A DNA stretch of 36,879 nucleotides from the NCBI GenBank assembly GCA_020725175.1, contig DYFM01000002.1:1-36879 (forward strand), written 5' to 3'. The notes below the pieces were generated by a model. It ran no database searches, was not told the origin of the DNA, and worked only from the letters and a program-made list of their open reading frames with translations. The DNA is from Candidatus Paceibacter sp. GTDB taxonomy: Bacteria; Patescibacteriota; Patescibacteriia; Magasanikbacterales; UBA922. This document shows, one piece after another, positions 1 to 36,879 of the stretch (position 1 is its first letter; each line of letters starts with the position of its first letter). The position numbers and the translations under genes were made by a program.

Positions 1-158
1 ATTCAAACTGGCAACCTCCCGGCCGGGCGTTTCTAGCCAACTGAACTACTACCGCATTGGCTATATTATGTTTTATTGTTTTCCAGACTGAGCGGCAGAC
101 CAGATTCAAACTGGCAACCTCCCGGCCGGGCGTTTCTAGCCAACTGAACTACTACCGC
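1..158 (-). repeat. Direct repeat of a tRNA-like sequence, 55 bp identical
   Basis: Positions 1-55 and 104-158 are identical over all 55 bases, with a 103-bp period. Each unit is the 5' part of a minus-strand tRNA-like sequence, from the acceptor strand through the D arm to the T loop. The first copy is cut by the window edge, so more copies may lie further left. Confidence 0.9.
91..158 (-). pseudogene. tRNA-Asp-like sequence lacking the anticodon loop
   Basis: Read on the minus strand, the 7-bp acceptor stem (GCGGTAG with CTGCCGC), a GTTC-type D arm and a T arm (GCCAG, TTTGAAT, CTGGT) are all intact. The anticodon region is only CCCGGCCGGG. In tRNA-Asp(GUC) the corresponding segment is a 5-bp stem around a CTGTCAC loop, so about nine bases including the GTC anticodon appear deleted. 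There is also one extra A after the D arm. The total length of 68 nt is too short for a working tRNA. The copy at 1-55 has the same lesion. The resemblance to tRNA-Asp is by eye from family knowledge. It could be a pseudogene or a tRNA-like element with another role. Confidence 0.7.
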
Positions 159-159
159 G

Positions 160-569
160 TCTTCATCAGATTTTTTGCTGTGCGAAAAATCATGATTGCG
201 CCGCATAAACTTTTTCATTATGACACAGATGTCACACAAGAAATCGCTCTCGAAATCTCCGGCCAGAATGGGATTTAAGATATTTCTCGAATTTCGCGGC
301 TTTTTATTGATTGGTAAATGTGGAAAACCAGCGCAGTCTAATGGGTAAACCGATACGCTGTACTTCTACATTCACCTCTTTCGTGTTCTTGTATCCTATT
401 TTTCAGACTGCCATTAGCAAGCCCTGTACAAAACTCACCATCATTGCAGTGCAATAAGTATACAAAATACAACATATACTTTCAAGCTCCATGAAGCGTA
501 CACTATCCACACTGAGGATAATTGACATCCTAGCAGACAGCTCTCATCAATATCGTACTATGCTGCCTG
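160..569. other. Intergenic region without recognisable gene
   Basis: Between the tRNA-like copies and the hairpin before tRNA-fMet I see no open frame with protein-like composition, no promoter pair and no structured RNA. The short plus-strand reading frame at 57-278 runs through the tRNA-like copy and looks accidental. Confidence 0.6.
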
Positions 570-604
570 CTAGGCGCAGTCGGCCTTCGGCCGACGGAGC
601 CTAG
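570..604. terminator. Strong hairpin next to tRNA-fMet
   Basis: Two nested stems, CTAGGC/GCCTAG outside and GTCGGCC/GGCCGAC around a TTC loop, lie directly beyond the 3' end of the minus-strand tRNA-fMet. There is no long U tract, so it may serve as a processing or stability structure as well as a terminator. Confidence 0.5.
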
Positions 605-678
605 TTGCGGGGGCCGGATTTGAACCGGCGACCTTCGGGTTATGAGCCCGACGAGCTGCCTGACTGCTCTACCCCGCG
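605..678 (-). tRNA. Initiator tRNA-fMet (CAT)
   Basis: The minus strand folds as a 74-nt tRNA with a CAT anticodon inside the GGGCTCATAACCC arm. The first base C faces A at position 72, leaving the unpaired 1-72 position that marks bacterial initiator tRNAs. The three G-C pairs (GGG/CCC) of the anticodon stem, needed for P-site initiation, are present. CCA is not encoded (the 3' flank reads CTAGG), so it must be added by a CCA-adding enzyme. Confidence 0.95.
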
Positions 679-721
679 GTATACACTCTTCAGTTTTAGT
701 ATCAACAAAAAGAGTGTTATG

Positions 722-794
722 AGCGGGTGATGGGAATCGAACCCACTTCTCCAGCTTGGAAGGCTGGCATAATGAGCCATTATACTACACCCGC
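722..794 (-). tRNA. tRNA-Gly (TCC)
   Basis: A 73-nt minus-strand cloverleaf with acceptor GCGGGTG/CACCCGC, anticodon TCC in the CCAGCCTTCCAAGCTGG arm and T arm GTGGG-TTCGATT-CCCAT. The discriminator is T and no CCA is encoded. It lies 43 bp from tRNA-fMet in the same orientation and may be cotranscribed with it. Confidence 0.95.
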
Positions 795-867
795 GTATTG
801 TTTGCTAAAAAACTGGACGTTGCCTATTGTACGTGTTTTTTTTCTTTCTGTCAACCCTCAACACAAG

Positions 868-2562
868 CTACTGAATTGCCTCTGCCGTAACTCGCGACAC
901 CATTTCCTCCTTTTGTTCTTTCCGCAACCGAGCAAATGTTCTCTTGGTCAACTTACCTTCTTTTAGTATTTCCGCCATCCAGGTTCCACCTAGTAAATGC
1001 GGTAACATTACAAAGTCGGCACCAGCCTCATATACATCATCAATATACTGCGTATGATACAAAGTAGCGATGATCTTCGCTTTTTCTGACTGCTTCCGCA
1101 GTTGTCGTACCAAAGTCAACTCAACATCCGGATCAGGAATGGTTGAAATAACCATTTTTGCTTTTTCAAGCCCTAACGATTCCAAAAACTCTATATCCGT
1201 CACATCACCAAAAAAAGCCGGAATGTTTCGTTGTCGCAGTTTGGTAATAGCTGATGGATTGAAATCAACTACTGCAAACTTCACCCCCTGTTCTTGTAAG
1301 GCTTCACAAATTTTCCACCCCAAGCGATGATATCCAAACACCCACACATCATACCGCACCACCGATTCTTCGTGTTGCTGATACTTGTCTTTACCAAAAA
1401 CCTGAAACAGTGGCTGCAACCAAAGATACAATCGATCTCCATAGGTAACGACATACGATGATACAAAAATCGTTACCAGCGCTACCAAAGTAAACACTCC
1501 AATTTCTTGCCCCATAATGTGCCCAACACTCGCACCAGTCAATAGTAATACAAAACCAAACTCACTCACTTGCGCGGCAGTAAGTCCGGCTAAAAAACTA
1601 TTTCGTCGCGTGAACTTAAGCCAACGAAATGAACGATACAAAATAAATGGATTACCAAGCAGTATAAACAGTGACAAGATAATAGCCGGCAGTATGGCAC
1701 TATGTACATCCGCTAAGGTCATTTCGCTGCCGAGAATAATAAAAAACAGGACGATAAAAAAATCTCGCAATGGTCGAATCCGACTGCTAATCTCTTGTTG
1801 ATACGGTGAAGAACCAAGAGAAAGTCCGGCCACAATTGCACCCATTTCCAAAGAAAATCCAAGCCACTGCAATAAGCTGGCTATTCCAAAACACCACGTC
1901 AAAGTAAAGATAAACAAAAACTCACCGGAGTTGGCGATACTATCCAGAATCTTTGGTAAAAGAAATCGTGCCAAGAAATAGACAAGCGCAATCAGAGCGA
2001 TTGTTTTCAGAAAAAATGCCGCCGCTAGCTGTTGCCAATCGCCACCACCATTCCCAAGTGTTGTCACCACCATCATGACCAAAATAGCAATCACATCCTG
2101 CACAATCATGAGACCAACCGTATAGCGACCGTAGGTTTTTTCCATGTCTTTTTTATCCGAAAGAAGCTTGACGATAATAATAGTACTGGAAAACGTAATA
2201 GCAACCGCCAAGTACACAGCTGATAACAGTGAAAATCCTAAGAGGAGTAGAATCCCTGTTCCAATAATTCCAGTAAACAGCACTTGGGAAACTCCGGCAA
2301 ACAACGACGCTTTTCCAATTTTTTTCAAGTGCTCAAAATTCAAGTTTAACCCAACAACAAATAACAACAACACAACCCCTAATTGCGATAATGTTTTGTA
2401 GACATCATGTTCACCATGCAAAACATTCAAAAATACCGGCCCGGACAAAATTCCCGCTACAATGTACGCACTCATCAGTGGTTGACGAAGCAGGCGCATC
2501 ACAAAAGCAATCGCTACCGTGATTCCTAAAATAATACTTAATTGAAGAAAAACATTTTCCAT
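868..2562 (-). CDS. Cation/proton antiporter, KefB/CPA2 type with RCK N-domain
   Basis: The 564-residue product should be an inner-membrane monovalent cation/H+ antiporter of the CPA2 family. The first ~390 residues form about a dozen hydrophobic segments, with the family-like stretches AYIVAGILSGP near the N-terminus and GLMIVQDVIAILVM in mid-domain. The last ~170 residues are a soluble TrkA-N/RCK Rossmann domain with the nucleotide-binding loop GYHRLGW and a following FAVVDFNP strand, which usually gates transport in response to NAD(H) or other ligands. I chose the ATG at 2562 (MENVFLQLS) because the longer frame, from 2769, would run through the divergent nuclease gene and its added N-terminus is not membrane-like. 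The exact ion (K+ or Na+) cannot be told. Confidence 0.88.
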   Translation of the reverse strand: MENVFLQLSIILGITVAIAFVMRLLRQPLMSAYIVAGILSGPVFLNVLHGEHDVYKTLSQLGVVLLLFVVGLNLNFEHLKKIGKASLFAGVSQVLFTGIIGTGILLLLGFSLLSAVYLAVAITFSSTIIIVKLLSDKKDMEKTYGRYTVGLMIVQDVIAILVMMVVTTLGNGGGDWQQLAAAFFLKTIALIALVYFLARFLLPKILDSIANSGEFLFIFTLTWCFGIASLLQWLGFSLEMGAIVAGLSLGSSPYQQEISSRIRPLRDFFIVLFFIILGSEMTLADVHSAILPAIILSLFILLGNPFILYRSFRWLKFTRRNSFLAGLTAAQVSEFGFVLLLTGASVGHIMGQEIGVFTLVALVTIFVSSYVVTYGDRLYLWLQPLFQVFGKDKYQQHEESVVRYDVWVFGYHRLGWKICEALQEQGVKFAVVDFNPSAITKLRQRNIPAFFGDVTDIEFLESLGLEKAKMVISTIPDPDVELTLVRQLRKQSEKAKIIATLYHTQYIDDVYEAGADFVMLPHLLGGTWMAEILKEGKLTKRTFARLRKEQKEEMVSRVTAEAIQ

Positions 2563-2617
2563 AGTACACTCAACAATATAATTGAGCAAAGTATACCACA
2601 TTTTTATTTTTTCTTCT

Positions 2618-3298
2618 ATGAAACGATCGGTAATTTTTTTATGTATCACTGTTTCCTTACTCTTGACCGGTTGTGCGAATAACAAACTTGTATTAAATCC
2701 CAACGAAGAAGATCGTTCACGACGAGAACAACAACTACTTATCGAAGAAAATGAAATCTCCAGTACCACTCTGAATCAGATTGAACCAAGTAGTTCACAA
2801 GAAAATCAAGATGAACTTGAAACGGAAGAAGAAAGTGATGTGAATGTTGAAGAAGAAACTTTTGAGGAGAACGAAGAGGAACAGGCGGAAGAACTCTTTC
2901 CGATTATTGAAGTTATCGATGGTGACACCTTCCGGGTAGAAATAAACGGAACAGTAAAAACAGTTCGACTCATTGGTGTGGATACACCGGAAACAGTTCA
3001 CCCGACCAAAAAAGTTCAATGCTTTGGAAAAGAAGCTTCTAATTTTACTAAAGGGCTTTTGACTAATCAGTTTGTTTTTTTAGAAACAGATTCACAGTCG
3101 GATACCATTGATAAGTACGGACGCTTATTGCGATATGCGTACTTACCAGATGGTTTGTTTATCAATGCGCTCTTAATTGAAAAAGGATATGCGTATGCTT
3201 ACACCCGTTTTCCATTTGATTATTTGGATAAATTTGTTATTTTGGAAAATGAAGCGAGAGAACAGGAAGTTGGATTGTGGGGAGATGGTGGTTGTTAA
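2618..3298 (+). CDS. Lipoprotein nuclease, staphylococcal nuclease (SNase) family
   Basis: The 226-residue product begins with a lipoprotein signal peptide (MKRSVIFLCITVSLLLTGC), with the lipid-accepting Cys at residue 19. A Glu-rich low-complexity linker follows (about 25-95) and then an SNase OB-fold domain. The domain opens with VIDGDTFRV and VRLIGVDTPETVHP. Arg117, Glu125 and Arg169 keep the same spacing (8 and 44) as the catalytic Arg35, Glu43 and Arg87 of staphylococcal nuclease, so activity on DNA or RNA is expected. Being lipid-anchored outside the membrane, it may degrade environmental nucleic acid for salvage in a nucleotide-scavenging cell (inference). The start at 2618 places the signal peptide at the N-terminus. 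Maturation would need LspA, encoded at 12209. Confidence 0.92.
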   Translation: MKRSVIFLCITVSLLLTGCANNKLVLNPNEEDRSRREQQLLIEENEISSTTLNQIEPSSSQENQDELETEEESDVNVEEETFEENEEEQAEELFPIIEVIDGDTFRVEINGTVKTVRLIGVDTPETVHPTKKVQCFGKEASNFTKGLLTNQFVFLETDSQSDTIDKYGRLLRYAYLPDGLFINALLIEKGYAYAYTRFPFDYLDKFVILENEAREQEVGLWGDGGC

Positions 3299-3347
3299 GT
3301 ATTGATTCCACAGATTGTTTTTGATTACACAGAGCTTGGTAATATAT

Positions 3348-3400
3348 GTAACTCACGCCTTTAGGCTTGAAAACACCTCAAGCCTAAAGGCGTGAGTTAC
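3348..3400. terminator. Perfect 23-bp inverted repeat between convergent genes
   Basis: Arms at 3348-3370 and 3378-3400 are perfectly complementary around a 7-base loop (AAACACC). It sits between the ends of the nuclease gene and the convergent lamin-tail gene. No T tract follows on either side, so it may be a mobile palindrome rather than a plain intrinsic terminator. Confidence 0.75.
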
Positions 3401-3416
3401 ACGATACTACTACCTA

Positions 3417-6400
3417 CTACCCACGCCACCTTTGCATCACAGCCAATGCTACGCCCCCAACCCGCTTCAAAAACTCCAACACCATCGCACCTCGAGCACG
3501 TGCGGCTAAACCAAGTAACACCGACGTAATACCTGCTGCCGTCGTCGTCAGATACATCTTCGCTGTTGCCGCGGCTGAACCGACTGTTCCGGCTACCACA
3601 AACGTCTCCGGTGTTTCCGCTTCTGAAATTTTTACCAGATCGTCTTGAGAACGTGGTAACAATTGATAGCCGGTTTTTGTTCGGTTAACCTGAGCCGTCA
3701 CTTGTACGGTATCACCTACTCGATACAATTTTGCGTTAATCTTTGCACCTTGTTTAAAATATACTTTTATCTCCTCACTTCCGTCATCAACATACAGGTG
3801 CGTACTTTTGACTTCCGTCACTTCTCCGGTTACTGAAACCAACCATCCTTCGTACGGTTCCGCAATTCCCGCAATCTCCACCTCTTTTGGCAGTGGAACG
3901 GTACCGGATGAAAGAATTTGTATATCCTTTGCTTCAGTCATTTTTATTCGCAGTTCACCATTTGATTTTACCAACTCACCGGTCAATCGAACCCGATCAC
4001 CGATTGCTACTTCAGGAAATTCTCTACTATACATATATACTTGCACCCCACTACTCACCTCCCCCTCGTTCTTCAGCGCATCAACAAGATAAAAGTATTG
4101 TGATCCGTAGACACCTGGTAATACACTGACCACCCCTTCAGTCTGTACCTTATCCCCAACATTCCGTGTTCGTACACCCGCCAACGTTGTCTCATATACC
4201 GGTTTTACTTTTGATCCGGTACTCACTTTTTTTCCGCTTGTTACCATTGCTTTCTTTACTGATGTGCTAACAGAAGATTTTTTACTTACCGGCGGCTGAT
4301 TCACATTTTCTTTCCCGGGTGTCGGAACCATCGACCACTCCCAATTTCCTTTTATATTACTATACGAGGCTTGTTTTATCGTCGAACCATACGAAACTTC
4401 TTGAATCGGTAACCCTATCGGTGACAAGAGCCGAACACTGTCAGAAGAGTTGTTAAGAGTAAGTCCGGTTTGTGAACCGGTAAAAACCAAGTATTGCCCC
4501 GGTTCTATAATCGTTTCACTGGGAATTTTGTACGGACGAGAGCCACCGACAGCATCATCGATTTGATACAAAGAAAGATTGAGAGGAAACAACCCTCCGT
4601 GAAATAGCTCAATAAACTCTTCCTCACCAGTGTTCGGATAGGGGTATATTTCTTCTATCCGCAAACCAAGCAAATCTGCCTCTTCGCTCAATACCGGCCC
4701 ACCAATAAAAGCATCTTTGTCTTTGACTGTTATCACAAGCTCTTGTGATGTTTCCGCGCCATGTGAATCCAAAAGTGTAACCATAACCTGATACACACCT
4801 GTCGCACCAAAGGTATGTGACACAAGTGAACCCTTACTACTTTTCTCTTCAACCACCCACTCAACCGAAACTTCTCCACCTTCCGGATCAGAAGAGCGGC
4901 TTGCATCAAACGTCACCTCCATTCCAACCGGTACTTCATCATCAAAATCTATCACAGCAATTGGTGGTAAATTTTCACTGACAGTGTTTGTTTTTCCGGG
5001 CGTCGGAGTCGTAGTCCATACCCACCCCGATTCAGACAGTACAAAACTCTGATCTTTCGGAACCGCTCCGGTATAAGAAACCGCACCTTTTTCTTCTCCA
5101 GTAGAATCAAAAAGATACACGGTTTCAGAACCAGAATTATTAAGTGCTATTCCAGTATCTTTTTTATAAAAAACCAAAAATTGTTCCGGTTGAATGACCA
5201 CCTCCGGAAGAGTAAATGATTTTTTTGAAGCGTCTTTCAATTTCCACCCTTTCAATGAAATACTCGCACCACCTCCGTTGTAGAGTTCAATAAATTCATC
5301 AAAACCAGAGGCTTTAGAGGGGTTTGGAAAGAGTTCAGCGATAGCAATTCCATTCGAACTTGGTGTTTCTTTTTTAGAAAAAGTTTCCTTATCATTGTCT
5401 TCACTATCAATCGTAGAAATCACATTTGCCCCACCTTTTGTAATCGTATCTGTAATAGTAAAGTCTGTACCTGCTTTCCCCGTAGACACACCATCCTTTT
5501 TTCGAGATAAGCTTTTTCCTTTTTCCGGTGCTGGCGGGTGGTTGGTTCCAACCCAGTCACCATACGCTAGCCAGTCTACCGTAGTTCCGTTCGCACTGAA
5601 AACTGTCACAATATCACCATTATTATTCAATTTTCCTTTTGGATTATCAATAGCAACATAGCCTTGAGGCAACAATACACCCGACAACAATGTTTTTGCT
5701 TTACTTCCATCTTCTATCCACCAGCCAGTCAATTGAACTACCTCAGATCCGCTATTGTAAAGTTCTACAAATTCATCCTGATCTTCTAGAGGATTTGAGA
5801 CGAGCTCATTTATGACAACCACCCCCTGCATAGAGCCTCCTACTGAAGGAGTGGTATTCTGCGATCCAGATCCGCCACCCCCGCCGCCACTGGAAGAACT
5901 GGATGGTAGTGGCTCGGGAGAAGTAATTGTATTTGCTCCTCCTTTGGTCACAGTAGTCGTCTCGGTAAAGTCGTCGATATCACGATCGGTATCTCGTCCA
6001 TCAACGTTCCGTGCCACACTATTTGGGCTGGTCGGTTTTTTCGCATTATCACTTACCACATCATCATCCCAACTCCCATAGGTCACTTGATCCAGAATGT
6101 TTTCAAACTGATCTTTTAGCATGATTCGGTCTCCACTATTATTCAACTTACTTGATGATAGTTCAATGATGAAAAAAGCTCCTGCGGCAATTGTTCCGGT
6201 TGGAGATGCAATCTTACCCGCTCCGTCCCACACACTCACCCCCGAGAGGTCTATTGTAGAAGATGAGGCATTATACAGTTCAATCCATTCCTTTTCTCCA
6301 CTTATCGGTTCACTAACAAATTCATTAATTACCAAACCCCCGGTCATCTGTTCTCCCGGCGACTGTTCATCATCCGTACCATCATCGACTGGTTCACCCT

Positions 6401-7373
6401 CCTCTTCATCGACAGGAAAATCGTTCGGATCGAGTACGACAAGCTCTAGTTGAACTGACCCAACTTCGTTATCCAGATCAAGCACCGACAGAGTAACACT
6501 GTATGTACCGACAGCATCATATACATGTGTGGTGGTTGGTGTGAACACAGTGCTCGTTGCCCCGTTGCCAAAGTTCCAAAGGTATTGAACCACCACACCC
6601 CCATCAGCATCATCATTCGAAAGCGTTGCGTCAAAGAGTATTTCTTGCCCAATAAAAAACTCATTATCTTCGTTCCCATCTGAAACCACAAACGTCGCCA
6701 CCGGTGCATGTGTTACTACCGGTAACCCACGCGGGTCACTTGCGCTATTTCTTGGACCAGGAGTCGTACGAAACCAGTCATCGACATTGGAATTCGTATC
6801 TATACCATTACCGTTGTCACCACCAATTTTTCTCATAATACCCTGAACACTCGTTGGAGCAATTGCCGGACCAACCCCTTCAAACAGCGTTGCCTCTCCA
6901 TACCCCACCAAATCAACAACCAGGCCTTGCGCATCAAGCAAGACGACTGTATTGTGATCAGACAATGTTTCCGTACTTTCGACTGGAGAATATATTATGT
7001 CAGCCACAACTCCATCAATTGGGATATGACTCGCATGACTTAGTAAATAATACCCATAACCAGCAATACGTTCCCCTTCCGGTATCTGCGCAATTTCTAT
7101 CAATTGTTCGGTGGAGGTATTACTTTTGGTATATTTTCCTATCTTCCATCCGGCCAAAGAAATTTCTTCTTCGGTAGGATTGTACAGTTCGATAAATTCG
7201 TCAGTAGAGCCACCGTTACCAGCTACTTTTATTTGACTGAATACTACTGTGTCACTCCATCCGTGTACGACATCCGGAGAGACATGTTCGGCAAAAGAAA
7301 TTGATTTATGAAATAAAAAAATACTTCCCACCAATATGGCAAAAAGTATTCCGCTGATTGCGACGACTTTCAT
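3417..7373 (-). CDS. Large exported protein: five lamin-tail domains, two PKD domains, C-terminal OB folds
   Basis: The 1318-residue product starts at the ATG at 7373, preceded by AAGGAGG and followed by an N-terminal hydrophobic signal or anchor (MKVVAISGILFAILVGSIFL). Five lamin-tail domains are marked by E(F/W)(I/V)EL(Y/F) motifs (EFIELYN, EWIELYN, EFVELYN, EFIELYN, EFIELFH) near residues 60, 362, 535, 695 and 920. PKD domains lie at about 225-315 (YLWNFGNGATST) and 805-885. A Ser/Gly linker sits near residue 495. Residues ~1080-1260 look like two OB-fold segments (VGDKVQTEGVVSV, IGDRVRLTGEL), followed by a weak C-terminal hydrophobic stretch. Bacterial proteins with such domains are usually surface or secreted and bind nucleic acid, protein or carbohydrate. 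No catalytic nuclease motif is visible. It is probably the last gene of the block that begins with the TrmB-like regulator. Confidence 0.85.
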   Translation of the reverse strand: MKVVAISGILFAILVGSIFLFHKSISFAEHVSPDVVHGWSDTVVFSQIKVAGNGGSTDEFIELYNPTEEEISLAGWKIGKYTKSNTSTEQLIEIAQIPEGERIAGYGYYLLSHASHIPIDGVVADIIYSPVESTETLSDHNTVVLLDAQGLVVDLVGYGEATLFEGVGPAIAPTSVQGIMRKIGGDNGNGIDTNSNVDDWFRTTPGPRNSASDPRGLPVVTHAPVATFVVSDGNEDNEFFIGQEILFDATLSNDDADGGVVVQYLWNFGNGATSTVFTPTTTHVYDAVGTYSVTLSVLDLDNEVGSVQLELVVLDPNDFPVDEEEGEPVDDGTDDEQSPGEQMTGGLVINEFVSEPISGEKEWIELYNASSSTIDLSGVSVWDGAGKIASPTGTIAAGAFFIIELSSSKLNNSGDRIMLKDQFENILDQVTYGSWDDDVVSDNAKKPTSPNSVARNVDGRDTDRDIDDFTETTTVTKGGANTITSPEPLPSSSSSGGGGGGSGSQNTTPSVGGSMQGVVVINELVSNPLEDQDEFVELYNSGSEVVQLTGWWIEDGSKAKTLLSGVLLPQGYVAIDNPKGKLNNNGDIVTVFSANGTTVDWLAYGDWVGTNHPPAPEKGKSLSRKKDGVSTGKAGTDFTITDTITKGGANVISTIDSEDNDKETFSKKETPSSNGIAIAELFPNPSKASGFDEFIELYNGGGASISLKGWKLKDASKKSFTLPEVVIQPEQFLVFYKKDTGIALNNSGSETVYLFDSTGEEKGAVSYTGAVPKDQSFVLSESGWVWTTTPTPGKTNTVSENLPPIAVIDFDDEVPVGMEVTFDASRSSDPEGGEVSVEWVVEEKSSKGSLVSHTFGATGVYQVMVTLLDSHGAETSQELVITVKDKDAFIGGPVLSEEADLLGLRIEEIYPYPNTGEEEFIELFHGGLFPLNLSLYQIDDAVGGSRPYKIPSETIIEPGQYLVFTGSQTGLTLNNSSDSVRLLSPIGLPIQEVSYGSTIKQASYSNIKGNWEWSMVPTPGKENVNQPPVSKKSSVSTSVKKAMVTSGKKVSTGSKVKPVYETTLAGVRTRNVGDKVQTEGVVSVLPGVYGSQYFYLVDALKNEGEVSSGVQVYMYSREFPEVAIGDRVRLTGELVKSNGELRIKMTEAKDIQILSSGTVPLPKEVEIAGIAEPYEGWLVSVTGEVTEVKSTHLYVDDGSEEIKVYFKQGAKINAKLYRVGDTVQVTAQVNRTKTGYQLLPRSQDDLVKISEAETPETFVVAGTVGSAAATAKMYLTTTAAGITSVLLGLAARARGAMVLEFLKRVGGVALAVMQRWRG

Positions 7374-7456
7374 ACCTCCTTTTCCCCAAAAAATTATACC
7401 GCTAGTATAAAAAATTTTTTTTGCTTCAGCAACTCTTGTTATCCACAAGCATGCTT

Positions 7457-8188
7457 TTATGTATCCAGTCTGTAAGATTTATTGAGTGTTTTATGAAAAA
7501 GTTTTTGAGTTTTATGTTCCCGTTTCTTTTTTTCTTCCATATCAATTTCTCGCAGATACTTTCCAGTTCTTACAACCACCACCCCTAGGCCAATTATCGA
7601 CAAAGATAACACATAGGGTAGTGACCACACGAGATATGTTTTCCCGAATAGAATAATCAGTGTATTGATAACGATAAACAATAACCGGATTTCTGTTGGA
7701 CCAACTCCGAAATAAGCAATCCGAAACTCATTAGTCGCTGCAAAACTCAAGTAGGAGTTTACCATAAACGCCCCAAAGATAACTAAGATAAAAAAGAGTA
7801 AGTACTTAAAATTGTCCGGTAGTATCAATGAATACCCGATCAAAATCGAGCACAAAAAGATATAATCAAGGAAATGGTCCATATAGTATCCCCATTTTAT
7901 CAACCCTTCTTTCCGCAGTCTTCCCACCGCACCGTCAAATGAATCGGTCAACCATTGGAGAAAAATGCACAACGAAACTCCCCATAACCACTGGATATTT
8001 ATCGTGGCAAAAAAACTAAACAGTACCACCCCTAGCGACCATACCATTGTCATGTACGTCAAGTGGTAGGAATGAATGACGATAGGAATCTTCTCCACAT
8101 TCGCCCGAATGAATCGCTGTTCCAAATCCCAAAGCAGAGATTTTCCGACCTTGCTATTTCCTCCAAATGATGATGAGATCATACTCAT
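7457..8188 (-). CDS. CDP-alcohol phosphatidyltransferase family membrane enzyme
   Basis: This is an integral membrane protein with about six hydrophobic helices. It carries the CDP-alcohol phosphotransferase signature DG(x2)xR(x8)G(x3)D(x3)D, seen as DGAVGR, then G, then YYMDHFLDY. The usual Ala before Arg is Gly here. The family moves a phosphatidyl or related group from a CDP-linked donor to an alcohol during phospholipid synthesis. The particular alcohol cannot be read from sequence. I prefer the ATG at 8188; an upstream TTG at 8206 is also possible and neither has a clear ribosome-binding site. It lies 43 bp after the regulator gene and 83 bp before the lamin-tail gene, so the three may form one transcription unit. 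Confidence 0.82.
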   Translation of the reverse strand: MSMISSSFGGNSKVGKSLLWDLEQRFIRANVEKIPIVIHSYHLTYMTMVWSLGVVLFSFFATINIQWLWGVSLCIFLQWLTDSFDGAVGRLRKEGLIKWGYYMDHFLDYIFLCSILIGYSLILPDNFKYLLFFILVIFGAFMVNSYLSFAATNEFRIAYFGVGPTEIRLLFIVINTLIILFGKTYLVWSLPYVLSLSIIGLGVVVVRTGKYLREIDMEEKKKREHKTQKLFHKTLNKSYRLDT

Positions 8189-8231
8189 TTTGTTACGTGT
8201 ATACAATTAAATGTCTTTAGCTCTTTACAAC

Positions 8232-8981
8232 TCATTTTCCACCAACCATATCCCATACCATATCAAATACCGACTGAAACATCATCGCCATTACCGGTAC
8301 TTGTATTACCACTGCCAGTGAACGTAACTCAGGGCTAATGATCGATACCTGGTCAGAGAAAACATCAATAGCACCGAGCATAGGATAACGATCCGGTAAT
8401 ACGCGATATTCTCTCAGCAAGGTTGGATCCTCCGGGTTTATCGACCGCGAATTTTCGGTGATAAGTACGCGCGTTCGAATTCCTGCCGAAGCTCGGGCAG
8501 ACCAAAAATCTCGAGCCATTCCTTCAGGAAAAGCTTTTAACCAAGACGGAGTATCTCCCATGGAACAGTACGCTCGTTCTTTTTTCGGTTTGTTTCGAAG
8601 TTCATCAATCATGGAAAAATAAAATTCTTCCAACTCTTTTTTAGTTTCTATATACCGCACACCCAATGAAGTTGCCCCGGTATGTTCGAGTTTTTTCAGT
8701 TCCGGAATCAACTTCCGAAACTGATCCACCTTTCTTTCGACAATTTTCACGGCCCGCTCCGGATGTTGTGGATAATAGTATCGGGTATTATCACGAAAAT
8801 AGACCTTAGCAAAACCTTTTTTGGTAAGAGATGATAAAATCGGATACACCGTTGTTCGCTTGATATCCATTTTTTTTGCCACCTGACTCGCGAGCGATTT
8901 TCCGAGCGAAAGTAGCGCGAGATAGCAAGCCGCTTCTTGTTCACTGAGTCCTATATCTTGGAGCGCATGCGCAGTTTCCAT
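8232..8981 (-). CDS. TrmB-family transcriptional regulator
   Basis: The N-terminus (LQDIGLSEQEAACYLALLSLG, split here only by my reading, residues ~6-26) is the characteristic TrmB winged-helix start. It is followed by RTTVYPILSSLTKKGF as recognition helix and wing. Residues ~70-250 form a ligand-sensing domain resembling the phospholipase-D-like effector domain of TrmB-like proteins, and the C-terminus is hydrophobic. The start is the ATG at 8981 rather than the TTG at 8990. It probably controls its own downstream membrane genes and perhaps the divergent 9130 gene. An AT-rich palindrome lies in the shared promoter region at 9006-9023. The ligand is unknown. Confidence 0.82.
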   Translation of the reverse strand: METAHALQDIGLSEQEAACYLALLSLGKSLASQVAKKMDIKRTTVYPILSSLTKKGFAKVYFRDNTRYYYPQHPERAVKIVERKVDQFRKLIPELKKLEHTGATSLGVRYIETKKELEEFYFSMIDELRNKPKKERAYCSMGDTPSWLKAFPEGMARDFWSARASAGIRTRVLITENSRSINPEDPTLLREYRVLPDRYPMLGAIDVFSDQVSIISPELRSLAVVIQVPVMAMMFQSVFDMVWDMVGGK

Positions 8982-9005
8982 ATGTGTCAAATTTTTACAA
9001 CATTA

Positions 9006-9023
9006 AATTATTTGTAAATAATT
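9006..9023. promoter_or_regulatory. Palindrome in the divergent regulator/oxidase promoter
   Basis: AATTATTT-GT-AAATAATT is an 18-bp near-perfect palindrome, complementary except for its central GT. It lies 25 bp upstream of the TrmB-like gene and about 107 bp before the divergent gene. A role as operator for the TrmB-like protein is inferred from position only. High AT content makes chance palindromes more likely. Confidence 0.4.
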
Positions 9024-9129
9024 ATTGCTAAATTTCAATTAATTTTATTTATACTTGTAAAAGTTTGTTGACAGGATGATATCAGTTGTGAAAAATACCG
9101 TCAAGTTTATTCTCTATTTCAGATACAAT

Positions 9130-9756
9130 ATGACTCAATCGAACCACCCTATCCAGATAGAAGCTCTATTTCAAACAGCCACAACAAGGCTCGCGAGTTC
9201 TCTTCCGGATATCAACAAGGTATCAAAAGAACACGCCGCCGCCATGATACGCAGATATGGAGCAGGGATTTATGGCAACTTTATCCCCTGGATGACCGCT
9301 TGCCTCCTCTCGGTAAAATCTTCCACAGCCTATAACGCGGTGGCTGAGAATCTCCAAGTAGAAACAAAAGACAACCACCCAGGACTGTTGTTTGATTTTA
9401 TTGCTCAAGTTTCTTGTCACCCTCAACCGGAAGATTACACTACCATAGCTCCACTGGCACAAGAAATCCAAACTGTGGTTTCTGATGGAAATGGTCTCGC
9501 TCTTACCACTCTCCTTGGAAGTATGGAATCTACTTCTGCTGTGTTTATTCCTTACCTAATGAAGTTGGCTAAGATGCAACAAGACACAGAATTTATATAT
9601 CTCACAATTCATGGTGAGGCAGATATTTGGCATGCTGAGCAGTTTATATCCGCAATTAAGTCTGAGGCGTCCCAAAACTACCCCGACCCATTAACCACAA
9701 TAACCACCATGATTGACCTAAATCACCGCTTTTTTAGTAGAATTTTCTCCTATTAA
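9130..9756 (+). CDS. Heme-oxygenase-like diiron oxidase (HDO) family protein
   Basis: A 208-residue, mostly helical protein. I assign it to the heme-oxygenase-like diiron oxidase superfamily from its metal-ligand pattern: a carboxylate (Glu73 or Glu78) with His83, then Glu133, then His161-x3-Asp165-x2-His168 in HGEADIWH. The final HxxxDxxH motif and the 50- and 28-residue spacings resemble those of the chlamydial protein CADD. Family members activate oxygen for oxidative steps in small-molecule or cofactor biosynthesis. The substrate here is unknown. An alternative ATG at 9076 would add 18 residues without family character; neither start has a strong ribosome-binding site. The next gene, a methyltransferase, starts 5 bp after its stop, which suggests a shared pathway. 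Confidence 0.68.
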   Translation: MTQSNHPIQIEALFQTATTRLASSLPDINKVSKEHAAAMIRRYGAGIYGNFIPWMTACLLSVKSSTAYNAVAENLQVETKDNHPGLLFDFIAQVSCHPQPEDYTTIAPLAQEIQTVVSDGNGLALTTLLGSMESTSAVFIPYLMKLAKMQQDTEFIYLTIHGEADIWHAEQFISAIKSEASQNYPDPLTTITTMIDLNHRFFSRIFSY

Positions 9757-9761
9757 TTAAA

Positions 9762-10472
9762 ATGAATATTATGGCAAAAACAACCAATGTCACCGCGGGT
9801 GACTTGAATTACGATAAATACGCAAACGAAATTTATGATGATGATATTCGACGCTCTATTCCCGGACACGACAATCTACATAAAGAACTTATCAACACTG
9901 TTCGAGAATACTCCAAAGACCACGAGATGATGAAGATTTTAGAGCTCGGTATAGGCACAGGGCTTACTTCTGAAACAATTCTTGAGGTTGTTCCGACCGC
10001 ATCACTAAAGGCGGTAGATTTTTCTAAACAAATGATGGATGGCGCCAAGAAACGACTTGCCAAATTCAAAGTTGACTATCTTTTGGGTGATTATTCTGAA
10101 ATGAACTTTGATACTGATTTTGACATGGTCGTTTCTGTCATTGGTATTCATCACCAAAAAGACGAGGGTAAAAGATTATTGTTCAAAAAGATATTAGACT
10201 CACTCAAGGCTGGAGGTGTATTCATCTTTGGCGATCTTGTAACATACAAAAACAAGTACAAAGCCGCCGTTAATGATGCTCGACATTATCACCACCTCGT
10301 GGAAAATGCTCGCGACGAAAAATCATTGGAAGAATGGGCACATCACCATAAATTTCTTAACGTGCTTGCACCGATTGAGAATCAAATCACCTGGCTCAAA
10401 GAAGTTGGTTTTTCAAGTGTAGAAGTTCGGTATGAATATCTGAACACAGCTCTTATTATTGCGAAGAAATAA
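9762..10472 (+). CDS. Class I SAM-dependent methyltransferase
   Basis: This 236-residue protein has the Rossmann-type SAM site: motif I ELGIGTG at 61-67, an acidic residue after the second strand (AVDFS, Asp86), GDYSE near 109-113 and VSVIGIHH near 124-131. A glycine-rich LKAGGVFIFGD strand follows. It looks like a small-molecule methyltransferase of the type 11/25 group rather than an RNA or DNA enzyme, because no target-recognition domain is present. It starts almost at the stop of the diiron oxidase gene and is probably cotranscribed. A second ATG at 9771 is an equally good start. A hairpin terminator follows at 10568. Confidence 0.8.
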   Translation: MNIMAKTTNVTAGDLNYDKYANEIYDDDIRRSIPGHDNLHKELINTVREYSKDHEMMKILELGIGTGLTSETILEVVPTASLKAVDFSKQMMDGAKKRLAKFKVDYLLGDYSEMNFDTDFDMVVSVIGIHHQKDEGKRLLFKKILDSLKAGGVFIFGDLVTYKNKYKAAVNDARHYHHLVENARDEKSLEEWAHHHKFLNVLAPIENQITWLKEVGFSSVEVRYEYLNTALIIAKK

Positions 10473-10478
10473 TGTTTC

Positions 10479-10599
10479 TTTAATAGTCAGCCCATAAAGT
10501 TATAATGAGAACACCTTATACTTAGAACCCTACAGGCAGGACTCAAACTTGTCGGACCCAAGAAGACAAAAAACCGCTCACGGTATGAGTCGGTTTTTT
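10479..10599 (+). ncRNA. Possible small RNA or 3' UTR ending at a terminator
   Basis: A TATAAT box at 10501-10506, with a poor -35 (TTTAAT, spacing 16), precedes about 90 nt that end at the intrinsic terminator at 10568-10599. The segment includes CAGGCAGGACTCAAACTTG, whose complement resembles a degenerate tRNA T arm. This could be a short independent RNA, or simply the 3' untranslated end of the methyltransferase message. Confidence 0.3.
10568..10599. terminator. Bidirectional intrinsic terminator
   Basis: AAAAAACCG and CGGTTTTTT form the outer stem and CTCA/TGAG the inner stem, with T runs on both strands. It ends the oxidase-methyltransferase unit on the plus strand. Confidence 0.85.
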
Positions 10600-10625
10600 G
10601 TTTCTCTTTAAGCTAACACTCTGTT

Positions 10626-10882
10626 TGTATAGATTATTCTATACATCTGTGGATAAGTCTGGGGAAAAGAGCGTTAAAATGTGGAAAAGATTGAATAAAA
10701 AATGTTTCACCGCCTTTTTCCTCCGCCATTCCACCAGTTATCCAAACGTTATCCACGCATAATTCATCAATTTGTATAGATTATTCTATACATTGTGGAT
10801 AAGTATGTGAATAAAAGCTTAAAACTGTGGATAAGTTTAGGATTATGGCTGTGAATAATATTTGTATACAGTATTCTATACA
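10626..10882. other. DnaA-box cluster with three 20-bp palindromes (origin-like)
   Basis: Seven DnaA-box-like 9-mers lie within 211 bp. TGTGGATAA occurs at 10648, 10794 and 10826, TGTGAATAA at 10806 and 10850, and TTATCCAAA and TTATCCACG at 10738 and 10749. The palindrome TGTATAGA-TTAT-TCTATACA is perfect at 10626-10645 and 10773-10792, and has one mismatch at 10863-10882. The region is AT-rich and has no gene. It could be a second DnaA-binding locus, part of a replication origin, or a DnaA-controlled regulatory region for the ncRNA downstream. The palindromes would be a binding site for an unknown dimeric protein. Confidence 0.65.
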
Positions 10883-10955
10883 AAAAATTATTCATTGTTT
10901 TTATTACATTTTTTGCTATACAAAGCAAAATAATAACCATAGATTGACCAATATA

Positions 10956-10984
10956 TTGACAACAGAGCAAAAATGTGCTATTAT
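10956..10984 (+). promoter_or_regulatory. Strong sigma70-type promoter of the structured RNA
   Basis: TTGACA at 10956-10961 and TATTAT at 10979-10984 are separated by exactly 17 bp. This is one of the best promoter matches in the window. Transcription should begin near 10991. Confidence 0.8.
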
Positions 10985-10990
10985 GTATGT

Positions 10991-11422
10991 ATAAGCAATG
11001 AGTTTCGATCTTTCACAACGGTCCTCGGAAAACATGCCATAATGTTTTCGAAGGACCATCTCTTTACTGCTCACTTTTGCCAGACTTACCCTTGTGTATT
11101 CTCCGCTCACTGATGTATCAGTTGAGTACCTACGGATCGAGTACACATCAAGAAGTCACACAAACACAAACACGCAAATCTAGAGGCAAGTTTGGCAGCT
11201 CGGTGCGCTTCAGTTACGCATACCGTGGTCACCCCCGTGTATGTTGAGGCCCAACACCTTTCGAGCTGGTAAGGAGATATACCGTCCCCGGGACGGACTG
11301 TCGTATCAGACGATTTTGCTCTTCAAGACTCTTGAATGGCAAAACCGTCTGGTGACGATGCATCCTAGGGACTATAAGGCGATCAGCCACACTATTACCT
11401 AGGGCCTCGATCGCCTTTTTTT
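10991..11422 (+). ncRNA. Structured non-coding RNA of unknown family, about 430 nt
   Basis: A consensus promoter and an intrinsic terminator frame about 430 nt with no credible reading frame but many helices. These are 11020-11025/11052-11057 with an inner GAAAACA/TGTTTTC stem, a long-range 11078-11087/11188-11197 helix, 11196-11202/11262-11268 (CAGCTCG/CGAGCTG), CCGTCC/GGACGG at 11282-11296, and 11307-11319/11339-11351 (one mismatch) enclosing TTCAAG/CTTGAA. Two CCTAGG copies at 11364 and 11398 interleave with the terminator stem, which allows a pseudoknot or a switch. Size and expression signals suit a housekeeping RNA. However, the conserved RNase P (GAGGAAAGTCC) and tmRNA (GGTTCGAATCC-type 3' end) sequences are missing, and it is too long for a typical 6S or small SRP RNA. 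Confidence 0.7.
11378..11422 (+). terminator. Intrinsic terminator of the structured RNA
   Basis: GGCGATC at 11378-11384 pairs with GATCGCC at 11409-11415 and is followed at once by seven Ts. The 24-nt loop contains one of the two CCTAGG copies. Confidence 0.8.
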
Positions 11423-11427
11423 ATTTC

Positions 11428-11577
11428 CGAATTTACGAATGTTATCCGAATCTACCAATCTCCAAATCCACGAATGTGCTTGCCCACTCCAGATCGATGT
11501 AATACTGAAAGTAGAAGTGTAATACAATTCGCCGTATTCGTAGATTCGTAAATTTGTATAGTATTCGTAGGTTCGGA
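11428..11577. repeat. TTCGTA word-repeat tract with inverted halves
   Basis: The left half repeats CGAAT/ACGAAT words and the right half the complementary ATTCGTA words (ATTCGTAGATTCGTAAATT). The whole can therefore fold back on itself. Related tracts occur at 21995-22082 and 29948-29995. Confidence 0.6.
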
Positions 11578-11591
11578 TGATATATTTGGAC

Positions 11592-11620
11592 TTGCTTTTT
11601 TTTATTTTTTCTCATATAAT
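11592..11620 (+). promoter_or_regulatory. Promoter of the DksA/TraR-like gene
   Basis: TTGCTT at 11592-11597 and TATAAT at 11615-11620 have 17-bp spacing. Transcription would start near 11627, giving a leader of about 90 nt. Confidence 0.6.
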
Positions 11621-11719
11621 TGACATAGTAGTATCAAAAACTACGCTTTTTATGTATTTTTACTAACTTTTTACGGCAGAAAGCAGCTATTTTATCTTCT
11701 GACCGATAACTGAATTGCT

Positions 11720-12118
11720 ATGACGAAAGTGCAACCAACCACCACCTACTCGGCTCAGTTTCTTGATGAGATTCGTATCCTTCTTGAAGCAGAAAAGGTT
11801 CGTCTTGAGGGTGAACTTTCAAAGTTTGCCACCAAAGTACCCGGAACCACCGCCAACTACGAGGCAGATTTCCCAGAGTTTGGGGATGAAGAAGATGATA
11901 ATGTGCACGAGATGGAAAAGTATGTCGTTGACAAATCTCTTGAAGAAACCCTTGAGAGCTCTCTTCGGGATGTAATCAAATCTCTCAAGCGACTCGACGA
12001 AGGAGCGTACGGTATTTGCAAATACTGTGACCAACCAATAGACGAAAAGCGGCTTTTGGCAAGACCAACTTCAAGCTCTTGTGTATCTTGTAAAAAAACC
12101 TTGACCCAAGAGGCGTAA
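11720..12118 (+). CDS. DksA/TraR-family C4 zinc-finger protein
   Basis: The 132-residue protein has an N-terminal helical region (about 10-90, coiled-coil-like and rich in Glu/Lys) and a C-terminal zinc finger with CKYC and CVSC pairs, separated by QPIDEKRLLARPTSS. This is the DksA/TraR fold, whose members bind the RNA polymerase secondary channel and adjust transcription during stress or growth change. An acidic segment (EFGDEEDDN) sits where DksA-type proteins carry their coiled-coil tip region. It has its own promoter with a TATAAT box at 11615. The next gene, lspA, begins 90 bp later, and a terminator-like hairpin lies inside the lspA start. Confidence 0.88.
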   Translation: MTKVQPTTTYSAQFLDEIRILLEAEKVRLEGELSKFATKVPGTTANYEADFPEFGDEEDDNVHEMEKYVVDKSLEETLESSLRDVIKSLKRLDEGAYGICKYCDQPIDEKRLLARPTSSSCVSCKKTLTQEA

Positions 12119-12208
12119 ATTTAGACCTATTGCTTTTCCCCTCTCTCAAACCCCTATCTGTTACGAATGTTGCTAGAACAACAAGTACATCGATTATTGT
12201 GTCTATCT

Positions 12209-12664
12209 ATGCCAAAAAAAACCCGCCTGATCCCTCCACTTCTCATCAGCGGGTTTTTTGTTTTACTTGATCAAACTTTTAAATACACGGCCCGGCTTAT
12301 TCCCGACCACTCATACTTCCCAATCCCCTATATCGGTTGGGATTATTTTGCCAACCCTGGCATTGCCTTTAGTTTACCGTTTCCCAACAGTGTTTTAATT
12401 ATTATCACCCCGATCATTGTACTCTTATTGGTGTTGCTTCTTCTCCGATCAGGAACAAGACAATCTAACCCTCTTTTTACCTTTGGCATCCTCCTCATTA
12501 TCGGCGGTGCAATTTCAAACTACATCGACCGTTTACTGTTTGAGGTCACCATTGATTACTTTCGCATTTTTACCGGTATTATCAATTTGGCGGATGTGAT
12601 GATTGTGGTTGGGGCTGGTTTACTTTTGTTGAGCGAGAGAAAAAAAGAAAAAAAATCATCTTGA
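12209..12664 (+). CDS. lspA: Lipoprotein signal peptidase (signal peptidase II)
   Basis: A 151-residue polytopic membrane protease that cleaves prolipoproteins after lipidation. Four hydrophobic segments are visible. The family motifs are present: LDQTFKY in the first helix, FANPGIAFSL for the usual N-x-G-x-A-F, and the two catalytic aspartates, Asp107 in SNYIDRLLF and Asp129 in NLADVMI. The ATG at 12209 gives the expected start just before helix 1; the upstream ATG at 12167 adds 14 atypical residues. A likely client, the SNase lipoprotein, is encoded at 2618. The first codons form an intrinsic-terminator-like hairpin (12214-12259). Confidence 0.92.
   Translation: MPKKTRLIPPLLISGFFVLLDQTFKYTARLIPDHSYFPIPYIGWDYFANPGIAFSLPFPNSVLIIITPIIVLLLVLLLLRSGTRQSNPLFTFGILLIIGGAISNYIDRLLFEVTIDYFRIFTGIINLADVMIVVGAGLLLLSERKKEKKSS
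12214..12259 (+). terminator. Terminator-like hairpin inside the lspA coding start
   Basis: A run of As and CCCGC(C)TGAT pair with ATCA-GCGGG followed by six or seven Ts, all within codons 2-17 of lspA. It may terminate part of the transcription coming from the DksA-like gene and so attenuate lspA. The coding sequence through it is needed for the first transmembrane helix. Confidence 0.55.
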
Positions 12665-12756
12665 AAAAGCTGTTTGCTTGTCTCAACCAAGTGTATGAGT
12701 ATAAAAACAGAAAACGGTGTCTACACCAACTAGTCAGAAATTCTCACCCTACTTAA

Positions 12757-12852
12757 GGAGGAACACCAACAGCAACCGTATATTATCGACCAGACATGAT
12801 TGAAGGATTTAAAAAACAATTTGATGTACTATGGAATATTGGTATTGAATAG
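12757..12852 (+). pseudogene. C-terminal remnant of a TrmB-like or related regulator
   Basis: A short in-frame stretch directly after a TAA encodes a peptide containing YYRPDMIEGFKKQFDVLWN and ends at TAG (12850-12852). This resembles the end of TrmB-like effector domains. No upstream frame continues it, so it would be a decayed gene end. The rest of the 12665-13068 gap is AT-rich and shows no gene. Confidence 0.35.
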
Positions 12853-13068
12853 AACGGTACAAGTTATAAGTACCAAAAAACAAACAAAGTCTAATAAACA
12901 AAACTCACATTATAAACACGTTTTACATTTATAGTTATACATTAATATTTGTTTGGAAATTGTATATTGTTTCTTGTATCTTAAGATTTATTTCGATATA
13001 ATTACTACACTTTTCATTTACAACTGATCACTGATCTTTGATCACTGGTCACTGATATTAGGAGGGAT

Positions 13069-14592
13069 ATGCTTTCAAAAATAAATTCAGCCGCGGTACT
13101 CGGGCTTGACTGTGAACCGATCAGTGTCGAGGTGGATATTGGTGGTTCATGGCCAGCATATCAAATCGTCGGGCTACCTGATACTGCCATCCAAGAAGCC
13201 AAAGAACGTATTCGAACTGCATGGAAAAATACCGATCTCAAGTTTCCCAATAATAGTCGCATTGTTGTGAATCTTGCTCCAGCCGATGTCCGAAAAGAAG
13301 GGGCCGCCTATGATCTACCCATGGCCATTGGCATGTATTTGGCAACTGAATCACCCGGCAACATTGATATCTCAAAAGCATTATTTGTTGGAGAACTCGC
13401 GCTTGATGGGTCGCTTCGTCACACGACCGGCATTCTACCGCTCGCCATTTTTGCGGCTGAGCGTGGGTATAAAGAATTATTTGTCCCAGCAGTAAATGCC
13501 AAAGAAGCCGCGATTATTGAAAACATTACTGTCTATCCGGTTCAATCCTTTCGCTCTCTTATCAACCATTTGACCGGAGTTGAGCCGATTGTACCGATAG
13601 AGCACCAAGATATTGCTGCTTGGTTTGATGAAACACTGTATGAAATGGACATGGCTTTTGTCAAAGGACAGGAATATGTAAAACGTTCACTGGAAATTGC
13701 AGCCAGTGGCGCGCATAATATTCTTCTCAATGGTCCTCCAGGATCAGGAAAAACGCTTCTGGCTCGCTCACTTCCATCCATTCTCCCCACCATGACAACA
13801 GCCGAAGCAATTGAAACAACCAAAGTTTATTCTGTTGCCGGCCTTTTATCAGATGATAAGCCACTCGTAACAACCAGACCATTTCGCGCACCTCATCACT
13901 CTGCCAGTGGTGTCAGTCTGGTTGGTGGTGGAAAATTTCCTCGCCCCGGGGAAATTTCTTTGGCACACCGCGGTGTTCTTTTCCTAGATGAGTTTCCGGA
14001 ATTTCCTCGGCAAGTTCTTGAAAACCTGCGCCAACCGCTGGAAGATGGTATTATTACCATTTCGCGTGCACAAGGAACAATTACGTTCCCCGCTCGTTTC
14101 ACCTTGGTCGCGAGTCAAAACCCGTGCCCCTGTGGCTATGCCACTGACCCGGGAAGGAAATGTATTTGTTCGCCAATGCAGGTAGCAAACTACCAAAAGA
14201 AAATCAGCGGTCCACTTCTTGACCGAATCGATCTTCATGTGGAAGTTCCGCGGGTGGAATTTGATAAACTGAGCGACAATCAACTCGCCGAATCATCAAA
14301 AGATATTCGCACCCGAGTAGAAGAAGCTCGGGAACGACAAACTTGGCGCCTGAAAAATACCCCCTATTCCACCAACAGCGAAATGAAAAACAAAGATGTG
14401 CGGGAGCACTGTCGACTCAATGATCAATCGGTTGATCTTCTAAAACAAGCGGTGCAACACATGCATTTGTCGGCTCGCAGTTATCACCGCATTTTGAAAT
14501 TGGCTCGCACAATTGCTGATTTACACAAACAGGACAATATTCAAACAGAGCACGTAGCAGAAGCATTGCAATATCGAGCAAAAGTGGAATAA
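13069..14592 (+). CDS. comM: ComM/YifB-type Mg-chelatase-like AAA+ ATPase
   Basis: The 507-residue protein has an N-terminal ribosomal-S5/Lon-like domain (1-~180). An AAA+ module follows with Walker A GPPGSGKT (~225) and Walker B GVLFLDEFPEF (~305). Then come a Cys-rich insert (NPCPCGY, KCICS) and a C-terminal Mg_chelatase_C helical domain ending near residue 505. ComM acts as a hexameric branch-migration helicase during natural transformation, extending integration of incoming DNA. In this lineage competence is plausible but not proven. An AGGAGG ribosome-binding site stands just before the ATG, unusual in this window. The upstream word tract (GATCACTG-like, 13022-13056) probably carries no coding information. 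A long hairpin terminator follows. Confidence 0.93.
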   Translation: MLSKINSAAVLGLDCEPISVEVDIGGSWPAYQIVGLPDTAIQEAKERIRTAWKNTDLKFPNNSRIVVNLAPADVRKEGAAYDLPMAIGMYLATESPGNIDISKALFVGELALDGSLRHTTGILPLAIFAAERGYKELFVPAVNAKEAAIIENITVYPVQSFRSLINHLTGVEPIVPIEHQDIAAWFDETLYEMDMAFVKGQEYVKRSLEIAASGAHNILLNGPPGSGKTLLARSLPSILPTMTTAEAIETTKVYSVAGLLSDDKPLVTTRPFRAPHHSASGVSLVGGGKFPRPGEISLAHRGVLFLDEFPEFPRQVLENLRQPLEDGIITISRAQGTITFPARFTLVASQNPCPCGYATDPGRKCICSPMQVANYQKKISGPLLDRIDLHVEVPRVEFDKLSDNQLAESSKDIRTRVEEARERQTWRLKNTPYSTNSEMKNKDVREHCRLNDQSVDLLKQAVQHMHLSARSYHRILKLARTIADLHKQDNIQTEHVAEALQYRAKVE

Positions 14593-14595
14593 AAA

Positions 14596-14639
14596 AACAA
14601 ACAGTAGAGACGCCAGGCATGGCGTCTCTACTGTTTGTT
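14596..14639. terminator. Perfect 19-bp bidirectional terminator
   Basis: Arms 14596-14614 and 14621-14639 are perfectly complementary around AGGCAT, with an A run on the left and T-rich sequence on the right. It separates the convergent comM and LysM/M23 genes. Confidence 0.88.
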
Positions 14640-14643
14640 GTTA

Positions 14644-16035
14644 TTATTTTTTTACATAACTCAATGGGTTTTGAAACTTACCATTTACACGGACTTCAAA
14701 ATGTACGTGCGGTCCGGTAGAACGACCGGTAGAACCCATTAGCCCAATAGTCTGCCCTTGTGTCACCTGATCTCCGGCAGAGACATACAGTTGAGAATGG
14801 TGAGCATATAATGTTTTTACCCCGCCACCGTGATCAATAATAACATAACAACCATACCCTCCATTCCATCCACACTGGGATTTTTCAACGGTTCCGGCTC
14901 GAGCAGCATAAACTGGCGTACCAGTCTTTCCGGCAATATCAAGTCCGGTGTGGCGCCATCCATAATACTGAGTGATGATTGTGGCAGCGGTTGGCCACAC
15001 GTATCCACCGGCTACTGATGGAAGGGCTGTTGATGCCGGAGGAATGGGCAAAGCTTTTTTGATAATCGGTGCCGCCTTTTGAATTGGCTGAATAATTCGT
15101 GCGATTGGTTGTGGTTTCGGGAGCGTTCCTCCTGGAATCATAAGCTCATCACCAATCCGAATCTTTGGTCCATCAAGCTCATTGAAGGCAATAATTTCGT
15201 CAACCCCTACGCCGTACGTCTTGGCAATACCAATCACCGTATCACCGGAACGGACCTTATGAGAAACCCCATCGACCGGCAAAATGGTCAGTTTCATCCC
15301 TGGTCGCAAAATTGATTTTTCGGTTAAACCATTCGCACTGATAAGGGTTTGGATGCTAATACCATACGCCCCAGCAATAACACTGAGATTCTCTCCGTCT
15401 TGTACTTCATGATTTACCACTTCAGTTCGGGTTTTCACTCGTGCTCCAGTCGTAGAAGTAGTCGTCCCGACTACTTCTGGCGCAAATACAATTGGTTTTA
15501 TGAGCGCACTTCCTCCGAGCGACCCACCAGCTGTCAACTCCGTAGCCGGTGCAACCGTATCAGTAATACCGCGTGGCATTTGAGTACCCACCGTTCCATC
15601 GTTCCAACTGTATGACTCATTTTTTGAATGTACCACATTGGTAACTCCAACCTCCTCAATCGAATAGTCTTGATCTCCAGGTGCCAGTTTATAAAGAATT
15701 GTCTTTCTGCCCGGGATACCAAAGTCTTCTTTACTGTACAACGTGCTATGCGGAATCATCACAATGAGAGCTACCAAAAAAAGCACCAGTTGCACTGTGC
15801 TTCGTTTACCAAAAAATTCTGCCAAGTGTCCCCGAGATGGAACACCGAGTGTATCAATTTTTTTGGTAAAAATGCGACCCACTTTATACAACCGAAACCC
15901 AAATACAGTAATATATACCAATCTCAACCGTTGCAAGAAAGGTCGTATCGCATGGAGGCCACTTTTCACCCCTTTTTTTCCAGCAACAAGTGCTTTGAGG
16001 ATGGTGAGGCCAAATTTGTACCCAAGTAACTTCAT
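14644..16035 (-). CDS. LysM-containing M23 metallopeptidase (cell-wall hydrolase)
   Basis: This is a 463-residue envelope protein. A basic N-terminal region (1-78) precedes one transmembrane segment at about 80-97 (VQLVLFLVALIVMI). Two LysM peptidoglycan-binding repeats follow (about 205-252 and 258-302; each has a GD/GE-x-(L/V)-x-x-I-A core). The C-terminal peptidase_M23 domain (about 345-460) has HTGLDIAG and HVHFE, giving the H-x3-D and H-x-H zinc ligands of LytM-type enzymes. It should cleave peptide cross-bridges in peptidoglycan from outside the membrane. The long basic cytoplasmic N-terminus is unusual for the family. It has its own promoter, divergent from tig. Confidence 0.92.
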   Translation of the reverse strand: MKLLGYKFGLTILKALVAGKKGVKSGLHAIRPFLQRLRLVYITVFGFRLYKVGRIFTKKIDTLGVPSRGHLAEFFGKRSTVQLVLFLVALIVMIPHSTLYSKEDFGIPGRKTILYKLAPGDQDYSIEEVGVTNVVHSKNESYSWNDGTVGTQMPRGITDTVAPATELTAGGSLGGSALIKPIVFAPEVVGTTTSTTGARVKTRTEVVNHEVQDGENLSVIAGAYGISIQTLISANGLTEKSILRPGMKLTILPVDGVSHKVRSGDTVIGIAKTYGVGVDEIIAFNELDGPKIRIGDELMIPGGTLPKPQPIARIIQPIQKAAPIIKKALPIPPASTALPSVAGGYVWPTAATIITQYYGWRHTGLDIAGKTGTPVYAARAGTVEKSQCGWNGGYGCYVIIDHGGGVKTLYAHHSQLYVSAGDQVTQGQTIGLMGSTGRSTGPHVHFEVRVNGKFQNPLSYVKK

Positions 16036-16055
16036 ACTGGTATGCTCGAGTCAAT

Positions 16056-16084
16056 AGTATGCCCAAAAATACCGCTATTGTCAA
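16056..16084 (-). promoter_or_regulatory. Promoter of the LysM/M23 gene
   Basis: On the minus strand, TTGACA (16079-16084) and CATACT (16056-16061) are 17 bp apart. The start codon is at 16035, giving a very short leader. Its -35 lies 20 bp from the divergent tig -35. Confidence 0.65.
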
Positions 16085-16103
16085 CCAAAATTGTGCTTTT
16101 TTA

Positions 16104-16132
16104 TTGACAAATAGCGAAAAAAGAGGTATGCT
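16104..16132 (+). promoter_or_regulatory. Promoter of the trigger factor gene, long leader
   Basis: TTGACA (16104-16109) and TATGCT (16127-16132) are separated by 17 bp. The leader is about 135 nt. A stem near 16145-16185 (TGGAGT/ACTCCA with GTAATTT/AAATTAC inside) could regulate translation. No Shine-Dalgarno site is seen before the ATG. Confidence 0.65.
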
Positions 16133-16273
16133 CTAGCGACTCTTGGAGTAATTTCCAAAAAATAAATTACCCGTTCTAACTCCACATTAATTATCAGTAT
16201 CTCTCACAAAGAATATTACCATAATCATAAGGCAATCAGTTTAACTCAACACGCCTTGTAGATCTATTTCCAT

Positions 16274-17674
16274 ATGCACGAACTTAAAAAACTCCCCCAA
16301 TCACAAGTAGAACTCACCATTACCGTAACTCCGACCGAATATGAATCGCACCTTCAAAAGGCCGCCGAGACCCTTTCTAAACGAGTAAATATTAAAGGCT
16401 TCCGACCCGGAAAAGTTCCTTTTGATATCCTAAAGCGTGAAGTGGGAGACATGAACCTGCTTCAAGAAGCGCTTGAGTCTATTGTTCAAGAAACGTACTA
16501 CAAAGCGGTGATTGAGGAAAAGCTTGATATCATTGGTGCACCAAAGATTGATGTTAAAAAAATTGCTCCAGGGAATGATGTGGTATACACAGCAGTAGTC
16601 GCACTTCTTCCAAAAATTCAGTTACCCGCTATTGATAAAATCAACGTGAAACGAGAAGCAAAAGAAGTGACCGAAAAGGAAATCAATGAAACACTTGATG
16701 CACTTCGCGGTATGCATGCCACCGAAGTAATCAAAGCCGGTAAGGCAGAAAAAACCGACAAGCTTCTTCTTGACCTGGACATGTTTATTGACAAGGTACC
16801 GGTAGAAGGTGGTCAAGCCAAAGACTATCAAGTATACCTCAGTGAAGAACATTACATCCCAGGATTCAATGAGCAAGTAAAAGGATTGCAAAAAGGAGAC
16901 GAGAAAGAATTTTCACTCGACTTTCCTTCTACACACTACCAAAAACATTTAGCCGGAAAGACCGTCGATTTCAAGGTGAAAGTAAAGGATGTATACGAGC
17001 GAACACTACCAGAAGCAAACGATGAATTTGCCAAAAAACTTGGTCAGAAAGATGCAGAAACATTAAAGGGTTTAATCAAATCAAACCTCACCGAGGAAGC
17101 ACAACGAAAGGCAGACCAAAAAGCAGAGGCGGAGATTCTCGAAAAGCTAATTGAAAAAACAACGTTTGAAGAAATTCCAGAAGTACTCATTGATTCTGAA
17201 CGCCAAAAAATGTTTTACGAACTACAGCGCGATCTAGAAAAACACGGTGTCAGTACTGAACAATATTTGGCTGACATAAAAAAGAATGAAAAAGAATTGT
17301 TTGAAGATTTCAAGCAACAAGCAGAAAAACGTGCCAAAGCAGCTCTCGTCTCTCGTGAAATTGCTAAAGAACACCACCTCCACGCCGACGATAGCGAGGT
17401 AGACGCGGAAATACAAATGATGAAACAAATGTACCAAGACAATACTGAGTATTTGGAAAACCTTAAGCGTATGGAGGTCCGTGACACTATCGCTGTTCAA
17501 ATACAAAATCGTAAAGTCATGCAGTGGCTCAAGGCAAAAATTCTCGGCGACCAACTCGTCAACGATCCACACTTAGCAGAGCTTGGTTGTAAAGACTGTA
17601 AAGATCACAAACATGATCACAAACACGACCATTCACATGACGATCATGATCACGCTCACGATCATAAACACTAG
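16274..17674 (+). CDS. tig: Trigger factor with histidine-rich C-terminal tail
   Basis: A 466-residue ribosome-associated chaperone and peptidyl-prolyl isomerase. The ribosome-docking signature GFRPGKVP lies at residues 42-49. The FKBP-like domain covers about 150-245 (LSEEHYIPGFNEQVKGLQ) and the helical chaperone domain about 250-430. The last ~25 residues are an unusual CxxC plus His/Asp-rich tail (CKDCKDHKHDHKHDHSHDDH...). Such tails bind Ni, Zn or Co and may add metal storage or delivery to chaperone work. The tail is not part of the core family. A terminator follows within 5 bp of the stop. The gene stands alone here, away from the clpP/clpX genes often found beside tig. Confidence 0.95.
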   Translation: MHELKKLPQSQVELTITVTPTEYESHLQKAAETLSKRVNIKGFRPGKVPFDILKREVGDMNLLQEALESIVQETYYKAVIEEKLDIIGAPKIDVKKIAPGNDVVYTAVVALLPKIQLPAIDKINVKREAKEVTEKEINETLDALRGMHATEVIKAGKAEKTDKLLLDLDMFIDKVPVEGGQAKDYQVYLSEEHYIPGFNEQVKGLQKGDEKEFSLDFPSTHYQKHLAGKTVDFKVKVKDVYERTLPEANDEFAKKLGQKDAETLKGLIKSNLTEEAQRKADQKAEAEILEKLIEKTTFEEIPEVLIDSERQKMFYELQRDLEKHGVSTEQYLADIKKNEKELFEDFKQQAEKRAKAALVSREIAKEHHLHADDSEVDAEIQMMKQMYQDNTEYLENLKRMEVRDTIAVQIQNRKVMQWLKAKILGDQLVNDPHLAELGCKDCKDHKHDHKHDHSHDDHDHAHDHKH

Positions 17675-17678
17675 CAAC

Positions 17679-17706
17679 AAAAGCGGTTCGAGTGAACCGC
17701 TTTTTT
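17679..17706 (+). terminator. Intrinsic terminator of tig
   Basis: AAAAGCGGTTC and GAACCGCTTTT pair around a GAGT loop, followed by a T run to 17706. Confidence 0.9.
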
Positions 17707-17798
17707 AAATTCCAAATGTCAAAACACAATTTCCAGGCTGGTGAATAGTCTTGCAACTATATATCCGTCTTGTATTTCCATTTCAAATCAAAACATAT

Positions 17799-18392
17799 CT
17801 AACTTTTCTTCACTGCAACAGCAACCATATATGTTTTTCCTTGTTTCAACTTTTTGTAATTCCCAAACACTTTATTAAAGTTTCTTTTTATGTATTCTTT
17901 CAGTCCGGAAATAACGACCACGTAAAACTTTCCATCTTTTTTGAGGTGTTTTTTTTGCGTCATTCATAATAATATACAAAAGCTCATTCCCGACCTTAGC
18001 AGGAAGATTTGAAACAATCACATCGAATTTCATATCCGGGACTTCAGAGAACGCATTATTTAAATATGTTGTATAGTTTCTTACTTTGTTTGTTTCTATA
18101 TTCTTATTAGCGTATTGTACAGCCACAAAATCCTTATCTACCATATGTACAGCCCCAAAAGAAGATAGTCTTGACGCCACAATTCCAATTGGTCCATAAC
18201 CACACCCAATATCAAGTACCATGTCTCCTGGTTTAATATCCATCTCCTGAATCAACAATCGTGACCCCTCATCAATTTCTGTAGGACTAAAAAGCCCCCC
18301 AGGTACTTTTGAAAGCCGTTTCTGAACCTCGTAAGACTGTTTTGAATTCAATATCCCTTCGAAGTGTTTGTATATCTTTTGATATCACACAT
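17799..18392 (-). pseudogene. Small-domain (RsmC-like) methyltransferase with two frame disruptions
   Basis: The central open frame (17875-18351) shows PGGLFSPTEIDEGSRLL, SAM motif I LDIGCGYGPIGI and the SNLPAK version of the NPP motif, typical of rRNA guanine-N2 methyltransferases (MTS domain). It ends abruptly in an unlike sequence. Skipping one base in the eight-A run at about 17949-17956 restores a continuous family-like end (KFYVVVISGLKEYIK ... MVAVAVKKS) that stops at 17799. At the 5' end an ATG at 18392 overlaps the stop of the DUF167 gene (TGATG), but its frame hits a stop after 14 codons, whereas the frame with the conserved domain lies one base away. The gene thus seems broken twice, or the A-run reading is a sequencing error or slippage site. 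Confidence 0.75.
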
Positions 18393-18613
18393 CATTCTTC
18401 AATAACAATTATTTTATTCCTCCCCGTCTCCCCTTTAACAATTTTCACTTTCGATTTCGCTACTCCAAACTCTTTACTCAATACTTCAATCAGTTGTTTG
18501 TTCGCCTTCCCATCAACCGGCGGTGCGGTAATTTTAACACGATAACTCATGTCATTCTCTTTACTCACTTTGTTTTCAGACGATCGAGGAATGACCTTAA
18601 CTTGTATCTTCAT
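18392..18613 (-). CDS. DUF167 (YggU-type) small protein
   Basis: A 73-residue protein matching the YggU/DUF167 fold: IQVKVIPRSSENKV at the start, then VKITAPPVDGKANKQLIE, then SKVKIVKGETGRNKIIVIE. The PPVDGKAN motif is the family hallmark. Its biochemical role is not established. It overlaps the start of the downstream methyltransferase by one base, indicating translational coupling. It takes the place where yidC would be expected after yidD. Confidence 0.88.
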   Translation of the reverse strand: MKIQVKVIPRSSENKVSKENDMSYRVKITAPPVDGKANKQLIEVLSKEFGVAKSKVKIVKGETGRNKIIVIEE

Positions 18614-18758
18614 AGATAAACCTTGAATATACCAACTATATCAACACATAACTCACACATGGCGGACAAATTTTGAAAACTCCTTAAACATATTCCAACA
18701 AACGTCTGTTCCTGATTTATGATATGTGTTATCTGTTACGTGCTATCGGTTCCATAAA

Positions 18759-19022
18759 TTACGGCAAATCAACCCCACCCTTGCTCCACGGATTACACCG
18801 TAGTATCCGCCAAACGGTTTTTATAATCCCAACAACAGCACCGCGTCTTTTTATCACTTGTTTCCCGTACTCACTGCAGGTGGGATAAAACCGACAATAA
18901 CCCATCGGATACACTTTTTTTGCCCAAAAACTATGATCCGGAGAGAGGATTGTTTGGTACACGTGAATAATCCAAACCAGAATCATTCGTGGGAGATGAA
19001 AAAAAAATTTTAGAATACTCAT
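18759..19022 (-). CDS. yidD: Membrane protein insertion efficiency factor YidD
   Basis: This 87-residue protein has the YidD pattern: an N-terminal amphipathic/hydrophobic stretch followed by YQTILSPDHSF, CRFYPTCSEYGKQVI and RCNPWSKGGVD, with the conserved cysteines. YidD aids YidC in inserting membrane proteins. The ATG at 19022 begins MSILKFF; the longer frame would run into a low-complexity word tract. It follows rnpA as in most bacteria, but the next gene is DUF167, not yidC. Confidence 0.92.
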   Translation of the reverse strand: MSILKFFFHLPRMILVWIIHVYQTILSPDHSFWAKKVYPMGYCRFYPTCSEYGKQVIKRRGAVVGIIKTVWRILRCNPWSKGGVDLP

Positions 19023-19064
19023 AGAGGTTAATTTCCAAATATCAAATTCCAATTTCCAAATTAG
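19023..19064. repeat. AATTTCCAA word-repeat tract
   Basis: Five near-copies of the word AATTTCCAAAT/CAAATTCC lie head to tail upstream of yidD. Similar tracts lie at 17705-17735 and 29612-29645. Confidence 0.55.
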
Positions 19065-19121
19065 TTGATGTAGGCAATTGCAAAGACAGTGCTTTAGGTA
19101 TTGCCGTATATGATTTTTAGG

Positions 19122-19499
19122 TTACACCAAGACTCTAGCTTTTCGTAATACAAATGTTATATTCTGTTCAATTTCCTGATAATCTTTTCCTAACATGTTT
19201 GGACTCGCCATAAAAGCCATCAGATACCCCGGTTGAATACGATTTTCTTTCAACAACAATCGGACGACTTCACGCATCTGCCGCTTCAGACGATTTCGTT
19301 CAACCGCTTTTTTACTTACTTTGACACTCACCACAAATCCAATCTTTAGATCTCCCACTGAATATTTTCTCCGCGGATACTTCTCCGGATCAATTTTCCA
19401 TATTTTCAACCCCAGCAGGTTCGCACCAACAAAACGGCCTTCTTGGTAAAGGATTTCATAGTCTTTCATGTGTTTTAGACGGTGTTGAGAGGGAAGCAT
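19122..19499 (-). CDS. rnpA: Ribonuclease P protein component
   Basis: The 125-residue basic protein carries the RNase P protein signature RNRLKRQMREVVR near residues 68-80. The start MLPSQHRLKHMKDYEILYQ is family-like (normally LP...RL...F). It binds the RNase P RNA and helps it cleave tRNA 5' leaders. The residue at the usual Phe of the start region is Tyr. It is separated from upstream rpmH by a 229-bp gap with a nested inverted repeat, so it may be transcribed on its own. Confidence 0.93.
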   Translation of the reverse strand: MLPSQHRLKHMKDYEILYQEGRFVGANLLGLKIWKIDPEKYPRRKYSVGDLKIGFVVSVKVSKKAVERNRLKRQMREVVRLLLKENRIQPGYLMAFMASPNMLGKDYQEIEQNITFVLRKARVLV

Positions 19500-19514
19500 A
19501 TCTAGTGATTTTAC

Positions 19515-19679
19515 GGATTACGGATAATACGGAGGTACAGATAGATGTTTTGCAGAATAAGCCAATAAGCAAAATAGGCAAACTAAGCACATAAAATACA
19601 ATAGTGTATTTTGCTTACTCTGCTTACATACATATTCTATCTCTATCAATAATCCGTACCTCCGTATTATCCGTAATCC
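19515..19679. repeat. Nested inverted repeat between rnpA and rpmH
   Basis: Perfect 24-bp arms (19515-19538 and 19656-19679, starting GGATTACGGATAATACGG) enclose a second pair, TAAGCAAAATA/TATTTTGCTTA at 19566-19576 and 19607-19617, and a third, AAAATACA/TGTATTTT at 19593-19612. The whole can form a 165-bp cruciform. It has no open frame, so it resembles a miniature palindromic element or a fold-back word-repeat tract. Confidence 0.8.
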
Positions 19680-19695
19680 ATAACACCAGTATATC

Positions 19696-19720
19696 AAAAA
19701 GACCCCGTTTGTTCGAGGTC
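19696..19720 (-). terminator. Intrinsic terminator of rpmH
   Basis: On the minus strand GACCTCG-AACAAA-CGGGGTC is followed by five Ts, 8 bp after the rpmH stop. Confidence 0.75.
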
Positions 19721-19728
19721 CTTTGGTG

Positions 19729-19908
19729 TTATTTCGTTAACTTTCGGCGCAGTTTTCGACCGCGTTCATTACTTACTGTGAGTTTCTTGCGGCCTTTTGT
19801 TCGGCGACGCTTGAGAACGATGCGACCATTTTTGGTACTCATACGGGCTCGGAAGCCGTGTGACTTGGCACGCTTACGTTTTTTTGGCTGATAGGTTCGC
19901 TTTGGCAT
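19729..19908 (-). CDS. rpmH: 50S ribosomal protein L34
   Basis: A 59-residue, very basic protein with the L34 signature [20 protein letters not shown] and then [15 protein letters not shown]. It is longer than the usual 44-47 residues: about 14 extra basic residues ([14 protein letters not shown]) follow the normal end. The ATG at 19908 is fixed by the family N-terminus. It heads the minus-strand rpmH-rnpA-yidD group that faces dnaA across the putative origin. Confidence 0.95.
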
Positions 19909-20223
19909 ACACGTAATAGATTGATGATTGGATAATTTGTATAGTTCCGATACAAAAAATCTTTCGGTGCGAGGAGTATAGCTGAGTAAAGGGAAAATGT
20001 CAAGTTTATAACACGTAATTTTGTATACAACCACCGACTGGAGAAGCTGCCACGATGTAACACACCTATTTTTAACAATATTATGAACAAATCACTCAGA
20101 TCAACTTAGCCGGGGTTAATTTCCACCAGCTGCATATCAATAAATTCCCGCCATACCCCCTACTTTAGAGGAAGGATGGGGGCTGTAGGTGGATTGAATA
20201 TCAACCCAACAAGTTTTCCACAA

Positions 20224-20408
20224 CTATCCACAGTGAAAAAACTGCTAAACATAAATAAAATTTTGTTTTTCCTCAGAGCATGCTATATTATCCCCAGCTT
20301 TTTTCTATCAAATTGGGCATTTTTGTCCCTACTTATCCACACTCTCCACAACTTATCCACACATTACCCACTTTTTGGCTACTTCTAGCAATTTTTTCCT
20401 GTGAATAA
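20224..20408. other. DnaA boxes upstream of dnaA (putative oriC part)
   Basis: Perfect TTATCCACA boxes lie at 20333-20341 and 20353-20361. TTATCCCCA is at 20288, TGTGAATAA at 20400-20408 and a near box (CTATCCACA) at 20224. An AT-rich stretch to 20590 could serve as unwinding region. TACAAT at 20415-20420 next to the last box may be the dnaA -10, suggesting DnaA autoregulation. The rpmH-dnaA gap is a common oriC position. Apart from these sites, the 700-bp gap shows no gene. Confidence 0.7.
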
Positions 20409-20608
20409 ATATGGTACAATGGGACTCACACGAAAGCCATACATTTTTACACGGCTTCGGTAAGACACACATCACAAAAAATACCAATAAAATAGCTAAA
20501 ATAAAACAAAAAATATAAAACCCAAGTACACCAACCTTCAAAATACAAAAATTACACCCACCAACACCCGAAGCAAACAAATAAACCATTCATCCAATCA
20601 ACTCTTCT

Positions 20609-21988
20609 ATGACAAATTTTGAGATTTGGGATGCGGTTCTGGCAGATTTTGAACTGCGAGTTTCCAAAGCAAACTTTACTACCTGGTTCAAACACACCGG
20701 CATCGCGACATTCCAGGAGGGGCAGGTTGTTATCTGTGTTCCCAATCAGTTTACCAAGAGCTGGCTTGAGAAAAAATATCATTCTGACCTTATAAAAACC
20801 CTGGAGCGCGTTACCGGCCGACCGGTAAAAAAGATTGATTACCATGTCGACCAACTCAAAAATATAGAAGAAAAAGAGTGTACTGTCTCTGAGCGTCCGA
20901 TTGTTTCCTCTATTTCAAACCCGATTTACTCCGTTCCAAAAACCACTCTCGCTTCACAGTACAACCTAAACCCCAAGTACACATTCAACACCTTTATTGT
21001 TGGAAAGGCAAACGAGCTAGCCCACGCCGCGGCTCAGGCAGTAGCCGCAAGACCAGGCGAAGCGTACAACCCCCTCTTTATCTATGGTGGTGTAGGATTG
21101 GGAAAGACCCACCTGATCCAAGCAATTGGCCACACCATGCTTGAGGCCAATCCTCAAACTCGCATTTTATATGTGAGTATGGAAAAATTCACCAACGAAT
21201 TCATTGCTGCCGTAAAAGAAGGACGAGCGAAAGAATTTAAAGAACGGTACCGAAATGTTGATTTGCTTTTAATTGACGATATTCAGTTTATTGGTGGAAA
21301 AGAACAAACCCAAGAGGAGTTCTTTCACACCTTTAACGAATTACATCAGAACTCAAAACAGGTTGTCTTAACCAGTGACCGCCCACCAAAAGCTATCCCC
21401 ACCCTTGAAGATCGTTTACGCAGCCGATTTGAATGGGGAATGATTGTAGACATCGGTTCACCTGACCTAGAAACTCGACGAGCTATTCTCCAAGCCAAAG
21501 CACAAGAAAAAAAGTTTTTCTTACCGGACGAACTAGCACAACTTATCGCCGCCAATGTGCAGAGTAACATTCGTGAACTTGAAGGCGCTCTCAATAAAAT
21601 TATCGCCTACCATGAACTCAAAAACATGGAACCCTCCAAAGAGTCCATCAAGTCAATTCTCGCAACCGCCGCTATCCAACACACTAGAAAATCAGCCACA
21701 CCTCGCGATATTGTTGCGGCAGTTATCAAGTATTATGATGTTCAAGAGATCGATATTCTCGGAAAAAGCCGAGAAAAGAAGTTGTCGTTTCCTCGTCAAA
21801 TTATCATGTACCTCATGCGAGAAGAACTCAAACTCTCCTTCCCAGCAATTGGTGATGAGCTAGGGGGACGTGATCACACCACAGCGATGCATGCACACAC
21901 CAAAATATTGAATGAGGTGGAAAACGATCTCAAACTCAAACAAGATATTGAATCTATTAAGCAACAATTGTACGCGGAGAGCGTATAG
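20609..21988 (+). CDS. dnaA: Chromosomal replication initiator protein DnaA
   Basis: The 459-residue protein has all four DnaA domains. An N-terminal helicase-interaction domain (1-~78, FEIWDAVLADFEL) and a short linker (~80-115) precede the AAA+ core with Walker A GGVGLGKTH (160-168) and Walker B LLLIDDIQFI (219-228). A C-terminal DNA-binding domain with the signature GGRDHTTAMHAH follows (about 424-435). It binds DnaA boxes and ATP to open the origin and load the helicase. The linker domain is shorter than in E. coli. Boxes lie on both sides of the gene and at 10626-10882. No Shine-Dalgarno site is visible before the ATG. Confidence 0.97.
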   Translation: MTNFEIWDAVLADFELRVSKANFTTWFKHTGIATFQEGQVVICVPNQFTKSWLEKKYHSDLIKTLERVTGRPVKKIDYHVDQLKNIEEKECTVSERPIVSSISNPIYSVPKTTLASQYNLNPKYTFNTFIVGKANELAHAAAQAVAARPGEAYNPLFIYGGVGLGKTHLIQAIGHTMLEANPQTRILYVSMEKFTNEFIAAVKEGRAKEFKERYRNVDLLLIDDIQFIGGKEQTQEEFFHTFNELHQNSKQVVLTSDRPPKAIPTLEDRLRSRFEWGMIVDIGSPDLETRRAILQAKAQEKKFFLPDELAQLIAANVQSNIRELEGALNKIIAYHELKNMEPSKESIKSILATAAIQHTRKSATPRDIVAAVIKYYDVQEIDILGKSREKKLSFPRQIIMYLMREELKLSFPAIGDELGGRDHTTAMHAHTKILNEVENDLKLKQDIESIKQQLYAESV

Positions 21989-21994
21989 GCAGAT

Positions 21995-22082
21995 ACGAAT
22001 TACGAATCTTTCGAATATTCGAATAAACACCCATTCCCTTTTAGTATCCTTCTCATATTCGTACATTCGGAAGATTCGTAAA
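21995..22082. repeat. TTCGAA/TTCGTA word-repeat tract after dnaA
   Basis: ACGAATTACGAATC, TTCGAATATTCGAAT, TATTCGTACATTCGG and GATTCGTAAAT follow one another. The words are of the same family as those at 11428-11577 and 29948-29995. Confidence 0.6.
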
Positions 22083-22092
22083 TGAGTTTCCC

Positions 22093-22175
22093 CGCCGCAA
22101 GCGGACGAGGTATCACTATAGGAAAATCCGTAGCAAGCTACGGGAAATAAGACCCTCGTCCGCCTTGGGCGGATT
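22093..22175. other. Branched hairpin structure in the dnaA-dnaN gap
   Basis: GCGGACGAGG (22101-22110) pairs with CCTCGTCCGC (22154-22163) and encloses CCGTAGC-AA-GCTACGG (22128-22143). Small flanking stems CCGC/GCGG and CCGCC/GGCGG lie at both ends. The T tract is poor, so it is more like a REP-type palindrome than a terminator. Confidence 0.65.
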
Positions 22176-22253
22176 CAAACCTAAAAAAATTTCAAACAAA
22201 CCAGGATAAGCTGTGGACGAAATAAGTATAAGTATGCGGACAACATATTATCT

Positions 22254-22400
22254 CTATCCCCACAAGTTGTGTACAATAGTATCACTTATCCCCACTATAA
22301 AATACCCACTCTAATTGTCCCCACCCTTCATACACACAATCACAAAATCTATCCCCACCAACAAATCGCTTAACATAAAACAAATATCACCTTATCCCCA
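22254..22400. other. Four yTATCCCCA boxes between dnaA and dnaN
   Basis: CTATCCCCA at 22254 and 22349 and TTATCCCCA at 22286 and 22392 all lie in the same orientation in an AT-rich region. They differ from the consensus DnaA box by one or two bases and may be weak or lineage-specific DnaA sites of oriC. TACAAT at 22272-22277 could be a -10 for dnaN. The remaining sequence to 22621 is AT-rich without a gene. Confidence 0.55.
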
Positions 22401-22621
22401 CTGTCCACACCCCTTATTACTTATTACTAGATATATAAATATATAAATTGATTGAACTGGAACGGATTGGGTTGTTGGGTAAAAGAAATACAAAACAGTA
22501 AAACAAACCATGTTGAAGGTAATGAAAAAACACAAAATACTTTTTAATCGGTAAACAAACCAACTCTTTATTTTATTAACATATAAATCACTTCCCTTCT
22601 AATTCTTAACATCACCAGTAT

Positions 22622-23746
22622 ATGCGTTTTACTTGTACTAGAGAGAATCTCCATCAGGCACTGAGTGTAGTGGGTGGTGTTTCAAGTAAGCAGGTCAACT
22701 TACCGATTCTTTCGAATATTTACATCGAGGCAAAAGAATCAAACGTGGAGGTGGTGAGTACTGATCTTGAAATTGCTGTTCGGGTTCGAGTTCGGGCAAA
22801 AGTGGATGAGCCAGGGGTATTTACCGTGCCGGCAAAGACATTTTCTGACTATGTATCACTTATTACAGACGCGCAGGTGAGTGTTTCACTTACCGGTAAT
22901 GAATTGAAGGTAGAGAATGGTCAAAGTAGTACAAAAATCAAAGGAATGCCGGCTGAAGACTACCCGGTCATTCCTGAGATACAAGAAGACCATGGGTATG
23001 TGTTTGATCGGGAGGAGTTGAAAGAGGGGCTGGCACGAGTGATTATTGCGACCGCAAAAACAGACATGCGTCCGGAGCTCTCTGGGGTATATATGGGGTT
23101 TTTTACCGAACGGCACGCTGGTTTAGTACTTGCCGCGACTGACTCGTATCGTTTATCGGAAAAGAGAGTGAAGGTGCAGAATGGTGAGGATCAGCTTATG
23201 GCGATTTTACCAGGAAAAACGGCACAGGAAGTTGCTCGACTCCTTTCCCTTGCCAAAGGTGAAGATGGGGATAACATGGTGCATGTATTTCTCAGTGATT
23301 CACAATTTGGGTTGAGAATAGATGGAATTGAACTAACGAGTCGTTTGGTGGAAGGTAGATATCCAGACTATGCACAAATTATCCCCACCGAGTTTAAGAC
23401 GGTAGCAACAGCACCGGCAGATTTATTGGTAAAGAAAATTAAAGCGGCGAGTTTGTTTAGTACTACCGGGGTTAATGGTGTAACGATGAATATTTCTGCT
23501 TCAGATAAACAAATTCATATTTCTTCTCTGAGTAATCAGACTGGTGAACACAATTCTTCACTTGAAGTTGAGGTGACTGGTGAGGATAATGCTATTCTTC
23601 TAAACTTTCGCTACACACTTGATGGATTGCAGCAAATGGTGGACGGCGAGGTGGAGTTTTGTGTGAATAGTGGTGACGCGCCCTGTGTCTTCCGACCAGT
23701 AGGGAAAGAAGATTTTTTGTATATTGTGATGCCGATACGTAAGTAG
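22622..23746 (+). CDS. dnaN: DNA polymerase III beta subunit (sliding clamp)
   Basis: The 374-residue product matches the beta clamp over its whole length, with three repeated domains. The N-terminus MRFTCTRENLHQALSVVGGV, the LPILSNIYIEAK segment, RLVEGRYPDY in the second/third-domain region, and the C-terminal FLYIVMPIRK are typical. It forms the dimeric ring that tethers replicative polymerase to DNA and binds partner proteins. It follows dnaA with a 630-bp gap that contains origin-like repeats, so it probably has its own promoter. Confidence 0.97.
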   Translation: MRFTCTRENLHQALSVVGGVSSKQVNLPILSNIYIEAKESNVEVVSTDLEIAVRVRVRAKVDEPGVFTVPAKTFSDYVSLITDAQVSVSLTGNELKVENGQSSTKIKGMPAEDYPVIPEIQEDHGYVFDREELKEGLARVIIATAKTDMRPELSGVYMGFFTERHAGLVLAATDSYRLSEKRVKVQNGEDQLMAILPGKTAQEVARLLSLAKGEDGDNMVHVFLSDSQFGLRIDGIELTSRLVEGRYPDYAQIIPTEFKTVATAPADLLVKKIKAASLFSTTGVNGVTMNISASDKQIHISSLSNQTGEHNSSLEVEVTGEDNAILLNFRYTLDGLQQMVDGEVEFCVNSGDAPCVFRPVGKEDFLYIVMPIRK

Positions 23747-23798
23747 TTTTCAAAATAAAGAATGAGAAAGCTTACTGTTAGGTTAGTTGAAAATTTTT

Positions 23799-24359
23799 AT
23801 GGAAATAAAAAGAGGTGGGGGGCGTTCTGTAGAACAGTGTGAGATGGTACCGAAGCGGTATTCTGTTGGGTTTGATGTGAACCATTTCGGGGATGAAGAG
23901 ATACCTATTAGTGTAATGCTTTTTCAGCAACGGTATGGTTCAACCTGGATCCCAGGTGAAATAAACGAATGGTGGGAGAGAATTTGTAGAGAAAACGGCT
24001 ACAAATCTAATGATTCTAAGCTTGATAAAATGGTTTATCATTTTATTGAACTTGCTAGAAATGCGCATCAGTATGCAGGAAGTGGAGAGCTATCTATTTT
24101 GTTTGAAAGTGACCAGGTGGTATTTGAGGTTTCTGATAATGGTGAAGGTATAGAGAGTGAGGCAGAGGTGAAAATAATTTTATCAATGGGGCATGGTTTA
24201 TGTGAAGTAAAAAAATTTGCTGACACTTTTCTTCTTGAGACAGGGGGGAGGAGGTATGAAAAAATAAAGGGAAAGAAGGGGTTGGTAGTGGCGGTTGTGC
24301 CTGGGGGAACCAAGGGTTTGAGAGTTAGGTTCAGTAAAAAGTATAAAATAAATGGATAA
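23799..24359 (+). CDS. GHKL (HATPase_c) domain protein, anti-sigma-kinase-like
   Basis: A 186-residue protein with ATP-binding boxes of the GHKL fold: N box ELARNAHQYAG, G1 box VSDNGEGI and G2-like GHGL. The N-terminal ~70 residues are not recognisable. The lack of a histidine phosphoacceptor domain and the small size suggest a stand-alone serine kinase or regulatory ATPase of the RsbW/SpoIIAB kind, but the partner is not apparent. The ATG at 23799 is preferred to the TTG at 23787. It lies 52 bp after dnaN and may be cotranscribed. A terminator follows. Confidence 0.72.
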   Translation: MEIKRGGGRSVEQCEMVPKRYSVGFDVNHFGDEEIPISVMLFQQRYGSTWIPGEINEWWERICRENGYKSNDSKLDKMVYHFIELARNAHQYAGSGELSILFESDQVVFEVSDNGEGIESEAEVKIILSMGHGLCEVKKFADTFLLETGGRRYEKIKGKKGLVVAVVPGGTKGLRVRFSKKYKING

Positions 24360-24363
24360 AGTC

Positions 24364-24393
24364 AAAAAAAGAGGATTGAAAGCCTCTTTTTTT
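24364..24393 (+). terminator. Intrinsic terminator after the GHKL gene
   Basis: AGAGG and CCTCT flank ATTGAAAG, with A and T runs of seven on either side, so it can also work in reverse. Confidence 0.85.
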
Positions 24394-24463
24394 GATTCCC
24401 TTGCTCTGTTTACAGTATACTGCTACAGTACGTACATCTTCTTGTATTTTTAATTCCCCCTCT

Positions 24464-25570
24464 ATGAAAAAACAAATTGAGCAACTTTTGGAACATGCGG
24501 ATGTGAAAATTAATGGTACCCGGCCGTGGGATATTCAGGTGCATAATGAGGAATTGTACAAACGTGTTCTTGGTGGTGGAACCCTGGCTCTTGGGGAGGC
24601 ATATATGGATGGATGGTGGGACTCAGAAGCACTTGATCAGTTTATTGATCGGGTACTTAGAGCACAAATTGATAAAAAACTCCGCGTTAGTCCTGCGCTT
24701 ATATGGCACATTACCAAAGCTACCTTAACTAATCGTCAAACCAAAGAGCGAGCAAAAATTGTTGGTAAAGAACATTACGACGCCGGAAACGATCTGTATG
24801 AACGAATGCTCGACAGTCGAATGATTTACAGTTGTGGGTATTGGAAGGATGCGACCAATCTTGAAGAGGCACAGGAAGCAAAACTTGATCTTATTTGTCG
24901 AAAACTAAAGCTCGAACCAGGGATGAAACTTTTGGATATTGGGTGTGGTTGGGGAGGGTTGGCAAAGTTTGCGGCCGAGCGGTACGAAGTTTTGGTGGTG
25001 GGCGTTACTATTTCAAAAGAACAAGCGGTGCTGGCAAAAGAGCGGTGTGCTGGGTTACCAATTGATATTCGGCTCCAAGATTACCGAGATATTACTGAGC
25101 AGTTTGATCGAGTGGTTTCGGTAGGGATGTTTGAACATGTGGGGTATAAAAATTACCGGGAATATATGGAGGTGGTTCATCGTGTTCTTGTTCCGAGCGG
25201 TCTGACACTTCTTCATACGATTGGTAGTAATCGCTCTGTGCACTCCACTGATCCTTGGATAGATAAATATATCTTTCGTGGCGGTATGCTTCCATCAGTG
25301 AAACAAATTGCTACCGCTTCAGAAAGATTGTTTGCGCTAGAAGATTGGCATAATTTTGGAACAGATTATGACCGAACGCTTATGGCTTGGCACGAAAACT
25401 TTGTCAATCGTTGGGGTGAGATACAAGATAAATATAGTGAACGATTTTATCGCATGTGGACGTACTATCTTCTGATCTGCGCCGGGTCGTTTCGAGCGGA
25501 AAAAAACCGATTATGGCAGGTAGTATTTTCTAAAGTTGGTTCACAAGTGAATTATGAAAGCGTGAGATAA
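24464..25570 (+). CDS. cfa: Cyclopropane-fatty-acyl-phospholipid synthase
   Basis: The 368-residue product is a full Cfa-type enzyme that transfers a methylene group from SAM to the double bond of acyl chains in membrane phospholipids. Visible features are VLGGGTLALGEAYMDGWW in the N-terminal domain, HYDAGNDLYERMLDSRMIYSCGYW split over the substrate-site region, motif I LDIGCGWGGLAKF and the catalytic-site segment MFEHVGYKNY. The C-terminus has RMWTYYLLICAGSFR. The ATG at 24464 is chosen because the longer frame starts in the preceding intergenic sequence. It is a sign that this cell modifies its own or acquired lipids, together with the CDP-alcohol transferase at 7457. Confidence 0.93.
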   Translation: MKKQIEQLLEHADVKINGTRPWDIQVHNEELYKRVLGGGTLALGEAYMDGWWDSEALDQFIDRVLRAQIDKKLRVSPALIWHITKATLTNRQTKERAKIVGKEHYDAGNDLYERMLDSRMIYSCGYWKDATNLEEAQEAKLDLICRKLKLEPGMKLLDIGCGWGGLAKFAAERYEVLVVGVTISKEQAVLAKERCAGLPIDIRLQDYRDITEQFDRVVSVGMFEHVGYKNYREYMEVVHRVLVPSGLTLLHTIGSNRSVHSTDPWIDKYIFRGGMLPSVKQIATASERLFALEDWHNFGTDYDRTLMAWHENFVNRWGEIQDKYSERFYRMWTYYLLICAGSFRAEKNRLWQVVFSKVGSQVNYESVR

Positions 25571-25590
25571 ATCAATAAAAAATGTATTTC

Positions 25591-25617
25591 AAAACACCGC
25601 CATCGCGGCGGTGTTTT
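25591..25617. terminator. Bidirectional terminator between cfa and the PBP gene
   Basis: AAAACACCGCC-ATCGC-GGCGGTGTTTT, with T-rich flank on the plus side and A-rich flank on the other. The convergent PBP gene ends 4 bp away. Confidence 0.9.
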
Positions 25618-25620
25618 TTG

Positions 25621-28600
25621 TTACTCTTTTACTTCAATTTGTAAGGTATCTCCTTGTCCGGTCCCGTCTTTGGTTTTTGCTTCCGCGATCAGTTGAGCTG
25701 AGGCGGTGGTTGGTTTTGTATTGAGGGAAATAGGGATGGTGTTGTTGATGATGAGAGAAAAATTATTGATACTGGTGATCAGTGTTTTTGTCTCTCCCTC
25801 TTTGAGGTATACCGATACATCACTTAATTCATCCAACTTTGTTCCGGTAAGAGAAAGGAGAAGGGGGAAATCTTTTTCTTTTACCTGTAGTACTTCATCT
25901 TTCCATTGTACCCCCGGAAGGATGGTGTCAGCATCAAGAACAAACGTGGTTTCTTCACTGAGTCTGTTCCCTACATCATCTTCTACGGTCACGGTTAAGG
26001 TGTGCTCTCCCGGATCAAGCTCGGCTGCGTAATAGTGAAGATTAAATGGGTGATCTGTCACTACTCCTACATATACGCCGTTAATTTGATAGGTAACTTT
26101 GGCAACTCCCCGCGGAGCACTTACTCTAATATCGGTATCAATTTGACGACCTTGAACTGTTGCACCGTTTGCCGGGTATACGATCACGAGGCTGGGGATC
26201 ATTTCCAAAGAATGGGCATCATCATATTCAGTAGGAGGATCTTCGAATACCACATTCCATTCCGGGTCCTTTTCTTTTTTGCGAGTGATCCAGTCTTGAA
26301 TGGCTGCTTCCCAAACAGTATACTGCGGATCTTTGGTTGGGTCTTCTGGAATTGGTCCTTGGGGATTGTCCTTATCGACATAATGAAGAATTGAATGAGG
26401 AAGCATGTAGGTGCGCTCTTCAATAAAGCGTTCCGGTGTAGAGCTGGTGGCTAGTTTTCCGGTTACTTTATCTACTGCGAGCGTTACTGAGCCACCGGTT
26501 TGTCCATTCAGTACTGCTTTGTCGGTTTTTATTGCTGGTGGTTGGGGGAACTGTTCCGCTGGTGTATCTTTTAAAATTTCCTTCATGACTGGATTCCAAA
26601 TGCGAGCCGCCACCATACTTCCACCATACCCGGCCTTCATTGAGGTGTTGTCGGTGTTTCCGGCCCAGACACCTATAACTATGCTTGGGGTGTACCCTAT
26701 AGTCCATCCGTCTTTATATTCATTGGTAGTACCGGTTTTGGCTGCTACCGAGCGACCGGGAATCGTAAGGACTCCGCCGGTACCAAACGACATGGCACGA
26801 GCCGCGTCATCGCTCAATACGTTTGACATAGTGGCTGCGAGAGTTGGTTCTATTACTTGCTCGCCCTTCTCCGCCTTCCATTCTTCGAGTACGGTCCCGT
26901 CCGCGTCCTCTACTTTGAGAATAGTAACCGGCTTGTGCAGAACGCCGTAGTTGGCAAAGGCCGCATAGGCATTTACGTGCTCAATCATATTCACTTCTCC
27001 TCCACCGAGAACCAGCGCCAAACCGGTATTCTCTTCGTTGAAAGTGGTGTAACCAAGTTTTTTTGTGAAGTCGATAGTTTTTTTAGTCCCGACCAGATAC
27101 ATGGTTTTTACAGAAGTAATGTTGAGCGAATTTTGAAGCGCCGCTCGCATGGTGACCGGTCCATATTCTTGTAATGAATAGTTGAGAGGTTTATACGGTT
27201 TGCCACTAATGGAAAAATTGGTGACGACATCAAACAAGATGGTGTTTGGGGTGTATCCTTTTTCAAAGGCTGCGGCATAGACAATAGGTTTGATAGAAGA
27301 GCCGGGCTGGCGTCGCCCCAGTGTTGCGACGTTAAATTGTCCTTTTATCTCTTGATCAAAATAATCTTTTGAACCAATCATGGAGAGAATGTGTCCGGTT
27401 TTTGGATCTATTGCCACTAGGGCGGTATTGTCTGCTCCGGCTTCTTCTAACACCTTATCACCGGTGGTCGCCACCACCTCTTCCGCCTTTTTTTGTTTTT
27501 CATAGTCAAGTGAGGTAATAACTTTGAGTCCCCCGGTTTCGACATAGGTATCACCATATTTTTCACTTAGTTGTTCCTTGACATACAGTACAAAGTGAGG
27601 AGCCTGAATGTTGTGTAGTACTTGACGCATTTCTAGGGGTTCGGCCTGGGCGGCGAGTTTTTCTTCTTCACTAATGTATCCTTCTTCTTGCATACGACGT
27701 AATACAAAGTCACGTCGAGTTTTCAAGCGATCCGGGTTGTTGAGATAGGTTGAGGGAGCTTTTGGCATTCCGGCCAGGGTGGCAGCTTCGGCAAGAGACA
27801 AATCGCGCACGTCTTTTCCAAAATAACTTTGGGCAGCGGCTTGGACTCCGTAGTTGGTGGAGCCGTACGGAATTTCATTGAAATAAATCTGGAGAATTTG
27901 ATTTTTGGTGTATTTTCGTTCCAATTGAAAAGACAAAATTGCTTCCTTCAGTTTACGAGTCAGCGAGCGTTCGTTGGTGAGAATAGCATTTTTTACCAGT
28001 TGTTGGGTGAGGGTGGAGGTACCGGCAATGCGATCGGTTCTGCCAACAACACGATATATAATGGAACGAGCGATACTGAGGGGGCGGATACCCCAGTGGT
28101 CGTAAAACTTGGTATCTTCGGTGGCGATGACACCGTCAATCAACTGTTTTGGGAGCTGATCAAATGTTACGAGGGTTCGTTTTTCATCGGCAAAAATTTC
28201 ATACAAGAGGTGTTGTCCGGTGCGATCGTATATTTTGGTGCTTTGGTGTTGAAATCTGCCGTCAGTCAGTTTGTCCGGATCGGGCAAGTCTTTGCTGATA
28301 TATATGGTAAATCCTATGAGAAACACCACACCTATCAGGCCGAGTATTACTCCTGTTTTGAGGAGTTTGCGCATGATGTGCCTTGGTGGTCGTTTTGGTG
28401 TGGGTGGTGATTGCTTTGAACTATTGTTATTTTTAGGGAGTTGACGAAAAAATCTACCAACAAAACCAAAAACAGTACTGAGAAGGAGCCAGATGAGTTT
28501 GAATGGGAGTGCGAGGTAACGTCCCCAGGGTTGTTGTACCTTGGTTTTCGTTTTTACCTCTCGTGGTTTGGAAAAATCACCGTAGTTTCGACTGTGTGGC

Positions 28601-28671
28601 GATTGCCCGGTGTGCTTTTGGTCGTCTTCCGGGATATATCCGTAGGAACGACGTGAGGAGGAATTATCCAT
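25621..28671 (-). CDS. Class A penicillin-binding protein (PBP1A-type) with Ig-like tail
   Basis: The 1016-residue product polymerises and cross-links peptidoglycan. A Pro/Ser-rich cytoplasmic N-terminus (1-100) precedes a transmembrane helix (~104-125). The GT51 transglycosylase domain shows EDTKFYDHWGI (Glu185), GTSTLTQQLVKN and LERKYTKNQILQIYFNEIPY. The transpeptidase domain has SSIK (nucleophile Ser458), SLN (515-517) and KTGTTNEYKDGW (Lys645). After ~820 an Ig-like domain follows (VYPANGATVQG ... DDVGNRLSEETTF), then a further beta-rich tail. The tail makes it longer than typical PBP1A and may bind the wall or another protein. Both catalytic sites look intact. It is divergent from the 3D-domain gene. 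Confidence 0.95.
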   Translation of the reverse strand: MDNSSSRRSYGYIPEDDQKHTGQSPHSRNYGDFSKPREVKTKTKVQQPWGRYLALPFKLIWLLLSTVFGFVGRFFRQLPKNNNSSKQSPPTPKRPPRHIMRKLLKTGVILGLIGVVFLIGFTIYISKDLPDPDKLTDGRFQHQSTKIYDRTGQHLLYEIFADEKRTLVTFDQLPKQLIDGVIATEDTKFYDHWGIRPLSIARSIIYRVVGRTDRIAGTSTLTQQLVKNAILTNERSLTRKLKEAILSFQLERKYTKNQILQIYFNEIPYGSTNYGVQAAAQSYFGKDVRDLSLAEAATLAGMPKAPSTYLNNPDRLKTRRDFVLRRMQEEGYISEEEKLAAQAEPLEMRQVLHNIQAPHFVLYVKEQLSEKYGDTYVETGGLKVITSLDYEKQKKAEEVVATTGDKVLEEAGADNTALVAIDPKTGHILSMIGSKDYFDQEIKGQFNVATLGRRQPGSSIKPIVYAAAFEKGYTPNTILFDVVTNFSISGKPYKPLNYSLQEYGPVTMRAALQNSLNITSVKTMYLVGTKKTIDFTKKLGYTTFNEENTGLALVLGGGEVNMIEHVNAYAAFANYGVLHKPVTILKVEDADGTVLEEWKAEKGEQVIEPTLAATMSNVLSDDAARAMSFGTGGVLTIPGRSVAAKTGTTNEYKDGWTIGYTPSIVIGVWAGNTDNTSMKAGYGGSMVAARIWNPVMKEILKDTPAEQFPQPPAIKTDKAVLNGQTGGSVTLAVDKVTGKLATSSTPERFIEERTYMLPHSILHYVDKDNPQGPIPEDPTKDPQYTVWEAAIQDWITRKKEKDPEWNVVFEDPPTEYDDAHSLEMIPSLVIVYPANGATVQGRQIDTDIRVSAPRGVAKVTYQINGVYVGVVTDHPFNLHYYAAELDPGEHTLTVTVEDDVGNRLSEETTFVLDADTILPGVQWKDEVLQVKEKDFPLLLSLTGTKLDELSDVSVYLKEGETKTLITSINNFSLIINNTIPISLNTKPTTASAQLIAEAKTKDGTGQGDTLQIEVKE

Positions 28672-28740
28672 AATTAGCTATGTTTAGCAAAATATTGTTT
28701 GATATGTTCTGTAGAAGCATTGTACCACAACCGTCGTGCA

Positions 28741-28769
28741 TTGACAAAAGGCCCTTTTTGTGGTACAAT
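28741..28769 (+). promoter_or_regulatory. Consensus promoter of the 3D-domain gene
   Basis: TTGACA (28741-28746) and TACAAT (28764-28769) are separated by 17 bp. The transcript would start near 28776, giving a leader of about 110 nt. Confidence 0.8.
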
Positions 28770-28798
28770 TGGGCATCGAAAAGAAATAGGTAGTAAGG

Positions 28799-28871
28799 AG
28801 TCTGGTATAGTCCAGACTTTTTGATTGAATACCTTGTTACCCCGAAGAAGCATTACCATTTCAGGGTAACA
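28799..28871 (+). promoter_or_regulatory. Attenuator-like leader: terminator hairpin then second hairpin
   Basis: AGTCTGG-TATAGT-CCAGACT followed by five Ts (28799-28822) is an intrinsic terminator between promoter and gene. A second stem, TGTTACCC/GGGTAACA (28835-28842 and 28864-28871), lies just before the ATG at 28886. The arrangement suggests premature termination with a regulated read-through. The leader upstream of the terminator is only ~25 nt, too short for a known large riboswitch. Confidence 0.6.
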
Positions 28872-28885
28872 ACCAATTCTATCAT

Positions 28886-29476
28886 ATGAACTATTTCCAT
28901 AAGAAAAATTACCAACATCTTTTTGAAACAGTGGTATCTTACGTAGCGCTTTTGGCTATTGCAGTTTCGGCTATTCCCGCTCAAGCTGTTAGTGCATCGT
29001 CTGATGCCGTCGTTGTCACGTCACTATTACCTGTGTTTGCTGCTTCAAATGAAGTGGAAATCGCGACCGAGGAGCAGGTGACGCTGTTTCCGGAGGTTCA
29101 GCCGGCAACCCCAAAACGAACCATGTGGGTGGTAGCAACCGCCTACTCAAGTGACCCGTGGCAAACCGATAATTCTCCGTGTATTCCGGCCATGACGAAG
29201 TTTGACCTGTGTGCTCAGTATGTGGAGACAGGTGTCGCGGATACGATAGCGACCAATATACTACCGCTCGGAACCAAAGTGAAATTTCCTGATCTCTATG
29301 GTGATAAAGTTTTTGTGGTTCGCGATCGGATGAATGCGAAGTATAATGGAACCAACCGAATTGACTTCTGGATAGGCTCAGAACATCCAACGAATGCCAC
29401 GATTATTCGTGACGCAAAACAGCAAGCAATTCAGTTTGGCGTGAAGCGATTGAAAATGGAGATTTATAATAAATAA
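28886..29476 (+). CDS. Secreted 3D-domain (RlpA/MltA-like barrel) cell-wall protein
   Basis: This 196-residue protein has an N-terminal signal or anchor (about 14-35, VVSYVALLAIAVSAIPAQA) with a likely signal peptidase site after AQA. A spacer precedes a 3D domain at about 80-190. The domain shows VVATAYSSDPWQTD, LPLGTKVKFPDLYG and VVRDRMNAKYN with RIDFWI, including the conserved aspartates expected in this double-psi beta-barrel of lytic-transglycosylase type. It probably acts on or binds peptidoglycan. Gene context (next to a PBP) fits. Promoter and attenuator-like leader are described separately. Confidence 0.85.
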   Translation: MNYFHKKNYQHLFETVVSYVALLAIAVSAIPAQAVSASSDAVVVTSLLPVFAASNEVEIATEEQVTLFPEVQPATPKRTMWVVATAYSSDPWQTDNSPCIPAMTKFDLCAQYVETGVADTIATNILPLGTKVKFPDLYGDKVFVVRDRMNAKYNGTNRIDFWIGSEHPTNATIIRDAKQQAIQFGVKRLKMEIYNK

Positions 29477-29499
29477 AAACATAAAACGGATAAAACAAT

Positions 29500-29528
29500 A
29501 AAACACCCGGCGCTTCGTTGGGTGTTTT
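29500..29528 (+). terminator. Terminator of the 3D-domain gene
   Basis: AAAACACCC and GGGTGTTTT pair around GGCGCTTCGTT, with a T-rich end. Confidence 0.85.
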
Positions 29529-29535
29529 TGTTTTG

Positions 29536-29607
29536 AGGTACCAGTCGGAATCGAACCGACGCATAGGAGTTTTGCAGACTCCCGCCTTACCACTTGGCCA
29601 TGGTACC
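29536..29607 (-). tRNA. tRNA-Cys (GCA)
   Basis: A 72-nt minus-strand tRNA. Acceptor GGTACCA/TGGTACC, anticodon GCA in GAGTCTGCAAAACTC and T arm GTCGG-TTCGATT-CCGAC are present. The discriminator is T (U73), the identity base of tRNA-Cys. CCA is not encoded. Confidence 0.95.
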
Positions 29608-29611
29608 GTGT

Positions 29612-30007
29612 AAAAATTTCAAAGTTTCAATTTTTAAGTTCCAAGTATTGTTTGCAGGAAAAGGATATCATATTGAATTGAGAATTTCAAGGGGTGTTGA
29701 AGAAACAAGACCTTATATCATTCTACCTACCTTTCTTGTCCGCCTCGGGTGGAAGGTGGGGTTTGTGAGACTTTAGCCTCAGGGTTTACTGCTAATCATG
29801 TGAATTTTGGTGGATGTGGAGCTAACGCTCCAGGAACCACTACCTTCTACCCGGGATGAACATGAAAGGAGGATAGAATTGTTGAGTTTCTTTTTCTTCT
29901 CTATCCATGCTACAATATCACTGTTATTCCTGTACTTTGTATATCGAGTGGTTCGTAGTTCGTATGTTCGTACCTACAGTTCGTAAGTTCGAACATGCCT
30001 CATATAT
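29612..30007. other. Intergenic region before polA with word tracts and hairpins
   Basis: An AATTTCAAAGTTTC word tract (29612-29645) is followed by a stem GTGG..GGAGC-TAAC-GCTCC..CCAC near 29812-29842. A TTCGTA word tract (29948-29995) ends just before the polA ATG. TACAAT at 29912-29917 may be the polA -10. No gene is seen. Confidence 0.5.
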
Positions 30008-32752
30008 ATGAATGAAACATCCCCTAAAACCTTTGTCATCATCGACGGAAACGCTATTATTCACCGGGCGTATCATGCGTTGCCACCGATGACTACCAAA
30101 GATGGTACTGAGGTCAACGCGGTATACGGATTTACCTCCATGCTCTTGAAGACAATGCAAGATTTGAAGCCGGATTATCTCGCAGTGAGTTTTGATGTGG
30201 CCGGGAAGACGTTTCGTGACGAGCTGTTTGAGGAGTATAAGGCGAAACGAGTGAAAGCCGAGCAATCGCTATATGATCAAATTCCACTCGTGTATCAGGT
30301 CGTGGAAGCGTTTGGAATTCCAGTCTATACCAAAGAAGGGTTTGAAGCGGATGATGTGATTGGAACCATTACCAAGGAACAATTAACAAGGAGCAAGGAG
30401 CAAGTTGTTTCAATTGTAGTGACAGGTGATATGGATTTGTTGCAGTTGGTAGATGATGATGTGACGGAGGTATATTTGCTCCGAAAGGGACTGAGTGATA
30501 TGGAGTTGTATAATGAGGAAAAGGTGTGGGGTCGGTTTGGTTTTGGACCGGAACGCATCATTGATTATAAGGCACTTCGTGGGGATACTTCCGATAATAT
30601 TCCGGGGGTGCCGGGGATTGGAGAGAAGACGGCGAAGGATTTGATTGATCGGTTTGGAGGAATTGTTGATCTGTATGATCAAATCAAAAATCATAAATCA
30701 AAAATCATACATGAATTGAAACCGGCGGTATTGAGAAAATTAGAAGAAGGTGAGGAGAGTGCGAAAGTGAGTAAGGAACTGGCGACGATTCGGCGGGATG
30801 TGCCTGATTTGAATTTTGAGTTAGAAGCTTGTTCGATAGAAAAGTTGGATAAAGATGCGGCGACGAATTTGTTGAAGAAGTTTGAGTTTTATTCGTTGGT
30901 AAAAAGACTTTCTTCAAAGGAGCAAGGAGCAAGGAACAAGGAGCAAAATGATGTTGAGCGGGAAAATCATCCTAAGAAAAAGAAGGTGAAAAAAGTTGAA
31001 TTAATTAAAGTAGAAACAAAAGAACAGTTGAAAGAACTACAAGAGAAGATTCGTGATAGCTCTGAGTTTGTATGTCGAGAGGTGTTGAGTGGAAATGATG
31101 TGATGGAGAACGAACTGCTGTGGCTACTGTTTGAAGTGGATGGTGGTGTGTATGCGGTAGATGTTCAAAAAACTGATGATCAGAAAAAAGTTATTGAGTT
31201 GTTTCAAAACAGTAAACAAACAATTATTGGTCATGATCTAAAACAATTGGTAAAAGCGTTGTTGCTTCGTGGCGTCTCTGTGTCGTGCCAATTGTTTGAT
31301 GTGATGATTGCATCGTATGTGGTGAACTCCGGTAGTCGGGCGCATGATCTCGTGAGTGTTGCTGAGCGCGAGTTGGGAGAGATGCTAGTTGATCCAAAAA
31401 CCCAAACTAGTTTATTTGGAATTGACATTGAGCTGGTTGCCAAAGAAGTGGTGGTGTTGCAAAGACTCTATGAGAAATATACAAAGACCATTCGTGAATT
31501 GGACGATAAAGAATTATTTCGTGAGATAGAAATGGCACTTATCCCGGTTTTGGCGGAAATGGAAGTGGCCGGTGTCGCGGTGGATGTGCCGCTTCTTGGG
31601 ACATTGTCAAAAGAGTTTGCCGATGAGGTCGCTCGTCTTACAAAAGAAATTTGTACGGAGGCGGGTGAAGAATTCAATGTCGCTTCTTCGGTACAGCTTC
31701 GAGATATCTTGTTTGAAAAAATGGGCTTGCCAACGGTTGGGATTAAAAAAGGCAAGACCGGCTATTCTACTGCGGCGCCGGAGCTCGAAAAGTTGCGTGC
31801 ATACAGTCCGATCATTTCTCTTATTGAAGAACATCGAGAAATTACCAAGTTGCAAAATACCTATGTTGACGTGTTACCCGCGTTGGTTAATAAAAATACC
31901 GGTCGAATACACACGTCATTTAATCAAGCGGTGGCAGCCACGGGCCGCTTATCAAGTTCAGATCCAAATCTGCAAAATATTCCCATTCGAACCAAGCTCG
32001 GTCGACGCATCCGGGACGCATTTATCTGCGAACCGGGCAATATACTCATCGCGGCGGATTATTCACAAATTGAGTTGCGTATCGTAGCTTCGTTGGCCGA
32101 GGATCCACTAATGATGGAAATTTTTAACAAGGGTGAAGATATTCATCAGGCAACCGCGGCGGCTATCAATGGAGTGAAACTCGAAGAGGTAACGAAAGAC
32201 ATGCGTCGGGCAGCCAAAGAAGTCAACTTTGGCGTGCTCTATGGCATGAGGTCGTTTGGGTTGTCTTCGCGAACCGGTATGAGCCAGGCGGAAGCAAAAG
32301 AATTTATAACAACATATTTTGAACGCTTTGCCGGGGTGGATGCGTATCTAAAGCGTATTGTCGCGTTTGCCAAAAAGCATGGCTATGTAGAGACGTTATT
32401 TGGTCGCCGGCGATATATCCCGGAAATCAAGTCAAGTAATTTTCAGCTGCGTAATGCGGGTGAGCGTATGGCGATCAATATGCCGGTGCAAGGGACGGCG
32501 GCGGATGTGATGAAGAAGGCGATGATTGCTGTACATCGAAATATCGAAATAGCGAAACAGCGAAACAATTGGGCGCATACGGACATGCGGATGATTTTGC
32601 AGGTGCATGATGAAGTGGTGTTGGAGGTGAAGAAGGGGTTGGAAGATGAGGTGGGTGCGTTGGTGAAGCGAGAGATGCAGAATGTGGTGACGTTGAAAGT
32701 GCCGGTGGAGGTGGATGTTGCGGTTGGTACTCGGTGGGGGGAGATGAAGTGA
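30008..32752 (+). CDS. polA: DNA polymerase I, proofreading residues lost
   Basis: The 914-residue protein has a 5'-3' exonuclease (flap) domain (1-~290: FVIIDGNAIIHRAYHALP, VTGDMDLLQL, GDTSDNIPGVPGIGEKTA). A degenerate 3'-5' exonuclease-like region spans ~325-520, and the polymerase domain ~540-914 has motif A IAADYSQIELR, motif B RRAAKEVNFGVLYG and motif C LQVHDEVVLEV. The middle region lacks the DxE of ExoI and the aspartates of ExoII and ExoIII (GHDLKQL instead of the usual N-x-x-x-D pattern), so proofreading is probably absent, as in several thermophilic and gram-positive PolAs. Three short in-frame word-repeat tracts lie in loops. The enzyme would fill gaps and remove RNA primers. Confidence 0.95.
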   Translation: MNETSPKTFVIIDGNAIIHRAYHALPPMTTKDGTEVNAVYGFTSMLLKTMQDLKPDYLAVSFDVAGKTFRDELFEEYKAKRVKAEQSLYDQIPLVYQVVEAFGIPVYTKEGFEADDVIGTITKEQLTRSKEQVVSIVVTGDMDLLQLVDDDVTEVYLLRKGLSDMELYNEEKVWGRFGFGPERIIDYKALRGDTSDNIPGVPGIGEKTAKDLIDRFGGIVDLYDQIKNHKSKIIHELKPAVLRKLEEGEESAKVSKELATIRRDVPDLNFELEACSIEKLDKDAATNLLKKFEFYSLVKRLSSKEQGARNKEQNDVERENHPKKKKVKKVELIKVETKEQLKELQEKIRDSSEFVCREVLSGNDVMENELLWLLFEVDGGVYAVDVQKTDDQKKVIELFQNSKQTIIGHDLKQLVKALLLRGVSVSCQLFDVMIASYVVNSGSRAHDLVSVAERELGEMLVDPKTQTSLFGIDIELVAKEVVVLQRLYEKYTKTIRELDDKELFREIEMALIPVLAEMEVAGVAVDVPLLGTLSKEFADEVARLTKEICTEAGEEFNVASSVQLRDILFEKMGLPTVGIKKGKTGYSTAAPELEKLRAYSPIISLIEEHREITKLQNTYVDVLPALVNKNTGRIHTSFNQAVAATGRLSSSDPNLQNIPIRTKLGRRIRDAFICEPGNILIAADYSQIELRIVASLAEDPLMMEIFNKGEDIHQATAAAINGVKLEEVTKDMRRAAKEVNFGVLYGMRSFGLSSRTGMSQAEAKEFITTYFERFAGVDAYLKRIVAFAKKHGYVETLFGRRRYIPEIKSSNFQLRNAGERMAINMPVQGTAADVMKKAMIAVHRNIEIAKQRNNWAHTDMRMILQVHDEVVLEVKKGLEDEVGALVKREMQNVVTLKVPVEVDVAVGTRWGEMK

Positions 32753-32826
32753 GGGGGTTTGTTTTTTTTGTACATTAAAGGGAAATTACAAAACCGCCTG
32801 GTGGCGGTTTTGTTACAAAGTGATTT

Positions 32827-34392
32827 TTATTGTGAGCTTTGATTTTGAATTAAGTACTCGTAGATTTCTCTTTGTGGCAGGGTGGGCTTGGCATCGATGA
32901 TCCCGTTGATGCTTACACATGAAGCGTTTCTTCCATATCCTCCGTAGGGTTTTGTCCCCCGTTCTATTCCAGGGGCATGAAGGTTTGTATTGTGAATGAT
33001 GGTTGATGTGTCATGAAGAACAGTACCATCAAACAGGGGTTGATCTATTAAGCTGTTTACATACTTGCTTTCACCAAACACGGTGATGTACCCGGCATGC
33101 GGCGCGTATTGTCTGTTTTCAAAGTAATGGGCCAAATCACCATCTCTTTCATATGGTTGAATCATAAAAATTGGCGCAAATAGTTCATTGTAATGTCCAC
33201 CGTCTTTGAGTGGTTTGACAATAATAGTCGGGTAAACGAGGTGTTTTGCGGTGTGAATGACACCGGGAGTGGATGGATCCAACCATTTTTTGTGTTCAAT
33301 AAAGAGTTTTTGGATACGAGCCAAATCTTCCATACACGTGATCGGACCAACCCGTGTCTTTGGGTCATGATAGTCCCCAACGACTACTTGCTCAAGTGAT
33401 GATCGAAGTTCATTTATAAAGTTAGGTAAAACATGTTGATGCACTAAAATACTGTTTGGTGCCGCACAGTCTTGTCCTTGGTTATAGAGTACTACTTCAC
33501 AAGCACTATCAACTGCCGCCCGGATATCTGCATCCTCCGTTACTACAATTGGGTTATGTGCCGCTCCGTTCATTATAAATAAGGTGTTTGGATGAAACTT
33601 CTTTCTAAGAATATTACCGTTTTGTGGCTTCCCTGTAAAGATAACTACATCGGTTGAGAGAGTTTTTGTAGAAAGGAAGTTTTTTTGTTGACGAGAGCGC
33701 TCCTCGATAAATTCTTGTCTACCTAAGTGTGAAAAATGAATGTTTGGTACATACGTATTGATTTCAATTACATCCATCAGATCAAAAAACAAATGTTTCA
33801 TGCTGGCAGGTGGTTTGAGGTGTACCTCGGTACTCATGAAGGCCGGTACAACAGCAAAGCTTACAAACGTGTACAGCGGTTGATTACGTGGAAGAAATAC
33901 TGTTGTGCTATGTACTCGACCGGAAAAATACATTGCGTTTTCAGAAAGATTTGTGAGAAGATCTATGGTTCGACCAAATTCATCTAGCGCGACAGCATGA
34001 GTCTCGTACGTTGTGAGTGTTTGAATAATCAAGTCTTTTTTTGCCTGAAGCACCGCGGCGTACTGTCTGGCACGTTCTATGCTGTTTCGTGGTTCTTGTG
34101 CCTCGATAATTCGATGTGTTGGAGAGGTGGAGGTTAGTCGCTTTACTTTTGGCGAAGTGTATGGAAGTGCCTTACCTAGTTGAACGGCAAGGTTAACTTG
34201 CTGGTTGTTGTGTGTAATAAACTGGGGAAGTTTTACTATATCATTGATACAGTTCCATGTTTGTTTGTATTGTGCCACAATGGTGTAGAGTTTTTTTTGA
34301 ATATTGTCAGGGAGCTTAGATATGTTTCGAATACAAATAATACCGTGTTTCACGGAAAACGTTTCGGCAGAATATAGTGAGGAGTGTTTCAT
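32827..34392 (-). CDS. Aldehyde dehydrogenase superfamily protein, atypical
   Basis: The 521-residue protein shows the ALDH fold over most of its length. FTGKPQNGN resembles the NAD-binding FTGS..G turn, KPP (Lys193) the cofactor lysine region, NQGQDCAAPN the GQxC motif with nucleophile Cys309, and GGYGRN the C-terminal GG.G motif. The usual general-base Glu of the ELGG segment is replaced (MNGAAHNP; Asn275 in my alignment). A CoA-acylating or acyl-reductase-type activity, or a changed substrate, is therefore possible. It starts inside the stop of the SET gene (ATGA overlap), so the two are translated together. Substrate unknown. Confidence 0.78.
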   Translation of the reverse strand: MKHSSLYSAETFSVKHGIICIRNISKLPDNIQKKLYTIVAQYKQTWNCINDIVKLPQFITHNNQQVNLAVQLGKALPYTSPKVKRLTSTSPTHRIIEAQEPRNSIERARQYAAVLQAKKDLIIQTLTTYETHAVALDEFGRTIDLLTNLSENAMYFSGRVHSTTVFLPRNQPLYTFVSFAVVPAFMSTEVHLKPPASMKHLFFDLMDVIEINTYVPNIHFSHLGRQEFIEERSRQQKNFLSTKTLSTDVVIFTGKPQNGNILRKKFHPNTLFIMNGAAHNPIVVTEDADIRAAVDSACEVVLYNQGQDCAAPNSILVHQHVLPNFINELRSSLEQVVVGDYHDPKTRVGPITCMEDLARIQKLFIEHKKWLDPSTPGVIHTAKHLVYPTIIVKPLKDGGHYNELFAPIFMIQPYERDGDLAHYFENRQYAPHAGYITVFGESKYVNSLIDQPLFDGTVLHDTSTIIHNTNLHAPGIERGTKPYGGYGRNASCVSINGIIDAKPTLPQREIYEYLIQNQSSQ

Positions 34393-34850
34393 ATGGTTCG
34401 AATATCCCGTAGCCAGCGGGAAACGTACCTTCCGTAGCGGGCTTTTTGCTCTTGGGGGAGGCGAGAGTAGGCACCAATGATTTTACGGCAGTTTGGCTCT
34501 CGACAGCGGCATTGCAGTGTCCAGTCACTCTCCTCTGTCATTTCATAGTCCCAGGTGAGTTCTTCTCCGGCTGCTATGTCACGCATGGTAACGAGGGTAA
34601 ATAAATCTTCTATGCCGCAGTTTGGATTACATGAATGATTAAGTAGATGGGCAATATTGTTGGACGCGCGGTACTGTGTAGGAGAAAACTGTACCACGAG
34701 ATCACGGATTATTTTTGGTAGGAGCATGGCTGATTCGGCTGTATAAATATCTCCATTAAACGAGGCAATGGCGGTATCTTTTGGGATGTCGGTTGTTGCA
34801 AAAACCCCATAGCCTTTGTGACTAGTTTTGGCAATAAGAACTTGTTTCAT
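34389..34850 (-). CDS. SET-domain protein (putative protein lysine methyltransferase)
   Basis: A 153-residue compact SET protein. The N-terminal GYGVFATTDIPKDT, the pseudoknot motif NHSCNPN (71-77), EELTWDY (96-102) and a post-SET cluster CRCREPNC (114-121) are all present. The SAM-binding, catalytic Tyr and zinc-binding positions therefore appear complete. SET enzymes methylate lysines of proteins; some bacterial ones act on ribosomal or host proteins. No target is evident. The ATG at 34850 is chosen because the longer frame runs through the divergent promoter. Its stop overlaps the ALDH-like start (ATGA). The gene is divergent from the 34942 gene and shares its control region. Confidence 0.88.
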   Translation of the reverse strand: MKQVLIAKTSHKGYGVFATTDIPKDTAIASFNGDIYTAESAMLLPKIIRDLVVQFSPTQYRASNNIAHLLNHSCNPNCGIEDLFTLVTMRDIAAGEELTWDYEMTEESDWTLQCRCREPNCRKIIGAYSRLPQEQKARYGRYVSRWLRDIRTI

Positions 34851-34886
34851 ACATGAAAATTTATGCCTCGTATGTATATCACAACA

Positions 34887-34915
34887 TTGACATAAATTAA
34901 ACAATTTGTTATATT
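34887..34915 (+). promoter_or_regulatory. Consensus promoter of the winged-helix-like gene
   Basis: TTGACA (34887-34892) and TATATT (34910-34915) are spaced by 17 bp. The spacer holds the palindromic AACAA-T-TTGTT, so binding there would block RNA polymerase. Confidence 0.8.
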
Positions 34916-34940
34916 GTTTACATAAATTAAACATTTTGTT
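34890..34940. promoter_or_regulatory. Two direct operator-like repeats, 30-bp period
   Basis: ACATAAATTAAACAATTTGTT (in two parts: 34890-34900 and 34901-34910) and its copy at 34920-34940 match at 20 of 21 positions. Each ends in a short palindrome (AACAATTTGTT and AACATTTTGTT). One covers the promoter spacer and the other reaches the start codon at 34942. The 30-bp spacing is close to three helical turns, so both would lie on the same face. Confidence 0.7.
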
Positions 34941-34941
34941 T

Positions 34942-35787
34942 ATGATTCCAGATAAACGAGTGGAGGGTACAACCGAAACAATAATTCTGGAAATTTTAGC
35001 AAAAAAACCACAACTTTCTGTTCAAAAGCTGTATTCTTTATATGCGCAACAAAGCAAAAACCCCATGACACTACAAGGGTTTTATCGGGTAATACGGAAG
35101 CTTCTCTCACGACGTGTCTTGGTAAAAGAAGGGGGAAGGATGGTGGTTGATGCTGGGTGGATATTGGCTGCTCGTACTTTTGTGGAACAGCTGGAGCAGA
35201 CCTACCTTCAGCCGGTAGTAACAACTAATATACTTTTGGAAGACGGATTGTCCCAGTCGTTTAGTTTTAATTCCTTGCGTGAGATGGACAATTTTTGGAA
35301 TCACGCTCTATTTGTGGTGGTGAGGGACTTGGTGGAGCGAGGAGTTTCCTTTTCTGAGCACACCTATACCGATCACTACTGGCCGCAAATCACGACGAGT
35401 CTTCAGGAGGAACAGGTGTTGTCTTTATACCGCGAGCGCGGAGTGGTAGCATATCATGTGGTGGCAGAACAAACGTTTCTCGGCACTTTGTTATACGATA
35501 CATATGCCAATGAACACTATATACTCCATTTTGGAGAAATCGCTCCTTACGGCCGTAATACATACATTGTTGTTATTGGAGAGTATATATTTGAAACCAG
35601 TGCCCCAAAATATTTATTTGAATTAATTGACGCATTTTTTCACACCGTAAACTCTCTGGCCAATTACAATGCCAGCGAATTGTTGAAACTGATTGATGAA
35701 CCGGGAAAGGTGCAATTGAAGATTTCACATGACAGTAAGCGTGCCAAGGAGATCAGGCAAGAAATTGAAAAAAAGTGTGGAGTATAA
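34942..35787 (+). CDS. Winged-helix-like DNA-binding protein of unknown family
   Basis: This 281-residue protein has an N-terminal region (1-~75) that looks like a winged helix: ETIILEILAKKPQLSVQKLY, then LQGFYRVIRKLLSRRVLVKE and a basic wing with GGRM. The remaining ~200 residues form an unrecognised domain rich in aromatic residues (HYWPQI, LHFGEIAPYGRNTYI), ending in a Lys/Glu-rich helix. The ATG at 34942 is chosen; the earlier TTG would place coding sequence inside the operator repeats. The position of the repeats suggests autoregulation, and probably control of the divergent SET-ALDH pair. Confidence 0.62.
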   Translation: MIPDKRVEGTTETIILEILAKKPQLSVQKLYSLYAQQSKNPMTLQGFYRVIRKLLSRRVLVKEGGRMVVDAGWILAARTFVEQLEQTYLQPVVTTNILLEDGLSQSFSFNSLREMDNFWNHALFVVVRDLVERGVSFSEHTYTDHYWPQITTSLQEEQVLSLYRERGVVAYHVVAEQTFLGTLLYDTYANEHYILHFGEIAPYGRNTYIVVIGEYIFETSAPKYLFELIDAFFHTVNSLANYNASELLKLIDEPGKVQLKISHDSKRAKEIRQEIEKKCGV

Positions 35788-35954
35788 AACTGCTGATGGT
35801 TTTTTGTTTTACTGTTTTTTGACGGAGGTATAATTAGATAGCTGACCCGACGACCGGAGGGAGGAGAGCGCAGCGTGGTCGGAGCGACCAACGGGAGCGA
35901 CGACGTACCAATAAGCCCACTCGAACGATAGTGTGAAAATTATTTTGGTCATTT
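35788..35954. other. Intergenic segment with GGAGCGAC-rich repeat and left inverted repeat
   Basis: Between 35845 and 35905 the sequence is GC-rich with repeated GGAG and GCGAC words and GGTCG/CGACC stems. The left 15-bp inverted repeat (35906-35920) follows. A TATAAT box lies at 35830-35835 but lacks a good -35. Confidence 0.5.
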
Positions 35955-36710
35955 CTAGGAAAGAGCAAACTTTTTGCCGACTTCGTATACTGTTTTCTCG
36001 TTGTTTTTAAGCACCACGATTGGTTTTGAACCGAGCGCTTTCAGATCTTTACCATCCACGTAAATACCAGACTCTTCAGGTATACCAATAATCGGACTAC
36101 TGTGTTCCGTAGAATAGGCAAAAAGTTGATCGTCTTCTGATTCAAGATAATGCGTATATACCGTGTAATCTTTTAACAAATTTAGTCCGTCTAAGGCGCT
36201 GATGCCAATTTCATTAGTGTCACCTTCACCGTTTGGCCCGATTTCAGCGATGGCAATGCTTTTCCCCATTAAAATTGCACCTGCGCTGATGCCGTAAACT
36301 AACTTTTTAGTATCAAGAAAATCAGGTAAAAGGTCGAGGAAATGAGTTTTTTTCAGCTGGTCTAACATAGTAAATGTGTTTCCACCCATAATATAGACGG
36401 CATCAAACTTTTTAAGGTCAGATAGTGTTTTATTTGTAATGTCTTCCCACATAGTTATTTCAATGTCTTTGAACGCTTCTGGCTTTTGAATCCACTCATA
36501 CGTTTTTTCAAAGCTCCAAATCTTGGGAGCAACAGCATGTGGGATGAAAAGAAACTTTTTGCGTGGAAGCAAAGCTGAAAAAAACTCATCCACTTCTTTA
36601 GATTGGTTGGCATCACCGCCTCCGCCTAGAATAAAATTTCTCATAGGCTATAATTTATTGGATTAAGAAATGGCAAAAATAATTTTACCAATCATGTGGG
36701 CTTATTGGTA
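35906..36710. repeat. 15-bp inverted repeats flanking the peptidase E gene
   Basis: TACCAATAAGCCCAC at 35906-35920 is the exact reverse complement of GTGGGCTTATTGGTA at 36696-36710. The two enclose just one gene and its margins, about 805 bp in all. No transposase is present. Confidence 0.75.
35955..36644 (-). CDS. Peptidase E (S51) family protein
   Basis: The 229-residue protein resembles dipeptidase E and related Ser peptidases with a class-I-glutamine-amidotransferase-like fold. It opens with NFILGGGGDA, has YIMGGNTFTML, and carries the nucleophile elbow GISAGAILM with its serine at about residue 120. Family members cleave Asp-X dipeptides; cyanophycinase is a relative, so the exact substrate is uncertain. 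No signal peptide is seen, implying a cytoplasmic enzyme. It is enclosed by 15-bp inverted repeats, which may indicate transfer as a single-gene unit. Confidence 0.87.
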   Translation of the reverse strand: MRNFILGGGGDANQSKEVDEFFSALLPRKKFLFIPHAVAPKIWSFEKTYEWIQKPEAFKDIEITMWEDITNKTLSDLKKFDAVYIMGGNTFTMLDQLKKTHFLDLLPDFLDTKKLVYGISAGAILMGKSIAIAEIGPNGEGDTNEIGISALDGLNLLKDYTVYTHYLESEDDQLFAYSTEHSSPIIGIPEESGIYVDGKDLKALGSKPIVVLKNNEKTVYEVGKKFALS

Positions 36711-36825
36711 TGTTAGACAACGTTCCTGCGTATGAGATGTTGCGACCGCAGAGAGCAATATGGGAGAACGACGGCAGGAGCGAGCCAGATATACGCTGTT
36801 GTCGGACAACACCCTACATACGAAC
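36707..36825. other. Large imperfect hairpin beside the right inverted repeat
   Basis: From outside inward: GTATGTTAG with CTACATAC, GACAAC with GTTGTC, and CCTGC with GCAGG. Together they make a ~120-bp fold-back. A separate palindrome GTTGTC-G-GACAAC lies at its right end. The remainder to 36879 is AT-rich with no gene. Confidence 0.55.
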
Positions 36826-36879
36826 TCATTCATTATTTATCTAAAATAACATACATTTTTTCTATAAACTTTAATCCAT

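Follow-up and report, generated by a model that had tools for sequence, protein, structure and literature searches.

A DnaA-box and palindrome cluster near dnaA in Candidatus Magasanikbacteria lies upstream of a conserved promoter for a predicted structured RNA

The closest described relatives of the locus reported here are DnaA-box clusters outside the replication origin and promoters controlled by DnaA. The datA locus combines four DnaA boxes with a single IHF site, and transcription across the locus is important for datA (PMC10950094). In Bacillus subtilis, joint removal of six DnaA-box clusters leads to early initiation, and DnaA controls transcription of sda, which links replication to another process (PMC5295017). 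DnaA is a known transcription factor (PMC4447404), and a second regulator can act on DnaA-bound DNA, as AdpA does at the Streptomyces oriC and Spo0A at the B. subtilis oriC (PMC3411110, PMC5295017).

We analysed a stretch of 36,879 nucleotides (the window; contig DYFM01000002.1 of assembly GCA_020725175.1) from Candidatus Paceibacter sp., a member of the Magasanikbacterales within the Patescibacteria (CPR). The Magasanikbacteria are tiny bacteria that have been little studied. Most Patescibacteria grow on other microbes and have been described from metagenomes only, and to our knowledge little is known about the timing of their replication. The features discussed below are as follows, in window coordinates.

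10626–10645, no strand: palindrome 1, TGTATAGATTATTCTATACA, read directly from the sequence; module kept in relatives
10648–10656, + strand: DnaA box TGTGGATAA, 22 bp past the palindrome start, with its partner TGTGGAAAA at +32
10680–10688, + strand: DnaA box TGTGGAAAA, 1 mismatch, from the box scan
10738–10757, − strand: two DnaA boxes, TTATCCAAA (10738–10746) and TTATCCACG (10749–10757), from the box scan
10773–10792, no strand: palindrome P1 of the conserved module, an exact TGTATAGATTATTCTATACA copy, from the layout comparison
10794–10834, + strand: box triple of conserved arrangement, TGTGGATAA at 10794, TGTGAATAA at 10806 (+12) and TGTGGATAA at 10826 (+32)
10850–10858, + strand: additional DnaA box TGTGAATAA, from the box scan
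10863–10882, no strand: palindrome P2, 5' of the promoter, from the layout comparison
10956–10984, + strand: predicted sigma-70-type promoter, −35 TTGACA (10956–10961), 17-bp spacer, −10 TATTAT (10979–10984), from a 21-locus alignment
10991–11421, + strand: predicted structured non-coding RNA of ~430 nt with a 3' terminator hairpin, its start placed from the promoter
11306–11352, + strand: long RNA hairpin with compensatory changes, from pair counts
11377–11421, + strand: terminator hairpin whose inner GCC...GGC pairing is conserved, together with a T-run, from the alignment
11720–12118, + strand: dksA/traR-type zinc-finger gene, the next conserved gene downstream, from gene order in the family
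12167–12664, + strand: lspA (signal peptidase II), from gene order in the family
20214–22400, no strand: likely oriC region, with DnaA boxes flanking dnaA (20214–20408 and 22286–22400), placed by the GC-skew switch
20609–21988, + strand: dnaA, by gene match
22622–23746, + strand: dnaN, adjoined by the GC-skew minimum at 22616

The initial annotation had described seven DnaA-box-like sites within 211 bp, interleaved with three 20-bp palindromes. The site cluster stands, but the count does not: allowing at most one mismatch to TGTGGATAA, 8 boxes lie within the 211 bp from 10648 to 10858, 6 of them on the forward strand (starts 10648, 10680, 10794, 10806, 10826 and 10850) and 2 on the reverse (10738 and 10749). 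No more than 3 boxes per 211 bp were found in 300 dinucleotide-preserving shuffles of the window and the cluster is kept in relatives, supporting a genuine cluster outside oriC. It is the densest 300 bp on its 118-kb contig (8 boxes against 6) and, as had been claimed, denser than the sites at dnaA, with 6 (20214–20408) and 2 (22286–22400) boxes; the distance to dnaA (20609), given as 10 kb, measures 9.7 kb. All three palindromes are present among the boxes but are imperfect, with 2 mismatches between strands in the two exact copies of TGTATAGATTATTCTATACA (10626–10645 and 10773–10792), while the third, TGTATACAGTATTCTATACA at 10863–10882, differs from TGTATAGATTATTCTATACA at 2 positions. The genome-wide search that had been proposed found exact TGTATAGATTATTCTATACA only at 10626 and 10773, with no further exact copies across the 1.24-Mb genome. 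In many relatives the interval from P2 to the promoter holds a recurrent A+T-rich motif resembling TTTTAGCTAAAATAAGC, of which the window has a weaker version at 10883–10955.

Comparison with sister genomes, another proposed check, showed strong conservation of boxes and palindromes in Ca. Magasanikbacteria. The composite pattern of palindrome and DnaA boxes was found in 22 stretches among 84,980 species genomes, labelled Candidatus Magasanikbacteria (20), "Patescibacteria group bacterium" (1) and "bacterium" (1), and across 38 relatives searched at the DNA level the cluster proved widespread in the family. In 32 genomes the layout runs from the start of P1 over 21–23 bp to box 0 (the layout script limited this offset to 20–23; unrestricted listings agree), followed by boxes at +12 and +32, P2 and a sigma-70-type promoter. 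P2 mostly starts 59–62, 68–72 or 79–80 bp from box 0; these groups of ~60, 70 and 80 bp suggest a possible helical phasing, in a test that ignores kinship and with spacing statistics that overstate the evidence because the genomes are related. From the end of P2 to the −35 element there are mostly 53–61 bp in the 32 genomes, and 73 bp in the window. Searched across 39 genomes, the two-box pattern with N23 spacing falls on the cluster locus in nearly every member of the same family. The boxes thus occupy a conserved position upstream of a promoter, as is looked for in DnaA-controlled promoters. In some genomes, among them this one, the module recurs at a greater distance upstream; a single promoter would not need this second copy, which counts against promoter control.

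What the initial annotation did not mention is that a conserved promoter, predicted to drive a structured RNA, has the cluster as its upstream region. In nearly all of 20 loci fetched, the order is cluster, promoter, RNA, dksA and lspA, usually followed by yifB, the exceptions being one locus with the dksA-type gene unrecognised (L022) and one whose sequence ends before it (L032); the gene 5' of the cluster varies from genome to genome. The promoter is strongly conserved across the 21 aligned loci, with −35 TTGACA and a −10 near TATAAT in relatives, and the stretch from there to dksA holds no conserved open reading frames and ends in the terminator. Compensatory base changes across relatives, the mark of a structured non-coding RNA, were found on both sides of 16/25 helix pairs. 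The proportion of paired cells was 91.1% compared to 77.1% after shuffling, with the structure chosen by hand on the same sequences, which biases this percentage and not the compensatory changes. Covariation was 0.494 versus 0.212 in shuffles, and structures slid along the alignment dropped to 29–49% paired. RNAalifold, run on a longer alignment, recovered the main hairpin only.

A covariance model of the 3' part of the RNA (R1) matched 26 of the 86 genomes of the order, at one place each besides opposite-strand shadows, and eight loci outside its building set at E<1e-4. Eleven genomes were reached only through R1, ten from the same family and one (G049, a weak match) from another; upstream of the RNA, all 11 R1-only genomes counted, those with enough upstream sequence, carried a palindrome followed by one box at a distance of 21–23 bp and another at +32. 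No Rfam family scored above its gathering score at the locus, and tmRNA and RNase P RNA were rejected as identities, since the RF00023 and RF00010 genes lie on contigs C23 and C6 instead. Our literature search found no paper on DnaA sites or on an RNA at this locus in Magasanikbacteria. Several other features of the region were seen. A possible pseudoknot at 11360–11410 would pair CCUAGG before the terminator with CCUAGG in its loop; related pairings are visible, and plausible, by eye in several relatives, and were left out of the pair counts because the register shifts in the alignment. In two loci (L026 and L032) a hairpin-forming palindrome of the cluster type lies inside the RNA gene. At 11426–11590 of the window, an CGAATTTACGAATG-type sequence recurs elsewhere in the genome and in relatives as a dispersed intergenic repeat.

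The repeated palindrome had been taken to imply a second, dimeric binding protein, and this idea gained from the comparison: putative sites are kept in relatives, and a candidate protein was found. With the pattern TGTATASANTANTSTATACA at no more than 1 mismatch, 30/39 genomes matched, compared to 0 for the reversed pattern used as a control. The second place where sites occur, often paired ~65–135 bp apart, is the divergent promoter between an ECF sigma factor gene and a gene that we call c0, encoding a protein of ~110 aa with an HTH_17 domain. In this genome c0 scored 30.3 bits against PF12728 (cut-off 27) and 21.6 bits against TIGR01764, under the cut-off of 28.8; no solved structure matching it by sequence was found. 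It is chromosomal, present in single copy in 36/39 genomes, and preceded by palindromes in 27 of the 30 loci read. In genus g24 the palindrome takes the form AGTATA...TATACT, at the cluster in G023 and G066 and at the c0 promoter in G023; the outer bases of G023, A...T replacing T...A, are thus changed identically at both places, and c0 is therefore the likely binder and the best candidate for one. Family f6 has c0 and no recognisable palindromes, and c0 could instead be co-regulated by the palindrome binder. One genome (G037) retains the sigma-factor locus but has neither c0 nor palindromes nor spaced boxes. The absence of c0 from G018 is only apparent, its initial residues and palindromes being visible and the remainder falling in a masked stretch; in G017 the search turned up no more than a distant sigma factor, and the assembly may therefore lack the c0 locus. 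At the locus in our genome (L033 2563–10001, contig C28), two palindromes lie in the promoter shared by c0 and the sigma factor gene, and next come genes for a protein with weak similarity to DUF5667 and for a large protein that is probably secreted; this locus is conserved.

The initial annotation had also raised the possibility of a true or second origin at the cluster, with cumulative GC skew as a check, and here the result went against it. Skew is mostly negative up to ~22.6 kb and positive beyond, and its cumulative minimum on the full contig is 22616, 6 bases 5' of dnaN. In three relatives the minimum likewise lies at dnaA/dnaN (122534, dnaA match ending at 122253; 133081, dnaA match ending at 132812; 55220, dnaA match on the reverse strand at 55975–57315). 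The minimum is about 11–30 kb from the cluster in these four genomes, and no switch of skew arm occurs at the cluster, which lies wholly inside one arm. Wherever both share one contig the cluster is within about 30 kb of dnaA (usually 8–30 kb), and in most such relatives it is oriented toward dnaA, on either side, so the block has undergone inversion about the origin and has stayed close to it. A single-contig genome of 984 kb (G074) has one skew minimum and one maximum, a profile that goes no further than supporting a single origin, since 816–888 kb is N and the rest gave no dnaA match. The cluster does resemble an origin in joining a DnaA-box array (8 boxes) to an A+T-rich stretch, with 70% A+T over 10600–10990 compared to 64% in the dnaA flanks. 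However, it is not at the GC-skew switch, which adjoins dnaA/dnaN in 4/4 genomes, and it lies on either side of dnaA depending on the genome; we rejected an origin at the cluster as highly improbable.

We lean slightly towards reading the cluster as a composite DnaA and HTH_17 regulatory element that would control a replication-coupled RNA of ~430 nt. DnaA would bind the box triple (0, +12, +32), while c0, a small excisionase/MerR-like HTH_17 protein, would occupy the flanking palindromes as a dimer; the two would form a nucleoprotein complex just 5' of RNA polymerase that would act on the promoter beyond P2. Output of the RNA would then track DnaA activity and the initiation of replication, and the RNA may carry a DnaA-state signal onward to a target; sequence cannot tell activation from repression. 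Established here are the sites, the conservation of their layout, their association with the RNA and its promoter, and the location of the origin elsewhere, and a conserved switch before a structured RNA near the origin suggests that RNA production may be tied to chromosome copying. The promoter-adjacent position could also fit a titrating element lying upstream by chance, and we regard as rather unlikely, though worth weighing, a datA- or DARS-like element that collects DnaA or alters its nucleotide state to time initiation, with the palindrome protein in the part played by IHF or Fis in E. coli and the RNA promoter incidental. Dense boxes with sites for an accompanying protein, within about 30 kb of dnaA on shared contigs, fit such an element, as does the make-up of datA, one IHF site and four DnaA boxes, where transcription through the locus matters too (PMC10950094). 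Yet a sink needs neither tight spacing to a conserved promoter nor a strict tie to one RNA, and the partner site here is a different kind of palindrome. A sink or inactivator of the datA kind and promoter control could also be mutually compatible, acting through the same DNA.

Palindromes also occur near the chromosome partitioning sites. On the contig of the cluster (C29), parS-like sites (no more than 2 mismatches, one exact) lie at 46619–47605 with a palindrome among them at 47253 and a degenerate DnaA-box module at 47639–47687, so that parS cluster, palindrome and box module (46619–47687; L046 10620–11690) stand together upstream of an rmuC-like gene. The ParB gene is on contig C25. The palindromes themselves were rejected as parS, differing from the 16-bp TGTTTCACGTGAAACA-like site. 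The palindrome protein thus has candidate sites at three types of place, two in the origin region and one at what would be its own gene. A role for c0 in bridging or marking both the parS region and the DnaA cluster, as an element of origin-domain organisation or segregation, would agree with palindromes among or beside parS-like sites in G000 (this genome), G002, G005, G010 and G013 and with DnaA boxes adjoining parS in G000 and G002; we nevertheless judge it improbable, as canonical parS and ParB exist separately and palindromes also occupy the ordinary divergent promoter of c0 and the sigma factor, which points to a transcription regulator. Only tentatively do we extend the composite-element reading to a circuit in which a lineage-specific HTH_17 regulator of Magasanikbacteria acts together with DnaA to control a new large structured RNA next to the origin and, in addition, marks its own promoter and the parS region, an origin-domain control circuit with an RNA output of a kind not described elsewhere.

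Three things come out of the analysis, a DNA element that is conserved, a candidate for its partner protein and a new family of RNA, and an exact prediction attaches to each. Should the composite-element reading hold, a large regulatory RNA would be tied to DnaA, and DnaA clusters outside oriC would prove to occur in bacteria far removed from E. coli and Bacillus, alongside partner proteins that are unrelated. In common with E. coli datA and DARS1/2, the locus is non-coding, lies outside oriC and combines a cluster of several DnaA boxes with sites for another DNA-binding protein (PMC10950094, PMC5295017). It differs in having a 20-bp palindrome and a likely HTH_17 protein in place of IHF or Fis, a fixed box spacing of 0/+12/+32, a position usually 8–30 kb from dnaA, and a tie to the promoter of a predicted structured RNA. 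Because partner site, spacing and likely output differ, we place it, known as it is from sequence alone, among extra-oriC DnaA clusters and DnaA-controlled promoters, not with datA. It would share DnaA control outside the origin with the regulated promoters and clusters of B. subtilis such as sda; the differences are that it probably makes a structured RNA instead of a small protein and that its array incorporates a second conserved palindrome. As with AdpA and Spo0A, a second regulator would sit at DNA also bound by DnaA; those proteins act at the origin itself, whereas this array is off-origin and its likely regulator belongs to another family. Among HTH_17/excisionase-type proteins (PF12728, TIGR01764), c0 passes PF12728 and falls below the TIGR01764 cut-off, and it stands apart in being chromosomal, single copy and divergent from an ECF sigma factor.

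Follow-up and report, generated by a model that had tools for sequence, protein, structure and literature searches.

Few large structured RNAs are conserved over a deep lineage of bacteria, and those that are usually have a central role in the cell (RNase P, tmRNA, SRP and 6S RNA); the question raised by positions 10956-11422 of the DNA analysed here is whether they encode an RNA of this rank and, if so, of what kind. The window (the whole stretch of 36,879 nucleotides) corresponds to bases 1-36879 of a 118-kb contig, C29, in a 1.24-Mb, 98% complete genome (G000) of Ca. Magasanikbacteria (Patescibacteria, class ABY1), where the locus adjoins replication-origin genes and lies 9 kb from dnaA. 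Judged from its predicted promoter, stable fold and intrinsic terminator, the reading of 10956-11422 as a stand-alone RNA gene holds, with the gene extending on the forward strand from 10991 (start inferred from the promoter) to 11422 (end inferred from the terminator). All features described below are on this strand, except the upstream palindromes, to which no strand is assigned.

The putative promoter (10956-10984) is of the sigma-70 type and consists of a −35 element TTGACA (10956-10961) and a −10 element TATTAT (10979-10984) preceded by TG, which are separated by a 17-bp spacer and match the consensus at 11 of 12 positions. Promoter-like sites occur in this stretch of the window at chance number (4 found versus 4.4 expected), so the evidential weight of this one lies in its conservation: the 17-bp spacing was kept in 68/68 mechanically accepted relatives and TTGACA in 61 of the 68, the latter an upper bound. 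This set was picked by promoter and terminator score, which biases its promoter figures upward; DnaA-box counts in the same set are unbiased because boxes were counted outside the selected features. At the 3′ end (11378-11422), sequence, fold and a terminator scan indicate an intrinsic terminator with the stem GGCGATC (11378-11384)/GATCGCC (11409-11415) followed by seven Ts, of which the scan returned the inner part only, owing to the long loop. No credible ORF was found in 10956-11422, the longest overlapping one in any frame being 76 aa on the opposite strand, and the minimum free energy of the RNA (−156.7 kcal/mol) was far below that of dinucleotide shuffles (−112.7 ± 4.9; z = −9.06, 0/100). 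A preliminary description of the locus had claimed a near-consensus promoter with 17-bp spacing, an intrinsic terminator and a structured transcript without a credible ORF, and each of these claims was borne out, the structural one also by the strong covariation in relatives described below.

The same description recognised no known family in this RNA and saw in it none of the RNase P, tmRNA and SRP core motifs, which agrees with the covariance-model searches. Rfam 15 (4227 families, large ornate RNAs included) gave no gathering-level match in the window or in 20 relatives, and at E ≤ 10 the window yielded sub-threshold noise only. RNase P RNA (RF00010) and tmRNA (RF00023) were found elsewhere in the same genome (G000:C6:9351-9746 and G000:C23:22571-22964, respectively), and the locus itself matched neither, for tmRNA by covariance model or ARAGORN. 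Genes for 6S and SRP RNA are unaccounted for: the 6S model (RF00013) had no match at the locus or in the 20 relatives and scored above cut-off in 0/12 genomes, and the SRP models (RF00169 and RF01854) likewise had none at the locus, in the 20 relatives or in the 12 genomes (G000 and 11 relatives). These two vacancies are the main support for regarding the RNA as a highly diverged version of a known housekeeping RNA (SRP, 6S, RNase P or tmRNA) missed by the Rfam models, an explanation we hold to be very unlikely because the RNase P and tmRNA genes sit elsewhere, SRP itself seems absent, and the branched, A-rich-loop architecture of the RNA is unlike 6S RNA, which is a single long rod with a central bubble. 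A diverged SRP RNA, considered after the empty SRP searches, was rejected, as the S-domain motif GGUCAG/AGCAG was not seen on reading the RNA and the Ffh/FtsY signatures (DTAGR, the SRP P-loop and TKxDxxxxGG) were absent from the open frames in 1.23 of 1.24 Mb; this was a motif search only, without a profile, and control motifs of translation GTPases and DnaK were found in it. A 6S-like role remains possible, with no data that test it.

Two further observations touch on these searches. This lineage may lack the SRP system, given SRP RNA in 0/12 genomes and no Ffh/FtsY motif in the window genome. A second structured RNA candidate of 221 nt (z = −5.55) occurs at positions 7975-8195 of L278 (G000:C5) with a TTGACA-type promoter just upstream; it has no Rfam match and contains a candidate SRP-like motif.

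Relatives of the RNA are difficult to recognise by sequence. In relatives, DNA similarity searches for the most part picked up no more than the promoter (1-39) or the end with the terminator; as the sequence evolves fast, such searches find little, and synteny with dksA was therefore needed. In three cases the matched terminator end was followed by a dksA/traR-type gene. The window has the same arrangement, with a gene for a dksA/traR-type zinc-finger protein (11720-12118; PF01258) as the usual 3′ neighbour outside the RNA gene. Relatives were gathered as the stretches upstream of the dksA-type gene in about 90 genomes and 80 named contigs, the latter mainly from Candidatus Magasanikbacteria with some from Uhrbacteria and Falkowbacteria, which by established taxonomy make up class ABY1 of the Patescibacteria. 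A recurring order emerged from these stretches, namely DnaA boxes, TTGACA-17-TATnnT, 300-470 nt, a strong terminator and dksA. One contig labelled Candidatus Firestonebacteria (L188, MFGS01000137.1), possibly mis-binned, carries a Magasanikbacteria-like dksA together with the RNA (58 bits with model R1).

Covariance models of the core (helices P2, P3 and P4 around an A-rich loop) were built from 15 (R1) and 36 (R2) sequences. In 325 kb of collected stretches, R2 matched about 75 of 100 at E ≤ 0.01, once per locus and on the expected strand, with no off-target match at this threshold. Across whole genomes at the same threshold it matched 101/286 genomes of class ABY1 and 39/380 phylum genomes; the model E-values are rough, and the search was lossy, with only 7-10 first-look candidates per genome scored under strict filters, so that many true copies will have gone undetected. 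In most of the class genomes inspected, matches obtained blind to dksA were followed, some hundreds of bases downstream and in the same orientation, by a dksA-type gene. Matches outside ABY1 were weak (27-40 bits), and six of those in other classes kept the RNA-dksA order (L258, L260, L264, L265, L266 and L270, with lspA next in L265). Matches at L263, L267 and L271 were rejected as false since they fell inside coding sequence. We read this distribution, as part of the explanation favoured below, as that of an RNA family that probably spans class ABY1 as a whole and is thinner in the other Patescibacteria classes; universality within the class is not shown (101/286 with a lossy search), and homology at phylum level is weakly supported, resting on low model scores, synteny and shared motifs.

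For the core of the RNA, a structure-aware alignment and a plain MAFFT core alignment agreed on P2, P3 and P4. P2 encloses P3, which bears the A-rich single strand, and P4; in the full alignment P1 lies 5′ of this core, and H, P5/Px and the terminator lie 3′ of it. P1 (11020-11057) is a hairpin found in the fold and the structure-aware alignment. P2 is a long-range stem in which the strand CUUUUUACUGC pairs with GCGGUAGAAGG (5′ strand 11059-11071, 3′ strand 11263-11277 from the alignments). P3 (11079-11196), in which 11079-11093 pairs with 11182-11196, changes on both sides in 11 of 12 pairs and encloses a variable hairpin and an A/C-rich single strand (11156-11179), which reads AAAACAAAAACAAAA in relatives and whose A positions are nearly invariant. 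The P4 domain (11202-11258), closed by GGUG/CACC, is supported by the alignments and by covariation. Both sides change in 11 of the 13 P2 pairs across 55 sequences, and an invariant ACU in its 5′ strand forms a C-G pair (55/55) and a U·G wobble (54/55) with GGU of the 3′ strand; such non-varying pairs are, as expected, what a contact site would show.

The covariation check proposed in the preliminary description was run, and it revealed very strong covariation in the core helices of the relatives. In the plain MAFFT alignment of 15 sequences, 35/44 pairs change on both sides, 89.6% of cells can pair, and the covariation was unmatched by any shuffle (0/500); a one-base shift of the partners almost halved the paired cells and lowered the covariation score threefold. 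With 55 sequences, 40/44 pairs change on both sides and the covariation score was 0.468, versus 0.181 when shuffled and 0.05-0.10 with partners slid by 1-3 columns. These 55 sequences were fitted to the model, so their alignment leans towards the structure.

The 3′ domain contains helices that cannot all form together. The hairpin H (CCGUCC/GGACGG, 11282-11296) overlaps Px (11284-11372), a helix of GUCCC (11284-11288) with GGGAC (11368-11372) at the base of the long P5 hairpin, and H both forms and overlaps Px in 22/26 sequences of the Magasanikbacteria family. For Px, a strand paired better with its own partner than with one swapped in from another species, both within the family and among the remaining class members (0/5000 permutations in either set). 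A further helix, Pk (11364-11403), which also overlaps Px, would join a CCTAGG strand (11364-11369) to the copy in the terminator loop (11398-11403). These two copies had led to the initial suggestion of a pseudoknot or switch, which is partly supported: both copies are present and Pk covaries in the Magasanikbacteria family (2/5000 permutations), and it was rejected as a class-wide feature, since 3600/5000 permutations did as well outside that family. The predicted exchange in Magasanikbacteria may reflect a folding pathway, a means of controlling termination or a switch in the completed RNA.

In Magasanikbacteria, mutually exclusive helices thus engage the terminator loop, and in most loci some 50-300 nt separate the terminator from dksA. 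Both features would suit a cis-acting leader (riboswitch or attenuator) of the dksA-type gene, in which exchange between H, Px and Pk opens or closes the terminator. Such a leader should hold an obligate position upstream in the transcription unit of dksA, and this was not met. A promoter was predicted between the terminator and the dksA start in 61/66 loci versus 12.5 expected (predictions, not mapped), in the window as TTGCTT-17-TATAAT (11592-11620), so that dksA would have a promoter of its own past the terminator. In addition, the RNA precedes lspA-comM without dksA in one class member (L249, genome G086), dksA is not adjacent in four further loci (L252, L254, L257 and L268), and in the last three of these, from other classes, a small membrane protein and pheS follow the RNA (PheS confirmed by Pfam in L254 and L268). 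These changes of neighbour indicate that the RNA can travel independently of dksA, and together with the second promoter they argue against the RNA being a simple dksA leader. As the Pk pairing is also not conserved beyond the Magasanikbacteria family, we consider the leader explanation improbable.

The preliminary description placed the RNA directly downstream of a DnaA-box cluster, and three exact boxes, TGTGGATAA, were confirmed at 10648, 10794 and 10826 (10648-10834), the last two 32 bp apart. The genome holds 47 boxes in total, and in 1.23 of its 1.24 Mb no other three exact boxes fall within 300 bp of one another. An exact box was present within 450 bp upstream of the −35 element in 64/68 ABY1 loci (109 boxes) versus 0.3 expected, at a median of 131 bp, while control stretches 500-950 bp upstream contained one in 0/62. 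In two genomes checked, one from another class (G525) and one from ABY1 (G109), no exact box was found near the RNA. Pairs of boxes about 32 bp apart, equivalent to three helical turns, were observed upstream of the RNA in 24/68 loci (0.0 expected).

Interspersed with the boxes are three copies of the palindrome TGTATA-N8-TATACA (10626-10645, 10773-10792 and 10863-10882), which also occurs upstream of 45/68 relatives (0.0 expected in dinucleotide shuffles) and is probably the operator of an unidentified factor. The genome contains 16 such sites at ≤1 mismatch versus 2 for the reversed control pattern, among them G000:C28:14122 and 14200 and C29:37872, 47253 and 62895, and the open frames neighbouring the palindromes shared no common theme that would define a regulon. 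The palindrome on C28 is flanked by an excisionase-like HTH gene and a sigma-factor-like gene (both identified by eye alone), and in three loci (L032, L037 and L085) a TGTATA...TATACA palindrome, identical or similar, is part of the RNA gene and forms the P3 apical hairpin.

As the sole dense cluster of exact DnaA boxes in the genome, conserved in relatives and 9 kb from dnaA here (19 kb in G232 and 15 kb in G099), the site could instead be a replication-control locus near oriC, at which DnaA is titrated or reactivated, with the RNA as a regulator of replication or a by-product. The cluster is not oriC itself, a possibility that was rejected because the cumulative GC-skew minimum (22616) falls at dnaA-dnaN, placing oriC at about 22.6 kb. 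In G251 and G091, the box is kept beside the RNA with no dnaA within about 80-100 kb on either side, which indicates that the boxes go with the RNA promoter and not with oriC, and the RNA structure is conserved more widely than the boxes. A replication-control locus is therefore unlikely, though marginally less so than a dksA leader.

The explanation we favour, and think probable without being assured of it, is that the locus encodes a new, independently transcribed, trans-acting housekeeping RNA of 300-470 nt, outside Rfam and with a DnaA-linked promoter. Its transcription, action in trans, control by DnaA and molecular job are all inferred, with no transcript data and no known partner protein; trans action and DnaA control in particular rest only on anatomy and conservation. 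In this proposal, transcription would be strong, and DnaA, bound some 90-215 bp ahead of the −35 element, would adjust it and so couple the level of the RNA to the replication cycle. The RNA would act in trans as the scaffold of a ribonucleoprotein, with P2-P4 holding the A-rich strand out for contact with a partner. In Magasanikbacteria, the 3′ end may alternate among H, Px and Pk, the pairing with the terminator loop; this could be a folding pathway that governs release of the transcript, or the completed RNA could act as a two-state switch. More speculatively, and with little confidence, this could be a phylum-wide, uncatalogued Patescibacteria RNA by which DnaA sets the level of a global ribonucleoprotein regulator, for example a regulator of RNA polymerase acting with the neighbouring DksA-type protein, in cells seemingly without recognisable 6S RNA or an SRP system.

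Patescibacteria form a huge, mostly uncultured phylum with stripped-down genomes, and an RNA family of this kind would be a core component of them that is invisible to protein-based surveys. The tight association with DnaA boxes ties the initiation of replication to a non-coding RNA in a concrete way that can be tested, and the covariance model can be applied to metatranscriptomes at once. A literature search of open papers, which left subscription journals mostly, and preprints almost entirely, outside its reach, turned up no account of an RNA like this one.

Among known systems, GOLLD, ROOL and OLE are larger than the Patescibacteria RNA, and we know of no association of these or of the raiA motif RNA with a DnaA-box promoter. 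All four are elaborately folded bacterial ncRNAs first known from sequence comparison (PMC12286853, PMC11706538), and the likeness to the present RNA lies in this highly structured character; they differ in that none has an Rfam match to it and in being known from other bacterial groups. With 6S RNA it shares a strong promoter, a probable housekeeping character and a possible link to RNA polymerase through the dksA-type neighbour, but it has no match to the 6S covariance model (RF00013) and possesses a three-stem core with an A-rich loop in place of a rod. In size it is near the large form of bacterial SRP RNA, which was not otherwise detected in these genomes, but it lacks the S-domain motif and its genome has no Ffh/FtsY signatures that could be seen. 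In E. coli, datA and DARS are sites of DnaA titration and reactivation, and they resemble this locus in having a cluster of DnaA boxes away from oriC; here, by contrast, the boxes accompany the promoter of a conserved RNA gene, even where dnaA is distant.
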